Positions 1 to 64,000 of a stretch of DNA of 64,000 bases are shown one piece after another. Under the pieces are notes generated by a model. It did no database searches and was not told the DNA's origin. It was given only the letters and a program-made list of their open reading frames with translations. Source of the DNA: an uncultured Oscillibacter sp. (GTDB taxonomy: Bacteria; Bacillota; Clostridia; Oscillospirales; Oscillospiraceae). The position numbers and the translations under genes were made by a program. How positions within the stretch are numbered: position 1 is the stretch's first letter; the number at the start of each line of letters is the position of its first letter. Where the stretch lies: NCBI RefSeq assembly GCF_947654275.1, contig NZ_CANTJS010000001.1, forward strand, positions 1 to 64,000, given 5' to 3'.

Positions 1-147
1 GAAATCCTGCTCCACCGCCTGCGGGACAACATCCGCTTCTGCGCCCGCTGCGGAAAGGCCCTGCCCCTGTACCACCGGGGGCGGCTGTGCGACGTCTGCT
101 TCCAGAAGGAACGCGCCCCCATCCGCCGGAGCCGCCGGAAGCAGTAG
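1..147 (+). CDS. C-terminal fragment of a zinc-ribbon protein
   Basis: The reading frame is open from the first base and ends at TAG 145-147, so only the last 48 residues are seen. The fragment has two CxxC pairs (CARC and CDVC) 13 residues apart, a typical zinc-ribbon arrangement, followed by a basic tail rich in Arg and Lys. That would suit a nucleic-acid-binding or structural zinc site. The rest of the protein lies outside the window, so the family cannot be named. Confidence 0.6.
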   Translation, partial: EILLHRLRDNIRFCARCGKALPLYHRGRLCDVCFQKERAPIRRSRRKQ

Positions 148-203
148 ACCCCCCAAAAAGCAAACCTTTCACATCATATCACAAGATCACAAAATATCGA
201 AAA

Positions 204-228
204 ACCCCGGCGGGCAGGCCGCCGGGGT
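204..228 (-). terminator. GC-rich hairpin, possible terminator
   Basis: Ten-base perfect arms (204-213 and 219-228) enclose a five-base loop. The T-run follows the hairpin only on the minus strand, although both neighbours are on the plus strand. It lies between the zinc-ribbon fragment and the MATE gene and may act as a weak plus-strand terminator without a good U-tract. Confidence 0.35.
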
Positions 229-255
229 CCGTTCACACAGGGCAAAGGAGGGAAC

Positions 256-1701
256 ATGGCAGCGCGCAAACAGAACCGGGAGGCCCGAGCCGCCGTCCGC
301 GTCATTCTGCTTCTGGCATGGCCCACCATGCTGGAACAAATCATGCAGTCCGCCGTCCAGTACATAGACACCGCCATGGTGGGCTCCCTGGGCACCCAGG
401 CCACGGCGGCTGTGGGGGCCACCACTACCATCGGCTGGCTGGTCCAGTCCTCCATCACGGCCTTCAGCGTGGGCTTTCTGGCCTATATCTCCCAGGCCTG
501 CGGCGCCGGAGAGACCCGGGCCGCCCGGCGGGCCGCCGCTCAGGCGGTGCTGTCGGTGCTGGTCATCGGCGGCGTGTGCACCGTTCTCACGGTCTCCCTC
601 AGCGGATGGATTCCCGTCTGGATGCGGGCGGAGCCCCACATCCGCCCCGCCGCCTCCCGGTACTTTTTCATCCTGTACCTGCCCATGCTGTTCCGCACCG
701 CCAGCATCATCCTGGGGACGGTGCTGCGGGCGGCGGGAGACACCAAAACCCCCATGAAGGCGGGTCTGGCCGTGAACGTCCTCAACGTGGCGCTGAATTT
801 CCTGCTGATTTATCCCACCCGGACGGTCTCCCTCCCGGGCCGCACCCTTGTCATCCCCGGCGCGGGCTGGGGCGTGGCCGGGGCCGCCGCCGCCAGCGCC
901 GCCGCCTATACCTGGGGCGGCATCCAGATCGCCAGGGCCCTGTGGCGGCACCCGGATGTCTCCCCCAGGGGGGAGAGCCTGCGGCCCGACCCGGACATCC
1001 TCCGTCCCTGCCTGCGGGTGGCGCTGCCCAACATGCTCCAGCGCTTTGTGTCCTCCCTGGGCTATGTGGCCTTCGCCGCCATGATCAACGCCCTGGGGGA
1101 GGCGGCCGCCGCCGCCCACACCATCGCCAACACGGTGGAATCCGCCTTTTACATCCCCGGCTACGGCATGCAGACCGCCGCCGCCACCCTCACCGGCAAC
1201 GCCTGCGGCGCGGGGGATCGGAAGCGCATGAGGTCCCTGACAACCCTGTTCATCCCCGTGGAGGCGGGATTGATGTGCCTCACCGGCGGCATGCTCTTCG
1301 CCTCCGCGCCGCTGCTGATGCGGCTCTTTTCGGACAGCGGCGAGGTCATCGCCCTGGGGGCCGCCGTGCTGCGGATGGTGGCGGTGTCCGAGCCCCTCTA
1401 CGGCGTTTCCATCATTGTGGAGGGCATGATGATGGGGGTGGGCCAGACCCGGAGGCCCTTCCTGTACAACATCACCGGCATGTGGTGCGTCCGGGTGCTG
1501 GGGACCTTCCTCTGCACCCAGATTCTGGGCGGAGGGCTGATTGCCGCCTGGGGCTGCATGATTGCACACAATATGCTGCTCTTCGTCCTTTATTCGGCCT
1601 CCTTCCTCACGGGGAACTGGAACCCCCTGAAGGAGGGCGCGGCCCCCTCCCCGGCGAAGCCGGGAAAATCCCCCGATGGAACGGAACAGGAGGCCCCATG
1701 A
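256..1701 (+). CDS. MATE family multidrug/cation efflux transporter
   Basis: This 481-residue polytopic membrane protein has the length and two-fold repeated 12-helix layout of the MATE (NorM/DinF-like) family. Such proteins export drugs or metabolites in exchange for Na+ or H+. The N-terminal region (AWPTMLEQIMQS, then YIDTAMVGSLG) matches the family's conserved first two helices, and VALPNMLQR near residue 260 begins the second half. Start ATG 256 follows AAAGGAGG at a suitable distance. Its stop overlaps the start of the WYL regulator by 4 nt (ATGA), so the two are co-translated and the regulator may control the exporter. The substrate cannot be read from sequence. Confidence 0.9.
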   Translation: MAARKQNREARAAVRVILLLAWPTMLEQIMQSAVQYIDTAMVGSLGTQATAAVGATTTIGWLVQSSITAFSVGFLAYISQACGAGETRAARRAAAQAVLSVLVIGGVCTVLTVSLSGWIPVWMRAEPHIRPAASRYFFILYLPMLFRTASIILGTVLRAAGDTKTPMKAGLAVNVLNVALNFLLIYPTRTVSLPGRTLVIPGAGWGVAGAAAASAAAYTWGGIQIARALWRHPDVSPRGESLRPDPDILRPCLRVALPNMLQRFVSSLGYVAFAAMINALGEAAAAAHTIANTVESAFYIPGYGMQTAAATLTGNACGAGDRKRMRSLTTLFIPVEAGLMCLTGGMLFASAPLLMRLFSDSGEVIALGAAVLRMVAVSEPLYGVSIIVEGMMMGVGQTRRPFLYNITGMWCVRVLGTFLCTQILGGGLIAAWGCMIAHNMLLFVLYSASFLTGNWNPLKEGAAPSPAKPGKSPDGTEQEAP

Positions 1702-2954
1702 AAAACAGCCGTCTTTTTGAAATTCTGTATCTGCTGGTGGAGAAGCGGGCCATCACCGCCGGGGAGCTGGCGGAGCGTCTGGAGGTGTCGGAGCGGACCA
1801 TCTACCGGGACGTCGATGCCCTGTCCGCCGCCGGCATCCCGGTCTTCACCCAGAAGGGCCAGGGGGGCGGCATCCGCCTCATGGACCAGTTCGTTCTGGA
1901 CAGGGCCCTCCTCTCCCAGGCCCAGCAGGACGAAATCCTCTTTGCCCTCCAGGCCACCCTGGCCACCGGCGGCGGCGGGGACCGGGACACCCTGGCCCGC
2001 CTGTCCGCCCTGTTCCGCCGGGAGGGCGGGGACTGGCTGGAGGTGGATTTCACCGGCTGGGGCAGCGGGGCGGCGGAACGGGAGAACTTCGCCCTGGTGA
2101 AGCGCTCCATTCTGGAGCGGAGGCCCCTGTCCTTCACCTACTACAGTTCCGCCGGGGAAAGGAGCCGCCGGACCGCAGAGCCCGCCCGGCTGGTGTTCAA
2201 GGGGGGAAACTGGTATCTGTCGGCCTTCTGCCGGAGCAGGCAGGACTGGCGGATTTTCCGTCTGGTGCGGATGGAGGACCTGACGCCGGAGGCGGGCACG
2301 TTCCAGCCCCGGCGGCCTCCGGAGCGGCGCACCTCTGCCCGGCGAATACCGGGAGGCAACACTTTATGTCTGCGCTTCGCCCCCTCCGCCGCCTGGCGGG
2401 TGCGGGACTATTTCCACCCCGGGCAGATCCACCGGGGGCCGGACGGCTGTCTGCTGGTAAGCTGCAATTTCCCGGAGGACCAATGGCTGCTGTCCTTCCT
2501 CCTGTCCTTCGGCAGTCAGCTGGAAGTGCTGTCCCCGGCCTGCTGGCGGGACCTCCTCGCCGGAGAGGCAAAAAAACTTGCGGCGGTTTATGAAACCGGA
2601 CAGACCCTGTCAGGTTTGGAGGCGTATGCTGACATCAGCGGCGGGGACCAACAGCCCGCCCAACATAAGGAGGTACTTCCCATGGAAGAACGGAAATTCT
2701 GTCAGTGCTGCGCCATGCCCCTGGACCGGCCCGAGGACGCGGGCACCGAGGCCGACGGCTCCCCCAGCGGAGATTACTGCCGTTACTGCTACCAGAAGGG
2801 GGCCTTCACCGCCCCGGAGGCCACCATGGAGGACATCATCGCCTTCAATCTGAAATTCAACGCGGAGAACGGCCACCCCTTCGGCCCCCAGGAGGAGGCG
2901 GAAAAAATGATGCGGGGCTGGTTCCCCACCCTGAAGCGCTGGAGGACCACCTGA
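1698..2954 (+). CDS. WYL-domain transcriptional regulator fused in frame to a zinc-ribbon domain
   Basis: The protein has 418 residues. Residues 1-60 form a DeoR-type helix-turn-helix (ELAERLEVSERTIYRD). A WYL-type ligand domain follows at about 130-310 (PLSFTYYSS, GGNWYLSAFCR). After a short linker a 90-residue zinc ribbon begins (CQCCAMPL, then CRYCYQKG), resembling the family called putative zinc ribbon domain. WYL regulators usually end near residue 300-320, so the last part looks like a second gene joined because no stop codon separates them. An AAGGAGG with ATG 2682 sits exactly at the join, so the zinc ribbon may also be made alone. The gene is coupled to the MATE exporter by a 4-nt overlap. 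A sequencing error at the junction cannot be excluded. Confidence 0.8.
   Translation: MKNSRLFEILYLLVEKRAITAGELAERLEVSERTIYRDVDALSAAGIPVFTQKGQGGGIRLMDQFVLDRALLSQAQQDEILFALQATLATGGGGDRDTLARLSALFRREGGDWLEVDFTGWGSGAAERENFALVKRSILERRPLSFTYYSSAGERSRRTAEPARLVFKGGNWYLSAFCRSRQDWRIFRLVRMEDLTPEAGTFQPRRPPERRTSARRIPGGNTLCLRFAPSAAWRVRDYFHPGQIHRGPDGCLLVSCNFPEDQWLLSFLLSFGSQLEVLSPACWRDLLAGEAKKLAAVYETGQTLSGLEAYADISGGDQQPAQHKEVLPMEERKFCQCCAMPLDRPEDAGTEADGSPSGDYCRYCYQKGAFTAPEATMEDIIAFNLKFNAENGHPFGPQEEAEKMMRGWFPTLKRWRTT
2667..2684 (+). promoter_or_regulatory. Internal ribosome binding site and start codon inside the WYL/zinc-ribbon gene
   Basis: AAGGAGG (2667-2673) lies 8 nt before an in-frame ATG (2682). Initiation here would give a 90-residue stand-alone zinc-ribbon protein (2682-2954). 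The site is as strong as those of the true genes around it, which suggests it was the original start of a separate gene. Confidence 0.6.
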
Positions 2955-2984
2955 CCCGCCCTCCCCCGGGGCGGACCGGCAGAA

Positions 2985-3021
2985 AGCGCCCCTGTCCCGG
3001 CGGTACCGGGGCAGGGGCGCT
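2985..3021 (+). terminator. Rho-independent terminator after the MATE-WYL pair
   Basis: Sixteen-base arms (2985-3000 and 3006-3021, one G-T pair) with a five-base loop are followed by a T-rich stretch. It separates the plus-strand pair from the convergent nitrilase gene. Confidence 0.7.
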
Positions 3022-3065
3022 CTGTTCTCTTTCTCCGGCGGAGAAAAGGCCGCGAAAAGGCTGCA

Positions 3066-3986
3066 TCACTCGCGGACGGTCAGCTCCAGCACGTCGGGCC
3101 GGGCGTAGTGGCCGCAGGCGTCGAACTCCATCCGGCTGGCGGGGACCTTCTCCATGTCCAGGTCCGCATAGATGATTTCCTCCCGGTCCCATACCGGCTC
3201 CGTCACATAGTGCCCGTAGGGGTCCACCACGCAGCTGCCGCCCCGGCAGACGACGTCCTTCAGCCGCCCGATCTCCTCGGGGCAGCGGAGGTCCTTTGGA
3301 TACATGTCCCGGGTGAAATACAGGTCGCAGTTGATGAAATAGCAGTGTCCCTCGATGGCGATGTGCCGGATGGTGGCCTGCCATTCCTCATTGTCGTTGG
3401 TATTGGGGGAGAGGTAGAGGGTCACGCCCTTCTGATACAGGGCCGTCCGGGCCAGGGGCATGTAGCTCTCCCAGCAGATCAGGCTGGCCATGGGGCCCCA
3501 GGGGGTGTCCGCGACGGGAAAGTAACCCCGGTCCGCGTCCCCCCAGACCACCCGCTCCGCCCCGGTGGGCTTGAGCTTGCGGTGGACGGTGAGCAGGGTC
3601 CCCTCCGGGGAGAAAATCAGGTTGGAATTGTACAGGGTGGCGCTCAGCGGGTCCCGCTCCGAGACGCCGATGCTGACATAGGCATGGGCCGCCTTCGCCG
3701 CCCGGGCCAGGGCCTCCGTCTCCGGGCCGGGGACCAGGAGGGAATTGTCATAATAGTCCTTCCAGTCCTTCCGTCCATCGGCGGTCCGGCTGCCCACGGT
3801 GAAGCCGTAGGTCATGCCGTAGGGATAGCCGGGGACAAACAGCTCCGGGAACACAATCAGCTCCGCCCCCTGTTTCCCGGCCTCCCGGATGAGACCAACT
3901 GCCTTGTCCGTGCAAGCCGCCTTGTCAAACATCACCGGGGCCGCCTGGACCACCGCGATTCTACAGATTTTTTTCAGATCTTTCAC
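3066..3986 (-). CDS. Nitrilase / carbon-nitrogen hydrolase family enzyme
   Basis: This 306-residue cytosolic enzyme hydrolyses a nitrile or amide C-N bond. The catalytic triad is visible: Glu48 in FPEL, Lys137 in RKLKPT and Cys171 in LICWESYMP. The region PGYPYG with the GSRTADG insert and the WES motif resemble aliphatic nitrilases more than amidases or N-carbamoylases, but the substrate is not determined. I chose GTG 3986 because AAGGGGAG lies just upstream; an in-frame TTG at 4043 would add 19 charged residues and has no ribosome site. It has its own promoter at 4046-4074 and is convergent with the WYL gene. Confidence 0.88.
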   Translation of the reverse strand: MKDLKKICRIAVVQAAPVMFDKAACTDKAVGLIREAGKQGAELIVFPELFVPGYPYGMTYGFTVGSRTADGRKDWKDYYDNSLLVPGPETEALARAAKAAHAYVSIGVSERDPLSATLYNSNLIFSPEGTLLTVHRKLKPTGAERVVWGDADRGYFPVADTPWGPMASLICWESYMPLARTALYQKGVTLYLSPNTNDNEEWQATIRHIAIEGHCYFINCDLYFTRDMYPKDLRCPEEIGRLKDVVCRGGSCVVDPYGHYVTEPVWDREEIIYADLDMEKVPASRMEFDACGHYARPDVLELTVRE

Positions 3987-4045
3987 TCTCAGCTCCCCTT
4001 TCGCCCGGTTTTCTTCCCGCTCTCCGGGTTCTTTTCCTGACAACT

Positions 4046-4074
4046 ACTATATCAGAGCGGACCGGGGAAGGCAA
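4046..4074 (-). promoter_or_regulatory. Sigma-A promoter for the nitrilase gene
   Basis: Read on the minus strand, -35 TTGCCT (4074-4069) and -10 TATAGT (4051-4046) are separated by 17 bp. Transcription would begin about 50 nt before the chosen GTG start. Confidence 0.6.
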
Positions 4075-4222
4075 TGCCCGCCGCTCTATCATTTATCTGG
4101 AACGGCTTCCCTGGACCCATGATAACGGAGGGCAAAAATTTTTTCCTGCCGCAAACAAATCCGGCTCCCCAAACGTGTTGTATGTGAAAGGCGCTTTTCA
4201 AACAAGGAAAGGAGGCATTGCC

Positions 4223-4756
4223 TTGACAGAACGGGAACTGAGCAATGCCATGACAGCGTACGGGGACACGGTCTACCGCCTGGCCCTGTGCCGCCTCCAG
4301 TGCGTGGAGGACGCCGAGGACGTCTATCAGGACGTGTTCCTGGGCTTCTTCCGCCAGGGGGTCACAGGCTGGGACGGCGAGCACACCAAGGCATGGCTGA
4401 TCCGCGCCGCCCTGAACCGCTGCGCGGACCTGGGGCGGCGGCGGGGCCGGACCCTGCCTCTGGAGGCCGTACCCCTCCAGGCCCAGCCGGCAAACGACGC
4501 GGCGGAGCTCTGGGACGTCGTGGCCCGTCTGCCGGAGGACCTGCGGGTCCCTGTGCACCTCTATTACGGCGAGGGCTACGACAGCGGCGAGACCGCCGCC
4601 CTGCTGGGCATTCCGGCGTCGACGGTCCGGGGACGGCTCCGCCGGGCCCGGCTGCTGCTGAGAAATCTGTTAGGAGGATCTGAGGATGAAAGCGAACAGT
4701 CAGAACAATTACCGGAAGCTGATGGAATCCATCTACACGCCCGCCGGGCTGAATGA
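4223..4756 (+). CDS. RNA polymerase sigma-70 family factor (ECF-type)
   Basis: This 177-residue protein has the two-domain ECF layout. Region 2 spans about residues 5-75 (DAEDVYQDVFLGFF, AWLIRAALNRCAD). Region 4 spans about 105-155 (LPEDLRVPVHLYYGEGYDSGETAALLGIPASTVRGRLRRAR), with a helix-turn-helix for -35 recognition. Start TTG 4223 is chosen because AAAGGAGG is placed 7 nt upstream; upstream in-frame codons lack a site. The 3' end overlaps the next gene by 71 nt, the usual tight coupling of a sigma factor with its membrane regulator. I could not identify the target promoter motif with confidence. Confidence 0.87.
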   Translation: MTERELSNAMTAYGDTVYRLALCRLQCVEDAEDVYQDVFLGFFRQGVTGWDGEHTKAWLIRAALNRCADLGRRRGRTLPLEAVPLQAQPANDAAELWDVVARLPEDLRVPVHLYYGEGYDSGETAALLGIPASTVRGRLRRARLLLRNLLGGSEDESEQSEQLPEADGIHLHARRAE

Positions 4757-5618
4757 CCGGGTGCTCTTCGCCGCCCGGCAGGAGACGGCGGAGCCCCGGA
4801 GACGGAGGGCGGAGACCCGCCGCAGGCCCTGGCTCCTCCGGACGGCGGTGTGCGCCGCCTGCGCCCTGGCGCTGGTGCTGGGGGGCATCTCCCTGAAACC
4901 CGCGCCGGCGGCTTCCGGAGACGGAACCGGCGCGCCCGGCGGCCCGGCGGCGGAACCCGTCATGCGGCTGGTCCCCACCTTCGGCCTGACGGCCTACGCC
5001 GCCATGACCGAAACGTCCTACGGCCCGGCGGAAAACGGCGGCATCGCCTTCGCCGCGGGAGAGGGCTGCGTCACGCCGGAGTTCGGCGACTTCACCGGCT
5101 GCCTTTTCCGAATCACCGGGGAGAACATTGCTCAGGTACGGATGTCCATCGACCGGGGCGGGCTGTACCGCTACCAGCTCCGCGACAACCTGACGGACGA
5201 GGAGATGGCCGCTTACCGCCAGGCCATGGCGGAGGGAACCCTGGCCCCCGCCGCCATCAGCCAGCGGGACGACGGGACCTGGTACATGCCGGAGATGACC
5301 GCCCTGGGGGAAGGCCTCCAGGAGGACTACGACCCCGAATCCCTCTACGGCTTCTGGGTTCCGCCTGAGGACATGGCCGTGAACACCGGCCTGGGCATCA
5401 CCACCGAGTGCCAGATGGACGCGGACTACTTCGACGGCGGCACGCTGACGGTGACGGTGACCTCCTCCGACGGGACGGAGAATACCCAGACCTACCGCCT
5501 CCACAGCGGCCAGCTCAAGGTGGAATACGCTGGGGACAACAGCATCGTTGTTCTCCCGGAGCCGGCAGGTCCGGACGACCTCTTTGTCTACGGCATTTAC
5601 GCGGTCCCCCAGGACTGA
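4686..5618 (+). CDS. Membrane protein, probable regulator (anti-sigma) of the upstream sigma factor
   Basis: This 310-residue protein has a short cytosolic N-terminus (about 50 residues, basic end RRRPW), one membrane helix (LLRTAVCAACALALVLGGI) and a long acidic extracytoplasmic domain without recognised motifs. The layout and the 71-nt overlap with the sigma gene fit a membrane-bound anti-sigma factor. No HxxxCxxC zinc motif is seen in the N-terminal part, so the role is inferred from position only. The start ATG 4686 has AGGAGG upstream inside the sigma gene. The operon probably ends at the hairpin 5799-5826. Confidence 0.7.
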   Translation: MKANSQNNYRKLMESIYTPAGLNDRVLFAARQETAEPRRRRAETRRRPWLLRTAVCAACALALVLGGISLKPAPAASGDGTGAPGGPAAEPVMRLVPTFGLTAYAAMTETSYGPAENGGIAFAAGEGCVTPEFGDFTGCLFRITGENIAQVRMSIDRGGLYRYQLRDNLTDEEMAAYRQAMAEGTLAPAAISQRDDGTWYMPEMTALGEGLQEDYDPESLYGFWVPPEDMAVNTGLGITTECQMDADYFDGGTLTVTVTSSDGTENTQTYRLHSGQLKVEYAGDNSIVVLPEPAGPDDLFVYGIYAVPQD

Positions 5619-5624
5619 TACTCA

Positions 5625-5771
5625 TTTCAAATAAAACGAAATCGTTTTATTTGAAACAGAACCGCATTCTGCGTTTCCGTTTTGCGCCGGAATAGCGCAA
5701 AACACGTCTCATAAGAATCCAACGCGCTTTCAGCGCTATAAAAAGCTTTTGAAAGCTTTTGAATGGATTCT
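5625..5771. repeat. Cluster of three nested palindromes in an intergenic region
   Basis: Three inverted repeats occur in 147 bp. One at 5625-5656 has perfect 15-bp arms and a 2-bp centre. One at 5679-5703 has 9-bp arms. An outer pair 5714-5721/5764-5771 (AGAATCCA/TGGATTCT) encloses a doubled AAGCTTTTGA motif. The first is AT-rich and symmetrical enough to be a binding site or a cruciform. I see no second copy in the window, so whether this is a mobile repeat or a local control region is open. Confidence 0.6.
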
Positions 5772-5798
5772 AATATGACCCGCCGCAGGCATGAAGAA

Positions 5799-5826
5799 GC
5801 AGCCGCACCCGGTCGGGTGCGGCTGC
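5799..5826. terminator. Bidirectional terminator between convergent genes
   Basis: Perfect 12-bp GC-rich arms (5799-5810, 5815-5826) with a four-base loop lie between the converging membrane-protein and rhodanese genes. T-rich tracts follow the hairpin on both strands, so it can serve both genes. Confidence 0.75.
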
Positions 5827-5844
5827 TTTCTCTGTCATTCGGTT

Positions 5845-6261
5845 TCACTCGGCGGTGATCTCATAGGGCCAGTCCTGAATGCCGCCGAAGTCCGCCACGC
5901 CGGTATAGCCCATAGCGGCCAGCTTCTCCGCCGCCTCGGCGCTGCGGCGGCCGGAACGGCAGTAGACCAGAATCTCCGCGTCCTTGTCGAAGGGCAGGGG
6001 CAGGTCCGCCTGGATATCCTCGTTGGGCAGGCACACCGCGCCGGGGATATGGCCCCCGTCGTACTCCTCCTGACTCCGCACGTCCAGAAGAATGACGGCG
6101 GGGTTGGCCTCAAGCCGCTCCTTCGCCTCCTCCGCGCTGAGGCGGGCAGAGTTTTTTTCCGGTTCCCCGCCGGAGAAGTTGGAACGCATTCTGGCGGTAT
6201 AGAGCTTCAGCGCCACCATGCCGAAGCAGATCAGCGCGGCCAGCAGGAAAAACTGTTTCAT
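5845..6261 (-). CDS. Rhodanese-like sulfurtransferase domain protein, membrane-anchored
   Basis: This 138-residue protein has an N-terminal hydrophobic segment (FFLLAALICFGMVAL, residues 4-18) that is probably a membrane anchor. A single rhodanese domain follows at about 40-135. The active loop CRSGRRS carries the catalytic Cys, and LLDVRSQEEYDGGHIPGA is the conserved CH2A-type region. Such domains bind a persulfide and pass sulfur to acceptors. The gene has its own promoter (6318-6346) and is convergent with the anti-sigma-like gene; no sulfur pathway gene is adjacent. Confidence 0.85.
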   Translation of the reverse strand: MKQFFLLAALICFGMVALKLYTARMRSNFSGGEPEKNSARLSAEEAKERLEANPAVILLDVRSQEEYDGGHIPGAVCLPNEDIQADLPLPFDKDAEILVYCRSGRRSAEAAEKLAAMGYTGVADFGGIQDWPYEITAE

Positions 6262-6317
6262 TCCGTTCAGCCTCCGTTTTGTTTAAATCCGAATCCTCAG
6301 GTCTGCTATTTTCACCC

Positions 6318-6346
6318 ATTATACTTTACAGGAAAAGTGCCGTAAA
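6318..6346 (-). promoter_or_regulatory. Sigma-A promoter for the rhodanese gene
   Basis: On the minus strand, -35 TTTACG (6346-6341) is followed after 17 bp by a perfect -10 TATAAT (6323-6318), about 55 nt before the start codon. Confidence 0.6.
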
Positions 6347-6490
6347 TGCAAGATGATTTTCAGGAGCTTTTCCCTTTTTTCAGCCCTTCCGGCGGGGTTA
6401 ACAGGCATCTTTTTTGAGGATTTGGTGAATTTGTCCATGTTTTGGGCAAAATGATGGAAGTTTGAGAAAATTTCTTATGCTATTTATGGA

Positions 6491-6519
6491 TTGCTTTCCA
6501 GAAAATCAGCGATTATAAT
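6491..6519 (+). promoter_or_regulatory. Sigma-A promoter for ppdK
   Basis: -35 TTGCTT (6491-6496), 17-bp spacer and a perfect -10 TATAAT (6514-6519). The expected start point falls at the edge of a cre-like palindrome (6531-6546). The 340-bp gap upstream of ppdK otherwise holds only the divergent rhodanese promoter and AT-rich sequence. Confidence 0.7.
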
Positions 6520-6530
6520 AAGAGAGCACT

Positions 6531-6546
6531 TTGCAAACGTTTACCA
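6531..6546 (+). promoter_or_regulatory. cre-like operator just downstream of the ppdK promoter
   Basis: TTGCAAACGTTTACCA matches the catabolite-responsive-element consensus of CcpA and related LacI-family regulators at all but one position, around a central CG. It covers roughly +5 to +20 relative to the predicted transcription start, where a bound repressor would block elongation. Confidence 0.5.
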
Positions 6547-6603
6547 TACAAGGACGGTCCTCAGGCCGCTCCTTGATATCTGGAAAAAAACGGAGGAATG
6601 AAA

Positions 6604-9237
6604 ATGAGCAAAAAGTACTGCTACCTGTTCACCGAGGGCAACGCCAACATGCGGGAGCTTCTGGGCGGCAAGGGCGCCAACCTGGCCGAGATGACCAACA
6701 TCGGCCTGCCCGTCCCTCAGGGCTTCACCATTACCACCGAGGCCTGCACCCAGTACTATGAGGACGGCCAGAAGATCAACGACGAAATCTTTGCCGAAAT
6801 CATGGAATATATCTCCAAAATGGAGGAGATTACCGGCAAGAAGTTCGGCGACCTGGAGAACCCCCTGCTGGTCTCCGTCCGCTCCGGCGCCCGCGCCTCC
6901 ATGCCCGGCATGATGGACACCATCCTGAACCTGGGCCTCAACGAGGACGTGGTGCAGGTGCTGATCCGCAAGTCCGGCAATCCCCGCTGGGCCTGGGACT
7001 GCTACCGCCGTTTTATCCAGATGTATTCCGACGTCGTTATGGAAGTCGGCAAGAAATACTTTGAGCAGCTCATCGACCAGATGAAGGAGAAAAAGGGCGT
7101 CACCCAGGACGTGGAGCTCACCGCCGAGGATCTCCAGGAGCTGGCTGGCCAGTTCAAGGCCGAGTATAAGTCCAAGCTGGGCGCGGACTTCCCCACCGAC
7201 CCCAAGGAACAGCTGATGGGCGCCGTCAAAGCTGTTTTCCGTTCCTGGGACAACCCCCGCGCAAACGTTTACCGCCGGGACAACGACATCCCCTATTCCT
7301 GGGGCACCGCCGTCAACGTCCAGTCCATGGCCTTCGGCAACATGGGCGACGACTGCGGCACCGGCGTGGCCTTCACCCGGAACCCCGCCACAGGCGAAAA
7401 GAAGCTCTTCGGTGAGTTCCTGACCAACGCCCAGGGCGAGGACGTGGTGGCCGGCGTCCGGACTCCCATGCCCATCAGCGAGATGGCGGACAAGTTCCCC
7501 GAGGCCTTTGCCCAGTTTGAGAACGTCTGCAAGATTCTGGAAGACCACTACCGCGACATGCAGGACATGGAGTTCACCGTGGAAGCCGGCAAGCTCTACA
7601 TGCTCCAGACCCGCAACGGCAAGCGCACCCCCGCCGCCGCTCTGAAAATCGCCTGCGACCTGGTGGACGAGGGCATGATTGACGAGAAGAAGGCCGTGGC
7701 CATGATCGAGCCCCGGTCCCTGGACACCCTGCTGCACCCGCAGTTCGACGCCGCGAAGCTGAAGGAGACCCCCGTCATCGGCAAGGCTCTGGGCGCTTCT
7801 CCGGGAGCCGCCAGCGGCAAGATTGTCTTCTCCGCCGAGGACGCCAAGGAGTGGGCCCAGCGGGGCGAGAAAGTGGTCCTGGTTCGTCTGGAGACCTCTC
7901 CCGAGGACATCGAGGGCATGAAGGCCGCTCAGGGCATCCTGACCGTCCGGGGCGGCATGACCTCCCACGCCGCCGTGGTGGCCCGCGGCATGGGCCGCTG
8001 CTGCGTCTCCGGCTGCGGCGACATCAAAATGGACGAGGAGAACAAGCGCTTCGAGCTGGCCGGCAAGACCTTCTGCGAGGGCGACTGGCTGAGCCTGGAC
8101 GGCTCCACCGGCAATATCTATGACGGCGCGGTGCCCACTGTGGACGCCTCCATCGGCGGCGAGTTCGCCCGGGTCATGGGCTGGGCCGACAAGTACCGCC
8201 GTCTCCAGGTCCGCACCAACGCCGACACCCCTCACGACGCCGCCCAGGCCCGGAAGTTCGGCGCTCAGGGCATCGGCCTTTGCCGCACCGAGCACATGTT
8301 CTTCAACGAGGACCGCATCCCCGCCATCCGTGAGATGATCTGCTCCGACACCGTGGAGCAGCGGGAGAAGGCCCTGGCCAAGCTGGAGCCCATGCAGCAG
8401 AGCGACTTCGAGGGCATTTACGAGGCTATGGAGGGCTGCCCCGTCACCATCCGTTTCCTGGATCCCCCCCTGCACGAGTTCGTGCCCACCGAGGAGGCCG
8501 ACATCGAGGCTCTGGCCAAGGACATGGGCAAGACCGTTGAGGATATCAAGGCCATCATCTCCGGCCTCCACGAGTTCAACCCCATGATGGGCCACCGCGG
8601 CTGCCGTCTGGCCGTCACCTACCCCGAAATCGCCGCCATGCAGACCAAGGCCGTCATCAAGGCCGCGCTGAAGGTCCAGGCCGCCCATCCCGACTGGAAG
8701 ATGGTACCCGAAATCATGATTCCCCTGGTTGGCGAAGTCAAAGAGCTGAAATATGTCAAGAGCGTGGTGGTGGAAACCGCCGACGCCATCATCAAGGAAG
8801 CCGGGTCCGACATGAAGTACCTGGTGGGCACCATGATTGAGATTCCCCGTGCCGCCCTCACCGCCGACGAGATTGCCAAGGAAGCCGATTTCTTCTCCTT
8901 CGGCACCAACGACCTGACTCAGATGACCTTCGGCTTCAGCCGCGACGACGCCGGGAAGTTCCTGGACGCCTACTATGACCGGAAGATCTATGAGAACGAC
9001 CCCTTCGCCAAGCTGGACCAGAACGGCGTGGGCCGCCTGGTGTCCATGGCCGCCAAGCTGGGCCGCCAGACCAACCCAGAGCTCCATCTGGGTATCTGCG
9101 GCGAGCACGGCGGCGACCCCTCCAGCGTGGAGTTCTGCCACAAGACCGGACTGGATTACGTGTCCTGCTCTCCCTTCCGGGTGCCCATCGCCCGCCTGGC
9201 CGCGGCTCAGTCTGCCATCAAGGAGATGGAGGCCTGA
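6604..9237 (+). CDS. ppdK: Pyruvate, phosphate dikinase
   Basis: This 877-residue enzyme interconverts pyruvate + ATP + Pi with PEP + AMP + PPi, and in anaerobes often serves glycolysis or gluconeogenesis. The N-terminal ATP-grasp domain is visible (LLGGKGANLAEM; SVRSGARASMPGMMDTILNLG). The swivelling phosphohistidine domain has the family signature GGMTSHAAVVARGMG with catalytic His near residue 455. The C-terminal PEP/pyruvate barrel contains GLCRTEHMFF and the LGICGEHGGDP region with catalytic Cys. The length is normal for the family. I prefer ATG 6604 to ATG 6598 because CGGAGGA is then 7 nt away rather than 1. Promoter 6491-6519, cre-like site 6531-6546 and terminator 9291-9321 make it a single-gene unit. 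Confidence 0.97.
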   Translation: MSKKYCYLFTEGNANMRELLGGKGANLAEMTNIGLPVPQGFTITTEACTQYYEDGQKINDEIFAEIMEYISKMEEITGKKFGDLENPLLVSVRSGARASMPGMMDTILNLGLNEDVVQVLIRKSGNPRWAWDCYRRFIQMYSDVVMEVGKKYFEQLIDQMKEKKGVTQDVELTAEDLQELAGQFKAEYKSKLGADFPTDPKEQLMGAVKAVFRSWDNPRANVYRRDNDIPYSWGTAVNVQSMAFGNMGDDCGTGVAFTRNPATGEKKLFGEFLTNAQGEDVVAGVRTPMPISEMADKFPEAFAQFENVCKILEDHYRDMQDMEFTVEAGKLYMLQTRNGKRTPAAALKIACDLVDEGMIDEKKAVAMIEPRSLDTLLHPQFDAAKLKETPVIGKALGASPGAASGKIVFSAEDAKEWAQRGEKVVLVRLETSPEDIEGMKAAQGILTVRGGMTSHAAVVARGMGRCCVSGCGDIKMDEENKRFELAGKTFCEGDWLSLDGSTGNIYDGAVPTVDASIGGEFARVMGWADKYRRLQVRTNADTPHDAAQARKFGAQGIGLCRTEHMFFNEDRIPAIREMICSDTVEQREKALAKLEPMQQSDFEGIYEAMEGCPVTIRFLDPPLHEFVPTEEADIEALAKDMGKTVEDIKAIISGLHEFNPMMGHRGCRLAVTYPEIAAMQTKAVIKAALKVQAAHPDWKMVPEIMIPLVGEVKELKYVKSVVVETADAIIKEAGSDMKYLVGTMIEIPRAALTADEIAKEADFFSFGTNDLTQMTFGFSRDDAGKFLDAYYDRKIYENDPFAKLDQNGVGRLVSMAAKLGRQTNPELHLGICGEHGGDPSSVEFCHKTGLDYVSCSPFRVPIARLAAAQSAIKEMEA

Positions 9238-9290
9238 GCGCCTGCCGGACACAGGAGCATTCAGCGTCCCAAATCTCAGTAAAGACCCAA

Positions 9291-9321
9291 AAAAGGGCGT
9301 ACCGTCAGGTACGCCCTTTTT
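9291..9321 (+). terminator. Terminator of ppdK
   Basis: Stem 9291-9303/9308-9320 (AAAAGGGCGTACC and its complement) with loop GTCA ends in a run of T. A strong intrinsic terminator 50 bp after the stop codon. Confidence 0.85.
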
Positions 9322-9409
9322 ATGTACGAGGCTCAGGTCCACGGCTGAAAACACCGGGATTCCAGCCGGTTCCGTGCACCCGCGCCCCCGGTCCATAGGG
9401 GCGCTTCAT

Positions 9410-9727
9410 TCAGTTCTCGGGACCGTCCTCCAGGTTCTCCTCCTCTCCGGAGGGGGAACGCTCCTCCAAAGACGGCGTCTCCGGCTGGGGCGCGTGGGCC
9501 AGCTTCCACGCCACGATGCCCAGAAACACCGCGCCGCCCCCCAGAATGACCACGCCCAGGAGAAACTGATTCCGGGTGGGGCCGTAGGGGTCCCCGGTCA
9601 GATAGGGCCGGGCGATCTGATAGAGCAGGTAGACCAGATACAGCGCCGCCATCCCGTAAAGTCCGGACCGGAACCTGGGGTCGGCGGTGGGCCGCTCCTC
9701 CGGGGTCTGCTTTTTGGAGCCAAACAT
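9410..9727 (-). CDS. Small membrane protein of unknown function
   Basis: This 105-residue protein has a polar N-terminus (GSKKQTPEERP), two predicted membrane helices (SGLYGMAALYLVYLLYQIA and FLLGVVILGGGAVFLGIVAW) and a very acidic C-terminal tail rich in Glu and Ser. The start ATG 9727 lies 26 nt after the stop of the flavin reductase gene, so the two form an operon. I do not recognise the family. Confidence 0.65.
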   Translation of the reverse strand: MFGSKKQTPEERPTADPRFRSGLYGMAALYLVYLLYQIARPYLTGDPYGPTRNQFLLGVVILGGGAVFLGIVAWKLAHAPQPETPSLEERSPSGEEENLEDGPEN

Positions 9728-9753
9728 TTCTTCAACTTCTTCCTTTCTGCCGC

Positions 9754-10380
9754 TCAGCGGATAAAATTGGTCATGGTCCGCTGCCGGGCCGGGGGCGGCG
9801 TCTCCCTGGAAGCCGCCAGCACCTTCACCATCCAGGCCATATTCTGACCCAGCCGCGCGGCCACCTCCATGCCCTCGGCGTCCTCCAGCACCTGGCCGGG
9901 GTCCGCTCCGTGGACCACGCCCCAGTAGTCGGAGGTCACCAGAATCATCTCCATGGCATCCATAGCGGCCAGGAGCTGATGATAGGTCTCCGTGCCGCCG
10001 GAGCGGCGGAGGGTGCACAGGGCCCCGCCTACCTTCAGGCGGAGCCGGTTGTCCCCGCAGCCCGCGGCCAGCATCAGCCTGTCAATCACGCACTTCATGC
10101 CCCCAGCGATGCCGGCGTGGTACACCGGAGAGGCCAGCAGGATGCCGTCCGCCTCGATGCAGGCGGCTATGATTTCGTTGACGCCGTCGCTGTCCTGGAC
10201 GCAGCGGAGGGTCCCGTGGTTCAGGCAGTGATAACAGGCCATGCAGGGGCGGACGCCGGGGCCGGGCTGGAAGACCTGGAACTCCACGCCGGCGGCCTCC
10301 ACCTCCCTGCGGACGGCCTCCAGCAGCTGGGTGGTGTTGCCCTGTTTCCGGGGACTTCCGTTGATGGCGACGATCTTCAT
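9754..10380 (-). CDS. Flavodoxin-fold NAD(P)H-dependent FMN reductase family protein
   Basis: This 208-residue protein begins MKIVAINGSPRKQGNT, the characteristic FMN phosphate-binding loop of the family. ASPVYHAGIAGGMK is the second flavin loop. CMACYHCLNHG near residues 49-57 adds a Cys cluster seen in iron-sulfur flavoproteins, although spacing differs from the classical Isf motif. It probably carries out cytosolic flavin-dependent reduction of small molecules. ATG 10380 is chosen because GAGGTGG precedes it and the family consensus starts there. A good promoter lies at 10432-10460. It leads a two-gene operon with the small membrane protein. Confidence 0.87.
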   Translation of the reverse strand: MKIVAINGSPRKQGNTTQLLEAVRREVEAAGVEFQVFQPGPGVRPCMACYHCLNHGTLRCVQDSDGVNEIIAACIEADGILLASPVYHAGIAGGMKCVIDRLMLAAGCGDNRLRLKVGGALCTLRRSGGTETYHQLLAAMDAMEMILVTSDYWGVVHGADPGQVLEDAEGMEVAARLGQNMAWMVKVLAASRETPPPARQRTMTNFIR

Positions 10381-10431
10381 AAAAATCCACCTCTTTATAT
10401 CAATTTGTTCGCGCTGAATTTCGACACACTC

Positions 10432-10460
10432 ATCATACCACAGCGCCGGGGGACTGACAA
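10432..10460 (-). promoter_or_regulatory. Sigma-A promoter for the flavin reductase operon
   Basis: On the minus strand, -35 TTGTCA (10460-10455), 17-bp spacer and -10 TATGAT (10437-10432), with TGG just before the -10 (extended -10). Confidence 0.65.
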
Positions 10461-10584
10461 GAGGGGGATGCCGGGGCAGCACTCCTGGAGGGAATTTTTT
10501 GAAGTCCTTTGAAGTCCGGGGCCGGTATCTTTCCCGCCGGACGGGCACACTAAGGCCAGCCTGTTTGAGAAAGGAGCGCGGCGT

Positions 10585-10737
10585 ATGGAACGCAAAACCA
10601 GCCAGCAGAGCGGCCCCATGGAAAAGGCCAGGGAGCTGTCCAAATTCACGGCCCCCAAAACCGACCCCCAGGGCAGCTGGACCGGCCGTCCCCTGGACCC
10701 CAACGAGGTCCCGGTGCAGGACGCGGACGATCTGTAG
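10585..10737 (+). CDS. Small 50-residue protein with acidic C-terminus
   Basis: ATG 10585 follows AAGGAG at 8 nt, and the gene ends with TAG 10735-10737 just before a strong terminator (10748-10774), so it is a complete single-gene unit. The protein is hydrophilic, basic at the N-terminus (MERKTSQQ), with PKTDPQGSWTGRPLDPNEVP in the middle and an acidic VQDADDL end. Short soluble proteins with this tail style exist in spore-forming Clostridia, but I cannot assign a family. No membrane segment or cysteine is present. Confidence 0.65.
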   Translation: MERKTSQQSGPMEKARELSKFTAPKTDPQGSWTGRPLDPNEVPVQDADDL

Positions 10738-10747
10738 AAGCCACTGA

Positions 10748-10774
10748 AAAACGGCGGGATATCCCCGCCGTTTT
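10748..10774 (+). terminator. Terminator after the 50-residue gene
   Basis: Perfect 11-bp arms (10748-10758, 10764-10774) with loop ATATC, ending in TTTT. Confidence 0.85.
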
Positions 10775-11004
10775 CCTGATTCCTCACCGGCCTCCTGCCG
10801 CGCCGAAGGGCCGCGGACGTATCCCCGCGCAATCCGCCGCCCTCCGTCCCGGGCCGGAGAAGCCGGGACGCCGCCTTTATTTTTCTATCCGAAATCCGCC
10901 CCAGGGCCGCCTGTTTTCCCGCTCCCCGGCACCGGAAGCGGGCCTAAAGCGGACTTTTTCCATCCTCTTTAACCGGGGCCTCAAAATTGGTCTCCTCAAA
11001 ACGC
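10775..11004. other. Non-coding gap before the PfkB kinase promoter
   Basis: I see no credible gene here. The stretch is GC-rich and contains small inverted repeats (for example around 10853-10875) but no recognised regulatory element. Confidence 0.4.
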
Positions 11005-11033
11005 TGGACAAATTCCCCGAAATTTGATAGGAT
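11005..11033 (+). promoter_or_regulatory. Sigma-A promoter for the PfkB-family kinase
   Basis: -35 TGGACA (11005-11010), 17-bp spacer, -10 TAGGAT (11028-11033), leaving a leader of about 105 nt before ATG 11145. Confidence 0.55.
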
Positions 11034-11144
11034 AAGCAGGAGCAATCTTGTGAATACGGATAAAATCAAAAGAGCGTTCCTGGCCAGGGGGCCGGGAAAT
11101 CCCCAACACCTGGAAATTTTTCAAAGGACAAGGAGCTTGTCAAA

Positions 11145-12101
11145 ATGGATATTACGGCCATTGGTGAAATTCTGATCGACCTGACCCAGACCGGCTTCAG
11201 CGAAACCGGCGTGCCCCTGTTTGCCGCCAACCCCGGCGGCGCTCCCGCCAACGTGGCAGTGGCGGCCTCCCGGCTGGGGGCCCGGACCGCCTTCATCGGC
11301 AAGGTGGGCGACGACAGCTTCGGAGAATACCTCCGGGGCGTGCTGGAGACAGACGGTGTGGACTGCGCGGGTCTCCGGCGGGACCGCCGCCACACCACCA
11401 TGGCCATTGTCTCTGTGGACGCCAGAGGAGAGAGAAGCTTCCGCTTCGTCCGGGGGGCGGACTCCGAGCTCTCCCCCGACGCGGTCAACGAGCTGGCGGT
11501 GCTGGGCAGCAAAATCCTCCACTTCGGTTCCGTCAGCCTGACGCCGGGCCTCTCCCGCAGCGCCACCATCTTCGCCGCCCGCAGCGCCCACCGCGCCGGC
11601 GTGACGGTGAGCTATGACCCCAATTACCGCCCCGCCCTCTGGAACGACCGGACGGACGCCGTGGAGTGGATGCGGCTCCCCCTGCCCCTGGTGGACATTC
11701 TCAAGCTGGCGGAGGAGGAACTGCCCCTTCTGACGGGGACCAGCGACCTGGATTCCGGCAGCGCCCTTCTGGAGAACCAGGGCATCCGCCTGATTCTGAT
11801 TACCCTGGGAAGCAGCGGCGTATTCTGCCGCTGGCAGGGCAGGACCTGGCAGCAGCCCGGCGTCCCTGTAAAGGTCGCGGACACCAACGGCGCGGGAGAC
11901 ACCTTTTTCGGCGCTGTGCTCAGCCGGCTCAGCCGCCGGGAGGGCGGCCCCCTGGCCGATCTGACCGCCTCCGAGCTGAAGGACATCCTGGCCTTTGCCA
12001 ACCGGGCGGCGGCCTTCACCTGCTCCCGCAGCGGAGCTATTCCCGCCATGCCCCGGATGAGCGATCTGTTCGATGAAGACGGGCAGCCCCGCCTGCCGTG
12101 A
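11145..12101 (+). CDS. PfkB-family carbohydrate kinase, probably fructokinase
   Basis: This 318-residue sugar kinase transfers phosphate from ATP to a sugar hydroxyl. The PfkB signature 1 region (NPGGAPANVAVAASRLG, residues 28-44) and signature 2 (DTNGAGDTFFGA, around 247-258) with catalytic Asp are intact. The N-terminal AIGEILIDLTQTGFSETGVPLF is typical of bacterial fructokinases, so fructose is the likeliest substrate, but ribokinase-type alternatives are possible. The start has an AAGGAG site. It lies 98 bp upstream of ptsH-ptsI on the same strand, suggesting a joint role in sugar entry to glycolysis. Confidence 0.88.
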   Translation: MDITAIGEILIDLTQTGFSETGVPLFAANPGGAPANVAVAASRLGARTAFIGKVGDDSFGEYLRGVLETDGVDCAGLRRDRRHTTMAIVSVDARGERSFRFVRGADSELSPDAVNELAVLGSKILHFGSVSLTPGLSRSATIFAARSAHRAGVTVSYDPNYRPALWNDRTDAVEWMRLPLPLVDILKLAEEELPLLTGTSDLDSGSALLENQGIRLILITLGSSGVFCRWQGRTWQQPGVPVKVADTNGAGDTFFGAVLSRLSRREGGPLADLTASELKDILAFANRAAAFTCSRSGAIPAMPRMSDLFDEDGQPRLP

Positions 12102-12199
12102 GGGCAGACCAAAACGCGCTATGATGTTGGAGCTTTCACATTCTCCGGGAAAAGCTCTCTGTATCATAATAAATCATCACCAGAAAGGAAGTATTTCTC

Positions 12200-12460
12200 A
12201 TGAAGCAGTTCACCTACACCATCACCGATCCCTCGGGCATCCATGCCCGGCCCGCGGGGCTCCTGGTCAAGGCGGCCAAGGCTCTGGACAGCACCATCAC
12301 CATTGCCAAGGAAGACGGAAAATCCGCCCCTGCCACCAAGCTGATGGCGATTATGGGCCTGGTTATCAAGCAGGGCATGACCGTCACGGTCTCCGCCGAG
12401 GGCGGGGACGAGGACGCCAGCATCGCCGCCATGGAGCAGTTCTTCAAGGAAAATCTGTAA
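12200..12460 (+). CDS. ptsH: Phosphocarrier protein HPr with Lys in place of Ser46
   Basis: This 86-residue protein has the normal HPr length and fold. The active His15 sits in GIHARPAG and accepts phosphate from Enzyme I. The second phosphorylation site of Firmicutes HPr, Ser46 in KSIMGVMS, is not present: the aligned segment reads TKLMAIMG, which puts Lys47 at that position after a one-residue insertion. If so, HPr kinase/phosphorylase control and classical HPr(Ser-P)-CcpA repression would not operate through this protein. AGAAAGGAAG gives a good ribosome site. ptsI follows 12 nt later. No PTS permease is in the window. Confidence 0.93.
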   Translation: MKQFTYTITDPSGIHARPAGLLVKAAKALDSTITIAKEDGKSAPATKLMAIMGLVIKQGMTVTVSAEGGDEDASIAAMEQFFKENL

Positions 12461-12472
12461 GGAGGCTTTCCC

Positions 12473-14107
12473 ATGCAGGTAGCAACCGGCAAATCAATCC
12501 TCAATGGCATCGCCATCGGTCCCCTCCGCATCTACAAAAAAGCGGAAACCCAGACCAGCCAGCTGTCCGCCCTCACCCCCGAGGAGGAATTCGCCCGCTT
12601 CGACGCCGCCCGGGTCAAGGCTCAGGAGCAGCTGGCGGGGCTGTATGACAAGGCTCTGGACGAGGTGGGGGAGGACAACGCCGCCATTTTTGAAATCCAC
12701 CAGATGATGCTGGAGGACGAGGACTATCTGGACGCCGTCAAGGGCATCATCGAGACCCAGAACGCCACTGCCGAATACGCCGTCACCACCACCGGAGAGA
12801 ACTTTTCCGCCACCTTCGCCGCCATGGAAGACGAATACATGCGGGCCCGGGCGGCGGACGTGAAGGACATTTCCCGCCGGGTGGTCAACGTCCTCACCGG
12901 CCAGGAGGACGCCGACATGCTGGCCGGCCAGCCCGCCATTCTGGTGGCGGACGACCTGACCCCCAGCGAGACGGTGCAGCTGGACAAGAGCAAGCTGCTG
13001 GGCTTCATCACCCGGCATGGCTCCTCCAACAGCCACACCGCCATTCTGGCCCGGACCATGAACATCCCCGCCCTGGTGGGCGTGGACTTTGACGACAGCT
13101 GGGACGGCAAGCTGGCCGTGATTGACGGCTACAACAGCTGTGTGTACATCGAGCCCGCCCAGGAGCTTCTGTCCGCCATGGAGGAAAAGCGCAAGGGCGA
13201 TCTGAAGCAGGAGGCCCTCCTCCAGACGCTGAAGAAAAAACCCAACGTCACCCTGGACGGAAAAGAAATCAAGGTCTATGCCAACATCGGAAACGCCGGG
13301 GACGTGGGCCTGGTCCTCCAGAACGACGCCCAGGGCATCGGCCTCTTCCGCAGCGAATTCATCTATCTGGATTCCCAGGACTACCCCACCGAGGACCAGC
13401 AGTTCCTGCTGTACAAGCGGGTGGTAGAGACCATGGCCGGGAAAAAGGTCATCATCCGCACCCTGGACATCGGCGCCGACAAGCAGGCGGACTACTTCGA
13501 GCTGGACAAGGAGGAGAACCCCGCTCTGGGCTACCGGGCCATCCGCATCTGCCTGACCCGGAAGGAAATCTTCAAGACCCAGCTCCGGGCCATTCTCCGG
13601 GCCAGCGCCTTCGGCACTGTGTCCGTCATGTTCCCCATGATTATCTCCGTCCGGGAGGTCCGGGACGCCAAGGAGCTTCTGGAGGAGTGCCGGGCGGAGC
13701 TCCAGGAGCGGGGCGTAGCTATGGGCAAGGTGGAAATCGGCATCATGGTGGAGACCCCCGCCGCCGTCCTGCTGGCCGACGAGCTGGCCGAGGAGGTGGA
13801 ATTCTTCTCCCTGGGCACCAACGATTTGACCCAGTACACCCTGGCCATTGACCGGCAGAACCCCAAGCTTGACAACTTCTATGATTCCCACCATCCGGCG
13901 GTTCTCCGCATGATTAAGCACACCATCGAGGCGGGCCACCGCCACGGCTGCTGGGTGGGCATCTGTGGCGAGCTGGGAGCGGACCAGACCCTGACGGAGA
14001 CCTTCCTCCGGTACGGCGTGGATGAGCTCAGCGTCTCCCCCGCCGCCGTCCTGCCTCTGCGGAAGCTCATCCGCAGTCTGGACCTGAGCAAGGAGCCGGA
14101 GGCCTGA
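12473..14107 (+). CDS. ptsI: PTS Enzyme I (phosphoenolpyruvate-protein phosphotransferase)
   Basis: This 544-residue cytosolic enzyme takes phosphate from PEP and passes it to HPr. The N-terminal domain holds the phosphohistidine motif GSSNSHTAILARTMNIPA (His near residue 187). The C-terminal PEP-binding barrel holds GIGLFRSEFIYLDSQ, the SLGTNDLTQYTLAIDRQN segment and the GICGELGAD motif with the catalytic Cys around residue 500. The length is slightly below the usual 570. GGAGG lies before ATG 12473. It is co-transcribed with ptsH and ends at terminator 14141-14174. It is a structural relative of the ppdK product. Confidence 0.96.
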   Translation: MQVATGKSILNGIAIGPLRIYKKAETQTSQLSALTPEEEFARFDAARVKAQEQLAGLYDKALDEVGEDNAAIFEIHQMMLEDEDYLDAVKGIIETQNATAEYAVTTTGENFSATFAAMEDEYMRARAADVKDISRRVVNVLTGQEDADMLAGQPAILVADDLTPSETVQLDKSKLLGFITRHGSSNSHTAILARTMNIPALVGVDFDDSWDGKLAVIDGYNSCVYIEPAQELLSAMEEKRKGDLKQEALLQTLKKKPNVTLDGKEIKVYANIGNAGDVGLVLQNDAQGIGLFRSEFIYLDSQDYPTEDQQFLLYKRVVETMAGKKVIIRTLDIGADKQADYFELDKEENPALGYRAIRICLTRKEIFKTQLRAILRASAFGTVSVMFPMIISVREVRDAKELLEECRAELQERGVAMGKVEIGIMVETPAAVLLADELAEEVEFFSLGTNDLTQYTLAIDRQNPKLDNFYDSHHPAVLRMIKHTIEAGHRHGCWVGICGELGADQTLTETFLRYGVDELSVSPAAVLPLRKLIRSLDLSKEPEA

Positions 14108-14140
14108 CCCCGGGGTCCTCCGGGACCGCCTTCAACGCGG

Positions 14141-14174
14141 AAAACGCCCTCCGGCGGAAGCTGGGGGGCGTTTT
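14141..14174 (+). terminator. Terminator of ptsH-ptsI
   Basis: AAAACGCCC at 14141 pairs with GGGCGTTTT ending at 14174, around a GC-rich loop, with a terminal T-run 34 bp after the ptsI stop. Confidence 0.75.
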
Positions 14175-14266
14175 GAGTCCGGGCATGGGAACCGTCTGCC
14201 GGATGGACGGCTGTCGCGCCGTCTTGTTGGTCAATTTTTCCAATTCGATACAAGAGAGGAGTCTTT

Positions 14267-14803
14267 ATGCCTATCTACAAATCCACCGATTATGAACAAG
14301 TCCTGTCAGGAATCAAAGCGAAAGTCAAGGCTTTAGACCTTCAAATGGGTGACGTCCTTTCCGAAGAAGAACTGATTCGTTTCGAGAAGCGGCACGGTGT
14401 TTGTCTGCCGCAGGCATACCGCATGTTTCTGAAAGAAGTTGGTAATGGCTGCGCTATGATAGATGGCTTCCAGCTCCATTCGTTAGCGGCTATTGACGCG
14501 AAAAAATTGAATGAACCCTTCATGCTGGAAGATGAATGGATTTGGGAAGACGATGATATATCACAGGCGGACCTGGTCAAAATCATAGACGCCAAATTAA
14601 ACGGGCAGCTCGAACTGATTGATGTTGGGGACGGCATGACTTATAACCTGATTGTAACAGGGCAATGCCAAGGCGAAGTCTGGAACTTTACAGATGTTGG
14701 CGTTCAGCCCTGCTGCGAACGGCAGGACTTTCTGGGCTGGTTTGAATTATGGCTGGATATGCAGGATGATGTGGATTACTTCAAAGACTACGCATACGAG
14801 TGA
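14267..14803 (+). CDS. SMI1/KNR4 (SUKH) family protein, probable immunity-type protein
   Basis: This 178-residue soluble acidic protein has the family core: LSEEELIRFEKRHGVCLPQAYRMFLKEVGNGC at residues 31-62, then an acidic region (WIWEDDD) and an aromatic C-terminal part. In bacteria such proteins most often neutralise a cognate contact-dependent or polymorphic toxin. No toxin, Rhs or CDI gene is nearby. The base composition is clearly poorer in G+C than its neighbours, and one copy of the structured repeat (14838-15028) begins 35 bp after the stop; both suggest acquisition. GAGAGGAG precedes ATG 14267. The immunity function is inference from the family. Confidence 0.8.
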   Translation: MPIYKSTDYEQVLSGIKAKVKALDLQMGDVLSEEELIRFEKRHGVCLPQAYRMFLKEVGNGCAMIDGFQLHSLAAIDAKKLNEPFMLEDEWIWEDDDISQADLVKIIDAKLNGQLELIDVGDGMTYNLIVTGQCQGEVWNFTDVGVQPCCERQDFLGWFELWLDMQDDVDYFKDYAYE

Positions 14804-14837
14804 AAATCGCCCATTTATCAGAGCAGGCACCGACCTG

Positions 14838-15028
14838 TATAGTCAGCACAGTTGAAAATCGGTATCTACCGATTTTCAAACAGCGGCGGAGCCGCTGACG
14901 GGTGAGGAAAAAAACCCCCTGTGCTGACTATGAAGTCCACCGCAAGGCCGTTTTACGGCCTGTGCGGCGAATCATCGCCGCACTTGTTGAAAAGAAGCTG
15001 ATGCTTCTTTTCAACTGCGGTGACTATA
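14838..15028 (+). repeat. Interspersed structured element, copy 1 (191 bp)
   Basis: The copy is bounded by TATAGTCAGCACAGTTGAAAA and the complement of TATAGTCACCGCAGTTGAAAA, so the ends are inverted repeats with two mismatches and outer TA. Inside, CTGTGCTGACTAT near 14920 pairs with the left end, closing a first domain with two hairpins. CCACCGCA (about 14938) pairs with TGCGGTG (15016-15022), closing a second domain with three hairpins in a row. It carries no coding capacity. The same sequence occurs at 20406-20590 and 32602-32791 in opposite orientation. It resembles a MITE or REPIN in size and ends but has cloverleaf-like folding; I recognise no named family. Confidence 0.9.
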
Positions 15029-15088
15029 GTATCAATCCGCTATATACATTTGTTCCCGGCTCCCGCTTTTGACTGGCCCGGAAAACCG

Positions 15089-15139
15089 AAAAGCGTCTCC
15101 GTCAGGAACCGGCCGGGTTCCGGACAGGGACGCTTTTTT
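15089..15139. terminator. Terminator of the TauE/SafE gene (bidirectional hairpin)
   Basis: A long interrupted stem, AAAAGCGTC at 15089 pairing with GACGCTTTT ending at 15139, encloses a GC-rich palindrome. T-runs are present on both strands; it lies 19 bp past the end of the minus-strand gene. Confidence 0.65.
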
Positions 15140-15157
15140 CTGCATTGAGATAGACCG

Positions 15158-15907
15158 TCAAATCAACTGCCCCAGAGCATACAGGGTGGTGCTGACGCCG
15201 CCCAGGATGAACACCCAGATAATCAGCCGCCGGGAAACCCCGTCGCTGAGCCGCCGGTCCAGCAGTCCCCCCAGCTTCATGCCGATCAGCGAAGCGGGCA
15301 TCGCCACAAGGAACAGCAGCAGGCTTTCCCGTCCAAACATCCCCCCGGCCACCAGCAGACACAGCCGGGAACTATTCTCCAGGAAGAACACGAAGCAGGC
15401 GTTGGCCCGGAATTCCTCCCGGTTGACGGCCACCCGCTCCATATAGGCCAGGAACAGCATGTTGATGCCGAAGAGCCCCGCCATCACGCCGGAGCAGAAG
15501 GAGACCGCCGCCCGCACATAGGCGTTGACCCCCCTGCCCGTGCCGGGCTTCCGGGTCAGCATCTCAATGCCCAGGCCGATAATCAGCAGGCCCAGCAGCA
15601 GCTTCAGCCACTGGGGGGAGCCGAATTTCAGCAGCAGCGTGCCGGGGATGATGCCCAGCAGCACAAAGGCGGCGATGGGCAGCACCACCCTGGCGGAAAA
15701 ATGCCGCCGGTTCTTCCAGACAATGCCGGCGTTCAGCAGCAGGGACATGGGGGCCAGCCCCGGCGTAATCACGCTGTTGGGCAGAGCCAGGGACAGCAGC
15801 GGCGTGGAAATCAGCGCGTCGCCAAAGCCCGCCACGCCCTTGATGACGGAGGCCGCGCAGATGCTCACAAAATAAAACAAAAACCGTTCTGTTCCCATAA
15901 CGTCCAC
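15158..15907 (-). CDS. TauE/SafE family sulfite/anion exporter
   Basis: This 249-residue integral membrane protein has about eight hydrophobic segments in two similar halves, typical of the TauE/SafE (DUF81) family, which moves sulfite, sulfoacetate or related organic anions. The N-terminal SVIKGVAGFGDALISTPLL and the SGVMAGLFGINMLF repeat match the paired family motif. The start is either GTG 15907 (GGAGAGGA 4 nt upstream) or ATG 15898; the difference is three residues. A near-consensus promoter lies at 15940-15968, directly against a tandem A-tract repeat. The substrate cannot be assigned. Confidence 0.87.
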   Translation of the reverse strand: MDVMGTERFLFYFVSICAASVIKGVAGFGDALISTPLLSLALPNSVITPGLAPMSLLLNAGIVWKNRRHFSARVVLPIAAFVLLGIIPGTLLLKFGSPQWLKLLLGLLIIGLGIEMLTRKPGTGRGVNAYVRAAVSFCSGVMAGLFGINMLFLAYMERVAVNREEFRANACFVFFLENSSRLCLLVAGGMFGRESLLLFLVAMPASLIGMKLGGLLDRRLSDGVSRRLIIWVFILGGVSTTLYALGQLI

Positions 15908-15939
15908 CCGGTCCTCTCCACAGTATTTTTGCTTCTGCC

Positions 15940-15968
15940 ATTATATGCGGGGCGGACGGCGCGGTCAA
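15940..15968 (-). promoter_or_regulatory. Near-consensus sigma-A promoter for the TauE/SafE gene
   Basis: On the minus strand, -35 TTGACC (15968-15963), 17-bp spacer and perfect -10 TATAAT (15945-15940). The upstream side (15973 onward) is a tandem repeat rich in A-tracts on this strand. Confidence 0.8.
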
Positions 15969-15972
15969 GAGT

Positions 15973-16096
15973 CTTTTCCCCTTTTTTTGCGCTCCCCTTT
16001 TTTGCGCTCCCCTTTTTTTGCGCTCCCCTTTTTTTACGCTCCCCTTTTTTTGCGCTCCCCTTTTTTTGCGTCTTTTTTCCTGCGCTCCCTTTTTTA
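15973..16096. repeat. Tandem repeat of a 16-bp unit (seven T, then GCGCTCCCC)
   Basis: Full or near-full units begin at 15982, 15998, 16013, 16029 and 16045, followed by shortened or altered units to 16096. T-run lengths vary between 6 and 7, and one unit carries ACGC for GCGC. On the TauE strand it is all purine except for one or two cytosines per unit and begins about 5 bp upstream of the -35 box. Homopolymer runs in tandem units are prone to slippage. There are no spacers, so this is not a CRISPR array. Confidence 0.9.
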
Positions 16097-16115
16097 AACG
16101 CCGGCGGGCAAAACA

Positions 16116-16363
16116 AGGAAAGGAACCCTGACGGGTTCCTTTCCTCAGGCTGTCGAAAAATTCTTTTTCGACAGCCTGCGCAAGTTTTCAGAACCCGTGA
16201 GAAGTTCTGAAAACTTATTGATTGCACATGAAAGACACCCCTGATGGGTTTACCCGTAAAGGGCACGCCGCATCCCTAAGCGGCAAAGCCGCCAAGGGCT
16301 GCGCTGTCTTTCATACTATCTTCCTTTCCGAAAACTGAAGGCAATCCGTTTTTTCGACAGTCT
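16116..16363. repeat. Structured intergenic element with four successive hairpins
   Basis: There are perfect 13-bp arms at 16116-16128/16133-16145, perfect 15-bp arms at 16146-16160/16164-16178 and perfect 13-bp arms at 16182-16194/16204-16216. A closing stem 16228-16237/16305-16314 (ATGAAAGACA and complement) encloses smaller hairpins. The sequence AGGCTGTCGAAAAA at 16147 also has an inverted, one-mismatch copy at 16350-16363, giving the element MITE-like ends. It fills most of the 500-bp gap between the TauE and SLH genes. I see only this copy. Confidence 0.75.
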
Positions 16364-16408
16364 CCCTGCTTTCCCTCCGCAGAGAGAGGCACATCTGTAT
16401 TTGAGGGC

Positions 16409-19400
16409 TTACTGCTGCTTCCATTCCTCCGAAGCTCTGTGGAAGCGGGACAGAATCGCGGCGATCTGCGCCCGGGTGGCCTGGCCCTGGGGGTTCAGCC
16501 GTCCGTCGGCATAGCCGTTTACCAGACCCTGCTCCACCGCCCAGCTCAGAGGCTCCACGGCGTAGGCGGAAACCGCGCTCCGGTCAGTGAAGTCCTTCAG
16601 CGCGCCGGTATCCGCCGCTGCGGCCATATCCTGGGCATTGGCATAGCGGAAGAGGAAGGCCGCCAGCTGCTCCCGGGTTACAGGCCGGTCCGGGGCAAAG
16701 CGTCCGCCGGCATAGCCGGAGACAATGCCCCGCTCCGCCGCCCAGGCCACGGCATCCCGGTAATAGGCGTCCGCCGCCACGTCCTGGAAGCCCGCAGCCG
16801 CGGCAGGCGCAGGCTGGCCGGCCATGCGGTGGAGTATCGCCGCCAGCTGGCCCCGGGTAGCGGGGGCGCTGACGGAGAAAGCGCCGCCGGAGCCGTTCAT
16901 CAGGCCGTTCTGGTGGACATAGGCCACCGCGTCATAATACCAGTCTCCGGGAACCACATCCCGGAAGGGGCTCTGCCAGACCGGAGCCGGGTCATGGACA
17001 ACCGCGTCCAGCACCACGGCATAGGCAGAGGCGTGGGTCATGGGGAAGCCGGCCAGACCGTCTTTGTCCACCCGGGCCGACGACTGGAACTCCATCGCGC
17101 CGGCGGTGGAATTGTAGTAGTAGAGGCTCGCCTGGCGGCCCGCGTTTTCCTTGCCGGCGTCAACGGCCATATTCAGGCCGAAGCCGAAGGGCCCGCTGTG
17201 GGCCAGAGACAGCTGAATGACGGTCTGCCCCTGGCTCCGGGGCAGCGTTTCCAGCATGTTGGAGGGAATGGCGTTGGTCTTGACCGCCGCCCCCAGGTTC
17301 AGGGAAGAGGGAAGACTCTCCTGATTCAGGGCGCTGCCGTGAATCTGCCAGCGGACAGGGCCGCTTTTCACCTCCAGCGTCACGTCCCGTCCCGCCAGTG
17401 CCCGCCAAACCTCCCGTCCCACAGAGGCGGAGCCGCTGGAGAGGGTCATGGTCACGGTGCCGCCGTCCCTGGCGGACTGGATGCTGGACGCCGTCCGCTG
17501 GCTGGCGGTGGTTCCGGAGGACGAGCCGCCGCCTCCGCCGCCGCCCGAGGAGGAAGCCCTCCAGATGGCCAGGAAGGAAACGTCGTTGGCGGGCATGGTG
17601 AATTGAAGCTCGGGGCTGGTCAGGCCGCTCAGGACGGTTCCATGGACCTCCCAGGAGCCGAAGCGGTGGCCGCTCCAGCTTCCCGCCCGGACGGTAACCT
17701 GCTCACCGGCCCGGTAGACCCCCGCGCCGCTTTCGGCGGCGTGGCTGTTGTCCACCCGCACATGATAGGTCTTTTCCGGTTCCACCGGCGGCGTGTCCCC
17801 CGCCTTCACCTCAACGGTGTAGACGGCGCTCAGGCCGCCGTACCGGACGGTCAGGGTCTGTGTGCCTGTCTTGTTCGGGTCATAGCCGCTGACCATGTCC
17901 ACCGTAACAGGGACGGTCTGGGTGCTGTTGTCGGAATACCGGGCGGCCAGGGTCAGGCCGGTTACGTCCAGAGCCTCTCCCTTGGTGTAGACGGTCTTAT
18001 GACCAGTGCTGCTGATGGAAACGCCCGTCAGTGTGGGCGCGCCCCAGGCCGGAACCACCACGGTGGCGGTTTCGCCCGGCTCATGGGTGGCCGTCTCCTT
18101 CACCCGCACATAGTAGGTTCCGGATGTAAGGCCGGTGATCTCGGTTCCGGTGCAGTCCCCCGCCCCGTCAAAATCCTCTCTGTCGGCATATTCCATGTCT
18201 GGCGTCACGCCGGCAATGCTGCCGTCCGCGCCGTCCTGGGTGCTGGGCGCTCTTCCCACAAGGCCCCCCGGCGCGGCGGGGCCCAGGGCCCTGTCAATGC
18301 GCCAGATAATTTCCTTGTCCTCCTCGGTTCCGTCTTTCCACCGATAGCCGCTCTGGAGCGCCGCTGTGGCGGTGTGCTCGCCCACATCCGCCGAGGTATG
18401 GCCGGTGAGGGTATAGCCGGTCCCCTGCTTCACGCCGGTGAGGGTATTGCCGGTCCAGCGCAATCCGGTTTCGGCCCGGGGCACGTCGATGGAAATGGGC
18501 TGGCTGGGGTCCGGCGTGCCCACGGTGAGGACGGCGGAGACGGAAATAGGTGCGCCCGCCTCGGTGTGGGTTCCGGGAACCGTCAATTCAATCTCGTAGC
18601 GGCCGTCCGGAATAATCTCGGGGTCATAACCGTCCGACCAGATATTTGTGCCGTTCCACCCGACGATTGTCAGGTCCTCCACCCCGTTTTCATCCATGAA
18701 CATCAGGGCTACGCCGCTGGATTCCCCTGTTACATAAAAGGGAAAATTATCCATGCTTTTTGGAATAGCCTCTTTCCCGTTGACGCGGACCGTCATGGGG
18801 ACACTGCTCAAGTAAGAGGGGCTTGCACTGGCCGCCCCATAGGCTACTGTCAGAGGAAAATTCGTCTCAGACACGCCGCTGTCCACAACCCTCTGGCTGG
18901 GCTCCTTAACCTGGAGGCTCTTCACAATCACCCGCTCGTCCGGCGTCTCCCCGGCCTCCTGGACGGCAGTCCAGTCGCCGGTTTCAGCCTTGACCAGCTT
19001 CATATTGGGCTGGGTACTGTGGGGAACCAGCTGGAACTGCCCATCGGAGGACTGGGGCGCCCGGATGTAAACATGGTTTTCCACTGCCGGTTTCGAGGTA
19101 GCACTGTTGAGCCCGCCGATGCCCACCGTCGTGGTTCCCGACACCGCGCCGGAAATGGACAGCGTCTGATTCTGGCCCAGAATCAGAGACCCGCCGCCGG
19201 TAAACGACTGGACAGCCGTCTCAGCGGGGACAGTCAGGGCGGACAGGTTCAGCTCAGCCCCGGTGAGTACGCTCACCGACGCATCTGGCAGCAGACCGGT
19301 CCCTGCACTCAGGGAAAGGCTGCCGCTCTCCACGCCCAGACCGGTGATGGACTTCAGCTGCCGGGGAACCGTGCCTTTGCCGCTGGCGTCCCGGAAGGAG

Positions 19401-20242
19401 ACATAGGTTCCATCGACAGCGCCTGCGCCCTCCACGCTGGCCTGGCCCTGGGCAGGTGTGCCGCTCCGGCCCAGAATGACGCTGACCGCGCCGTTCACGG
19501 TATATTGGTCGGGGTCCGGCAGGGTGATTTTTCCCACGCCGCCGTCTCCGTTCCTCTGCTGGGCTCCGCAGGCATAGATGGTTCCTATAGCGCCGCTGCC
19601 CGTTCCGGTCAGACCCTCCACCTGAATGGAGGGATTTCCGTCATAGACGTTTGCCGGACCGTCGTTGTCCCGGCCCATACAGAGGTTCCCGGCGTAGATG
19701 TTGCCCGTGCCCGACTTTCCATCACCCTGGAGGCTGGTATTCCCCCGGACAATGACGGTTCCGTCCCGGGCAGGATCGGGTGCTGGGAGGGAACTGCCGA
19801 AGTTTTCGTTGTTGCTGTCCAGCAGGCCGCCGCAGAAGAGATTGACGGATCGCCCGGTGGGACAGGTCACGCCGTCCAGCGTCAGGGTGTAGCCGTTGGC
19901 AACAATGGCGTTGCGCATAAAGGACGAGAAATTGATCTCCGTATTCTGAAAGGTTACATTGTCCCCCAGGACAATGCCGCCCCGCCAGACGGTGATGGAG
20001 CCGCCCCGGATAGTCAGCTCTTTGTCAATCACCCAGGGGGCGTCGCCGCCGTCCTTTGTGCCCACCACACAGCTGCCCTGGAGCACCAGCGTGCTTCCCG
20101 CCGCGGCGTTTTCCACCGCCTGCGCCAGGTCGCCGCCGTCAGGCACAGGGATTTCCGCCGCCAGGGCCCGCTGGGGCAGCAGCGCAGCCAAAAGGCACAG
20201 GGCCAGCAGTATGGACGCCGGTCTTTTCAATCGTTTCTTCAT
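16409..20242 (-). CDS. Large secreted SLH-domain surface protein with Ig-like domain
   Basis: This 1277-residue exported protein has a signal peptide at residues 1-29 (basic start, hydrophobic core, ALAA end). A repetitive beta-type region lacking Cys follows, with dockable NTVTF-like repeats such as GNTSLQGDG and GSGAIGTIYACG in the first 300 residues. A bacterial Ig-like domain follows around 740-820 (VYTKGEALDVTGLTLAARYSDN). After a Gly/Ser linker (SSGGGGGGSSSG) come three C-terminal SLH domains, with FRDVVPGDWYYDAVAYVHQNGLMNG as the first, that bind the cell-wall polymer. Start ATG 20242 has AGGAGG 6 nt upstream, and promoter 20338-20366 lies ahead. Probably an adhesin or surface-scaffold protein; the ligand is unknown. 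Confidence 0.87.
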   Translation of the reverse strand: MKKRLKRPASILLALCLLAALLPQRALAAEIPVPDGGDLAQAVENAAAGSTLVLQGSCVVGTKDGGDAPWVIDKELTIRGGSITVWRGGIVLGDNVTFQNTEINFSSFMRNAIVANGYTLTLDGVTCPTGRSVNLFCGGLLDSNNENFGSSLPAPDPARDGTVIVRGNTSLQGDGKSGTGNIYAGNLCMGRDNDGPANVYDGNPSIQVEGLTGTGSGAIGTIYACGAQQRNGDGGVGKITLPDPDQYTVNGAVSVILGRSGTPAQGQASVEGAGAVDGTYVSFRDASGKGTVPRQLKSITGLGVESGSLSLSAGTGLLPDASVSVLTGAELNLSALTVPAETAVQSFTGGGSLILGQNQTLSISGAVSGTTTVGIGGLNSATSKPAVENHVYIRAPQSSDGQFQLVPHSTQPNMKLVKAETGDWTAVQEAGETPDERVIVKSLQVKEPSQRVVDSGVSETNFPLTVAYGAASASPSYLSSVPMTVRVNGKEAIPKSMDNFPFYVTGESSGVALMFMDENGVEDLTIVGWNGTNIWSDGYDPEIIPDGRYEIELTVPGTHTEAGAPISVSAVLTVGTPDPSQPISIDVPRAETGLRWTGNTLTGVKQGTGYTLTGHTSADVGEHTATAALQSGYRWKDGTEEDKEIIWRIDRALGPAAPGGLVGRAPSTQDGADGSIAGVTPDMEYADREDFDGAGDCTGTEITGLTSGTYYVRVKETATHEPGETATVVVPAWGAPTLTGVSISSTGHKTVYTKGEALDVTGLTLAARYSDNSTQTVPVTVDMVSGYDPNKTGTQTLTVRYGGLSAVYTVEVKAGDTPPVEPEKTYHVRVDNSHAAESGAGVYRAGEQVTVRAGSWSGHRFGSWEVHGTVLSGLTSPELQFTMPANDVSFLAIWRASSSGGGGGGGSSSGTTASQRTASSIQSARDGGTVTMTLSSGSASVGREVWRALAGRDVTLEVKSGPVRWQIHGSALNQESLPSSLNLGAAVKTNAIPSNMLETLPRSQGQTVIQLSLAHSGPFGFGLNMAVDAGKENAGRQASLYYYNSTAGAMEFQSSARVDKDGLAGFPMTHASAYAVVLDAVVHDPAPVWQSPFRDVVPGDWYYDAVAYVHQNGLMNGSGGAFSVSAPATRGQLAAILHRMAGQPAPAAAAGFQDVAADAYYRDAVAWAAERGIVSGYAGGRFAPDRPVTREQLAAFLFRYANAQDMAAAADTGALKDFTDRSAVSAYAVEPLSWAVEQGLVNGYADGRLNPQGQATRAQIAAILSRFHRASEEWKQQ

Positions 20243-20337
20243 TATGTTCCTCCTGTTGTCGTGATGTCCCGGCGGAACCGGGACTTCATGGGGTCTGTTC
20301 AGGGATTCAGGGGCAGGCCCGCAGGCAATACGGGTAT

Positions 20338-20366
20338 AGTATACCAGAATCCGGGAGCGTTTGCAA
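20338..20366 (-). promoter_or_regulatory. Sigma-A promoter for the large SLH protein
   Basis: On the minus strand, -35 TTGCAA (20366-20361), 17-bp spacer, -10 TATACT (20343-20338); about 90 nt of leader before the start. It begins 40 bp from the end of repeat copy 2. Confidence 0.7.
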
Positions 20367-20405
20367 GGGCGAGGTTTTTTTGGGGGGCGTGTCCATCTCG
20401 CGTTT

Positions 20406-20590
20406 TATAGTCACCGCAGTTGAAAAGAAGCATCCGCTTCTTTTCAACAAGTGCGGCGATGATTCGCCGCACAGGCCGTAAAACGGCCTTGCGGTGGACT
20501 TCATAGTCAGCACAGGGGGTTTTTACCCGTCAGCGGCTCCGCCGCTGTTTGAAAATCGGTAGATACCGATTTTCAACTATGCTGACTATA
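20406..20590 (-). repeat. Interspersed structured element, copy 2 (185 bp)
   Basis: Same element as at 14838-15028, in inverse orientation: it starts with TATAGTCACCGCAGTTGAAAA and ends with the complement of TATAGTCAGCATAGTTGAAAA. All five internal hairpins are preserved. The single change C to T in the outer stem relative to copy 1 leaves a G-T pair. It lies between the promoters of the divergent SLH and solute-binding genes. Confidence 0.9.
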
Positions 20591-20614
20591 CAGCGGGGAT
20601 ATCATGCAGAAGAA

Positions 20615-20693
20615 TGGCCCGGTCAGGGGACCGGGCCCCACGCTTCTTCTACCGGCAGAACACCCTGTGGGGCCTGGTCCCCTGACCAGGCCA
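20615..20693. repeat. Long inverted repeat with 27-bp arms
   Basis: Arms 20615-20641 and 20667-20693 match at 25 of 27 positions (GGTCAGGGGACC core) and enclose 25 bp. A second, smaller hairpin GAGGGG...CCCCTC lies near 20730. No T-run follows. It could be a mobile palindromic repeat or a transcription barrier between the SLH region and the solute-binding operon. Confidence 0.6.
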
Positions 20694-20801
20694 CTTCCCC
20701 GGGAGGGCCAGCCCGGAAAACAGGAGGGGACAGAGCCCCTCCCCTACAGGGCATCCCCGCCGCAAAACGTGCGGCCGGACACGCCCCTGGAAATACCTCT
20801 C

Positions 20802-20830
20802 TTGAAAACCCAGTCCGTCTATGATAGAAT
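20802..20830 (+). promoter_or_regulatory. Sigma-A promoter for the solute-binding protein / hybrid kinase operon
   Basis: -35 TTGAAA (20802-20807), 17-bp spacer, -10 TAGAAT (20825-20830), about 100 nt before ATG 20933. The rest of the gap from 20694 holds no gene that I can see. Confidence 0.7.
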
Positions 20831-20932
20831 GACCTTATTTAATAGGATGGACTGATTGGAAGCATATAGGAACCAGACCCCCGCCGGCTGTGAGACCCAC
20901 ATCACAAATCAACCCAAAAGGAGCGTACGGCT

Positions 20933-22438
20933 ATGAAATTTATTGGAACTGTCAACAAATCCCCTGCATTCGGAACCTTCAAGCGGATCACCAGAGCAAT
21001 CTGCCCGGTCTGTCTGGCGGCGGTCCTGGCGGCCGCCTCGGCGGGGTGCGGCGGCAGCCGGAAGAGCCCCCTGGACCCAGAAAAGCCCGTGTCCCTGACG
21101 GTGTGGCACTATTACAACGGTTCCCAGCAGGCCGCCTTTGACGCCCTGGTGGAAACTTTCAACGACACCGTGGGGCAGGAGCAGGGCATCTATGTGGAGA
21201 GCTACTCCCAGGGCTCCGTCTCCGATCTGGAGTCGGCGGTGCGGGACGCCATCAACGGCAAGGTGGGCTCTTCCGCCATTCCCAATATCTTCTCCTCCTA
21301 CGCCGACACGGCCTATGAGGTGGAGCAGGCGGGGGCCCTGGCTAATCTGTCCGACTACCTCAGTCAGGAGGAGCTGGCGGACTATGTGGATTCCTATATC
21401 GAGGAGGGACGCATCGCCGCCGACGGCTCCCTGCGCATTTTCCCCACCGCCAAGTCCACGGAAATCATGATGCTCAACAAGACGGACTGGGAGCCCTTCG
21501 CCCAGGCCTGCGGCCTCTCCCTGGAGAGCCTGAAGACCATCGAGGGGGTTGCCGCCGCGGCGAAGACCTATTATGAATGGACGGACAGCCTCACTCCCGA
21601 CGTGCCGGAGGACGGCAAATCCTTTTACGGACGGGACGCGGTGGCGAACTATTTCATCATCGGAATGCAGCAGCTGGGCGTGGAGCTCTTCCAGGTGGAG
21701 AACGGGGAAATGACCCTCAATCTGCCCGAGGAGGCCCTTCGCCGCATATGGGAAAACTACTATGTCCCCATGGTAAAGGGCTATTTCGGGGCCTATGGCT
21801 CCTTCCGCTCCGACGATGTGAAGACGGGGGACATCCTGGCCTATACCGGGTCCACCTCCTCCGCCATGTACTTCCCCAATCAGGTGGAGCTGGACGACGG
21901 CAGCCATCCCATTGACTACATCGTGATGCAGGCTCCCATTTTCGAGGGCGGACAGCACTACGCCGTGCAGCAGGGAGCCGGCATGGTGGTCACCAAATCC
22001 GACGAGGCCCATGAATACGCCTCTGTGGAGTTCCTGAAATGGATTACCCAGGCGGAGAACAACCTGCGCTTCGGCTCCGTCTCCGGTTATCTGCCGGTGC
22101 AAAAGGCCGCCAACAGCATCGAAAAGCTGGATCAGGTCATCGCCGGGCAGGGTCTGGAGGTTGCCCCCAAGACCTATGACTGCCTGACCACCATTTTCTC
22201 AGAGATGGAAGACATGACCCTGTACACCAACAAGAGCTTCAAAAACGGCTCCGCCGCCAGAAAAGTGCTGGAATACCACCTGGCGGACCGGGCGGCGGCG
22301 GACCGGGCGGCGGTGCTGGAGGCCATTGCCCAGGGCGCCGGCCTGGAGGAGGCCGCGGCCCCCTATGTGACGGACAGCGCCTTTGACGCCTGGTATGAGG
22401 ATTTCTGCGCCGCGCTGCACGCCGCGGCAGACCAGTGA
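20933..22438 (+). CDS. Extracellular solute-binding lipoprotein (ABC-type, cluster 1), likely sensor partner of the next gene
   Basis: This 501-residue protein has a lipoprotein signal (ICPVCLAAVLAAASAGCGGS, lipidated Cys near residue 39) and a periplasmic-binding fold of the carbohydrate-binding type (SLTVWHYYNGSQQAAFDALVETFN; GAGMVVTKSDEAHEYASVEFLKWIT). No permease or ATPase gene is adjacent. Instead, a hybrid histidine kinase starts 7 nt after its stop. The likely role is therefore to bind a sugar or related ligand and present it to the kinase rather than only to import it; that is inference from synteny. ATG 20933 follows AAAAGGAG. Confidence 0.87.
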   Translation: MKFIGTVNKSPAFGTFKRITRAICPVCLAAVLAAASAGCGGSRKSPLDPEKPVSLTVWHYYNGSQQAAFDALVETFNDTVGQEQGIYVESYSQGSVSDLESAVRDAINGKVGSSAIPNIFSSYADTAYEVEQAGALANLSDYLSQEELADYVDSYIEEGRIAADGSLRIFPTAKSTEIMMLNKTDWEPFAQACGLSLESLKTIEGVAAAAKTYYEWTDSLTPDVPEDGKSFYGRDAVANYFIIGMQQLGVELFQVENGEMTLNLPEEALRRIWENYYVPMVKGYFGAYGSFRSDDVKTGDILAYTGSTSSAMYFPNQVELDDGSHPIDYIVMQAPIFEGGQHYAVQQGAGMVVTKSDEAHEYASVEFLKWITQAENNLRFGSVSGYLPVQKAANSIEKLDQVIAGQGLEVAPKTYDCLTTIFSEMEDMTLYTNKSFKNGSAARKVLEYHLADRAAADRAAVLEAIAQGAGLEEAAAPYVTDSAFDAWYEDFCAALHAAADQ

Positions 22439-22445
22439 ACGCGCC

Positions 22446-25400
22446 ATGAACGCGAACACACGGAACGGGCCCCCCTCCGTCCCGCCGGAAGGGCCGGGCA
22501 GAGCTTCCGGAAAGCGGAGAAAAGCAACCATATTCAAAATCTTTCTGGTCCCGCTGATTGCCATTATGCTGGTCCAGAGCGCCATCACCATCGGAACGCT
22601 GGTGGTCCGACGCACCACGGAGACCCTGGAGGAATACGCCGGGAGCATGATGGAGCGGCTGGTGGAAAACCGGGGCGTGATTCTGCAGAACGACATGAAT
22701 CAGCGCTGGTCCTCCGTCGCTGCGGAGGAGGCAATGATCGAGGCCCTTCTGGAGGACTTTCTGGAGGAGGAGAACGCCGGACTGGACGAGGTGCTCCGCT
22801 CCGACGAGCTGAAGGCCCGCTTTCTCAGCCGGATTCTCCCCGAGTGCCTGGACATTCTCCAAAGCAACACCACCACCGGCATCTTCCTGATTCTGACGGG
22901 ACCGGACCAGGGGGCCGCCGGGGAATACGACGGGGTCTTCATCCGGGATTCCGACCCCTACACCAACCCCGTCAATTATACGGACCTGCTGCTGGAGCGG
23001 GGAAACAAACAGCTCTCCAGAACCTGGAACATCCCCCTGGACACCCATTGGACCACCCGCTTTCACATGGAGGGCCAGGGGAACAGCGCCGCCCAGCGCT
23101 ACTTCTATGAGCCCTGGCGGGCAGGGACGGAGCACCCGGACGCCGACGCCAGGGATCTGGGCTACTGGGCCCTCCCCTTCACGCTGGAGCAGGACGAGAC
23201 GGACCCCCACCAGATGATTACCTATTCCCTGCCCCTGCGGCATCAGGGCCAGGTTTACGGAATCCTGGGCGTGGAAATCTCCGCCCAGCTTCTGAACGAC
23301 TATTTCCCGGCGGCGGAGCTGAACGAGTCCCAGCAGTCCGGCTATCTGCTGGCGCTCCGGCAGCCGGACGGCAGCCATGTGTCCCTGATGGGCAAGGGCA
23401 TCCTCTACGATCAGGTTCGCTCCCAGAACCAGCAGTTCCATCTGGAAGAGACAAATTATGACGATTTATCTCTGGTGCAGGACATCAGCCTGAACGACCA
23501 GGGGATTTATGCCGTATCCTGTCCGCTGAAGCTGTACGGCAGCCACGTCCCCTATGAGGAGACCGACTGGGTCCTTCTGGGGCTGGACACGGAGGAGGAC
23601 CTGTTCGGCATGAGCCGGCAGCTCTATGTGTGGATGGTCGCCGCCGTTCTGATCGGTCTGGTCTTCGGGGTCTTCGGCCTCTATCTGGTGGTGCGGCACC
23701 TGACCCGGCCGGTTCAGCGGCTGATGCACTGCATCAGTCAGGGACAGGCGGGGCTCCGGGCCTTCAAGCCCTCCAACATTCTGGAAATCGACGCCCTGTA
23801 TGACGTGGTAAACGACCTGACGGAACGGCAGAAGAAGGCGGAGAATATCCTGCTGGAGGAAAAGGAGCGCTACAAGCTGGCCCTGGAATCCTCCAAGGAC
23901 ATCTTCTTCTCCTACGACCTGCAAACCCAGATGCTGGACATCGTGAACCACAGGACCATGAACGGTCAGTGGAAACGCCCCCAGACCAAAAATGGTCTCA
24001 TCAATCCTGAGTCCATCTATGAGGCGGACCGGGCATCGGTAACGGAGGCGCTTCTCCAGAACCCGGACCATCCCTATGCGGAGTTTCGGATGCGCTGGCA
24101 GGGCGAAATCGAATTTACCTGGGTGGCCCTGTCCTGCAAAGCCCTCTATGACACGGACGGACGCCGCTGGAAGCTGGTGGGCAGTCTCCACAGCATCCAG
24201 GAGCAGAAGGAACGGGAGGCCCGGCAGCTTCGGAGAAGCACCACCGACGGCGTAACCGGCCTGTACTGCTTCAGCGCCGGCATGGAAAAGCTGAAGGCCT
24301 TCCGCCGGGCCCGTCCGGAGGGCGTCATGGCCGTGCTGCGCCTGAACCAGCTGACGGAGACCAGTGAGAAAAACGGCATCGTCTTCGGGGACATGATTCT
24401 GGAGGAAATCGGCGCGCTGATCCGGACCAGGATTCAGGTCTTCCGGGAGCAGACCGGACGGCGGGCCGTCGCCCTGCGGCTGAACAGAGACGAGTTCATC
24501 CTCTGGCAGGAGGCGGACCGGACCCAGGCGGAGGAGCTGACAACCGCTCTGCTGGACGCCGTCAGGGCGGCCTTTCCCGAGGAGCATTTCAGCGTCCGAC
24601 TGAACGCCGGCCTCACCCAGGGGAAAACGGAGCAGAACACCGAGAATCTGATCCGGCAGGCCAAGCTGGCCCAGAGTCTGGCCCCCGCCGGCGGAATCCT
24701 GTTCCACGAGGCCGGGACGGAGCCCCTGCCCCTGCTGCGGGAGCAGGAAATTACCTCCCTGGGCTACGGCGAGGACGTGAGCCTGGTATCCGTGGCCCTG
24801 AACCTCTTCGGCAAGGGCGCGGACTTCCCCGCCCAGATGACGCTGATGATTCGGAAAATCGGCCGGGCCTATCAGGCGGAGGGGGTTCTGGTGTCCCTGC
24901 TGCGGGCCGACTTCAATTCTAACTACCTGAATTACCAATGGCGCCGGTCGGGAGCGGTCATTGAGGACTGCGTGCGGAAATACCGGGAGGAGGACAAGGC
25001 GGACTTTTTCAGCTGGCTGGGTCAGGAGGAGGTCCGCCCCTTCTCCGGCGAGGACAGCGCCCAGGAGATTCTCCAGTGCTTCCTGTGCGTCCCGCCGGGA
25101 GACCGCGGCATTCTGCTGCCTCTGTACGACAGCGGAATCTACATGGGCAACATCTGCATCCTGGGCCTGGGGCCGGAGCTTCTGGAGAGCCCTGAGGAAT
25201 ACCAGAATCTGGCGGAGCTGGGCCGGGTCATTCAGAGCCAGCTGAACCAGCAGCAGCACGACATCGCCAGCAAGGCAAAGTCCGAATTCCTCTCCCGTAT
25301 GAGCCACGAAATCCGCACCCCCATGAACGGCATCATCGGCATGACGGCCATCGCACTGCAAAAGGACCAGGCCCCGGAGCGGGTCACGGACTGCCTGCAA

Positions 25401-26402
25401 AAGATACAGGCCTCCTCCGACTATCTGCTGGGACTGATCAACGACATTCTGGACATGTCCAAAATCGAAAGCGGCAAGATGAAGCTGGAGGCCCTGGACT
25501 TCCATATGGACAAGGCCCTTGACACCATCCGGGAGCTGATTGTCTCCCAGGCGGAGGCAAAGCAGGTGGAATTTGTCCAGGACGTCCATCTGACGCACCA
25601 CTGGTTCCAGGCGGACAGCATGCGCATCAGTCAGGTGCTGATCAACCTGCTGGGCAACGCCGTGAAATTCACCCCTCCGGGGGGACGCATCACCCTGACG
25701 GTACGGGAGGAAAGCGCCGCCGAAACGGAGTCCCTGGTCTATTTCGCCGTCAGGGACACGGGCGTCGGCATCCCCAAGGAGGAGCAGGAACGGGTTTTCC
25801 GCTCCTTCGAGCAGGCCTCGGGGACCAATCCCGCCAAGCAGCGGGGCACCGGACTGGGCCTCTCCATCAGCAGCCGCCTGGTGCAGATGATGGGCAGCAG
25901 CATCCAGCTGGACAGCGCCCCGGGACAGGGCAGCACCTTCAGCTTCTCCATTCCTCTGACGCTGGGCAAGTGCACAGAGGATGAGGACCGGCAGGAGGAG
26001 CCCCTCTCCTTCGACGGATGCCGCATCCTGGTGGTGGAGGACAACGACCTGAACGCCGAGATTGCCCAGTGTCTTCTGGAGGAACGGAACTTTGAGGTGG
26101 ACTGCGTTTATGACGGCGCTCAGGCCGTGGAGCGCATCCGCTCCACGCCGCCGGGGACCTATGACGTCATTCTGATGGACATCATGATGCCGGTGATGGA
26201 CGGTCTGGAGGCCACCCGGGCCATCCGGAGCATGGAGCGGGAGGACTGCCGCACCATCCCCATCATCGCCATGTCGGCCAACGCCTTTGACGACGACCTG
26301 AAAAAATCCGTGGAGTGCGGCATGAACGGACATCTGTCCAAACCCGTGGAGGTCGACAAGCTGTATCAGACGCTGAGCGAGGTCATCCGCCAGAGGCCCT
26401 GA
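22446..26402 (+). CDS. Hybrid sensor histidine kinase with extracytoplasmic sensor, PAS, degenerate GGDEF, and receiver
   Basis: The protein has 1318 residues. A membrane helix at about 30-52 and another at 393-416 bracket an extracellular Cache-like sensor of some 340 residues. HAMP (VVRHLTRPVQRLM) and a PAS-like domain (about 480-590) follow. A GGDEF-type domain at about 598-755 has its active motif changed to RLNRDEF, so diguanylate cyclase activity is unlikely. After a further GAF-like segment comes HisKA with phosphoacceptor His about 953 (RMSHEIRTPMNG), an ATPase domain (INLLGNAVKFTPPGG; GTGLGLSIS) and a receiver with Asp near 1243 (VILMDIMMP). Start ATG 22446 is 7 nt after the binding-protein stop, with weak ribosome site, implying coupling. 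No DNA-binding response regulator is next to it. Confidence 0.9.
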   Translation: MNANTRNGPPSVPPEGPGRASGKRRKATIFKIFLVPLIAIMLVQSAITIGTLVVRRTTETLEEYAGSMMERLVENRGVILQNDMNQRWSSVAAEEAMIEALLEDFLEEENAGLDEVLRSDELKARFLSRILPECLDILQSNTTTGIFLILTGPDQGAAGEYDGVFIRDSDPYTNPVNYTDLLLERGNKQLSRTWNIPLDTHWTTRFHMEGQGNSAAQRYFYEPWRAGTEHPDADARDLGYWALPFTLEQDETDPHQMITYSLPLRHQGQVYGILGVEISAQLLNDYFPAAELNESQQSGYLLALRQPDGSHVSLMGKGILYDQVRSQNQQFHLEETNYDDLSLVQDISLNDQGIYAVSCPLKLYGSHVPYEETDWVLLGLDTEEDLFGMSRQLYVWMVAAVLIGLVFGVFGLYLVVRHLTRPVQRLMHCISQGQAGLRAFKPSNILEIDALYDVVNDLTERQKKAENILLEEKERYKLALESSKDIFFSYDLQTQMLDIVNHRTMNGQWKRPQTKNGLINPESIYEADRASVTEALLQNPDHPYAEFRMRWQGEIEFTWVALSCKALYDTDGRRWKLVGSLHSIQEQKEREARQLRRSTTDGVTGLYCFSAGMEKLKAFRRARPEGVMAVLRLNQLTETSEKNGIVFGDMILEEIGALIRTRIQVFREQTGRRAVALRLNRDEFILWQEADRTQAEELTTALLDAVRAAFPEEHFSVRLNAGLTQGKTEQNTENLIRQAKLAQSLAPAGGILFHEAGTEPLPLLREQEITSLGYGEDVSLVSVALNLFGKGADFPAQMTLMIRKIGRAYQAEGVLVSLLRADFNSNYLNYQWRRSGAVIEDCVRKYREEDKADFFSWLGQEEVRPFSGEDSAQEILQCFLCVPPGDRGILLPLYDSGIYMGNICILGLGPELLESPEEYQNLAELGRVIQSQLNQQQHDIASKAKSEFLSRMSHEIRTPMNGIIGMTAIALQKDQAPERVTDCLQKIQASSDYLLGLINDILDMSKIESGKMKLEALDFHMDKALDTIRELIVSQAEAKQVEFVQDVHLTHHWFQADSMRISQVLINLLGNAVKFTPPGGRITLTVREESAAETESLVYFAVRDTGVGIPKEEQERVFRSFEQASGTNPAKQRGTGLGLSISSRLVQMMGSSIQLDSAPGQGSTFSFSIPLTLGKCTEDEDRQEEPLSFDGCRILVVEDNDLNAEIAQCLLEERNFEVDCVYDGAQAVERIRSTPPGTYDVILMDIMMPVMDGLEATRAIRSMEREDCRTIPIIAMSANAFDDDLKKSVECGMNGHLSKPVEVDKLYQTLSEVIRQRP

Positions 26403-26492
26403 CCTCCGCGCCGTATCCCACCGGGAAAAAGCCCGGTTCGCAAGGCTTTGTGAAGAACTCGGCATGAACTGAACAAATTCGGCTCGTTTCAC

Positions 26493-26524
26493 GGGCCCCG
26501 CCGGAGCGGCTTCCGGCGGGGCCC
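26493..26524 (+). terminator. Terminator after the hybrid kinase gene
   Basis: Perfect 13-bp GC-rich arms (26493-26505, 26512-26524) followed by GCTCTTCT. The T-tract is short. Confidence 0.6.
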
Positions 26525-26642
26525 GCTCTTCTGCCCGGAGGCCGGAAGGCTGGACCCTCCGAATCCCAGGTCTTCCGGCGTGCCTGCCAAGAATCCTGTC
26601 CTTTTATCCCGTCTTTTTGTGTATCTTTTCGTCAAAACCGCA

Positions 26643-26671
26643 TTGCGCGCTCATTTGCACAGTGCTATATT
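26643..26671 (+). promoter_or_regulatory. Sigma-A promoter for the CPA2 antiporter
   Basis: -35 TTGCGC (26643-26648), 17-bp spacer, -10 TATATT (26666-26671), 66 nt before ATG 26738. Confidence 0.6.
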
Positions 26672-26737
26672 AGCTAATGCGAATCTGAGGCCGGCAAGCC
26701 CCCGGGCCGCCGTCCTCCTCTAAAACGAGGTGCCGCA

Positions 26738-28024
26738 ATGCAGATTTTAATTCAACTGTCTCTTTCTCTGGTGGGCGGGCTGCTGATGTCCCGGCTGGCG
26801 AAAAAGCTGAGCCTTCCCGCCGTCACCGCTTATCTGGTCACCGGGCTTCTGCTGGGGCCCTACTGTCTGGGCGCGCTGAACCTGATGTCCCTGGGCTTCC
26901 AGAGTCTGGAGGAGGTGGCCGCCCTGGATCTGATTTCCCAGGTGGCCCTGGGCTTCATCGCCTTCACCATCGGCAACGAATTCCGGCTGGAACAGCTGAA
27001 GCACATGGGAAAGCAGGCCATCACCGTGGGCATTTTGCAGGCCGTGGCCACCACGGTCCTGGTGGACGCGGCTCTGATTGCCCTCCATCTCATGAATCCG
27101 GAGCTGATTTCCCTGGGCGCCGCCGTGACCCTGGGCGCCATTGCTGCCGCCACCGCCCCGGCGGCCACGCTGATGGTGGTCCGCCAGTACAAGGCCGACG
27201 GCCCCCTGACCAAGCTGCTGTTACTGGTGGTGGCCATTGACGACGCGGTGGGCCTGATACTCTTCTCCGCCTCCTTCGGCGTGGCCTCCGCTCTGGAGAG
27301 CGGGACCATCAGCGCCGTGACCGTGGTGGTGGAGCCCCTGGTGGAAATCCTGCTGTCCCTGCTTCTGGGAAGCTTCGCGGGCTGGGTGCTGTTCCGGGTG
27401 GAAAAGTATTTCCATTCCCGCAGCAAGCGCCTGTCCATCTCCATCGGCTTCGTGCTGCTGACGGTGGGCCTGTCCATGGCGGAATTCGAAGTGGGCGGCA
27501 TTCACTGCGGGTTCAGCCTGCTGCTGGTGTGCATGATGACGGGCACCATCTTCTGCAACATCTGCGACTTCTCCGAGGAGCTGATGAGCCGGGTGGACGG
27601 CTGGACGGCCCCGCTGTTTGTGCTGTTCTTCGTGCTCTCCGGCGCGGAGCTGGATTTGAAGATTCTGTCCAATCCCCTGGCTCTGCTGATTGGCGCGGTG
27701 TACATCGCCGCCCGGAGCCTGGGCAAGTACCTTGGGGCCTGTGGCAGCTGCGCCCTGACCCGCTGCGCCCCCAATATCACAAAGTATCTGGGCATCACCC
27801 TGCTGCCCCAGGCCGGCGTGGCCCTGGGCATGGCCCTCACCGCACAGCAGCTGTCCGACGGGCAGATGGTACGGAATGTGGTGCTGTTCTCCGTGCTGGT
27901 CTATGAGCTGGTGGGTCCGGCTCTGACGAAGCGGGCCCTGATTGCCGCCGGGGAAATCCAGTCGGAGGGCCGGACCTCTGCCCGGCGGAAGAACCCGCCC
28001 AAGGCGCCTCTCCGGCGGCTCTGA
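26738..28024 (+). CDS. CPA2-type cation:proton antiporter
   Basis: This 428-residue polytopic membrane protein has about 12-13 helices. The conserved CPA2/Kef-type features are LSLPAVTAYLVTGLLLGPY near the N-terminus, ALGFIAFTIGNEF in place of the usual LGLE region, and LLLVVAIDDAVGLILFS with paired Asp residues expected at the ion site. There is no C-terminal TrkA-N domain, so the protein resembles bare antiporters (NapA or GerN type) rather than KefB. It exchanges Na+ or K+ for H+; the ion cannot be read. The basic C-terminal tail (TSARRKNPPKAPLRRL) is cytosolic. It is a single-gene unit with its own promoter. Confidence 0.87.
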   Translation: MQILIQLSLSLVGGLLMSRLAKKLSLPAVTAYLVTGLLLGPYCLGALNLMSLGFQSLEEVAALDLISQVALGFIAFTIGNEFRLEQLKHMGKQAITVGILQAVATTVLVDAALIALHLMNPELISLGAAVTLGAIAAATAPAATLMVVRQYKADGPLTKLLLLVVAIDDAVGLILFSASFGVASALESGTISAVTVVVEPLVEILLSLLLGSFAGWVLFRVEKYFHSRSKRLSISIGFVLLTVGLSMAEFEVGGIHCGFSLLLVCMMTGTIFCNICDFSEELMSRVDGWTAPLFVLFFVLSGAELDLKILSNPLALLIGAVYIAARSLGKYLGACGSCALTRCAPNITKYLGITLLPQAGVALGMALTAQQLSDGQMVRNVVLFSVLVYELVGPALTKRALIAAGEIQSEGRTSARRKNPPKAPLRRL

Positions 28025-28205
28025 GGGAGCCTGCGGGCGGACGCCCCCCGTCCCCCCGGGAAGCTCCGCACAGCGGAGGCGGACGGCGGTCCGTCTCCGG
28101 CTGTCAGAGCAGCCCCGGAAACCGGCAAAAAGGGCCCGGGACCTGTCAGAAGTCCCGAAGCCTTTTCAATCACTTACAGAGGCGCAAAAAAAGAAGCGCA
28201 AAAAA

Positions 28206-28248
28206 GAGGCGCGGTCTGCTGAAATATCCTTTCAACAGGCCGCGCCTC
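28206..28248 (-). terminator. Terminator of the NfeD-SPFH operon
   Basis: Stem between 28206-28224 and 28230-28248 (GAGGCGCGG pairs with CCGCGCCTC) lies just past the SPFH stop. On the minus strand it is followed by a T-run and further T-rich sequence. Confidence 0.75.
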
Positions 28249-28251
28249 CGC

Positions 28252-29202
28252 TTATTTCTTCTCCTTGGAATCCTCGCTCTCAAACACGGCCTTGGCCCCG
28301 GCGGCCAGGCCCGCCAGACCCTGGAGCTCGCTGGGGATGATGATTTTGGTGGCTTTGCCGTCGGCCACCTTGGTCATGGCCTCCAGGGCTTTCAGCTTCA
28401 CCACCTGGTCATTGGGGGCGGCGGCGTTCAGCAACCGCAGGGACTCCGCCAGAGCGGTCTGGACCCGGGTGATGGCCTCGGCCTCCGCCTCGGCGGCCAT
28501 AATCCGGGCCTCCTTTTCGCCCTCGGCCTTCAGAATGGCGGCCTGCTTGGCGGCCTCGGCCTTTAAGAGGGCCGCCTGCTTCTCGCCCTCGGCCACCAGG
28601 ATTTGAGACTGCTTCTGCCCCTCCGCCTGGAGGATGGACTCCCGGCGCTCCCGCTCGGCCTTCATCTGCTTTTCCATGGCGTTCTGAATCTCCCGGGGCG
28701 GGATGATGTTTTTCAGCTCCACCCGGTTGATCTTGATGCCCCAGGGGTCCGTGGCCTCGTCCAGGATGGAGCGCATCCGGGAGTTGATGATGTCCCGGCT
28801 GGTGAGGGACTGGTCCAGCTCCATTTCACCGATGATGTTCCGCAGCGTGGTGGCCGTCAGGTTCTCCACCGCGTTCATGGGGTTATCCACCCCGTAGGTA
28901 TAGAGCTTGGGGTCTGTAATCTGGAAGTAAATCACCGTGTCAATCTGCATGGTCACATTGTCCTTGGTGATGACGGGCTGAGGGGGGAAATCCGCCACCT
29001 GCTCCTTGAGGGACACCTTTTTCATAATCCGCATCACAAAGGGAATTTTGATGTGGGGCCCCTGGTTCCACACGGTGTAGAACCGGCCCAGCCAGGTGAT
29101 CACATAGGCCTGGGACTGCTGCACGATGTGAAAGTTCACACCAATCAGCAGCACCAGCAGCACAATCACCATCACCAAAGGAATCCACCACAGAGGTATC
29201 AT
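28252..29202 (-). CDS. SPFH/Band-7 domain membrane protein (stomatin/QmcA-like)
   Basis: This 316-residue protein has one N-terminal membrane helix (LWWIPLVMVIVLLVLLIGV) and a Band-7/SPFH domain (residues about 25-185, containing YVITWLGRFYTVWNQGPHIKIPF and IIGEMELDQSLTSRDIIN). A long helical region of Ala/Glu/Lys repeats with alternating EGEKQAALLKAEAAKQ follows, likely coiled coil for oligomer assembly. Members form membrane scaffolds linked to protease or lipid organisation. It overlaps the upstream NfeD-like gene by 4 nt, the standard pairing of this family. AAAAGGAGG lies before ATG 29202. Confidence 0.93.
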   Translation of the reverse strand: MIPLWWIPLVMVIVLLVLLIGVNFHIVQQSQAYVITWLGRFYTVWNQGPHIKIPFVMRIMKKVSLKEQVADFPPQPVITKDNVTMQIDTVIYFQITDPKLYTYGVDNPMNAVENLTATTLRNIIGEMELDQSLTSRDIINSRMRSILDEATDPWGIKINRVELKNIIPPREIQNAMEKQMKAERERRESILQAEGQKQSQILVAEGEKQAALLKAEAAKQAAILKAEGEKEARIMAAEAEAEAITRVQTALAESLRLLNAAAPNDQVVKLKALEAMTKVADGKATKIIIPSELQGLAGLAAGAKAVFESEDSKEKK

Positions 29203-29672
29203 GATACCGCCTCCTTTTCAAATTGGGAACTCTGCTCCAGCTGGTCCGGCTCCACCAGCAGCTTCACGCCCTCAATCCGCCGGACCCGGACCCGCTCCCC
29301 TGCGGGAATGACGCCGCCGCCGGCGCTGCGGGCGGTCCAGGTCTTGCCGTCCACGTACACCGCGCCGGAGGCCCGCCGGTTGTCAATGGTCTCCGTCACC
29401 TCCGCCAGGGCGCCGATCACACGGTCGGAGTTGGTGGGGACCGGGGGCCTCGTCATAAACCGCCGCACCAGGGGCCGGGTCAGAATCAGGGCCGCGGCGG
29501 ACACGATGGCAAAGGTCAGCATCTGCACCGCCACAGATCCCCCCGCCACCGACACGGCCAGCGCCGCCAGGGCGCCCACCACGAACCACACAGAGACCAG
29601 GCCCTCCGTCAGCAGCTCCACCACACCGAACAGCGCCACGCCGCCCAGCCAGAGCCATACCATCAAATTCAT
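29199..29672 (-). CDS. NfeD-like membrane protein with OB-fold C-terminus
   Basis: This 157-residue protein has three to four membrane helices (NLMVWLWLGGVALFGVVELL to FAIVSAAALIL, residues 2-75). A soluble beta-rich domain follows (VIGALAEVTETIDNRRASGAVYVDGKTWTARSAGG), the OB-fold of NfeD that contacts the partner SPFH protein. ATG 29672 has AAAGGAGG 5 nt upstream; the stop overlaps the SPFH start (ATGA). An extended -10 promoter lies at 29715-29723. The pair probably forms a membrane microdomain scaffold. Confidence 0.9.
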   Translation of the reverse strand: MNLMVWLWLGGVALFGVVELLTEGLVSVWFVVGALAALAVSVAGGSVAVQMLTFAIVSAAALILTRPLVRRFMTRPPVPTNSDRVIGALAEVTETIDNRRASGAVYVDGKTWTARSAGGGVIPAGERVRVRRIEGVKLLVEPDQLEQSSQFEKEAVS

Positions 29673-29714
29673 AAGCGCCTCCTTTCCGCGCCTGTGCGCA
29701 TACGCTTTTAACTC

Positions 29715-29723
29715 AGTATAGCA
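29715..29723 (-). promoter_or_regulatory. Extended -10 promoter for the NfeD-SPFH operon
   Basis: On the minus strand, TGC directly precedes -10 TATACT (29720-29715). No good -35 box lies 17 bp upstream, so recognition would depend on the extended -10. Confidence 0.45.
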
Positions 29724-29788
29724 CAGTCCGGCCCTGAATGATATTTCATTTGTGTAACATTGTCCGGCGCGAAACGGCGGCAAAACGT

Positions 29789-29817
29789 TTGACTTTTCCC
29801 GCCGGCGGTGCTATAGT
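29789..29817 (+). promoter_or_regulatory. Sigma-A promoter whose -10 box is a repeat-element end
   Basis: -35 TTGACT (29789-29794), 17-bp spacer, extended -10 TGCTATAGT (29809-29817). The TATAGT is the first six bases of a 19-bp relic of the interspersed element. The palindrome AAAACGTTT overlaps the -35. It lies 190 bp before the response regulator and is the only good promoter there. Confidence 0.6.
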
Positions 29818-29830
29818 CAGCACAGCTGAA
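29812..29830 (+). repeat. Terminal relic (19 bp) of the interspersed element
   Basis: TATAGTCAGCACAGCTGAA is 18 of 19 identical to the left end of copy 1 at 14838. Nothing of the element follows, so it is a solo end or the remnant of a decayed copy. The rest of the 333-bp gap is GC-rich without a recognised gene. Confidence 0.6.
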
Positions 29831-30005
29831 GCGGGTCCCCCGGAGCCTTTTCAAAGCGCCCCGGCGGCCCGCCCTAAGTGAGTTGAACGCTTCCGAGCCG
29901 AAGGGCCGGAAGCCACAGATGCCTTTCTCTGCCGGCGGCCGCCGCCTGCGGCGCGCGAAACGGCTTCAGTCATACCCCCTATGTTATGCGGAAGGAGAGC
30001 CGGCC

Positions 30006-30680
30006 ATGTATCGGATTTTGATTGTGGAGGACGACGAGGTCATCGCCGGCGTGGTCCGCCGGCACCTGGAAAGCTGGGGCTATCAGGTGGGCTGCGTCCG
30101 GCGCTTTGACGCCGTGCTGGAGGAATTCACCACCTTTGACCCTCAGCTGGTGCTGCTGGACGTCTCCCTGCCCTTTTTCAACGGCTTCCACTGGTGCCGG
30201 GAGATTCGGAACGTCTCCAGGGTGCCCATTCTCTTCCTGACCTCCGCCTCCGACAATGTAAACGTGGTGATGGCCATGCAGATCGGCGGGGACGACCTGC
30301 TGGCCAAGCCCTTTGACCTTCAGGTTCTCTCCGCCAAGGTTCAGGCCATGCTCCGCAGGACCTATGACTTTGGGCCCTCCGCCGTCCTCCTCAGCTGCGG
30401 CGGCGCGGTGCTGAACCTGTCCGACGGCAGCCTGACCGCCGGAGACCATAAGGTGGAGCTGACGAAAAACGAGCTGAAAATTCTCCAGCTTCTCTTCCAG
30501 CACAAGGGCCAGATTGTCAGCCGGGACGCCATCATGACCGCCCTGTGGGAGTCCGACAGCTTCGTGGATGAAAATACCCTGTCCGTCAACGTAAACCGCC
30601 TGCGGCGGAAGCTGGAGACCGCCGGGCTGCCGGACTTCATCCGCACCCGGAAGGGCGCGGGCTATCTGATTGAGGGCTGA
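30006..30680 (+). CDS. OmpR-family response regulator
   Basis: This 224-residue protein has a receiver domain (residues 1-118) with the acidic pocket in IVEDDEV and phosphoacceptor Asp52 (LLDVSLPF), and Lys near 102 (LAKPFD). A winged-helix trans_reg_C domain follows (about 130-224: TKNELKILQLLFQHKGQIVSRDAIM, RLRRKLE, RTRKGAGYLIEG). I chose ATG 30006 with AAGGAGAG upstream; a longer reading frame from 29883 lacks a site. The histidine kinase gene starts 4 nt after the stop. The kinase type suggests a Bce-like system for cell-envelope or peptide stress. Confidence 0.92.
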   Translation: MYRILIVEDDEVIAGVVRRHLESWGYQVGCVRRFDAVLEEFTTFDPQLVLLDVSLPFFNGFHWCREIRNVSRVPILFLTSASDNVNVVMAMQIGGDDLLAKPFDLQVLSAKVQAMLRRTYDFGPSAVLLSCGGAVLNLSDGSLTAGDHKVELTKNELKILQLLFQHKGQIVSRDAIMTALWESDSFVDENTLSVNVNRLRRKLETAGLPDFIRTRKGAGYLIEG

Positions 30681-30684
30681 GACC

Positions 30685-31665
30685 ATGAATCTGCTGTCTG
30701 CCTATCTGAAACGGCAGTGGAAGCTGCTGCTTCTTCTGAGCTGCTTTGCCGCCGTCCTGACCGGCGTTTTCTATCTCTATCAAATGCCCGCCGAACCGCT
30801 GCTCTACGGCGGGGCCCTGTGCCTGGTGCTGGGGGCGGCGCTTTTCTCCCTGAGCTATGTCCGCTTCTGCCGGCGTCACCGGGAGCTTCAATGGCTGCTC
30901 CTCCGGGCCCGGGAGCAGTCCCTGCCTCTGCCGCCGCCCCGGGGACTGCTGGAAGAGGATTATCAGTCCCTGCTGGAGGCCGTCTGCGTCCACCGGGCGG
31001 CCCTGGCCTCGGAGAACGACAGCCGTCTCCAGGACATGACGGACTACTACACCCTCTGGGCCCACCAGATCAAGACCCCCATCGCCGCCATGGGCCTGCT
31101 ACTTCAGGAGGAGTCCAGGCCGGAGCTGGAAGCGGAGCTTCTGAAAATCCGGCAGTATGTGGACATGGTGCTGAACTATCTGCGTCTGGGCAGCAGCTCC
31201 ACGGACTACGTGCTGCGGCCCTGTCCCCTGGACCCGCTGCTGCGCCAGGCGGCCCGGAAATACGCCCGGATGTTCATTCTGAAAAAAATCTCCCTGGACT
31301 TCCGGGAAACGGGAAGGACCGTGCTGACGGACGAAAAGTGGCTGGCCTTCGTGGTGGAACAGCTGCTGTCCAACGCCCTGAAATACACGCCGGAGGGCGG
31401 CGTCATCCGGGTCTACGGCGACGGGGACACCCTGGTGATTGCCGACAGCGGCATCGGCATCCGGGAGGAGGACATCCCCCGTGTCTTCGAAAAGGGCTTC
31501 ACCGGCTTTAACGGCCGGGAGGACAAAAAATCCACCGGCATCGGCCTCTATCTCTGCCGCCAGGTGATGGACCGGCTGAACCACGGCATCACCATCGCCT
31601 CCCGCCCCGGTCAGGGAACCCTGGTGCGGCTGGATCTCAGCCGGAAGGCCGCAGGCGTGGAATAG
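30685..31665 (+). CDS. Intramembrane-sensing (BceS-like) sensor histidine kinase
   Basis: The protein has 326 residues. Two closely spaced membrane helices (about 14-33 and 43-60) with a loop of only some ten residues leave no extracellular sensor domain, which defines intramembrane-sensing kinases. The H-box is DYYTLWAHQIKTPIAAM (His127). The N, G1 and G2 boxes are LLSNALKYTPEGG, IADSGIGI and STGIGLYLCRQ. BceS-type kinases normally sense through a BceAB-type ABC transporter, but none lies here; an AEC transporter follows 23 bp downstream instead. Confidence 0.9.
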   Translation: MNLLSAYLKRQWKLLLLLSCFAAVLTGVFYLYQMPAEPLLYGGALCLVLGAALFSLSYVRFCRRHRELQWLLLRAREQSLPLPPPRGLLEEDYQSLLEAVCVHRAALASENDSRLQDMTDYYTLWAHQIKTPIAAMGLLLQEESRPELEAELLKIRQYVDMVLNYLRLGSSSTDYVLRPCPLDPLLRQAARKYARMFILKKISLDFRETGRTVLTDEKWLAFVVEQLLSNALKYTPEGGVIRVYGDGDTLVIADSGIGIREEDIPRVFEKGFTGFNGREDKKSTGIGLYLCRQVMDRLNHGITIASRPGQGTLVRLDLSRKAAGVE

Positions 31666-31688
31666 TCCGGAAATGGAGGCGCTTCCTG

Positions 31689-32606
31689 ATGGGCGTATTT
31701 TCAAAAATGGTCTCGCTTCAGCTGATGCTGTTTACCCTGATCGCCGTGGGCATCGCGCTGAAGAAGCTGGACTTCATAGACGGGAAGGGCCGCAGGCTGC
31801 TGTCCGACCTTCTGATTCACGTCATTCTGCCCTGCAACATCATCCAGTCCTTCACCGGCGGGGTCCGGCCCAGCGGGGCATTCATGCGGAACTGCCTTCT
31901 GATGCTCCTGCTCTCCTCCGCCATTCAGGTGCTGGTCTACCTGCTGAACCGGCCCCTGTTCCGGCGCTTTCCGGAGCATCAGCGCAGGGTTCTGTGCTAC
32001 GGCATGATCTGCAGCAACTCCACCTTCGTGGGTCTCCCCGTTGCCGAGGCCCTTTTCGGGGACCTGGGTGTGATGTACACCGCCATGTTCCAGATTCCTC
32101 TGCGCTTCACCATGTGGACGGCGGGCCTGTCCCTGTTCACCTCTGTCAGCAAAAAGGACGCATTCCGGAAGCTGGTCCGGCACCCCTGCATCGTCGCGGT
32201 CTTCCTGGGTCTGGCGCTGATGTGCCTGCCCCTGAATCCCGTTCCCGGCTTCGTGATGGACAGCGTCGCCGCCCTGAACCGCTGCACCACCCCGGTCTCC
32301 ATGCTGGTCATCGGCTCCATTCTGGCGGACGCGCCGCTGAAATCCCTGTTCTCCCCTTCCGTGCTGTACTACAGCGCCCTGCGGCTGCTGGCCTTTCCCC
32401 TGCTGGTCTGGGGGCTGATGCTGCCCCTGCCCATGGACGGGCTGCTGAAATCCATCTGCCTGCTGATGACCGCCATGCCCGCCGGAAGCACCACTTCCAT
32501 TCTGGCGGACAGATACGGCTGCGACGCGGCCTTTGCCGCCCAGCTGGTTTTCGTCTCCACCCTGCTCTCCATCGCCACCATCCCCCTGCTGACATTGCTC
32601 GTATAG
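31689..32606 (+). CDS. AEC (auxin efflux carrier) family transporter
   Basis: This 305-residue membrane protein has about ten helices. The N-terminal motif (LFTLIAVGIALKKLDFIDGKGRRLLSDLLIHVILPCNI) and the mid-helix CSNSTFVGLPVAEALFG match AEC/malate-type permeases. Substrates in bacteria include malate, malonate and other organic anions. ATG 31689 has GGAGG 9 nt ahead, and it is likely co-transcribed with the preceding two-component genes. The stop codon TAG (32604-32606) lies inside the left end of element copy 3, so the insertion fixed the final residue and stop. The C-terminus (IATIPLLTLLV) still looks complete. Confidence 0.88.
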   Translation: MGVFSKMVSLQLMLFTLIAVGIALKKLDFIDGKGRRLLSDLLIHVILPCNIIQSFTGGVRPSGAFMRNCLLMLLLSSAIQVLVYLLNRPLFRRFPEHQRRVLCYGMICSNSTFVGLPVAEALFGDLGVMYTAMFQIPLRFTMWTAGLSLFTSVSKKDAFRKLVRHPCIVAVFLGLALMCLPLNPVPGFVMDSVAALNRCTTPVSMLVIGSILADAPLKSLFSPSVLYYSALRLLAFPLLVWGLMLPLPMDGLLKSICLLMTAMPAGSTTSILADRYGCDAAFAAQLVFVSTLLSIATIPLLTLLV

Positions 32607-32791
32607 TCACCGCAGTTGAAAAGAAGCATTTGCTTCTTTTCAACAAGTGCGGCGATGATTCGCCGCACAGGCCGCAAAACGGCCTTGCGGTGGACTTCAT
32701 AGCCGGCACAGGGGCTTTTTACCTAGCCCGTCAGCGGCTCCGCCGCTGGTTGAAAACCGGTATCTGCCGGTTTTCAACTGTGCTGACTATA
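32602..32791 (-). repeat. Interspersed structured element, copy 3 (190 bp)
   Basis: Same family and orientation as copy 2. In the first hairpin a T-A pair is changed to C-G on both arms compared with copies 1 and 2 (AAAATCGG/CCGATTTT to AAAACCGG/CCGGTTTT), a compensatory change. It directly abuts the end of the AEC gene, whose TAG stop it supplies, and its right end lies 23 bp before the pseudouridine synthase start. Confidence 0.9.
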
Positions 32792-32814
32792 TAGGCACAT
32801 CCAAGGAGGCGCGC

Positions 32815-33696
32815 ATGCCTGCCATTATCAGAATCATCACCGAGGCGGAGGACGGCAGCACCGTCCGCCATATCCTCCGGGCGGGGCTCCATTTCTCCTC
32901 TCACGCCGTGTCCCGGCTGACCCGGGTGGAAAACGGCATTCTGGTCAACGGCCTCCCGGCCCACACGCCCCATGTTCTCCACACCGGGGACCGGCTGGAG
33001 GTGGAGACCGGGGACCACCGCCCGCCCAAAACCGCCGCCGTCCCCGGCGACTGGCCCCTGCCGGTGGTCTGGGAGGACGAACACCTGCTGATTGCCGACA
33101 AACCCGCCGGCATGACGGCCCACGCCTCCAACTTCCTGCCCCACACTCCCACGGTGGCCGGGGCTCTGGCCTGGACCCGGGGAACGGACTTCATCTTCCA
33201 CCCCGTGAACCGCCTGGACAAGGGCACCACCGGCCTGATGGTGATTGCCAAAAGCGGCTACGTTCACGACCTGCTGCGGAAACGCCTCCACACCCCGGAT
33301 TTCCGCCGGGAATACCGGGCCGTCTGCCTGGGCTGTCCCCAGCCGGAGGCGGGGACCGTGGACGCCCCCATCGGCCGGGACGAGACCTCCACGGTGGCCC
33401 GGATGGTCCGCCCCGACGGCGCCCCCGCCGTCTCCCACTATGAGGTCCTGGGCAGGAACGGCCCCCTCACCCTGCTCCGGCTTCTGCCGGAGACCGGCCG
33501 GACCCATCAGCTCCGGGTCCACATGGCCCACCTGGGCTGTCCCCTGGCGGGGGACTGGCTCTATGGCAGAGAGGACCCGGACCTGATTTCCCGGCCCGCC
33601 CTCCACTCCTGTGCCCTCCGACTGGTCCATCCGGTGACGGGGGAGGTCCTGCGCCTGACGGCCCCTCTGCCGGAGGACATGAAAAGACTGCTCTGA
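32815..33696 (+). CDS. RluA-family RNA pseudouridine synthase
   Basis: This 293-residue enzyme isomerises uridine to pseudouridine in rRNA or tRNA. The catalytic Asp lies in HPVNRLDKGTTGLMVIAK (near residue 140). TGRTHQLRVHMAHLGCPLAGD is the conserved C-terminal motif. The N-terminal S4-like segment (residues 10-65: TVRHILRAGLHFSSHAVSRL, VNGLPAHTPHVLHTGDRLEV) is present. Length and motifs fit the RluC/RluD/YtzG branch; the exact RNA site is not assignable. ATG 32815 follows AAGGAGG; the terminator starts inside the coding end. Confidence 0.93.
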   Translation: MPAIIRIITEAEDGSTVRHILRAGLHFSSHAVSRLTRVENGILVNGLPAHTPHVLHTGDRLEVETGDHRPPKTAAVPGDWPLPVVWEDEHLLIADKPAGMTAHASNFLPHTPTVAGALAWTRGTDFIFHPVNRLDKGTTGLMVIAKSGYVHDLLRKRLHTPDFRREYRAVCLGCPQPEAGTVDAPIGRDETSTVARMVRPDGAPAVSHYEVLGRNGPLTLLRLLPETGRTHQLRVHMAHLGCPLAGDWLYGREDPDLISRPALHSCALRLVHPVTGEVLRLTAPLPEDMKRLL

Positions 33697-33722
33697 ATCC
33701 CTCGGGACTCAGAGCAGTTTTT
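33687..33722 (+). terminator. Terminator overlapping the pseudouridine synthase stop codon
   Basis: Perfect 10-bp arms (33687-33696 and 33709-33718) followed by five T. The left arm contains the TGA stop. Confidence 0.8.
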
Positions 33723-33768
33723 GTCTGTACAGGGGCCAGGACACCCCGCACCCCTTTGTCCCCGCCCC

Positions 33769-34356
33769 TCAGGCGGAGCGAATGACGTCCCTGTTCTTCA
33801 CGAAATACTCCACGCCGGAGTACAGGGTGGTCAGGGTGATAACCCAGATGCAGATCGTATCCACCCACAGAATCGGGGGACGCGGGGGAGAGAACTGGGA
33901 CGAGTAGATCATCTGCATCCGTGCCGCCTCAATCCGGGGCCCCAGGGCCAGCATCGCCACAATACACACCATAGTGGAAGCCGTCTTCACCTTTCCGGAC
34001 CACCCGGCGGCGATGACCCGGCCGTTGTCCGAGGCGATCATCCGCAGGCCGCTGACGGCAAACTCCCGGGTAACGACAATCATCAGCATCCAGGCGGGCA
34101 TCCGTCCGCCCTCCACGAACCACAGCAGCGCCGCCACCACCAGAATCTTGTCCGCCAGGGGGTCGGCAAACTTGCCGAAGTCCGTCACCAGGTTGTATTT
34201 CCGGGCGATTTTTCCGTCCAGCAGGTCCGTGACGCTGGCGGCGATGAAAATAGCCAGGGCCACATAGTCCGCGCCGGGGAATCCCCAGTACAGCACCGCC
34301 AGAAACACCGGCGCCAGAATGATGCGGAGCATGGTCAATTTGTTGGGCAGATTCAT
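33769..34356 (-). CDS. pgsA: CDP-diacylglycerol-glycerol-3-phosphate 3-phosphatidyltransferase
   Basis: This 195-residue membrane enzyme makes phosphatidylglycerol phosphate, the first step to phosphatidylglycerol and cardiolipin. The CDP-alcohol phosphotransferase motif D-G-x2-A-R-x8-G-x3-D-x3-D is present (LLDGKIARKYNLVTDFGKFADPLADK). The N-terminus (NLPNKLTMLRIILAPVFL) is typical for PgsA, and four to six helices follow. AAGGAGG precedes ATG 34356. The start overlaps the stop of the HhH gene by 4 nt; it is the last gene of a four-gene chain from the XRE regulator. Confidence 0.94.
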   Translation of the reverse strand: MNLPNKLTMLRIILAPVFLAVLYWGFPGADYVALAIFIAASVTDLLDGKIARKYNLVTDFGKFADPLADKILVVAALLWFVEGGRMPAWMLMIVVTREFAVSGLRMIASDNGRVIAAGWSGKVKTASTMVCIVAMLALGPRIEAARMQMIYSSQFSPPRPPILWVDTICIWVITLTTLYSGVEYFVKNRDVIRSA

Positions 34357-34637
34357 AGGTCCTCCTTCTCCGGATAGGGTTTGTCCTTCCAGTACCACCA
34401 GTTCAGCTTCTCCGGGTCCCGGTCCTCATGGTCCGCGTAGTACACCGCCGCCCGCCAGATGTACAGGGCGCAGCGGTCCTCCCGGTACCCCTTCATCAGG
34501 CACTCCCGGAGATACAGCGCTTCGGGGTCCTGTCCCCGAAGGTCGGAGACCTGCCGGACCCCCAGGGCCTCCATGACGGCGGCGGTCCGGGGACCCACGC
34601 CGGGAATGTCCCGCAGGGGACTTTTTGCCGGTCTCAT
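34353..34637 (-). CDS. Helix-hairpin-helix protein of the Cdd1 (pathogenicity locus) type
   Basis: This 94-residue protein has a helix-hairpin-helix motif IPGVGPRTAAVMEALGV (residues 11-27). A conserved C-terminal part follows (LMKGYREDRCALYIWRAAVYYA; NWWYWKD), as in the Cdd1 family of small proteins with unknown function. HhH motifs usually bind DNA without sequence specificity. It overlaps rimO upstream and pgsA downstream by 4 nt each. No direct link to pathogenicity is implied by the family name. Confidence 0.8.
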   Translation of the reverse strand: MRPAKSPLRDIPGVGPRTAAVMEALGVRQVSDLRGQDPEALYLRECLMKGYREDRCALYIWRAAVYYADHEDRDPEKLNWWYWKDKPYPEKEDL

Positions 34638-35956
34638 TCCACCCGCTCCCCGGTGAGCTCGCCGTCCATGACGCCGGTGAGGCGGACGGTGACGAAGGTC
34701 CCCGGCTCCGCGTCCTCCTCCGATGTGAAGTATATGCGCCCGTCAATCTCCGGGGACTCGGCATAGCTCCGTCCGTGGAACATCTGGGCCTGGGGGTCGA
34801 AGCCCTCGCAGAGGACCTCCCGCTCCTCACCCAGGACGGATTCGTTGTATGCGTCGATGACGTCGGACTGGACATCCACGGCAAGCTCCGCCCGGCGGGC
34901 CGCCTCCTCGCTCCCCACGTGGTCCATCTGGGCGGCCCGGGTGCCCTCCTCCGGGGAGAAGGGGAAGACGCCGGCCCGCTCGATCTTCACCTCCCGGAGG
35001 AATCCGCAGAGCTCCTCGAACTCCGCCGCCCCCTCGCCGGGGAGACCGGTAATCAGGCTGGTCCGGAGGACCAGGCCGGGAATCCGGGCCCGGAGCTTCG
35101 CCAGCAGAGCTGTGATGCTCTCCCTGGTGTCCCGGCGGTTCATGGCCTTGAGGATACCGTCATTGCAGTGCTGGATGGGAATGTCCAGATAGGGGAGAAT
35201 CTTCTCCTCCCGGGCGATGGTGTCGATGAGCTCCTCCGTGATTTCATCGGGATAGAGATAGTGGAGGCGAATCCAGCGGAAATCCAGTTTACAGAGCTCC
35301 CGCAGCAGGGCCGCCAGCCGGTGTTCCCCGTTCAGGTCCGTGCCGTAGCGGGTGATGTCCTGGGCAATCACCAGCAGCTCCCGCACCCCGGCCTCCGCCA
35401 GCTCCGCCGCCTCCTCCAGGAGTTCTCCCATGGGGCGGCTGCGGTACTTCCCCCGGAGGGAGGGAATGACGCAGTAGGCGCAGTGGTTGTCGCAGCCCTC
35501 GGCAATGCGGAGATAGGCATACCAGGGGGGCGTGGAGAGAATGCGGGGGCCGTTCTGGGGGGCGGTGTGGATATTCCCCATCAGACAGGGGCGGTCCCCC
35601 TCCATCACCGCGCCGATGGCCGGGACAATCTCGCCGTAGCTGCCGGTGCCCAGAATCCCGTCAATCTCCGGCAGCTCCTCCAGCACGTCAGCCTTGTAGC
35701 GCTGGGCCATGCAGCCGGTGACCAGTATCTTTTTCAGCTGTCCGGCCCGTTTCAGCTCCGCCAGCTCCAGAATCTGGCCAATGGCCTCCTCACAGGCAGA
35801 GGCCAGGAAGCCGCAGGTATTCACCACGGCCACATCCGCCCCGGCGGGGTCGGAAACGATTTCGTGGCCGGCGGACTGGACCAGGGACATCATCTGCTCA
35901 CAGTTCACCTGATTCTTGGCGCAGCCCAGGGAGATAAAAGCGACCTGATAACTCAT
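34634..35956 (-). CDS. rimO: Ribosomal protein S12 methylthiotransferase
   Basis: This 440-residue radical-SAM enzyme adds a methylthio group to Asp of ribosomal protein S12. The N-terminal UPF0004 domain has SLGCAKNQVN, NTCGF and TGCMAQRY with Cys ligands for the auxiliary cluster. The radical-SAM motif CDNHCAYC is near residue 150, and a TRAM domain closes the C-terminus. The S12-specific start FISLGCAKNQVNCE separates it from the tRNA enzyme MiaB. ATG 35956 has a GGAGGAG site; longer reading from 35986 lacks one. It overlaps the XRE gene by 4 nt. Confidence 0.95.
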   Translation of the reverse strand: MSYQVAFISLGCAKNQVNCEQMMSLVQSAGHEIVSDPAGADVAVVNTCGFLASACEEAIGQILELAELKRAGQLKKILVTGCMAQRYKADVLEELPEIDGILGTGSYGEIVPAIGAVMEGDRPCLMGNIHTAPQNGPRILSTPPWYAYLRIAEGCDNHCAYCVIPSLRGKYRSRPMGELLEEAAELAEAGVRELLVIAQDITRYGTDLNGEHRLAALLRELCKLDFRWIRLHYLYPDEITEELIDTIAREEKILPYLDIPIQHCNDGILKAMNRRDTRESITALLAKLRARIPGLVLRTSLITGLPGEGAAEFEELCGFLREVKIERAGVFPFSPEEGTRAAQMDHVGSEEAARRAELAVDVQSDVIDAYNESVLGEEREVLCEGFDPQAQMFHGRSYAESPEIDGRIYFTSEEDAEPGTFVTVRLTGVMDGELTGERVE

Positions 35957-36204
35957 GACTCCTCCTCCGGCTGGGCCCCCCGCCATGTTGGGTCGTCGGT
36001 GACGCCCAGCAGATAATCTGTGGAAACATGGAAATACTCCGCCAGAAGCACCAGCTTATCAATGGTGGTCCCCCGGTGGCCTCGTTCCATCATGCCAATT
36101 GCATTTTGCGTCAGCCCCAACGCATTGGCAAGCTGCATCTGACTGACAGCACTCTTTTGCCGCAGTTCACGAATCCGCTCGCTAAAAATCTTCTTCGTAT
36201 CCAT
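35953..36204 (-). CDS. Small XRE-family regulator heading the rimO-pgsA operon
   Basis: This 83-residue protein is nearly all a Cro/C1 helix-turn-helix (residues 8-66: RIRELRQKSAVSQMQLANALGLTQNAIGMMERGHR; STDYLLG). The last 17 residues are acidic. It overlaps rimO by 4 nt (ATGA), so it is translated with it. The divergent promoter region (36205-36289) contains the palindrome CAATA-N5-TATTG at 36257, a possible operator for autoregulation. Binding target is inferred only. Confidence 0.82.
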   Translation of the reverse strand: MDTKKIFSERIRELRQKSAVSQMQLANALGLTQNAIGMMERGHRGTTIDKLVLLAEYFHVSTDYLLGVTDDPTWRGAQPEEES

Positions 36205-36212
36205 ATAACCTC

Positions 36213-36241
36213 TTGACTTAGCATTTTGAGTATGTTACTAT
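36213..36241 (+). promoter_or_regulatory. Promoter for the small divergent gene at 36290
   Basis: -35 TTGACT (36213-36218), 17-bp spacer, -10 TACTAT (36236-36241). On the minus strand, TTGCAT with a 17-bp spacer and TAACAT offers a weaker promoter for the XRE operon in the same 85-bp gap. Confidence 0.5.
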
Positions 36242-36289
36242 AAGTGCGCAACAAATGCAATATACAGTATTGGGAAGGGGAAAATTTCT

Positions 36290-36538
36290 ATGTTTGATAT
36301 CCTGACCGCCCTGTATCATGACGATCCGCTGTCCCCCGGCATATTCTGCAATCTGGAGAGCCCCCAGAGCCCGGATGAAAGGCGGATCGCCACCCAGCTC
36401 CGCGTCGTGGACGAAAAAATCGCGGAAGCGTTGATTCCCAGCATCGAAGCCCTGGCGGACAGACAGGCGGAGGAAGCTTTTTATAAGGGCGTGCGCATCG
36501 GCGCTCAGCTCATGGTCCAGCTGATGGAGGATTTTTAA
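36290..36538 (+). CDS. Small DUF6809-like protein
   Basis: This 82-residue hydrophilic protein has no membrane segment. The layout, MFDILTALYHDDPLSP at the start and FYKGVRIGAQLMVQLMED at the end, resembles the short proteins grouped as DUF6809, common in Clostridia and mobile regions; the assignment is by eye. AAGGGGA precedes ATG 36290. It is divergent from the XRE regulator and convergent with recX. Confidence 0.65.
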   Translation: MFDILTALYHDDPLSPGIFCNLESPQSPDERRIATQLRVVDEKIAEALIPSIEALADRQAEEAFYKGVRIGAQLMVQLMEDF

Positions 36539-36559
36539 CCGCTCACAGACTCCGGCTCT

Positions 36560-37180
36560 TCAGTCCTCCTCCAGCTCTTCGTCCAGCCGGCCCCAGGCCT
36601 CCCTGATCTCCCCCCAGGCAAAGCCCCGGCGGAGCAGGGCATTGGTCAGCCGCCGCTTCTCCTTCTCGTCCGGCACGCGGCCCCGGAGCTTGGAGGCGAG
36701 AAAGGCGTCAATGGGGCCGCCGCCCTCCGGCAGCTCCTCCAGGGCATCCTCCCACAGCTCCCGGGGCACGCCCTTCTCATAGAGCTTCTGGCGGATGTAG
36801 GCCGGACCGTAGCCCCGGCCGCCGTAGTGCCGGACCAGGGCGGCGGCATACTCGGCGTCGTTGATGGCCCCGATGGCCTCCATCCACTCGGCGGCATAGC
36901 GGGCCTCGGCCTCGCCGGCCCCCTTCTCCCGGAGCTTCTTTTCCAGGTCCCGGCGGCTCATGGCCCGCCTGCCAATCAGGTCCGCCGCCGCCGTCCGGGC
37001 ATTGGAGAGACCCGCGGCTTCCTTCAGCCGCTCCATCGTCCCGGCATCCAGCTCGTCCCCCGCCCGGAAGCGGAAGTCCAGCAGCTCCTGTTCCGTTATT
37101 TTCAGGCAGGCGCCGTCCTCCAGGAACACCAGCACCCGGCCCTTCTTGTGCCGGGAGGCCTCGACGCGCTCAATCCGCAT
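36560..37180 (-). CDS. recX: Regulatory protein RecX
   Basis: This 206-residue protein modulates RecA filaments. The RecX three-helix repeats are visible ([68 protein letters not shown]), and the N-terminal region matches the longer Firmicutes form. ATG 37180 overlaps the recA 3' end by 11 nt, the classical recA-recX coupling. A charged Glu-rich tail ends the protein. Confidence 0.94.
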
Positions 37181-38336
37181 CGGCCTTGTTCTTCTTTACG
37201 GGGGGAGCGTTCCGGTCAGGCTCGTCTCCCGGAACCGAGTCGTCAAAATCGTCGGCGCTGACATCCACCGCCCGGCCCGCGGCCTTGGCGGCGGCCCGGG
37301 ACTGGCTGCTCATCAGCTTGTCAAAGTTCTTCCGGATATCCGCTTCCAGCTGGTCCCGGATCTCCGGGTTGTCCCGGAGGTACTTCTTCGCCGCCTCCCG
37401 GCCCTGGCCGATGCGGCTCTCTCCCATGGAGAACCAGGAACCCGCCTTCTGCACCAGGTCCAGCTTAACCCCCAGGTCCACCAGCTCGCTTTCCCGGACA
37501 ATGCCCTCGCCATACATGATGTCAAACTCCGCCTCCCGGAAGGGGGGCGCCATTTTGTTCTTGACCACCTTGGCGCGGGTCCGGTTGCCGATGAGCTCCG
37601 AGCCGTTTTTGATGGCCTCCACCCGGCGCACGTCGATGCGGACGGAGGCGTAAAATTTCAGCGCCCGGCCGCCGGTGGTGACCTCGGGATTGCCGTACAT
37701 GACGCCCACCTTTTCCCGGAGCTGGTTGATGAAAATGACAACGGTATTGGTTTTGCCGATGGCTCCGGTGAGCTTCCGCAGGGCCTGGCTCATGAGCCGG
37801 GCGTGAAGGCCCACATAGCTGTCCCCCATCTCGCCCTCGATTTCAGCCCGGGGCACCAGGGCGGCCACGGAGTCCACCACAATCACGTCCAGGGCACCGG
37901 AGCGGACCAGGGCCTCGGTAATCTCCAGGGCCTGTTCGCCGGTGTCCGGCTGGGAGATCAGCATATCGTCCACCTTGACGCCCAGAGCCCGGGCATAGGC
38001 GGGGTCCAGGGCGTGTTCCGCGTCCACAAAAGCCACCTCGCCCCCCAGCTTCTGGGCCTCGGCCACCACATGGAGGGCCAGGGTGGTCTTGCCGGAGGAC
38101 TCCGGCCCGTAGATCTCAATGATGCGCCCCTTGGGCAGGCCCCCGATGCCCAGGGCCACGTCCAGGGCCAGGGAACCGGTGGGTATGACCTCCACATTCA
38201 TGGCAGTCCTGTCCCCCAGGCGCATGATGGCCCCCTTGCCGTACATTTTTTCAATCTGTGTCATGGCCGTGCTGAGGGCCTTTTTCTTATCCGCCGCCGG
38301 AGCCAGTACCGGCAGGGGCGCTTTTTCCTTCGCCAT
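37170..38336 (-). CDS. recA: Recombinase RecA
   Basis: This 388-residue DNA strand-exchange ATPase has Walker [10 protein letters not shown] (near residue 78-86), Walker [11 protein letters not shown], loop L1/L2 regions ([25 protein letters not shown]) and the C-terminal DNA-binding lobe ([15 protein letters not shown]). The extended acidic and basic tail ([16 protein letters not shown]) is lineage-specific. No LexA box of the Bacillus type (GAAC-N4-GTTC) is seen just upstream, so SOS control is not evident. The upstream PspC gene is 53 nt away. Confidence 0.98.
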
Positions 38337-38389
38337 AGGTCATTCCTCCGTTTATATTCTGTCAATTTCCGTCTCTGTTCCGTCTGTCC

Positions 38390-38578
38390 TCAAAGGGGCT
38401 CCCTGGGAATCACCAGGGCGCAGATGATATATGCGACGATGCCGCTGAAGCCCAGGGCGGTGAACAGCACCCAGGCCAGCCGCACCAGTGTGGGGTCCAG
38501 GCCGAAATACTTGGCGATGCCGCCGCAGACGCCGTCCAGCATTTTGCCCTGCTCGATTTTATAAAGCCGTTTTTCCAT
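38390..38578 (-). CDS. Small PspC-domain membrane protein
   Basis: This 62-residue protein consists of a single PspC domain: KMLDGVCGGIAKYFGLDPTLVRLAWVLF with the conserved Cys-Gly-Gly and the membrane helix (FTALGFSGIVAYIICALVI), ending IPREPL. Such proteins are linked to envelope-stress responses. ATG 38578 with AAAGGAGA upstream is chosen; a longer reading to 38629 has no site. Confidence 0.9.
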   Translation of the reverse strand: MEKRLYKIEQGKMLDGVCGGIAKYFGLDPTLVRLAWVLFTALGFSGIVAYIICALVIPREPL

Positions 38579-38607
38579 GGCAATGTCTCCTTTTATCCCC
38601 AATGCCC

Positions 38608-39036
38608 TCAGTGGCCCCGGAGGTCCCACTGGGTGGCCGCCTCGCCCGATCTTCCGTATATGAAATATCCCTCCCAGCCCTCCGGCAGGGCCGGGAACAG
38701 CGCCTGGGGGTCTGCGGTGGCAGGAAAATCAGACTGGGTGACCGTATCCCAGGGACAGCCCCGCAGCGCCTCCGCCGGGAACCCGGCCCCGCTCCGGTTC
38801 AGAACGCCGGCCCAGATTTCCACATGGTTGCCGGTCCCGCTGCTGTTGCCCGCCCAGACGGCTGTCTCCACAATCTCCGTCTCCGGCGGCAGCTCCGCCA
38901 GCAGCCCGTCCAGCAGCCGGGCAGCCGCCCGGTCGTTCCGCAGGGGGGCGATGACAAGGCCGTAGGCACAGGCGGAGAGAGGCAGCACCACCGCCGCTGC
39001 CAGAAGCAGCAGGCCGGCCCGCTTCAGAAGGCTCAT
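38608..39036 (-). CDS. Putative lipoprotein of unknown function
   Basis: This 142-residue protein has a lipoprotein signal (LLLLAAAVVLPLSACAYG, Cys near residue 23) followed by a soluble domain with no family I recognise. It overlaps prmC by 4 nt (ATGA), implying co-translation, although the functions do not obviously connect. The start ATG 39036 is the only one that fits the signal. Confidence 0.75.
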   Translation of the reverse strand: MSLLKRAGLLLLAAAVVLPLSACAYGLVIAPLRNDRAAARLLDGLLAELPPETEIVETAVWAGNSSGTGNHVEIWAGVLNRSGAGFPAEALRGCPWDTVTQSDFPATADPQALFPALPEGWEGYFIYGRSGEAATQWDLRGH

Positions 39037-39899
39037 ACCTCCGTCAGCAGAGTACCGAAGACCACCCGGGGGATGTCCCCGGTGTCCTTCACCACCTGGA
39101 TGTCCCCGAAGCCCTGGGTCCGCATCAGCCGCAGCACACTGTCCGCCTGACCGATTCCCACCTCGAAATAGAGCCGCCCGCCAGGGGCCAGGGCATCCTG
39201 CCAGAGGCTGGAGACGGAGCGGTAGAAGTCCAGACCGTCGGCGCCGCCGTCCAGGGCCAAATGGGGCTCATAGTCCCGCACGGACACGTCCAGCCCGGGA
39301 ATGTCCCCGGTGGGGATGTAGGGGGGGTTGCAGACGATGCACTGGAATTCCCCGAGCGTGCGGTCCGGCTTCTGCCGGGCGTCGGTCCGGATGGGCACCA
39401 CCCGGCCGGAGAGACCGCAGCGCCGGATGTTCTGGCGGCAGATTTTCAGGGCGCTTTCCGAGTATTCCCCCAGAGCCACCCGGGCCTTGGGGGCCTGGGA
39501 GGCCACCGCCAGACCCACGCAGCCGCTGCCGGCGCAGAGGTCCAGCACCCGGCACTCCCCCAGGGCTTTGACATAGGCGCCGGCCTCCGCCGCCAGGACC
39601 TCGGTATCCGTCCGGGGAATCAGCACGTCGGCGGAGACATCCAGAGGCAGGCCGTAGAACTCCCATTCTCCGATTAAATAGGCCACCGGCTCCCCGGCAA
39701 GCCGCCGTTCCACCAGCTCCCAGACCTGGCGCTCCAGCTCCGGGGAGGCGTAAAGCCCCCCGTCCCGGGTCAGCTCCTCCCGGTCCTTGCCGGTGCCGAA
39801 GCAGACCAGCTCCCGCGCCTCCAGTGTGGCGGCGTCCACGCCCCGTTCCCGGAGCTGCTTTCGGACGTCCAAATAGAGATTGTTATAAGTGACCGCCAA
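39033..39899 (-). CDS. prmC: Peptide chain release factor N5-glutamine methyltransferase
   Basis: This 288-residue enzyme methylates the GGQ glutamine of release factors 1 and 2. An N-terminal helical domain (YLDVRKQLRERGVDAATLEARELV) is followed by the Rossmann methyltransferase with VLDLCAGSGCVGLAVA and the diagnostic NPPY motif (CNPPYIPTGDIPGLDVSVRDYEP). Start is TTG 39899 with AAAGGGG 8 nt upstream. No prfA gene is adjacent; it lies between DUF1385 and a lipoprotein gene. Confidence 0.95.
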   Translation of the reverse strand: MAVTYNNLYLDVRKQLRERGVDAATLEARELVCFGTGKDREELTRDGGLYASPELERQVWELVERRLAGEPVAYLIGEWEFYGLPLDVSADVLIPRTDTEVLAAEAGAYVKALGECRVLDLCAGSGCVGLAVASQAPKARVALGEYSESALKICRQNIRRCGLSGRVVPIRTDARQKPDRTLGEFQCIVCNPPYIPTGDIPGLDVSVRDYEPHLALDGGADGLDFYRSVSSLWQDALAPGGRLYFEVGIGQADSVLRLMRTQGFGDIQVVKDTGDIPRVVFGTLLTEV

Positions 39900-40215
39900 T
39901 GGAATCGCCCCTTTCTCCCAGGCGCAAAATTTGATTCATTTTGTCTCAGCCTTCCTCCGGCGCTCCCGCCGCGAAGCGGCCATAGACATACGGGCTGTCC
40001 TCCCCGCCGTTCCGCAGACGCTTCATGGCCCGCCGGGGCGGCTCTGCCCGTCAAAGAAGCAGTCCAGCTCCTGAAAACTCTCAACGGAGCCGTCCGGGGA
40101 ACAGCCGGAGGCGTTCCTGTTCTCCGTCAGACTTCCGCCCTGGGGTTGTCCTCCGGAAACGTGGGCGGGCTCCGGCCCGGGAAATTGCCCCAAAAATTCC
40201 TATTTCCGTCTCCCC
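39900..40215. other. Non-coding 316-bp gap between prmC and the DUF1385 gene
   Basis: No open frame with ribosome site and no known RNA motif is visible. It contains GC-rich inverted repeats (around 40020-40050 and 40130-40180) but no clear terminator or promoter pair. Confidence 0.4.
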
Positions 40216-41190
40216 TTACCAGGCGTCCTTGCCCTTTTCCGAGGGCAGTACCAGCTCAATGGACCGGATGGCGCACTCAATCATTCCGTCGTCCGGCTCG
40301 TTGGTGGTGAAGTTCTGCATCCAGAGGCCGGGAGCGGTCAGAATCCTGGCCAGGGCGCTTTCCTGAACGTGGCGGCCCACCCAGCGGTTGAACTCATAGG
40401 TCACTCCCACCACCAGAGGCAGCAGCAGCAGATGCACCAGCGTCCGCAGCCAGGCGTTTGTAACAGGCCAGATGCCGAAAAAGATGCTGGAAAAGATGAT
40501 AGATACCGCAATGACCACAAACAGAAAGCTGGTTCCGCACCGGGGATGGTGCCGGGGCTGAATCCGGACGTTCTCCACCGTCAGCGGCAGTCCCGCCTCA
40601 TAGCAGAAGATGGTCTTGTGCTCCGCGCCGTGGTACTGGAAGACCCGGTAGATATCCCGCTGTTTGGAGCAGACAATCAGGTACGCCAGGAAGATGACCA
40701 CCTTCAGAAGACCCTCCACCAGGTTCCGGCCCCACAGGGGGAAGCCGGGGAAAAAGTGGAGAATGGCCCCGGTGAGCAGCGTAGGCAGCACCATGAACAA
40801 AAAGACGCTCATGCCCACTCCCAGCACCACCGCCAGAGCGACCACCAGACTTTCCAGCTTCTTGCTGGAAAAGTGCTCTTCCAGCCACAGTTCAAACCTG
40901 GAGGGCTGGCCTGCCTCCTCATCCGGGTAAAATTCGGCGGAGTACATCAGGGCCTTGACGCCGTTGACCATGGAGTCCAGAAAGTTCACCGTCCCCCGAA
41001 TCAGGGGAACCCCCAAAATGGGATAGCGGTCCTTGACAAAGCGGAGAGGCTCCACCTTTTCCACCAGATTTCCCTCCTGGTCCCGGACCACAATGGCCTG
41101 CTTCTCCGGGCCCCGCATCAGAATGCCCTCAATCAGCGCCTGTCCGCCGATGCTGGTGCGGAAGGCGCATTTTTTGTTTTCTTCTGCCAT
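40216..41190 (-). CDS. DUF1385 (YqhQ-like) membrane protein
   Basis: This 324-residue protein begins with the conserved GGQALIEGILMRGPEKQAIVVR and has a cytosolic N-domain. Several membrane helices follow (SLVVALAVVLGVGMSVFLFM, LLKVVIFLAYLIV, FLFVVIAVSIIFSSIFFGI). The YHGAEHKTIFCYEAG and HPRCGTSFLF motifs are typical of the family. In many Firmicutes it neighbours prmC and prfA; here prmC follows. Function in general is unresolved, with a proposed link to metal or envelope handling. Confidence 0.9.
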   Translation of the reverse strand: MAEENKKCAFRTSIGGQALIEGILMRGPEKQAIVVRDQEGNLVEKVEPLRFVKDRYPILGVPLIRGTVNFLDSMVNGVKALMYSAEFYPDEEAGQPSRFELWLEEHFSSKKLESLVVALAVVLGVGMSVFLFMVLPTLLTGAILHFFPGFPLWGRNLVEGLLKVVIFLAYLIVCSKQRDIYRVFQYHGAEHKTIFCYEAGLPLTVENVRIQPRHHPRCGTSFLFVVIAVSIIFSSIFFGIWPVTNAWLRTLVHLLLLPLVVGVTYEFNRWVGRHVQESALARILTAPGLWMQNFTTNEPDDGMIECAIRSIELVLPSEKGKDAW

Positions 41191-41228
41191 GAAATTTCCT
41201 TTCTAACATGCGTACGCGCATAAATTTG

Positions 41229-41390
41229 TTACCAGGCGCCCTTTTTGATTCTGCCGCCAATCAGGATACACGCGAAGGCGGCGGCAAACAGAAGGACCGG
41301 CACCCACAGGGGGCCAAGCACCCAGAGCCAGGGCCACTGAATCACGCCCATCAGCTTCATGCCAATCAGAAGGACCGTCAGCTGCTTCAT
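41229..41390 (-). CDS. Small membrane protein (53 residues)
   Basis: The protein has a hydrophobic first half (TVLLIGMKLMGVIQWPWLWVLGPLWVPVLL) and a second helix (FAAAFACILIGG), ending with basic RIKKGAW. Start ATG 41390 follows AGGAGAAGGGG. It lies 18 nt after the histidine kinase stop and 38 nt before the DUF1385 start, on the same strand, so it is probably part of that operon. I do not recognise the family. Its consistent frame and ribosome site support a real gene. Confidence 0.65.
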   Translation of the reverse strand: MKQLTVLLIGMKLMGVIQWPWLWVLGPLWVPVLLFAAAFACILIGGRIKKGAW

Positions 41391-41408
41391 ATCCCCTTCT
41401 CCTCTCTG

Positions 41409-42848
41409 TCACGCCTGAACCGGCAGGCGGATGGTCACCACCGCGCCGCCGCCCTCGGCGTTGCCGATGGTGAAGGTTCCCCCGTGGAGGTTGATAATCT
41501 CGTCGCACACCGCCAGGCCGATGCCGCTGCCCCGGGCCTTGGAGGTGCCTTTGTAAAACTTCTGCTTGATAAAGGGCAGTTCCTCCTCCGGAATGCCGGG
41601 GCCGTAGTCCCGGACCCGGACCACCTGCTCGCTTCCCTCCTGGACGATGGAGGCAGCGATGCGCTTCCCCGCCCCGCCGTGCTTGGAGGCGTTGTCCAGC
41701 ACATTGCAGAACACCTGCTTCAGCCGCTCCGGGTCGCCGGGAATCATGGGCAGAAGCATGTCGTCGGGGGAGTACTCCAGCAGGATGCCGTCCTGGCGGA
41801 AGAGCTCCTGATAGGTGAAAATGGCGTCCTCCAGCTCCGCCTGAAGGTCCACATTCTCAATCTGGAGGGTAAAGCGGCCGTCCTCCATCTTGGAGAAATC
41901 CAACAGCTCCTCCACCATGTTGCTCAGCCGCCGGGACTCGTTGACGATAATCCGGATCCCCCGGCGCAGCTGCACCGGGTCCCCCTCCAGGTCGTCCTCC
42001 AGAATGGTCTCCCCCCATCCGTTGATAGCGGTGAGGGGGGTCCGGAGCTCATGGGAGACGGAGGAGATGAATTCGCTTTTCATTTTCTCGTTCTGGCTGA
42101 TTTTCAGGGACATGTCGTTGATGTTGTCCACCAGCTCCCCCAGCTCGTCGGAATATTTATTCTCGATGCGGGCCCCGTAGCTGCCGGCGGAAATGCGCTT
42201 GGCGGCCTCCGTCACCACCGCCACCGGCTCCACCACGTCGTTGATAAACAGCAGATTGGAAAAAACCACCAGCAGCATACACAGCAGCGCCACCAGGAAA
42301 ATGGCCAGCACCACAAGCATCACCTGCCGGTCCACCGCCCGCAGGGAGGTCACCAGACGGATGACGCCCACCACCCGGCCATTGGCGGTCAGGGGATAGG
42401 ACACGGCCATAATCTCCTCCCCGGTTTCCAGGTCCCGGCCCCGGTAGGGTCTGGAGGGCTGATTCTGGAGAGCCTGGCTGATGTCCTCCGTCCGGGGGGA
42501 GGTTCCCGCAGTCAGGCCGGAGGTGGAGACCTGTATCCGGCCGCTGGAGCCTATGAACTGCAATTCGATGCAGTTTTTATCCTCGAAAAACTCGGCGGAC
42601 TGGACGGCCTTCTGGTAATAGCTCCCAAAGCCGTTGTCCATGAAGTACTCATTGAAGGAATTGGCCAGGGCCTGGGCGCGGGTCTCCAGACCCTTTTCCA
42701 TGGTGCCGTAATAATAGCTGGACACGCCGGCGGAAAACAGTGTCACAATCAGCACCAGCAGCAGCACAATGGGCACAATGGAGTTGAAAATCCAGCGCTG
42801 ACGGAGGCCCCTCAGACGGAGCGCATTCCATCTCTGCTGCTTTTCCAT
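41409..42848 (-). CDS. Sensor histidine kinase with extracytoplasmic domain and HAMP
   Basis: The protein has 479 residues: membrane helix about 20-45 (IFNSIVPIVLLLVLIVTLFSAG), extracellular sensor about 46-170, second helix (VMLVVLAIFLVALLCMLLVVFSNL), HAMP (VTEAAKRISAGSYGARI). Then come HisKA with SSVSHELRTPLTAINGWGE (His near 266) and HATPase with FCNVLDNASKHGG, VRDYGPGIPEEE, GSGIGLAVCDEI. It forms an operon with the response regulator upstream (33-nt gap). The sensory ligand is unknown. Confidence 0.92.
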   Translation of the reverse strand: MEKQQRWNALRLRGLRQRWIFNSIVPIVLLLVLIVTLFSAGVSSYYYGTMEKGLETRAQALANSFNEYFMDNGFGSYYQKAVQSAEFFEDKNCIELQFIGSSGRIQVSTSGLTAGTSPRTEDISQALQNQPSRPYRGRDLETGEEIMAVSYPLTANGRVVGVIRLVTSLRAVDRQVMLVVLAIFLVALLCMLLVVFSNLLFINDVVEPVAVVTEAAKRISAGSYGARIENKYSDELGELVDNINDMSLKISQNEKMKSEFISSVSHELRTPLTAINGWGETILEDDLEGDPVQLRRGIRIIVNESRRLSNMVEELLDFSKMEDGRFTLQIENVDLQAELEDAIFTYQELFRQDGILLEYSPDDMLLPMIPGDPERLKQVFCNVLDNASKHGGAGKRIAASIVQEGSEQVVRVRDYGPGIPEEELPFIKQKFYKGTSKARGSGIGLAVCDEIINLHGGTFTIGNAEGGGAVVTIRLPVQA

Positions 42849-42881
42849 AGGGTTCCCCCTCCTTTCAGGCCCTTCCCCGGG

Positions 42882-43568
42882 CTACAGGCCCCACTTATAT
42901 CCGTAGCCCCAAACGGTGGTGATATAGGCGGGATTCTGCACGTTGTCCTCGATTTTCAGCCGGAGACGCCGGATATTCACGTCCACAATTTTCAGCTCGC
43001 CGAAGTAGTCCCGGCCCCACACCATATCCAAAATTTCCTCACGGGACAGGGCCTTGCCGGGATTCTCCATGAACACCCGCATGATGGAGTATTCCACCTG
43101 CGTCAGCTTAATCCGCTGGCCGTTCTTCTCCAGGGTTCGGTTCCGGGTGTTCAGCAGGAAGGGCGGCTGACGCAGCTCCCCGGTCTGAACCGGGTCCTCG
43201 CCGCCCGCCCGGCGGAAGAGGGCATCCACCCGGGCGGTGAGCTCCGCCGGGGAAAAGGGCTTTGTCACATAGTCGTCCGCCCCGGTCATGAGGCCCGTCA
43301 CCTTGTCCATCTCCTGGGACCGGGCGGTGAGCATGATGATGCCGATGCGGGTATTGGTGGCCCGCACCCGGCGGCAGACCTCAAAGCCGTCGATGCCCGG
43401 CAGCATGATATCCAGCAGGGCCACCTTGGTATCCGGATTCTCCCGGAGGAGGTCCATGGCCTCCTCGCCGCTCTCCGCCTCGATGACGTCGTAGCCCGCC
43501 CGGCGGAGATTGATGACAATAAAGCTGCGGATACTGGCCTCATCCTCTAAAACCAACACTTTTTTCAT
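42882..43568 (-). CDS. OmpR-family response regulator
   Basis: This 228-residue protein has a receiver with phosphoacceptor Asp53 (ALLDIMLPGIDGFEVCRRV), Thr in IIMLTAR and Lys in TKPFSP. The winged helix has LTQVEYSIMRVFMENPGKALSREEILDMVWGRDYFGELKIVDVNIRRLR. Start ATG 43568 is chosen because the receiver begins MKKVLVLEDE there; the longer reading from 43835 has no ribosome site. It sits between a DGD-repeat lipoprotein and its kinase partner. Confidence 0.94.
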   Translation of the reverse strand: MKKVLVLEDEASIRSFIVINLRRAGYDVIEAESGEEAMDLLRENPDTKVALLDIMLPGIDGFEVCRRVRATNTRIGIIMLTARSQEMDKVTGLMTGADDYVTKPFSPAELTARVDALFRRAGGEDPVQTGELRQPPFLLNTRNRTLEKNGQRIKLTQVEYSIMRVFMENPGKALSREEILDMVWGRDYFGELKIVDVNIRRLRLKIEDNVQNPAYITTVWGYGYKWGL

Positions 43569-43593
43569 AATTTCACCCTTTCCCGGTGGGGTA

Positions 43594-44937
43594 TCAATTG
43601 TCGCCGGCGGTCCACTCGGCGGCGATGACGCTGAAGGCGGAACGCACCTCGTCCGCGGTGAGGCCTCCGCTCCAGGACTCGCCGCCCTCCGGCAGCTCGG
43701 CGGTATATATGGCACTTTTCTGGCGGCTGAGCAGGAAACGGCTTCCCCGGGTGGCTCTGATCTCCCGGTTGGTTCCTGTGACAGCGGAAATGCGAAGCAG
43801 CGCTTCCCCCCGGCGTCCGTGTTCATCCTGGGCATAAAAGGTTACGGCGGCCTCGCCGGAGGAGGAGGTCCGCTCGGTCTGCACCCGGCCCACCCAGGAC
43901 TCGGGAAGCTGGAAATACCAGCCTTCTTCCATGCAGTGATAGGTGCTGAGGACCGTCCTGCCCTCGCCGGAGACGGCGAAGGTCAGCCAGTCCACCCGCT
44001 GGACGGCGCTCTCCCCGTCGGGCCGCACGGGCCGGGGAACCTCCGTCAGGCCGTCGCCGTTGATGTCCGTGGGATAGAGGCCGCTGAAAAAACCAATCTC
44101 CCCGGACACGCCGGTGAGCTCGGAGAGAAGGATATTCACCGGCTCCCCGTTCCGCACCGCCAGAATATCCGTGACGGCATCAAACTGCTCCGTGACTCCG
44201 GTGATGAAGAGGGCCGGGGCCCCGTCCTCCAGCGCGCCCACGGTGACCCGGCCCTGCTGGCTCAGCTCCGCCATGGTCATGGAGATGCGGGCGGCGGAGC
44301 GGAGAGACAGGGTCTCGTCCTGCCAGTCGTAATATTCCGCCGTGCCGTCGCCCTCCTCGTCGGCCCGGAGGACAATCAGCTCCTGCATGCCGTCCCCGTC
44401 CAGGTCCATATTGACATAGCGCACATAGCTGACGCTGCGGAGCAGCTCCCTGGTCCCGCCGCCGTCCAGGGTATAGACCGACAGGGCCTGAAGCTCCGTG
44501 TTGATTTTCCAGCCCACAATCAATTCCTGACGGCCGTCGCCGTCCAGATCGCTGTAAACCACGCTGTACACCGCGGAGCCGCTGCCCTCGATGACGGCGG
44601 TCTGCTCATAGCTGTCTCCCGCGGCGGAAAAAATGCAGATTTTCAGGGGCTTCTCGTCGTCGGTCTTCCGGAAAAAGGCCACGGCCTCCTCCCGCCCGTC
44701 GCCGTCCAGGTCGGCCAGCTGGACGGGCTGGATATTCGCGCCGGAGGAGGGGGCGGCATACTCCGCGCCGTCCTCCAGAATCGCGTTGATCTGGCTGCTG
44801 AGCTCCGTGTACTTGGCCGGCAGGGTGGGCAGCGTATAGAGCTCCTCGGGGTTAAACACCAGCTTGCCCCCGCCGCAGCCGGAGAGGGACAGGGCCAGCA
44901 GCAGAGCCGGCAGCAGCGCTTTCCATTTTGTTTTCAA
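43594..44937 (-). CDS. Lipoprotein with DxDGDG (FG-GAP/VCBS-like) repeats
   Basis: This 447-residue exported lipoprotein has a short signal with lipobox LSLSGCGGG (Cys near 21). Calcium-loop repeats DLDGDGREEAVAFF, DLDGDGRQELIVGW, DLDGDGMQELIVLR and DINGDGLTEV are spaced through residues 75-300, suggesting a beta-propeller. Start TTG 44937 with AGGGGG 8 nt upstream. Its stop lies 25 bp before the response-regulator start, so it is likely co-transcribed with the two-component genes and may report to the kinase; that is inference. Confidence 0.8.
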   Translation of the reverse strand: MKTKWKALLPALLLALSLSGCGGGKLVFNPEELYTLPTLPAKYTELSSQINAILEDGAEYAAPSSGANIQPVQLADLDGDGREEAVAFFRKTDDEKPLKICIFSAAGDSYEQTAVIEGSGSAVYSVVYSDLDGDGRQELIVGWKINTELQALSVYTLDGGGTRELLRSVSYVRYVNMDLDGDGMQELIVLRADEEGDGTAEYYDWQDETLSLRSAARISMTMAELSQQGRVTVGALEDGAPALFITGVTEQFDAVTDILAVRNGEPVNILLSELTGVSGEIGFFSGLYPTDINGDGLTEVPRPVRPDGESAVQRVDWLTFAVSGEGRTVLSTYHCMEEGWYFQLPESWVGRVQTERTSSSGEAAVTFYAQDEHGRRGEALLRISAVTGTNREIRATRGSRFLLSRQKSAIYTAELPEGGESWSGGLTADEVRSAFSVIAAEWTAGDN

Positions 44938-44978
44938 GACCTCCGCCCCCTTACCGTCATTTCTGGATGATCGGAATC

Positions 44979-45007
44979 ATTATACCACGTTTCTTTTTGT
45001 TTGTGTA
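44979..45007 (-). promoter_or_regulatory. Promoter for the lipoprotein-two-component operon
   Basis: On the minus strand, -35 TACACA (45007-45002), 17-bp spacer, TGG then perfect -10 TATAAT (44984-44979); leader about 40 nt. Confidence 0.6.
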
Positions 45008-45113
45008 GGCCTGTTTGCAAATTTGAAAAAAAGCCCCGGCAGTTGCACGGCGGCGTGCAGCTTTTCCCCTGTTTCCGCCCTCTATAATGCTATACAGAAA
45101 GGATATTTGCCAT

Positions 45114-45785
45114 ATGGAAAAAACGCCGAAATACGACCTGAGCCAGTGGGAGAAAACCGACCGCATTCTCATGGAGGACTTCAACGCCGACAACGCAAAC
45201 CTGGAGGCCGCCCTGGCGGCCCTGGCGGCGGGACAGACCGCCGAGACCACACGAGTCAACACGGAGCTGGCCCAAAAAGCCGACATTACCACCCTCAACA
45301 GCGTAAAAAGCGCCCTCCAGACGGAGGACGCGCGGCTCAACAGCGTCAAGCTTCAGCTGGTGGATCTGGGCCGCCTCACCATCACCCCCACCGGTACCTC
45401 CCGCAGCGCGGACGTCAGCTTTAACGGCACGCTCCTGGGCCAGTGCGTCGCCGCCTTTGTGGACGTCACCGCCCCCTCCGGCGCGTCTCAGGTGGGCGTC
45501 ACCTTCAACCAGGGGGGCAGCATCGCCTTTCAGTCCACAGGGGTCTATCTCTCGGGGTTCATGATGCTGTACAGCGGAAACAGGGGACGTATGATTTTCT
45601 TTCCCCTGGGGGACCCGGATTCCATTATCGGCGGTCTCAGCGTGGCCCCGAATATCAGCATCGGCTACTCAAGCATGACCTTCCGCCAAGTCACAAAGAT
45701 CGGGCTCTACGCCAACGGTTCCGGCTCCCCGACCCTCCCCGCGCTTCCCTTCCAGTTCCAGTTCCGGGGGTTGAAGGCCTATTGA
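45114..45785 (+). CDS. Phage-tail-like structural protein, isolated
   Basis: The protein has 223 residues. The N-terminus YDLSQWEKTDRILMEDFNADNANLEAAL resembles the start of tail-fibre or baseplate-associated proteins in Clostridia prophages, followed by a coiled-coil helix (residues 25-75) and a beta-rich C-terminal domain (residues 90-223). No other phage gene is near. ATG 45114 follows AAAGGAT; TATAAT at 45093 has no good -35 partner. The bidirectional terminator 45815-45850 separates it from the S-layer gene. Possibly a domesticated or surface-exposed tail-like protein. Confidence 0.65.
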   Translation: MEKTPKYDLSQWEKTDRILMEDFNADNANLEAALAALAAGQTAETTRVNTELAQKADITTLNSVKSALQTEDARLNSVKLQLVDLGRLTITPTGTSRSADVSFNGTLLGQCVAAFVDVTAPSGASQVGVTFNQGGSIAFQSTGVYLSGFMMLYSGNRGRMIFFPLGDPDSIIGGLSVAPNISIGYSSMTFRQVTKIGLYANGSGSPTLPALPFQFQFRGLKAY

Positions 45786-45814
45786 AATGTTGGTTTGTGT
45801 CGGAGGATACGACG

Positions 45815-45850
45815 AAAAAGGACCCGCCCCAGTGGGGCGGGTCCTTTTTT
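45815..45850. terminator. Bidirectional terminator of the tail-like and S-layer genes
   Basis: Perfect 15-bp or longer stem (AAAAGGACCCGCCCC) with loop AGT; T-runs on both strands. Strong in both directions. Confidence 0.9.
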
Positions 45851-45886
45851 GCTTAGCTGTAGGAAAACAACGTCGATTTGCTTAAA

Positions 45887-48800
45887 TCAGGGAACCAGAG
45901 CGAAGGCGGAGAAGTTCACAGGAGCAGCGGGCATGTCGAAGGTGATGGTCAGAACGGCCTTCTTGGCAGCCACAGCGTCGTCGTTGCCGGTCTTGGTGTA
46001 GACACCAGTAGCGGGGATCGCCGTACCAGCAGTAGCGGTCCAAGGAGTATCAGTTCCATCGCTATCGGAGTAATAGGTACCACCATTGTTAATGGCTGTA
46101 GCCTCATCCGCAGTGGGTTGGAAGTTAGCGGTATCCGCAACCTGTGCCCGGAGGGTGGCCGCAACGTCGTCATAGGTAAAGGTCTCAGCCACAGCAGTCA
46201 CACCCTGGGTGGTCAGCTTGACAACTGCGCCATCAGGCAAACCAGTATTGGTGTAGTCGGTGGTCAAAGTCAGGGTAGCGCCGTCAGTAAGAGCCTTGAA
46301 AGGAGCTTCCTGACCAGCATCCTGAGTGAAGGTAATGGACACAGGAGTACCTGCCACATAGCTGTCAGCCGCGGTTCCGCCCACAGTCCAGTTGGACATG
46401 GCCGCATCGATGGTCAGAGCATAGGTCTTCGCCTCCACATCGGAGAAGGAAACCTCGATGGCATAGCCTTCCACAACGTTCGCGAGGGTGAGGGCGTTAT
46501 CGCCGTCGGACAGGGTCTGGGCGTTCACCAGGACGGTGTTGCCCTGCTTCACGGTGACCTTAGCGCTGTCATACTTACCAGCTTCCATGGTCACGGTCAG
46601 GGTCCTGGTGGAGCCAACACCGATGGAGGTAGAGCCAGCCTTGATGGAAAGGCCCTCGGGAACAGTGCCGGTGGTGGCGGCCTTCACCTTATCCCAGGTG
46701 ATGGTGGGAGTACCAACGCCGAGCACGGTGCCTTCACGGTAGGTATTGGCGCCCAGCGCGGACACCTTGCCGCCGGTGGTGGTAGTCCTGGCGGTATCGG
46801 CCTGCACGCCGTCAACAAGGATGCCGACGGAGACAGTGGCGGTGGCATCGTCAGCGGCCCAAGCGGGCTTGGTCACCTCGAACTCAACAACGGGTCTGCC
46901 GCTGCTGCCCAGCTTGACGGTGGCGGTCACGCCGCCGCCGCTGGAAGAACCGCCCTCAGAGCCGTCCTTGCGGGTCGCTTCCTGAACGATGATCATGGCG
47001 ACATCGCGGAAGCCGTCGGACTCGACGTTATCGTTGACAACCATGGCCAGCTTGACGTCCTTGAAGTCCTTCAGGTCCTTGGTGGAAGCGATGTGGTTGG
47101 TGGTCAGGTCGACCCACTGGGTCTTGCCGCTGACGCGGACGCGGTCCACAAACTCGCCGGTCTGCTTGTCGTCACCACTGTTATACACGATGGTGCCAAC
47201 AGCAGGCTTCTTGCTGGGATCGGTCCTGTCGACATTGCTGCCGTCGGGAGCCTTGTAGGAATCGCTCTCCAGAACAATGATGTTGTCATTGCTCTTCAGG
47301 ATGTTGGAAACCTTGGCCACGAAGGTGGTGGTGGTCTTGTCGAAGTGGTTGGTGTGCTCGCGCAGCTTGTAGAAGTCGGAAACCTGATCGTTCTGGACCT
47401 CGCTGTAGCTGGCGAAATCGCCAACGCTCAGATTCTCATAGGAGTAGATGGTCTTTGCCTCGCCGGCCAGACCGTCGGCAGTGTTCATCACCACGGTGTA
47501 ACCGTAGATGATCTTGCCGGTGCTGTCGCTCTTCTGAGCGGAGCCCAGATAGTCGCGGATGTACAGCAGATTGCTGGAGATGGCGGTGTTGCTCTCGCGC
47601 TTGATGACAACGGCCTTGACAGAGGCGTTGTTCTTGTTGTCCGCGCCGCTGTTCTCGCCGCCGACATAGGCCTGAGCGGTATCCCACGCGCCGATGTTAG
47701 CGTCATTGGTGAACTGGCCGTTAGCGGCGGTACCGCCTTTATAGGCCTTCAGCTCGGTGTTGGAAACAGCCTGAACACCCTTGCGGATTTCAACGCTCTC
47801 AACCTCGTTGTCGTCGTTGAACTCAACATAGATGAACTTGATGCCGCTGGCAACGTCAATGGGGTTGGCCAGGCTGATCTTGGAGTTCGTTTTATAATGA
47901 CCGCTTACGTCAGTCAGGGCAATACGGGTATTGTAAGCGGTGATCTGATAGGTATTGCTGGAAGCGCCGTGGTCAACAGCATAGATCTTGGCGTCGTTGC
48001 CGGGCTCGGAACCGTCCTTCAGGAGCCAGTCGGCAGAGCCGCTGGTGGCGTTCTCATAACGGACCAGGTCGCCGGGCTTGGCGTGGTCCTCAGCGTCACC
48101 AGCGCCAACCTGAGGATCGCGGCCCAGGTTCAGGTCAACCTCGTTGCCGTTCATATCCCAGCCGTGGACGAACTTGACCAGACGGCCGTCGATCAGGGAA
48201 TCATAGTAGTAACCAACCACCATGTACTCCTCGGTCTTGCCCACGTCCTCGGCCAGCAGGGCATTGCCGTACTTGTCCAGGGTCAGGGTGACGTCCTTCT
48301 TGGTGACCTTGACGGCCTCGCCGTCGATCTCAATGATGTCCTTGTTCCACTCAGCGGCCTTGTAGGAGGTACCGCCGACGGTCAGGCCGATGGTGCCGCG
48401 GTTGCTGGCGCTGGAACCGTAGGTGTCGACGCGGGTCAGAGCGCCGGTCACGGTCTCGGGAACATAAGCTTCCCAAATGTCGAAGCGGGCGTTGCCGTGA
48501 TCCTCAGCCACGGGAACGACGACAACCTTGTCGCCGGCCTTCAGGCCGGAAAGCACGCTGTAGCCGCGGTCCTCAACCTGAATGTCGTTGTAGGTCTTGG
48601 AGCCGGCCAGGCCCTTGTCATTGGCCACGTCGAAGGCCTCGCGGTTGTAGCCTTCCTTGGGGGCGTGGGTGTCGGCGCCGTCGGTGTCATACTTGCCCAG
48701 GGTGACATAGTCAGAGCCAATGCGCTTGACTTCCACCAGAGCGGACTGGATAACCACAACGTCGGTGATCAGGTCGGCATCGGTCTCGGAGACATAGACC

Positions 48801-49873
48801 TCCACCACGGTGCCGTTGTCGGTGAAGTCGGCAATCTCAGAAACCTTGGCCATAGTGTGGGAGCTGGCATAGCCGTTCAGCCAGAGCTGAGTGCTGCCAT
48901 TCACCTCATAGCCGTTCAGACCCAGAGCGCGGACCTTGCTGGCGTCGGTGCTGGAGTTGTCGTTGTGAGCGACCAGCTCGGTGTAGCGGAAGTCGGGCTC
49001 CAGGGCATAGGTGCCGATGGTGACCTTCTTGTAGCTCCACTCAGCGGAGGGCTGGCCCAGGTCGTTGTCGGTGGGGTTCTTCTTGTCGTGCTCCAGACGC
49101 AGGTCAACGAAGTGCTCCTCACCGAACTCAACGGTGTAGTACTCGCTGCTGTTGGCGGCGGTCTTGGCGTTGATGTTGGTGGCGAAGTCCTGGTTGCTGG
49201 TCTTGTAGCTGCGGTTGGGGTTCACAACCACGGTCTGATCGCCATTGGTGACGTTCATGCCGCCGCTGTACTCAACCAGAGTGGCCTTCAGGGTGTTCAG
49301 AGCCAGCTGGCAGGCCTGCTCGCGGTTGACGGTCTCGTTGCCCTTGAAGCTCAGGCGGTCGAACAGGCCGGCCTCGTTGCCCAGGGCGGCAACCTTCATG
49401 TTCCAGCCGGCGCCGGTGAAGCCCTCAAGCTCGCCCTTGTAGCCCAGAGCGCCCAGCAGCATCTTGCTGAAAGCATAGCCGCTCAGGCTTCCGTCGGGCT
49501 TGAAGGAGCCGTCCTGATAACCGTTGATGATCTTGCTGGTCTTGCAGTAGCTGATCACGCCCGCGAAGGTGTGATTCACAGGAACATCGGTATACGGAGC
49601 GGTCGTTGCCACCAGGTTAGAGGCGGCGTCGGTGCCGATCAGCAGGGACACGATGATCTTGGCGGCAGCGCCGCGGGTCAGCTCCTTCTTGGGCTGGAAG
49701 CTGCCGTCGCTGTAGCCGGTGATGATGCCGAGACGGTTCAGAACCGCAACGGCTTCCTCGTACTGAATCTCATCCTTGTCGGTGAGATCCTTGTACTCGG
49801 TGGCGCCGGCGCTGATGGTGACCAGGGACATGGTCATAACCAGTGCCAGCACCAGGGACAGGAATTTCTTCAT
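45887..49873 (-). CDS. Probable major S-layer protein with N-terminal SLH domains
   Basis: This 1328-residue protein has a signal peptide (residues 1-24, KKFLSLVLALVMTMSLVTISAGA). Two clear SLH domains (about 30-75, SDGSFQPKKELTRGAA; about 94-145, QDGSFKPDGSLSGYA) and a weaker third (about 150-200) follow. The rest is a long acidic, Thr/Val/Asp-rich beta region with no cysteine except one in the third SLH region. Codon use and length fit a highly expressed S-layer subunit. AAGGAGG precedes ATG 49873. A long leader starts from promoter 50019-50047. The large SLH protein at 16409-20242 anchors at the other end, by C-terminal domains. Confidence 0.85.
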   Translation of the reverse strand: MKKFLSLVLALVMTMSLVTISAGATEYKDLTDKDEIQYEEAVAVLNRLGIITGYSDGSFQPKKELTRGAAAKIIVSLLIGTDAASNLVATTAPYTDVPVNHTFAGVISYCKTSKIINGYQDGSFKPDGSLSGYAFSKMLLGALGYKGELEGFTGAGWNMKVAALGNEAGLFDRLSFKGNETVNREQACQLALNTLKATLVEYSGGMNVTNGDQTVVVNPNRSYKTSNQDFATNINAKTAANSSEYYTVEFGEEHFVDLRLEHDKKNPTDNDLGQPSAEWSYKKVTIGTYALEPDFRYTELVAHNDNSSTDASKVRALGLNGYEVNGSTQLWLNGYASSHTMAKVSEIADFTDNGTVVEVYVSETDADLITDVVVIQSALVEVKRIGSDYVTLGKYDTDGADTHAPKEGYNREAFDVANDKGLAGSKTYNDIQVEDRGYSVLSGLKAGDKVVVVPVAEDHGNARFDIWEAYVPETVTGALTRVDTYGSSASNRGTIGLTVGGTSYKAAEWNKDIIEIDGEAVKVTKKDVTLTLDKYGNALLAEDVGKTEEYMVVGYYYDSLIDGRLVKFVHGWDMNGNEVDLNLGRDPQVGAGDAEDHAKPGDLVRYENATSGSADWLLKDGSEPGNDAKIYAVDHGASSNTYQITAYNTRIALTDVSGHYKTNSKISLANPIDVASGIKFIYVEFNDDNEVESVEIRKGVQAVSNTELKAYKGGTAANGQFTNDANIGAWDTAQAYVGGENSGADNKNNASVKAVVIKRESNTAISSNLLYIRDYLGSAQKSDSTGKIIYGYTVVMNTADGLAGEAKTIYSYENLSVGDFASYSEVQNDQVSDFYKLREHTNHFDKTTTTFVAKVSNILKSNDNIIVLESDSYKAPDGSNVDRTDPSKKPAVGTIVYNSGDDKQTGEFVDRVRVSGKTQWVDLTTNHIASTKDLKDFKDVKLAMVVNDNVESDGFRDVAMIIVQEATRKDGSEGGSSSGGGVTATVKLGSSGRPVVEFEVTKPAWAADDATATVSVGILVDGVQADTARTTTTGGKVSALGANTYREGTVLGVGTPTITWDKVKAATTGTVPEGLSIKAGSTSIGVGSTRTLTVTMEAGKYDSAKVTVKQGNTVLVNAQTLSDGDNALTLANVVEGYAIEVSFSDVEAKTYALTIDAAMSNWTVGGTAADSYVAGTPVSITFTQDAGQEAPFKALTDGATLTLTTDYTNTGLPDGAVVKLTTQGVTAVAETFTYDDVAATLRAQVADTANFQPTADEATAINNGGTYYSDSDGTDTPWTATAGTAIPATGVYTKTGNDDAVAAKKAVLTITFDMPAAPVNFSAFALVP

Positions 49874-50018
49874 GTAGACATTCCTCCTTCTAAAATTACG
49901 AAGCGGTCAAATGTTCCGTGCCGCAGTCCCCCTTCCAGGGTTCGTGTCGGGGCTAGCCGATCCCACATCAATCCTGGAACAGGCTTCCTTGGCCGGGCCA
50001 TCCGCCCTTCGCAAGCCT

Positions 50019-50047
50019 AATGTAACAGCCCCGAATCCGTTTGTCTA
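50019..50047 (-). promoter_or_regulatory. Promoter and 140-nt leader of the S-layer gene
   Basis: On the minus strand, -35 TAGACA (50047-50042), 17-bp spacer, -10 TACATT (50024-50019). The leader (about 50012-49874) has inverted segments such as TTCCAGG/CCTGGAA, and long leaders are known to stabilise S-layer mRNAs. The rest of the gap to 50226 shows only a GC-rich hairpin near 50174-50210. Confidence 0.55.
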
Positions 50048-50226
50048 TGAATTCGCCGGACTTGTAATTTGTTTGATAAACGGCCTGTTTTTATTGCCGT
50101 TATGGGTTAAACAGCGGTAACAAAGTTCCGATTTTGCCGGGCCAAACCGCGGCGCTCCGCCGCAGCCGGAGGGCGGCCCCTCCGCCGCCGGGGCGGGTCC
50201 GGAGGGGCCGTCTGCCGCCAGCCTGC

Positions 50227-51501
50227 TCAGGCCTCGCCGGCGCTCTTATTCAATAAGTAGCGCTGCCGCTCCTGGCAAATCCGCCCCGACGCCAGCAGCT
50301 TTTGCAGCACCGGGCGGCACTGTCCCGGCTCAATGCCCAGCAGCCTCGCGATGTCCTGCCGGTAGGCGAAGCCCTCCCGCTCCAGATAGTCCAGAATGGC
50401 CTCCGCCTGCTTCTCCGGCGGCACCACGGCCTCGGGAAGGTAGTAGCGGTTCCCCACCTGGGTGAGCCTGCCCCGCTTCACCATCTGCCTGAGGCGGTTG
50501 TAAGCAGTGGTCCGGGAGACCTCCAGCAGCGCGCACACGTCGTTCCGGGTGACGGCGCGGCGCTTCCGGACCAGCTCCAGAATCCGGCCCTCTCCGCCGG
50601 AGCGGAGGCCGCAGTCCATGCGCAGATCCCGGAGGGTCACGTCGTCCAGCCCCGCCCGGATCAGCGCCGCCCGAACCAGCTTGGACAGCCGGGTCCGGTC
50701 ATAGGGCTGGCGGCTCCTGGGGGAGGTCAGCACCCATTCCGTATCCGGCTCCAACTCCCGCAGCGCCTCCAGCGCCCCCAGAACGCCGCCGGTCAGGGGG
50801 ACCCTCCGGTCCTCCAGACGCAGCAGCCCCCGGTCCAGCTCCGCCTGCTCCCACCGCAGAGCCACAATCTCCTCCAGCTGCAGGCCCGCCTGCCAGGTCA
50901 GCCACAGGGCCACGCCGGCCGGGCTGGTTCCCTCCGCCCGCAGCAGCTTCCACAGGGCAAACTCGTCAATCCGGGCCGGCGCTTCCCGGCGAATCCGGGT
51001 GGACACCCGCTTTTCCTCCAGATGCCGGCCAAAGTGGACATTCAGGCCCGCCGCTTCCACGCCGGTAATCCGGGAGACATACTGCCAGTCGTGGGTCTCC
51101 AGCTGCCGCAGGACGAAGTCGTTCCGCAGATCAATGAGCCGGACGGCGGTCTGCCCCTCCCGGTCCAGGGCGGTCCGGGCCAGCCGGGAAATGGACTGGG
51201 GCGTCAGGGGCTTCCGGTCCCGATCGGACAGCACCACGTGCTCCTGCCGCCGGTCCCGGCTGTCCCGCAGCCTCTGAAGCCACTCCGCCAGCTCATCGGA
51301 AATGGGGACGCTCCGGTCCGCCAGAACAATTTTCCGGTCCAGAAAATCCACCCGCTCCCAGGTCAGCCCCTGGATTTCCTCCCGCAGCAGTCCCGCCTGC
51401 CACGCCAGACGCAGAATGGCCCCGGCGGCGTCCTCCGCATGGGCCGCAAGGATGCGGTTCATGGCCCCTTCGTCAGGGCGGTTCACGACATAATCCTGCA
51501 T
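50227..51501 (-). CDS. Degenerate tandem tyrosine-recombinase-like protein with two winged helices
   Basis: This 424-residue protein contains two segments with the fold pattern of tyrosine-recombinase catalytic domains: about 15-160 (WQAGLLREEIQGLTWERVDF; LIDLRNDFVLRQLE) and about 175-310 (WQAGLQLEEIVALRWEQ; TLRDLRMDCGL). In both, the first catalytic Arg of GLR is replaced (Leu, Gln). The HxLRH motif is IDLRN and RDLRM. The nucleophile Tyr aligns with Phe in HFGRH of the first copy and is lacking in the second. Two winged-helix segments follow (about 312-362, TRNDVCALLEVSRTTAYNRL; about 368-420). Strand exchange is not expected; DNA binding is. ATG 51501 has GGGAGGAG upstream. Confidence 0.7.
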   Translation of the reverse strand: MQDYVVNRPDEGAMNRILAAHAEDAAGAILRLAWQAGLLREEIQGLTWERVDFLDRKIVLADRSVPISDELAEWLQRLRDSRDRRQEHVVLSDRDRKPLTPQSISRLARTALDREGQTAVRLIDLRNDFVLRQLETHDWQYVSRITGVEAAGLNVHFGRHLEEKRVSTRIRREAPARIDEFALWKLLRAEGTSPAGVALWLTWQAGLQLEEIVALRWEQAELDRGLLRLEDRRVPLTGGVLGALEALRELEPDTEWVLTSPRSRQPYDRTRLSKLVRAALIRAGLDDVTLRDLRMDCGLRSGGEGRILELVRKRRAVTRNDVCALLEVSRTTAYNRLRQMVKRGRLTQVGNRYYLPEAVVPPEKQAEAILDYLEREGFAYRQDIARLLGIEPGQCRPVLQKLLASGRICQERQRYLLNKSAGEA

Positions 51502-51643
51502 GGCTCCTCCCTTTTTGTTACAGTTGTATAGCAAATTTTCTGCCTTCCCCATAAAGCAAAAAACGCCTTGTTTTCCTCGTAACCGCGGAAAACAGGCAAG
51601 TTTCAGCACAGGCTGTTTGTTACACTTATGGGCTTCAGACATC

Positions 51644-51690
51644 GAATCTGCCAGATTCCTTGAATCCACTGCGGCGCAACGGATTCAAGG
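51644..51690. promoter_or_regulatory. Palindrome cluster between divergent regulators
   Basis: GAATCT-N3-AGATTC (51644-51658) touches CCTTGAATCC-N13-GGATTCAAGG (51658-51690, perfect 10-bp arms). Together they carry four GAATC/GATTC half-sites at regular orientation. A further palindrome TGTTTTCC/GGAAAACA lies at about 51572-51597. No gene is seen in the 309-bp gap. These are candidate operators for the flanking regulators, though the second hairpin, followed by TTTTT, could also act as a terminator or attenuator. Confidence 0.5.
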
Positions 51691-51810
51691 TTTTTCATAC
51701 TTGCAGGATACGCTAAAAGATAACAAAAATCAATATCTTTTTGCATATTTTGCATCGCAGGAACCGGGAATAGACTGGAACAAAAGAGACAGAAAGGAAC
51801 GTGACATACA

Positions 51811-52140
51811 ATGACAAAGCAGGAACGCGTCGACATGGGGCACCGCCTGCGCCAGCAGCGGAGCCGTCTGGGGCTGACCCGGGAGCAGTTCGCGGAGCTG
51901 GCGGATATCGGAGCCGGGTACTACGGACAGATCGAGGTGGGCACCTCTCAGATGTCCATTGACACCCTGATAAAGATTTCTAAGGCCTCCCGCCTCTCCC
52001 TGGAATACATCCTCTTTGGCCGGGAGGAGGAACCGGCGGACCCCGCCCCCGTTCAGGCTCTGCTGGGCCGCTGTACCGCCCGGGAGCTGCGGCTGGCGGA
52101 AAAGGTTCTCCAGCTCTTCCTGCTTCGGGGCGATCTGTAG
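51811..52140 (+). CDS. XRE-family transcriptional regulator
   Basis: This 109-residue protein has an N-terminal Cro/C1 helix-turn-helix (about 9-65: HRLRQQRSRLGLTREQFAELADIGAGYYGQIEVG; LEYILFG). A short helical tail (CTARELRLAEKVLQLFLL) could mediate dimerisation. AAAGGAA lies some 12 nt before ATG 51811. It is divergent from the recombinase-like gene over a region with several palindromes, and may control itself and that neighbour. Confidence 0.85.
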   Translation: MTKQERVDMGHRLRQQRSRLGLTREQFAELADIGAGYYGQIEVGTSQMSIDTLIKISKASRLSLEYILFGREEEPADPAPVQALLGRCTARELRLAEKVLQLFLLRGDL

Positions 52141-52183
52141 AGGGCGGTTTCAAAGGATTTCACGGATTTTTCCCCTTTCCCAC

Positions 52184-52212
52184 TTTCCACGGCAGGAAAA
52201 AAAGAGTATAAT
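52184..52212 (+). promoter_or_regulatory. Promoter for thiI
   Basis: -35 TTTCCA (52184-52189), 17-bp spacer, perfect -10 TATAAT (52207-52212), 36 nt before ATG 52249. Confidence 0.55.
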
Positions 52213-52248
52213 GCCCCTGTCAACTATTGATTTCACGGAGGAACCTTC

Positions 52249-53427
52249 ATGAACGACAAGGAAATGTTACTCTTAAAGCTGGGGGAAGTGGTCCTGAAGG
52301 GCCAGAACCGCCGTTCCTTTGAAGACCGGCTGGTTGCCAACACGGCCCGCCGTCTGAAAAGCTGCGGCAGCTTCCAGGTCTACATCCGCCAGAGCACCAT
52401 CTATGTGGAGCCCACCGGGGACAACTGCGATATGGAAGCGGCTTACGCCGCCGCCCGGCAGGTCTTCGGCGTGGTCTCCGTGGCCCGGGCCGTCCCCTGT
52501 GAGAAGACGGTGGAGGCCATTGCGGAGACTGCCAGGAGCTACCTGGCGGACCAGTTCGCCGCCTCGAAGAGCTTCAAGGTGGAGAGCAAGCGGGCGGACA
52601 AGAGCTTTCCCATGAATTCCATTCAGGTCTCCCAGGCGGTGGGAGGCGAGCTGGCGGAGGCCTTCCCCCATGTCGCCGTAGACGTGCACAACCCGGACCT
52701 GACGGTGTTCGTGGAGGTTCGTGAGAAATACGCCTATGTCCACGCCCCCGCCCTCCCCGGAGCGGGTGGCCTGCCGGTGGGCATGGGGGGCCACGCCGTC
52801 AGTCTGCTCTCCGGCGGACTGGACAGCCCCGTATCCTCCTGGATGATGGCACGCCGGGGCGTGGAGCTGGAGATGGTCCATTTTGTCTCCCCGCCCTATA
52901 CCTCCCGGCAGGCTCAGGACAAGGTGCTGGAGCTGGCCCGGCTGCTGACGGCCTACTGCGGCCGCCTCCGGGTCCACATCGTCCCCTTCACGGAAATTCA
53001 GGAGGAAATCCGGAAGAACTGTCCCGAGGAGTATTTCACTCTGATTATGCGGCGCTTCATGATGCGCCTGGCGGAGGCCATTGCCAGACGGGCGGGGGCC
53101 AGGGCCCTGATTACCGGCGAGTCCCTGGGCCAGGTGGCCAGTCAGACCATGATGGCCCTGGGGGTCACCGAGGACGTCACTACCCTGCCGGTGCTCCGGC
53201 CCCTCATCGGCATGGACAAGGTGGAGATCATCCACACCGCCCAGCGCATCGGCACCTACGATACTTCCATCCTCCCCTATGAGGACTGCTGCACCGTCTT
53301 CACCCCCCGGCATCCCGCCACCCGTCCCCATCTGGAGGACGTGCGGAAGGCCGAGGCCAAACTGGATGTGGAGGCCCTGGTGGCCCGGTCCCTGGAGGGG
53401 GAGGAATGGGTCTGGGTGAAGCCCTGA
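52249..53427 (+). CDS. thiI: tRNA 4-thiouridine synthase ThiI
   Basis: This 392-residue enzyme adenylates U8 of tRNA for sulfur insertion and may supply sulfur for thiamine. The N-terminal ferredoxin-like region and THUMP domain (residues 60-165) are followed by the PP-loop SLLSGGLDSPVSSWMM (near 185). The C-terminal CCTVFTPRHPATRP segment is conserved. There is no rhodanese extension, typical of Firmicutes where a separate sulfurtransferase such as a cysteine desulfurase is used. ATG 52249 has GGAGG upstream. Confidence 0.95.
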   Translation: MNDKEMLLLKLGEVVLKGQNRRSFEDRLVANTARRLKSCGSFQVYIRQSTIYVEPTGDNCDMEAAYAAARQVFGVVSVARAVPCEKTVEAIAETARSYLADQFAASKSFKVESKRADKSFPMNSIQVSQAVGGELAEAFPHVAVDVHNPDLTVFVEVREKYAYVHAPALPGAGGLPVGMGGHAVSLLSGGLDSPVSSWMMARRGVELEMVHFVSPPYTSRQAQDKVLELARLLTAYCGRLRVHIVPFTEIQEEIRKNCPEEYFTLIMRRFMMRLAEAIARRAGARALITGESLGQVASQTMMALGVTEDVTTLPVLRPLIGMDKVEIIHTAQRIGTYDTSILPYEDCCTVFTPRHPATRPHLEDVRKAEAKLDVEALVARSLEGEEWVWVKP

Positions 53428-53464
53428 GGTAAGCAACCACAAACACAGAATAAGGGGTGTTTTC

Positions 53465-54247
53465 ATGATTGACTGGAACGAGCTGAACTGCCGCAGTATG
53501 CTGGAAAACTACTACGCCGCCCTGCTGAAGCGGGAAGAACAAAAACATATAAACCATGAGAAAAAGGCGAAAACAGCAGAGGAACTGGAGGATTTGAAAG
53601 AGAAAATCGAAAAGAAGCAAATTCACAGCCTGCGGGTTCTCGCCTTCTGTCGGGACATCGCAGCAGTACTCACAGAGTCTAACCCCAAACCGGGGCTCAA
53701 TGAAACCATGCTTTACGCCGCCGCCCTTCTTCATGATATCGCCAAATTCGACAGCAACAAATACCATCACCGTCTGGCTGCCAGCGCCATCAAGACAGTC
53801 TGCGGCCCCTACGGTCCTGAGGACAGCGCCGGTTTCTTTGCCCTGGACGAAATCATCACCGCCCATAAGACCCGGCGGTTCGCCCCCTGTCCGGAATACG
53901 CGGCGGAGGCCGCCATCCTCCGCATGGCCGATAAGCTGGATGAAATCTATCGCAAAACACAGAAAGTGCAGGAAGCGGAGGCAGGGGTAATACAAGCAGA
54001 GCAGAAGTTTGAAAAAGCTGCGCACAACGAAAAGCCAAAAAAGGCTGCCAAAAAGCTACAGGATAAAGAAGAAAAACTTATAAAAAGAGAGGCCTCTCTG
54101 GAGAAAGCAAAGGTGGATTTCATACAGAACCGTGAAATCATTCATACTTTTTTTGAAAGCGAACATCATGGCGGCTGCGATTCAACTTTTTACAAAGCTC
54201 TCTGCAAGGCGCTTGCTCTTCGTTGCGACTCCCTTTTAAATTTTTAA
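53465..54247 (+). CDS. HD-domain phosphohydrolase-like protein with coiled coil
   Basis: The protein has 260 residues. An HD domain is suggested by HSLRVLAFCRDI (His near 57), ALLHDIAKFDS (His-Asp pair near 89-90), HKTRRFAP and RMADKLDEI (Asp). These metal-binding residues in order fit a phosphohydrolase. The segments at 20-50 and about 155-225 are Lys/Glu/Ala-rich and likely coiled coil. AT-richer than its neighbours in the second half. Located between thiI and cinA on the same strand; the substrate (nucleotide or cyclic di-nucleotide) is unknown. Confidence 0.75.
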   Translation: MIDWNELNCRSMLENYYAALLKREEQKHINHEKKAKTAEELEDLKEKIEKKQIHSLRVLAFCRDIAAVLTESNPKPGLNETMLYAAALLHDIAKFDSNKYHHRLAASAIKTVCGPYGPEDSAGFFALDEIITAHKTRRFAPCPEYAAEAAILRMADKLDEIYRKTQKVQEAEAGVIQAEQKFEKAAHNEKPKKAAKKLQDKEEKLIKREASLEKAKVDFIQNREIIHTFFESEHHGGCDSTFYKALCKALALRCDSLLNF

Positions 54248-54277
54248 GTCTTTCCTGGCCATCAGAAAGGAACGCTT

Positions 54278-55531
54278 ATGTCACACACCGCCGAGCTCAT
54301 CGCCGTAGGCACCGAGCTGCTCCTTGGCAACATCGCCAACACCAACGCCCAGACCCTCAGCCAGAGCCTGTCCGCCCTGGGCGTCAACGTCTTCTGGCAC
54401 ACCGTCGTAGGCGACAACCCGGACCGCCTCCGGGAGGCCCTGGACATCGCCCGCCGCCGGGCGGACATCATCATCACCACCGGGGGCCTGGGCCCTACTT
54501 ACGATGATCTCACCAAGCAGACCATCTGCGCCGCCTTCGGAAAGCCCCTGGTCCTCCACCCGGACATTCTGGAGGACATCCGGGCCTTTTATGAGTCCGC
54601 CCTCCACGTCCCCATGCCGGAGAACAACACCCGGCAGGCGGAGCTCCCCGAGGGCTGCACGGTCTTCGACAACCCCGTGGGCACCGCCCCCGGCTGCGCC
54701 TTTGAGTCGGAGGGCGTTCACGTCCTCATGCTCCCCGGCCCGCCCCACGAGATGGAAACCATGCTCCGCCGCCACGTAGAGCCCTATCTGCGCAGGCTGT
54801 CCCACGAGGTCATCGTCTCCCGGGACATCATGACCTTCGGCATGGGCGAGTCCTCTGTGGATGAACTCCTACACGAGAAAATGGCCCGCATGACCAACCC
54901 CACCCTGGCTACCTATGCCAAGCCCTGCGAGGTCCGCCTCCGGGCCACGGCCAAGGCCCCCACCCGGGCAGAGGCGGAAGCCATGCTGGTCCCGGTGGTC
55001 GCGGAGGTCCTGGACCTTCTGGGGGACATCGTCTATGGCGTGGATGTGAAGGACCTGCCGGAGGTCTGTCTGGCGCTTTTGAAGGACAGGGGCCTGACCC
55101 TTGCCACCGCCGAGAGCTGCACCGGCGGTCTTGTGGCGGAGAAAATGACCGCCATTCCCGGAGCCTCCAGGGTCTGCCGGGGCGGCGTGGTCAGCTACTG
55201 GACCAGCACAAAGGCGGATATCCTCCATGTCCCCCAGGAGATTCTGGACGGCCCCGGCCCCGTATCGGAGGCATGCGCCCGGTCCATGGCGGAGGGCGTC
55301 CGCCAAATCACCGGAGCGGACCTCGGCGTCTCCGTCACCGGCTCCGCCGGACCGGACCCCGACGAGCGGGGCGTCCCGGTGGGCATCGTTTACATCGGCC
55401 TGTCCACGCCTGAAGGGACCTTCTGCCGCCCCCTGGATTTCGGACGCCGCCGGAGGGACCGCATCCAGGGTCTGGCGGCCAACCACGCCTTCGACCTGGT
55501 GCGCCGGTATCTCTCGCGGCTGCCCATGTGA
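54278..55531 (+). CDS. cinA: CinA-family protein (competence/damage-inducible, NMN amidohydrolase domain)
   Basis: The protein has 417 residues. The N-terminal MoCF-like domain (about 1-170: AELIAVGTELLLGNIANTNAQ; ITTGGLGPTYDDLTK) is a nucleotide-binding fold with pyrophosphatase activity in characterised members. The C-terminal CinA domain (about 260-415: LATAESCTGGLVAEKMT; VTGSAGPDP) carries the nicotinamide-mononucleotide deamidase motif with Ser and Lys. In Firmicutes it is often next to recA; here recA is at 37-38 kb. AGAAAGGAA precedes ATG 54278. Confidence 0.94.
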   Translation: MSHTAELIAVGTELLLGNIANTNAQTLSQSLSALGVNVFWHTVVGDNPDRLREALDIARRRADIIITTGGLGPTYDDLTKQTICAAFGKPLVLHPDILEDIRAFYESALHVPMPENNTRQAELPEGCTVFDNPVGTAPGCAFESEGVHVLMLPGPPHEMETMLRRHVEPYLRRLSHEVIVSRDIMTFGMGESSVDELLHEKMARMTNPTLATYAKPCEVRLRATAKAPTRAEAEAMLVPVVAEVLDLLGDIVYGVDVKDLPEVCLALLKDRGLTLATAESCTGGLVAEKMTAIPGASRVCRGGVVSYWTSTKADILHVPQEILDGPGPVSEACARSMAEGVRQITGADLGVSVTGSAGPDPDERGVPVGIVYIGLSTPEGTFCRPLDFGRRRRDRIQGLAANHAFDLVRRYLSRLPM

Positions 55532-55586
55532 GGCCCCGCCACTCTCCGGAGACAAAACAGAAAAGCGAAAAACGAAGAAAACACAA

Positions 55587-55619
55587 AAGCCCCCTGCGGG
55601 AAATTCCCGCAGGGGGCTT
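55587..55619 (-). terminator. Terminator of the nucleoside ABC operon
   Basis: Perfect 15-bp arms (55587-55601, 55605-55619). On the minus strand TTTTGTGTTTT follows, so it mainly terminates the binding-protein gene; it also lies after cinA on the plus strand. Confidence 0.85.
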
Positions 55620-55686
55620 GCTGTCTGGGTTCCGGCGCTTCAGCCGCTTATATCGCGGCCTGCCGGATATCAGCAGAAGATTTACG

Positions 55687-56766
55687 TTACTGCATAAAGG
55701 TGCCGTCCATCACCTGGTCGATATAGCTGTTGTACTTGTCCTGCACCTCAGAGGGCACCAGGTCGCTGAGCTTGCCCACGGACAGAACGCCGTTCTGCAT
55801 GGTGCCGTAGATGGTCTCGCCGCCGAAGGTGCCGGCCTCCACGGCCTCCATGCACAGGCCCACCAGGCCGGAGTTGTCGGTGACCTGGCTGCCGATGATG
55901 CACTCGTTCTGGCCCAGGAAGTCGCCGGGCTGAGCGATGTCATAGACCTTCACGGAGCCGCTGGCGGCATTGGCCTCGTCAATGGCCTGCCGCGCGCCGG
56001 AGTCCACGGCGGAGGCGTCGCCAAAGAAGACGTCCGCGCCCTGGTCCATCATGGCCTTGGCAAACTCGATGCCCTTGTCGGAGGCGCTGAAGTCGCCGGA
56101 ATAGACGATATCCAGAGCCTCGACGGTTTTGCCCTCCTGCTGGCCGATGTACTCGGCGGACTCCACAAAGCCGGCATATTTGCCCTTGGTGGTGTCGATT
56201 TCCATGCCGCCGATGAAGGCCACCTTGCCGGTCTCGGTCATAAGGCCTGCCAGGATGCCGGCAATCCAGCCCACCTGCTGGGAATCGGGGAGCAGAGAGG
56301 TCACATTTTTGTTGGCGGCCTTGTCCGGGGTGTCCGCGCCGCCGTTCAGCAGGGCGAAGGCGATGTCGGGGTACTCCTCGGCGGCCTGGAGAATGGCGTC
56401 GGTGTACTGGTTGCCGGGGGCATAGATCAGGTCATAGCCCAGGTCGCAGAAGGACACGATGTTGTCATAGTAGGCGGACTGGGCAATGCTGTCGGATACG
56501 GCGGTCTCCCAGCCGTATTTTTCGGCGGCGTCAATCATGGCGTTGTAGCAGGCCATGCCCCATCCGCCGTCGGAGATGCTGGAGTCGCAGATCATGGCAA
56601 CCTTGTAGGTCTTTCCGCCGGAATCGCCGCCGGCATTGCCGGAGTCGCCGCCGGAAGGGGCCGCGCCGCCGGTGCCGGTGGAGCTGCCGCCGGAATTGCC
56701 GCCTCCGCAGGCGGCCAGGCTCAGCGCCAGAGCCAGGGTCAGAATCAGTGCAAGTACTTTTTTCAT
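55687..56766 (-). CDS. BMP-family nucleoside-binding lipoprotein
   Basis: This 359-residue lipoprotein has the signal MKKVLALILTLALALSLAACGGG with lipobox LAAC. A Gly/Ser/Thr linker is followed by a periplasmic-binding domain of the Bmp/Med type (KVAMICDSSISDGGWGMACYNAM; VGWIAGILAGLM; GAQWADVFFG-like GADVFFGDASAV). Members bind purine nucleosides. ATG 56766 is chosen because AAGGAGG precedes it; the reading to 56793 adds MNKIRRIFG without a site. It lies 115 bp after the permease stop, within the same operon order. Confidence 0.9.
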   Translation of the reverse strand: MKKVLALILTLALALSLAACGGGNSGGSSTGTGGAAPSGGDSGNAGGDSGGKTYKVAMICDSSISDGGWGMACYNAMIDAAEKYGWETAVSDSIAQSAYYDNIVSFCDLGYDLIYAPGNQYTDAILQAAEEYPDIAFALLNGGADTPDKAANKNVTSLLPDSQQVGWIAGILAGLMTETGKVAFIGGMEIDTTKGKYAGFVESAEYIGQQEGKTVEALDIVYSGDFSASDKGIEFAKAMMDQGADVFFGDASAVDSGARQAIDEANAASGSVKVYDIAQPGDFLGQNECIIGSQVTDNSGLVGLCMEAVEAGTFGGETIYGTMQNGVLSVGKLSDLVPSEVQDKYNSYIDQVMDGTFMQ

Positions 56767-56881
56767 TCCGAAAATCCTCCTTATTTTGTTCACGTTTGTG
56801 CTTCTATATGAAAACAGACCGCAGGCCTGATTTCAATGTTGGAAAATTCCTAATTCCTCATTCCTAACTCCTGATTGAGGG

Positions 56882-57814
56882 TCAGCGCTCCTCCCGCAGA
56901 TAGGGCTTGCCCACGCCCTTGGGGCCGGCCTTCTTCGCGCCGATGACCGCCAGCACCGCCACCGTGGCGATGTAGGGAATCATCTGGAAGAACTGATAGG
57001 GGATGCCGTAGCTTCCCACCTGGAGCCGGATCTGAAGGGCGTCGCAGAAGCCGAAGAACAGGCAGGCCAGCAGCACGCCGCCGGCGCTCCACCGGCCGAA
57101 AATCACCGCCGCCAGAGCGATGAAGCCCCGGCCGGCCACGTTGCCGTCGGTGTAGGTGGTGGAATAGCAGGTGGTGAGATAGGCCCCGCCGATGCCTGCC
57201 AGAGCGCCGCAGATGACGCTGGCGGCGTACTTCACGCCCACCACGCTGATGCCCAGGGTGGCGGCGGCCTTGGGGTACTCGCCCACGGCCTTGAAATTCA
57301 GGCCGGACCTGGTCTTGTTGAAGTAGACGGCGGTGAAGATGACCAGACCGTAAGCCAGATACACCATGGGGGTCTGGTCCAGCAGCAGCCGCACCAGGAA
57401 GTTCTCGGAGGTGATGCCCAGCAGGCCGGAGAGGGTGGTCATGAGGCCCACCTGAACCAGCTCGCTGCCCGCGCCGAAGTACACCCGGTAGATGAACGCC
57501 GCCAGGGCCGGGGCAAAGATATTGATAGCCATGCCGTAGACAATCTGCTCGGCGCAGAGGTTGATGGTGGCATAGGCATAGATCATGTTCACAAGGATGC
57601 CCACCGCCGCGCCGGCGGCCACCCCCAGCAGGGGGCTGCCGGTAATCAGGCTGACCATGAAGCCCGTCAGGGAGCCGATGGCCGCCAGACCCTCCAGGCC
57701 GATGTGGACCAGGCCCGCCCGCTGGGAATACAGCTCCGCCAGGGACAGGAAAATCAGGGGCGTGGCCATGCGGACGCTGGCCAGAATCAGGTTGGAGATG
57801 AAAGAAGCATCCAT
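56882..57814 (-). CDS. ABC transporter permease (nucleoside, NupQ-like)
   Basis: This 310-residue membrane protein has eight to nine helices of the branched-chain-type permease family (RHYPAV absent; GLVHIGLEGLAAIGSLTGFMVSL; YGMAINIFAPALAAFI; EYPKAAATLGISVVG) found with BMP binding proteins. One nucleotide separates it from the other permease. It pairs with it to form the membrane channel for nucleosides. Confidence 0.9.
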   Translation of the reverse strand: MDASFISNLILASVRMATPLIFLSLAELYSQRAGLVHIGLEGLAAIGSLTGFMVSLITGSPLLGVAAGAAVGILVNMIYAYATINLCAEQIVYGMAINIFAPALAAFIYRVYFGAGSELVQVGLMTTLSGLLGITSENFLVRLLLDQTPMVYLAYGLVIFTAVYFNKTRSGLNFKAVGEYPKAAATLGISVVGVKYAASVICGALAGIGGAYLTTCYSTTYTDGNVAGRGFIALAAVIFGRWSAGGVLLACLFFGFCDALQIRLQVGSYGIPYQFFQMIPYIATVAVLAVIGAKKAGPKGVGKPYLREER

Positions 57815-57815
57815 G

Positions 57816-58865
57816 TTATGCCGCCTCCTTTTTTGAGAACATCCGGGCCACCGCCGCCTTGAACTGGGGCAGTTTCACCATAGCCAGACCCGCCACGGTG
57901 AACACGATTACCAGGGCCTGAATGATATCGGACACGCTGGTGGGCACGCCGGTGGCCGCCTGCATGGTGGTGGAGCCCACCCGCAGCACCGCGAAGAAAA
58001 CAGCCACCAGAATCGTCGCCAGGGGATGGAGCTGGCCGATGAGGGCCATGGCCACGCCGTCGAAGCCGTAGCCCGCGGCAAAGCCGTTGATGAGCCGGTA
58101 CTGAGTGCCCATCAGCTCCGCGCTGCCGCCCAGACCGGCGATGGCCCCGGAGACGATGAAGCTCATAAGGATGTATTTTTTCACGGCGAAGCCGTTGAAC
58201 CGGGCCGCCGTCATGTTCAGGCCCACCGCCCGGAGCTGGAAGCCCCTGGAGGTGTGGAACAGGAAGTAATAAATCAGGAATCCCGCGGCCAGGGCGATGA
58301 CAAAGGCCGTGGTCACCCGCAGGCCGAAGAGGCGGCTGAGCTTGGTGGCGTCGGGCACCGAGGCCGTCTGGGGCACGGTGCCGTCCCGGAGCCAGTTGGT
58401 GTATACCACGCCCATCAGAAGCGTCGCCACATAGTTGAGCATGATGGAGATAATCATTTCGTTCTGGCCCCGGTAAATTTTCAGGAGACCGGGAATGGCC
58501 GCCCACAGTCCTCCGGCCAGAGCGCCCAGCACCAGGCAGAGGAGAATGGCGGGCAGGCCCTCCACGCCGCTCTGGGTGGCGACAAAGCAGCAGACGATGG
58601 AACCGATGATGAACTGCCCTTCGCCGCCCAGGTTGAACACGCCGCAGCGGTAGGCGAAGCAGGCGCACAGGCCCGTAAAAATCAGGGGCGTGGACCGGGC
58701 CAGGGTGGTGCCGATGTTCCGGGCGCTGCCGAAGGCGCCGGCGAACAGGGACTGAAGGGCCACAAAGGGGTTGGCTCCCAGGGCCGCCATAATCACGCAG
58801 CCAATGACAAAGGCCAGCAGAATGGAGACCAGGGGCACCAGGATATTGACCAGCTTGTTTTTCAT
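57816..58865 (-). CDS. ABC transporter permease (nucleoside, NupP-like)
   Basis: This 349-residue membrane protein has the same family layout: FNLGGEGQFIIGS, IMLNYVATLLMG, FQLRAVGLNMTAARFNGFAVKKYILMSF. ATG 58865 follows AAGGAGGG. It starts 14 bp after the ATPase stop and ends one base before the second permease, so the three form one transcript. Confidence 0.9.
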   Translation of the reverse strand: MKNKLVNILVPLVSILLAFVIGCVIMAALGANPFVALQSLFAGAFGSARNIGTTLARSTPLIFTGLCACFAYRCGVFNLGGEGQFIIGSIVCCFVATQSGVEGLPAILLCLVLGALAGGLWAAIPGLLKIYRGQNEMIISIMLNYVATLLMGVVYTNWLRDGTVPQTASVPDATKLSRLFGLRVTTAFVIALAAGFLIYYFLFHTSRGFQLRAVGLNMTAARFNGFAVKKYILMSFIVSGAIAGLGGSAELMGTQYRLINGFAAGYGFDGVAMALIGQLHPLATILVAVFFAVLRVGSTTMQAATGVPTSVSDIIQALVIVFTVAGLAMVKLPQFKAAVARMFSKKEAA

Positions 58866-58878
58866 GCGTCTGCCCTCC

Positions 58879-60387
58879 TTACTTCCCGGCCATAGCCAGG
58901 CTGATTTCCTCGATGGGAGGATTTTTCCCGGGATAGACGCCCATAACCTGCCCCTCGAACATGACAATGATGCGGTCGGAAACCTCCAGAATCTCGTCGA
59001 AGTCCGCGGACACCAGCAGCACGCCGCAGCCCCGGTCCCGGGCCTCAATCATGGTATCGTGGATGAAGCGGGTGGCGCCGATGTCCAGACCCCGGGTGGG
59101 ATGGACCGCCACCAGCAGGTCCGGATTGTTCTCCAGCTCCCGGGCCAGAATCACCTTCTGCTGATTGCCGCCGGAGAGGTTCCGGGCCTCCTGCTCAATG
59201 GAGGCGCAGCGGATATCATATTTTTCCTGCATCTTCAGCGCATAGTCCCGGATAGCCTTTTTCTTCAGGACAAAGCCTTTGCCGCTGGAGAACTCCGGGG
59301 CATCGGTGCTCTTGAGGACGATGTTGTCCTTCACCGTCATCTCCCCGATGAGGCCCATTTTGTTCCGGTCCTCCGGGATATGGGAGACATTTTCCAAAAT
59401 AAAGCCGTTGGGTGTGAACTGGGCCACCCGGGACCCCTTCATGTCCACGGAACCGGCGTCGGGGGTCAGCACGCCGGTAACCACCTGGGCCAGCTGGCTC
59501 TGTCCGTTGCCGTCCACACCGGCGATGCCCACAATCTCCCCCCGGCCCACGGTGAGGGAAACGCCGTTGAGGCCGTTGTGCTTGGAGGTTTTCTGGAAGT
59601 CCACCCCCCTGAGCTCAATGACTGGGTCCCCGGCCCGCTCCACCTTCTCATACTGAGAGGGGGTCAGCTCCCGGCCGATCATCAGGTTGGCCAGAGCCTG
59701 GCCGTCGGTCTCCTCCCGCTTCAGGGTGGTAACCACCTCGCCGGCCCGGAGGATGGTGATGCGGTCGGAGATGTGCAGGACCTCCCGCATTTTATGGCTG
59801 ATGAAGATGACGCTTTTGCCCTCCTCCGTCAGCTTGCGCATAATCTTGAACAGCCCTTCCACCTCGATATCCGTCAGGGCGGCAGAGGGCTCGTCCAGAA
59901 TCAGGAGCTCCGCTCCCCGGTACAGCGCTTTCAGAATCTCCACCCGCTGCTGCGCGCCCACGGCGATCTCCGTAATGGGCTTGTCCAGCTCCACGTCCAG
60001 TCCGTACCGGGCGGAGAGCTCCAGAATCTCCTTTTTCCGGGCCTCCCGGTCAATGAAGACGCCCCTGGCGTTCCGGTCCCCCAGGATGATGTTCTCGAAG
60101 ACCGTCATGGCCTCCACCAGCATAAAGTGCTGGTGCACCATGCCGATGCCCAGCTTCACCGCCTGGGCGGGGGAGTCGATGCGGACCTTCTGCCCGTTCA
60201 GGTAAATGCTGCCCTCCGTGGGCTGGTAGAGGCCGATCAAGACGTTCATCAGGGTGGATTTGCCCGCGCCGTTCTCCCCCAGCAGGGTGAGAACCTCGCC
60301 CTTTTTGACGGTGAGATTGATGTCTTTGTTGGCGTAGAAGTCTCCGAAGCGTTTGCTGACATGCTCCATTCTCAGGAATTCTTCCAA
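58879..60387 (-). CDS. ABC transporter ATP-binding protein with two nucleotide-binding domains (nucleoside uptake)
   Basis: The protein has 502 residues. The first ATPase domain (residues about 1-245) has intact Walker A GENGAGKST, an AVGAQQRVEI signature variant and Walker B LLILDEPSAAL. The second (about 255-500) has a degenerate Walker A GVDGNGQSQL but a normal LSGGNQQKV, as in RbsA-type proteins. Start is TTG 60387 with AAAGGAGGGG at 8 nt; ATG 60369 is a shorter alternative. It heads the operon with permeases and BMP lipoprotein, driven from 60536-60564. Confidence 0.93.
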   Translation of the reverse strand: MEEFLRMEHVSKRFGDFYANKDINLTVKKGEVLTLLGENGAGKSTLMNVLIGLYQPTEGSIYLNGQKVRIDSPAQAVKLGIGMVHQHFMLVEAMTVFENIILGDRNARGVFIDREARKKEILELSARYGLDVELDKPITEIAVGAQQRVEILKALYRGAELLILDEPSAALTDIEVEGLFKIMRKLTEEGKSVIFISHKMREVLHISDRITILRAGEVVTTLKREETDGQALANLMIGRELTPSQYEKVERAGDPVIELRGVDFQKTSKHNGLNGVSLTVGRGEIVGIAGVDGNGQSQLAQVVTGVLTPDAGSVDMKGSRVAQFTPNGFILENVSHIPEDRNKMGLIGEMTVKDNIVLKSTDAPEFSSGKGFVLKKKAIRDYALKMQEKYDIRCASIEQEARNLSGGNQQKVILARELENNPDLLVAVHPTRGLDIGATRFIHDTMIEARDRGCGVLLVSADFDEILEVSDRIIVMFEGQVMGVYPGKNPPIEEISLAMAGK

Positions 60388-60535
60388 GATTCCGTCCCCT
60401 CCTTTGTTGGTTCGTCCCCGCCCCCCCGGAAGGGAGGAACTCCGCTCCGGCGGGCCCGCGGCCAGCGGCGCCGTTTCAGGCCGCCGCACCGAAACAGGCG
60501 GCTGTATTCTGTTCAGCCATGCCGGCTATAGCTAT

Positions 60536-60564
60536 AGCATACGATATTTTCAGGCGTTTGTCCA
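60536..60564 (-). promoter_or_regulatory. Promoter for the nucleoside ABC operon
   Basis: On the minus strand, -35 TGGACA (60564-60559), 17-bp spacer, -10 TATGCT (60541-60536), leader about 145 nt. I see no purine-riboswitch core in that leader. Confidence 0.55.
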
Positions 60565-60715
60565 GAAAATTGTCAGAACAGGAGGGGTCCATTCACGCTT
60601 TTTTCAGAAGGAGGGGGCAGGCTCCGTCCCGCCCTGTCTCCGGGAGCCGCCGCGCTCACGGGAGATGGGCCGGGACAGAGCCCGGCCCTTCTCCGTAAAA
60701 TCTCTGAGGGGAACC

Positions 60716-60770
60716 CTCCCGCCGGAAAATCCCGCTCCTCCCGCCGGAAAATTCCGCCCCTCCCGCCGGG
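60716..60770. repeat. Short tandem repeat, 2.5 copies of 22 bp
   Basis: CTCCCGCCGGAAAAT-type units start at 60716, 60738 and 60760 (last partial). The region 60565-60871 is GC-rich, has no gene that I can support and contains the inverted repeat GGGCCGGGACAGAGCCCGGCCC near 60666. Confidence 0.7.
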
Positions 60771-60871
60771 CCTGTTCCCCCGGCCCGAAAACCCGCTTCG
60801 TCAAGCCCCGCGCCAAAAAATCCAAAGCGGGCGGCCGCCTGCTGACGGACGGCTGCCCGATAAACTGAAAT

Positions 60872-61042
60872 TTATTCGTCCACTTCTCTTATAAAAATCA
60901 TAACACCGTTTCCCCAGGTGCAAAACTTCCAGCCCTCCATCCCCAATTCGTTCCATTGCTTTTCCGCATCAGATACTTTTTTTGAAAAATTCAGTCCGAT
61001 TTTCTCTTTTACTTCAACCATCTTATATTCGTACTTTTTCAA
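60872..61042 (-). CDS. Small DUF4177-like protein (56 residues)
   Basis: TTG start 61042 with AGAGGT about 8 nt upstream, stop TAA 60872-60874. The protein KKYEYKMVEVKEK, then DAEKQWNELGMEGWKFCTWG and MIFIREVDE, fits the DUF4177 pattern of short beta-rich proteins (aromatic start, NELG-EGW motif). It is much richer in A+T than the surroundings, suggesting different origin. It stands alone between the ABC operon and the membrane protein at 61373. Function unknown. Confidence 0.75.
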   Translation of the reverse strand: MKKYEYKMVEVKEKIGLNFSKKVSDAEKQWNELGMEGWKFCTWGNGVMIFIREVDE

Positions 61043-61306
61043 TGCTCACAACCTCTTTTCCTGTTTCAAATTCCGAATTTATCGCTTGGCCATAGCTAAA
61101 AGCATACCACTGGTTCAGATGACATTCAACCCTGATTCAACGGTTATCACAGATGGAAAAAAGCCTATCCAAGGTGGGCCGTGAAATTCCTGTTTATCGA
61201 ATGGGTAACAGCGCATCGTTTCTGTCATATCAATACGCTTTTGCAGGAACCGCCGAAGCGATATCCCGGCAGCGCATTCCTTAAAAGGAACATGCGGCGG
61301 TTTGGC
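61043..61306. other. Non-coding gap upstream of the membrane protein gene
   Basis: AT-richer than the chromosome average. I see no convincing gene in it; an open frame on the minus strand (61115-61357) lacks a ribosome site. The only clear signal is the promoter at 61307-61335. Confidence 0.4.
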
Positions 61307-61335
61307 TTGCACAGGCGCGGCAAAAGCGGTATAAT
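61307..61335 (+). promoter_or_regulatory. Sigma-A promoter for the membrane protein at 61373
   Basis: -35 TTGCAC (61307-61312), 17-bp spacer, perfect -10 TATAAT (61330-61335); leader about 30 nt. Confidence 0.75.
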
Positions 61336-61372
61336 GAAAAAAGTGTCGAATGCTCACATCGGGGGAGATGAG

Positions 61373-62770
61373 ATGATGAAAAAAAGCGTATCCGTTGACA
61401 GGAAGAATTTGGGTGAATACGCGCGGAGAATCAGCCGGATGGAGCTCCGGCGGAAAAAGCTGCTGTCCATGCGGACCTGCGCCGGGCTTACCAGCGGAGC
61501 CGCGTTCTTCGCCGCCGCCCTGTCCGCCGCCTACGGCATCGCCGGCTCAATTGAAATGCCTGTTTTCTCCCGGCTCCGCTTTCTGGGCGACGCCTGGAAA
61601 ACCCTGTGCGCCGCCTTCCTGCCGGAGGGGTATTCTCCGCAAGAGGCCATCCTGTTCTCCATACTGGCCGCCGTCCTGATTGCCGCAGCGGTCCATCTCC
61701 TCACCGCGCTGGCCGTGGGACTGGCCTGCTCCGAAACATCCCCCGTCCCCATGGAGGGCAGCGAATCCCAGCAGGCCGCCGCGCTTTGCAAGCGCTGCGC
61801 CGCAGCAGGGACCAGGCTTCCGGACCGGAAAAGCTCCGTCTGCATCCTCATATCCCTCTTTTATGCCCTGATCCTTCTGCTGCCAACCCTGCTGGACCGG
61901 AACGAGATGGCGGGCGCTCTGGCGGAAAAGGGTCTTGTGGCGCTGATTGCTTCGGTGTCCTTCATGATCGCCTTGCTGGCGCTGATCTACGGCGTCCCCT
62001 ATGCGGTCTTTTTGTGGGTAAGCGGTCTTTTTTACCGGGTCCGCCGGAAGATTGAGTGGGAAGACGCTCTTGACGCATATGCCAAGCAGTGCAAAACCCA
62101 GGAGGAGGAGCAGGCGCGCGCCGAGGCGGAGCGGAAGAGCAGGGAAGAGGCGGAGCAGAACCGCCGGGAAGGCGACGCGCTTTACCGCCGGGCCATCGCG
62201 AACCAGACGGTGGACGAGGAATTGATGTGGCAGGCCGCGGAGCTGGGAAGCCGCCCCGCCTGCCTGTACCTGGGCAGACAGATGATGGAGGCCTGGTCCA
62301 CCGGCTCCTTTACCAAGGAGGAGAAGGCGGACATCGCGGAGGTTGCCAAAAACTATTTTCATACGGCCTCCCTGGAGGAGGATTTCAAGGAGTCCAGAGT
62401 CGAAGCACAGTTCGGCTATCTGATGTTTCAGGTTCTCACCGAGAGCGGCAGCGCCGCCAAGTGGCAGGGCGTGCTTTCCCAGCTGAGGGAGGTGCGGGAC
62501 TCCGGCCTGCTTCCGGAGCGGTTTCACGAGACCTGCACCATGCTGGTTCGCACGGTGGTGGACATGATCGACGCCTCAGCCGCCCAGGCGCCGGCCCCCC
62601 GCCGGTCCGCGGAGCCCGTCGTGAAGCGCTGCTACTGCAAATTTTTCAACGCAGGGGCCTGCGGCTGGCGCTCCACCGACGGCTATACCTCCCACTGCAG
62701 CTACGTGACAAACCCGGGACAATGCTCCACCGCGCTGATGAACCACGGTCTGGGCTTTGAATTCGAATGA
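61373..62770 (+). CDS. Membrane protein with coiled coil, helical repeats and Cys-rich C-terminus; unknown function
   Basis: The protein has 465 residues. Four predicted helices occur: about 33-60 (AGLTSGAAFFAAALSAAYGIAG), 90-117 (AILFSILAAVLIAAAVHLLTALAV), about 160-178 and 195-225. A Glu/Arg-rich coiled coil (about 240-275) then leads to a Sel1/TPR-like helical segment (YRRAIANQTVDEELMWQAAELGSRPACLYLG). The last 50 residues have five Cys (CYCKFFNAGACGWRSTDGYTSHCSYVTNPGQC), a possible metal site. ATG 61373 is chosen because GGGGGAG is 5 nt upstream, and a perfect -10 promoter precedes it. No family recognised. Confidence 0.75.
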   Translation: MMKKSVSVDRKNLGEYARRISRMELRRKKLLSMRTCAGLTSGAAFFAAALSAAYGIAGSIEMPVFSRLRFLGDAWKTLCAAFLPEGYSPQEAILFSILAAVLIAAAVHLLTALAVGLACSETSPVPMEGSESQQAAALCKRCAAAGTRLPDRKSSVCILISLFYALILLLPTLLDRNEMAGALAEKGLVALIASVSFMIALLALIYGVPYAVFLWVSGLFYRVRRKIEWEDALDAYAKQCKTQEEEQARAEAERKSREEAEQNRREGDALYRRAIANQTVDEELMWQAAELGSRPACLYLGRQMMEAWSTGSFTKEEKADIAEVAKNYFHTASLEEDFKESRVEAQFGYLMFQVLTESGSAAKWQGVLSQLREVRDSGLLPERFHETCTMLVRTVVDMIDASAAQAPAPRRSAEPVVKRCYCKFFNAGACGWRSTDGYTSHCSYVTNPGQCSTALMNHGLGFEFE

Positions 62771-62814
62771 CAGGCCCCCGGGGTTCGAAAAGCCGCGGTC
62801 CCCGCCGTTTGCCC

Positions 62815-62852
62815 ATCCTCACCGGACCCGCGGGTCTCCGGTGAGGATTTTT
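62815..62852 (+). terminator. Terminator of the Cys-rich membrane protein gene
   Basis: Perfect 12-bp arms (62815-62826, 62837-62848) with a GC-rich loop, followed by a T-run. The remaining gap to mogA (62990) shows no gene. Confidence 0.85.
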
Positions 62853-62990
62853 CAATGTCTGCACCTGCCGCCCCGTCCCCCCTCCGGCGGGCAGGCGGAA
62901 AACTCCAGCAGAAACCCGCCCCACGGCAGACGGCAGATGCTCCGGGAAAGGCGCAGCTCTATGCGTACAGCCCTCCTCCCCCGCCGGTTC

Positions 62991-63485
62991 TCAGCCCGTC
63001 CCGGCGCAGTCGGCCCGGCCCCCCAGAAGCATGTCCAGACCGTGGAACAGCCCGGGCAGCACCGCTTCCAGGTTCTCCCGGGCGGCTTTGGGGCTCCCCG
63101 GCAGGTTGACAATCAGGGTCCGTCCCCGGATGCCCGCCGCCCCCCGGGACAGCATGGCCCTGGGCGTCACCGCCAGGGACGCCGCCCGCATGGCCTCCGG
63201 AATGCCGGGGGCCAGCCGCTCACAGACGGCCACGGTGGCCTCCGGCGTCACGTCTCTGGGGGAAAAGCCGGTGCCGCCGGCAGTGACCACCAGGGCTGCG
63301 CCGGTGACATCCGCCAGCTCTGTCAAGGCGGCCTGAATCGCCGCCTGCTCATCGGGTACCACCGCCGTCTCCACCACCCGGCACCCCGCCGCCTCCAGCA
63401 GCGCGGCCACCACGGGCCCCGTTCCGTCGGGACGCTCTCCCCGGGCGCTCCGGTCGCTGACCGTCAGCACCGCCGCCGTATACAT
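62991..63485 (-). CDS. mogA: Molybdopterin adenylyltransferase (MogA/MoaB family)
   Basis: This 164-residue MoCF-domain protein activates molybdopterin by adenylylation before metal insertion. VLTVSDRSARGERPDGTGP is the conserved start, VVTAGGTGFSPRDVTPEA the nucleotide-binding motif, and LIVNLPGSPKAARENLEAVLPGL the C-terminal signature. ATG 63485 follows AAAGGAGG. It begins 22 nt after the stop of the modC-like gene, so molybdate uptake and cofactor assembly are linked. Confidence 0.93.
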   Translation of the reverse strand: MYTAAVLTVSDRSARGERPDGTGPVVAALLEAAGCRVVETAVVPDEQAAIQAALTELADVTGAALVVTAGGTGFSPRDVTPEATVAVCERLAPGIPEAMRAASLAVTPRAMLSRGAAGIRGRTLIVNLPGSPKAARENLEAVLPGLFHGLDMLLGGRADCAGTG

Positions 63486-63507
63486 ACGCAGTTCCTCCTT
63501 TTTGTTC

Positions 63508-64000
63508 TCATTCCAGCAACAGCAAATCCGCCGGCGAAACCCGCACCCGGAGCAGTCCGGCAGGCGGCGGCGTCCCCTTGGGCAGCTCCATCCACAGCGG
63601 CGGACTGCCGGGGGCCGCCCCCTGGGGCCGCAGAGCCGCCTGGAGGGAATCCAGGTCCTCCGTCACCCGAAGCACCTGACAGAGGAAGACGTTGTCTATC
63701 TCCCCCTCCTCCGCCGGACGGACCCCCCGGAGACCCAGCGACGCCGCTTCCGCCCGCCAGGGGGCGGCGCAGCGGAGGGTCAGCCCCCAGTCCGGGACCT
63801 CCACCGTTCCCGGCATGCCGCCGGGACAGACCGGAACCAGGTTCTTGCAGCCGGAGAGCCGGGCGGCGGCAGCGGTGCCGGGGTTCCTCATCAGGATCTC
63901 CAGGTCCGTCACCGGGGCGGACCGCCCTCCGTCCAGCACGCAGACCTGCCGGCAGTTCCGGCGGGCCTCCCCCAGGTCATGGGTCACCCACACCACCGGG
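63508..64000 (-). CDS. modC: Molybdate-type ABC transporter ATP-binding protein, C-terminal part
   Basis: Open to the window edge, 163 codons seen. The fragment starts at the H-loop (VVWVTHDLGEARRNC), so the Walker motifs lie outside. After it come a tail of the ATPase and a TOBE-like region (NLVPVCPGG to the end, with RVSPADLLLLE), consistent with the ModC regulatory domain. The mogA gene 22 nt downstream supports molybdate rather than sulfate or other substrates. A related tungstate-type ATPase is an alternative. Confidence 0.75.
   Translation of the reverse strand, partial: PVVWVTHDLGEARRNCRQVCVLDGGRSAPVTDLEILMRNPGTAAAARLSGCKNLVPVCPGGMPGTVEVPDWGLTLRCAAPWRAEAASLGLRGVRPAEEGEIDNVFLCQVLRVTEDLDSLQAALRPQGAAPGSPPLWMELPKGTPPPAGLLRVRVSPADLLLLE

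What the first reader, a model, noticed from the sequence alone, without database searches (positions are those of the whole stretch)
50227..51501. Catalytically dead double tyrosine recombinase fused to two winged helices: a possible recombinase-derived regulator
Two recombinase-like domains sit in tandem, and the first Arg, both His-type positions and the nucleophile are all replaced, while LR of HxLR stays. The second copy runs straight into two winged helices. It starts without the usual core-binding domain. The protein looks like a former recombinase changed into a DNA-binding factor. It lies upstream of the S-layer gene on the same strand and faces an XRE gene across palindromes. I know of no described family of this layout.
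Basis: partly seen in the sequence, partly recalled or inferred. Interest (0 to 1): 0.75.

Follow-up and report, generated by a model that had tools for sequence, protein, structure and literature searches.

The report
Dead-recombinase protein paired with S-layer gene
A gut bacterium's former DNA-cutting enzyme has lost its cutting parts, gained DNA-binding domains and is kept beside genes for the cell's protein coat, most likely as the switch that controls them.

Summary
Window 50227-51501(-) encodes two tandem tyrosine-recombinase folds without a working active site, then two winged helices, under purifying selection. It belongs to a multi-paralog family that I found only in Oscillospiraceae. 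Its S-layer link is strong: in 56 of 62 testable homologs an SLH surface-layer gene starts within 700 nt downstream, against 1 of 476 control ORFs. A motif, [G/A]TAAC, stands before the regulator's start in 61 of 63 members of four paralog groups and far upstream of the SLH gene in 42 of 42; it is weaker elsewhere. Best reading: a recombinase-derived, self-regulating DNA-binding protein controlling its linked S-layer gene. Binding and direction of control are not shown. The principle has a precedent (MrpR, phage SPbeta repressor); layout, chromosomal setting and S-layer pairing differ. Unexpectedly, five homologous loci carry an apparently intact tyrosine recombinase and a 14-24 bp inverted repeat around about 230 bp upstream, like an invertible promoter, so some pairs may be phase-variable. 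The window holds no such recombinase.

The parts
50227..51501 (-). target gene: 424-aa protein with two catalytically dead tyrosine-recombinase domains and two winged helices
51022..51474 (-). recombinase-like domain 1 (aa 10-160); Arg I->Leu39, His->Ile123, Arg126 kept, box III His->Val148, Tyr->Phe157
50599..50970 (-). recombinase-like domain 2 (aa 178-301), ends before the nucleophile segment
50437..50592 (-). winged helix 1 (about aa 304-355)
50248..50418 (-). winged helix 2 (about aa 362-418)
45887..49873 (-). SLH-domain surface-layer gene (1328 aa), the conserved downstream partner
51517..51521 (-). GTAAC site about 20 nt before the target start codon, just after an extended -10-like TGCTATACA
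51619..51623 (-). second GTAAC site, about 102 bp further upstream, same orientation
50117..50121 (+). GTAAC site about 245 nt before the SLH start codon, opposite orientation
50019..50047 (-). promoter-like TAGACA-17-TACATT before the SLH gene
   Evidence: 1 found, 0.4 expected in shuffles; consensus match only
49874..50013 (-). SLH mRNA leader with a covarying hairpin that shows GCTAGC in its loop

Best explanation
The protein is a transcription regulator derived from a tyrosine recombinase. It should no longer cut DNA but still bind it, through its two recombinase folds and its two winged helices. It binds [G/A]TAAC-type sites at its own promoter, where the site falls at the expected transcription start (so self-repression is likely), and a site about 245 nt before the start codon of the S-layer gene next to it, about 105 bp upstream of the predicted transcription start there (so activation is the likelier direction). 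It thereby sets expression of its partner S-layer gene. Shown: the layout, the loss of active-site residues, purifying selection, the gene pairing, the shared motif. Inferred: DNA binding, that this protein is the binder, repression or activation, and any signal.
For: Active site lost across the family. Maintained by selection: dN/dS 0.18-0.45 against nine group-A relatives (simple counting method). SLH gene starting within 700 nt downstream on the same strand in 56 of 62 full-length unique homologs with at least 700 nt of downstream sequence (median gap over the 61 pairs measured 307 nt), against 1 of 476 other long ORFs in the same loci, some of which may not be genes. The pair is duplicated in the own genome (regulators 49%; SLH proteins 54%). 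[G/A]TAAC before the start codon, coding strand: groups A 26/27, B 28/28, C 3/3, D 4/5 (opposite strand 1, 0, 0, 1; shuffle means 2.6, 1.7, 0.3, 0.5). More than 150 nt before the SLH start, opposite strand: 16/16, 19/19, 3/3, 4/4 (other strand 4, 1, 3, 0; shuffle means 3.0, 3.5, 0.4, 0.9). In group D, 2 of the 3 members with both sites share CAAGTGTAACC at both places. XRE is absent beside groups B-E (0 of 41), so it is not the common binder. Two upstream sites 90 or 99-104 bp apart in 13 group-A loci, about one helical turn between the two classes, the two 90s being sister loci. Recombinase folds and winged helices are both DNA-binding folds (general knowledge). MrpR shows that the route is possible (PMC10516654).
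Against: No binding or expression data. The motif and the two search intervals were chosen after looking at the sequences, and loci within a group are related, so counts overstate independence. The near-start motif adjoins a -10-like element, so part of its conservation may be promoter sequence. Group B shares only the short core between its two places; group C has the far motif on both strands. Groups E (3/5) and unassigned (4/20, same as the opposite strand) mostly or partly lack the near-start site. Six of 62 homologs have no SLH gene downstream (L034, L045, L053, L058, L059; L054 has one upstream). Other [G/A]TAAC sites also lie in the window's two gaps (seven in all). Inter-domain placement in the model is uncertain (pTM 0.44). 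The window-v-paralog dN/dS is 0.75, a divergent pair.
Confidence: 0.7

Rival explanations
1. It is an accessory or architectural factor for site-specific recombination at S-layer loci: it binds DNA and steers an intact recombinase rather than RNA polymerase.
For: Five homologous loci carry an apparently intact tyrosine recombinase 300-710 bp upstream and an inverted repeat between recombinase and target.
Against: Only 5 of 88 homologs show such a recombinase within the stretches held, by a motif filter; the window shows none by a similar filter. The SLH pairing and the motif are conserved without it.
Confidence: 0.12
2. It still recombines DNA with an unusual active site, for example using the Tyr kept in some members.
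For: Arg II is kept in 86/88 and Tyr in 10/88.
Against: Arg I is Arg in 1/88, the HxxR His in 0/88, Tyr is Phe in 73/88 and in the window; the Lys hairpin is shortened and domain 2 has no recognisable nucleophile.
Confidence: 0.02
3. It regulates the S-layer gene after transcription, binding the mRNA leader hairpin with its winged-helix pair, as SelB binds SECIS.
For: GCTAGC lies in the last 160 nt before 57 of 61 linked SLH genes, in a covarying hairpin (14 sequences); Foldseek lists SelB winged-helix/SECIS complexes, E about 2e-3.
Against: Four of 39 genus genomes without a detected homolog carry the strict leader pattern, and others carry extra copies on contigs where no homolog was found. 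Tandem winged helices are common. It would not explain the [G/A]TAAC sites.
Confidence: 0.06
4. It is a decaying remnant without function that travels with the S-layer gene.
For: The catalytic residues are gone; at least one copy is interrupted by a stop (L051).
Against: dN/dS 0.18-0.45; 88 full-length unique homologs spanning the winged helices; multiple paralogs kept.
Confidence: 0.02

Closest known systems
MrpR (YopR), master repressor of Bacillus subtilis prophage SPbeta, PDB 8A0A/8BJ6 (PMC10516654)
   Different: MrpR has a core-binding domain and one catalytic-fold domain, keeps Tyr and Lys, and is phage-encoded. The window protein has no core-binding domain, two such domains, two winged helices and a chromosomal S-layer partner. 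The profile search of PDB sequences did not list MrpR at E 0.01.
SroF of phage phi3T, PDB 9RD5/9RGL
   Different: Known to me only from the PDB titles (no paper with the name found); not compared further.
Archaeal XerA and bacterial XerD recombinases
   Same: Fold of domains 1 and 2.
   Different: They are active enzymes with the full catalytic set and a core-binding domain (general knowledge).
Invertible promoter switches of Clostridioides difficile (CwpV, cmrRST; papers seen only as search listings; mechanism recalled)
   Same: Surface or morphology genes behind a short invertible element with inverted repeats; compare the five homologous loci found here.
   Different: In those five loci what follows the element is a recombinase-derived regulator (in group C after a small ORF), itself followed by the S-layer gene. 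No such recombinase is in the window.

Membership tests
Tyrosine recombinase superfamily (fold) | Catalytic-domain fold, Pfam PF00589 | tested here: met
   (56.7 bits, cut-off 27.1)
Active tyrosine recombinase | Arg I, Lys, His-x-x-Arg, His/Trp, Tyr | tested here: not met
   of these only Arg II is kept in the window protein
Active tyrosine recombinase | N-terminal core-binding domain | tested here: not met
   distant homologs L010/L011 and L012 carry N-terminal extensions that look like one (inspection only)
MrpR-type recombinase-derived repressor | Recombinase fold with catalysis lost | tested here: met
   fold; residues; loss of activity itself not assayed
MrpR-type recombinase-derived repressor | Core-binding plus single catalytic-fold domain | tested here: not met
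MrpR-type recombinase-derived repressor | Phage-borne | tested here: not met
   no match in 50,697 phage records; none by the pattern scan of viral contigs (one short peptide pattern); neighbours thiI and cinA recur in relatives
MrpR-type recombinase-derived repressor | Binds repeated operators and represses | not testable with these tools
   only the conserved motif is seen
Winged-helix transcription regulator | wHTH domain over Pfam cut-off | tested here: met
   HTH_20 27.3 (cut-off 27), HTH_24 26.8 (21.9), IclR 24.9 (22), FeoC 23.0 (21), DeoR 22.7 (21); just over, no single family
Invertible-promoter switch (five homologous loci only) | Intact recombinase, inverted repeat, promoter inside | tested here: inconclusive
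   recombinase motifs and repeats found; the promoter-like sequence rests on a criterion relaxed after viewing, which also hits 33 and 27 of 249 control windows per strand
Invertible-promoter switch (five homologous loci only) | Both orientations occur | not tested
   no reads at hand; the main promoter-like sequence faces away from the target in all five assemblies

The most novel reading that the evidence does not exclude
These gut bacteria run a set of S-layer cassettes, each with its own recombinase-derived regulator that reads sites at itself and at its coat gene. In some cassettes a living tyrosine recombinase flips the promoter that drives the dead one, so a catalytic recombinase writes the state and its dead cousin passes it on to the S-layer, giving phase-variable coats.
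Probability: 0.35. Interest if true: 0.85.

Novelty: new variant of a known kind. Interest (0 to 1): 0.68.

Why it matters
If true, bacteria as well as phages have turned tyrosine recombinases into regulators, here as a chromosomal, multi-copy family tied to surface-layer genes of gut Oscillibacter/Dysosmobacter. It would give a handle on how these bacteria choose their protein coat, and the five switch-bearing loci would make S-layer phase variation in them directly testable by counting reads in either orientation. It also warns that some proteins that match the integrase family are not recombinases.

Tried and rejected
XRE as the common motif binder: rejected, as it is absent beside groups B-E (0 of 41). 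Phage origin of the present family: no hits in phages or viral contigs, though the viral scan used one short peptide pattern. Origin from the neighbouring intact recombinases: no significant BLAST match to five family members tried (best E 0.27). Spread beyond the family: of 394 genomes drawn from the order 4 matched at 1e-8, all in the window's family, one (G117) a weak partial hit; the listing does not say how many of the 394 lie outside the family. More single-domain relatives like G132's: 8 of 400 family genomes matched, seven of them through genomes that already held or resemble the two-domain form; G754 was not looked into. Leader as a known RNA: no Rfam match near a gathering score. Leader as regulator-specific: weakened. 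Promoter scan of the five elements with a strict consensus gave mixed results; the extended -10 form was chosen after looking at them; L109 also has a match facing the target. An RNA alignment with wrong coordinates (A4) was dropped. A second structure job (winged-helix pair alone) had not finished at the last look and is not used. A metaproteome paper (PMC6170429, passages) spoke of Lactobacillus S-layer protein in the passages seen, so it did not help. Literature searches for this layout, pairing or precedent: in an open-access library only. Apart from PMC10516654 and PMC6170429 I saw listings only (one search showed 20 of 101); the one paper listed was not opened. MrpR was the only precedent found.

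Rows dropped before counts: 117 matches, 96 unique proteins, 88 full-length; 8 fragments or interrupted copies left out; 26 of the 88 have under 700 nt downstream and are not in the 62; one group-A locus with a 99-nt gap is not in the 16. The window's own locus stands in these counts through its 99% relative L031. Groups A-E were cut from a FastTree tree by eye; 20 members stay unassigned. The five switch loci are partly related (three in one clade), so the Fisher value overstates independence.

Full report

The active site is gone. Aligned to 4a8e, the box I Arg is Leu39, the Lys-bearing hairpin is shortened, the HxxR His is Ile123, Arg126 stays, the box III His is Val148, the Tyr is Phe157. 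Over 88 unique full-length homologs: Arg I 1/88, His 0/88, Arg II 86/88, box III His 1/88, Tyr 10/88. In domain 2: Arg I 16/88, His 0/88, Arg II 61/88. The second nucleophile segment is missing or overwritten: the XerD alignment ends before it, and a weak XerA profile match lays it over the start of winged helix 1 without His or Tyr.

It is a real, selected family. The named collection gives 22 loci, titled Oscillibacter, Dysosmobacter, Oscillospiraceae or Clostridia, 63-99% identical. With the paralog as query, 47 of 86 genomes of the genus carry homologs at E<=1e-20, up to five in one genome (G723, one of its copies interrupted). In 300 genomes drawn from the family, 10 have strong (E<=1e-30) matches, the own genome included; of 394 drawn from the order, 4 matched at 1e-8, all in the window's family. 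dN/dS against nine group-A relatives is 0.18-0.45.

The constant partner is an S-layer gene. In 56 of 62 full-length unique homologs with at least 700 nt of downstream sequence, an SLH gene starts within 700 nt on the same strand. The same test on other long ORFs of these loci gives 1 of 476. The genome has 55 SLH-domain matches, so such genes are common, but not that common. The own genome has a second pair 42 kb away: a 49% identical regulator followed by a 54% identical SLH gene. Misses: L034 (arginine-deiminase-type genes follow), L045, L053, L058, L059, and L054 (SLH upstream). A relative in G132 with an N-terminal extension and only one recombinase-like domain also has an SLH gene downstream, hinting that the link is older than the duplication.

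A shared DNA motif. Before the regulator's start codon, on the coding strand, [G/A]TAAC occurs in 26/27 (A), 28/28 (B), 3/3 (C), 4/5 (D), 3/5 (E) and 4/20 (unassigned), against shuffle means of 2.6, 1.7, 0.3, 0.5, 0.5, 1.3 and opposite-strand counts of 1, 0, 0, 1, 0, 4. More than 150 nt before the SLH start, on the opposite strand, it occurs in 16/16, 19/19, 3/3, 4/4, 4/5 and 11/13 against shuffle means of 3.0, 3.5, 0.4, 0.9, 0.9, 3.5 and other-strand counts of 4, 1, 3, 0, 0, 7. Motif and intervals were chosen after looking, and group members are related. Flanks differ by group: GTAACA in A and GTAACC in D at both places; B has mainly ATAAC near the start and mixed forms before the SLH gene. 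In the window I count three sites as fitting: 51517-51521(-), 51619-51623(-) and 50117-50121(+); four other [G/A]TAAC lie in the same gaps. The near-start site follows an extended -10-like TGNYATRCA, so it would lie near the transcription start. The SLH gene has a promoter-like TAGACA-17-TACATT at 50047-50019(-), which puts the third site about 105 bp upstream of the start it predicts. Where two coding-strand GTAACA sites exist in group A (13 loci) they lie 90 or 99-104 bp apart. The divergent XRE gene occurs in 21/27 of group A and 0/41 of B-E, so the regulator is the better candidate binder.

Mechanism. I infer a multivalent DNA-binding regulator: recombinase folds plus winged helices give up to four contacts, the site at its own start suggests self-repression, the far upstream site suggests activation of the SLH gene. 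None of this binding is shown.

An unexpected switch in homologs. In L102, L104, L109, L112 and L151 a recombinase with the complete signature residues by eye lies 300-710 bp upstream. All five have an inverted repeat of 14-24 bp around 227-237 bp between it and the target; among the other 83 homologs three repeats of 14-15 bp with other spacings (317, 202, 565) occur (Fisher 1.4e-6, not corrected for relatedness). Each element holds an extended -10 promoter-like sequence facing away from the target, as an OFF state would. That criterion was relaxed after viewing the elements, and 33 and 27 of 249 control windows also hit, so the promoter point is suggestive only. The two loci outside group C (L104, L109) lack the near-start [G/A]TAAC site. 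The window shows no intact recombinase by the motif filter.

Noticed in passing
window 49874-50013 (-) and the same place before linked SLH genes in other loci: The SLH mRNA leader folds strongly (z -3.7) and carries a hairpin with palindromic GCTAGC in the loop; 9 of 13 consensus pairs show compensatory changes in 14 sequences. GCTAGC lies in the last 160 nt before 57 of 61 linked SLH genes. No useful Rfam match. The strict pattern is found in 28 of 47 genus genomes with a detected regulator and 4 of 39 without.
   Followed up: partly
L102, L104, L109, L112, L151 upstream of the target: Apparently intact tyrosine recombinase plus inverted repeat around 227-237 bp, a likely invertible promoter. 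L102 has a second such recombinase beyond the SLH gene.
   Followed up: partly
L112, L102, L151 and own paralog locus L064 9768-10112 (-): A small ORF of about 110 aa, apparently related between groups B and C by eye, stands before the regulator gene.
   Followed up: no
L053 (G210:C39) 79-2667: Downstream of one homolog lie an integrase-like ORF and a Cas9-like ORF instead of an SLH gene (by eye).
   Followed up: no
window 51660-51688: Palindrome TTGAATCC...GGATTCAA between the target and XRE genes; similar palindromes with changed arms in many group-A relatives, by eye.
   Followed up: no
L037, L038, L039, L042, L047: In five of the 22 named loci the contig ends within 270 nt after the target gene, as if near-identical SLH gene starts broke the assembly.
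   Followed up: no
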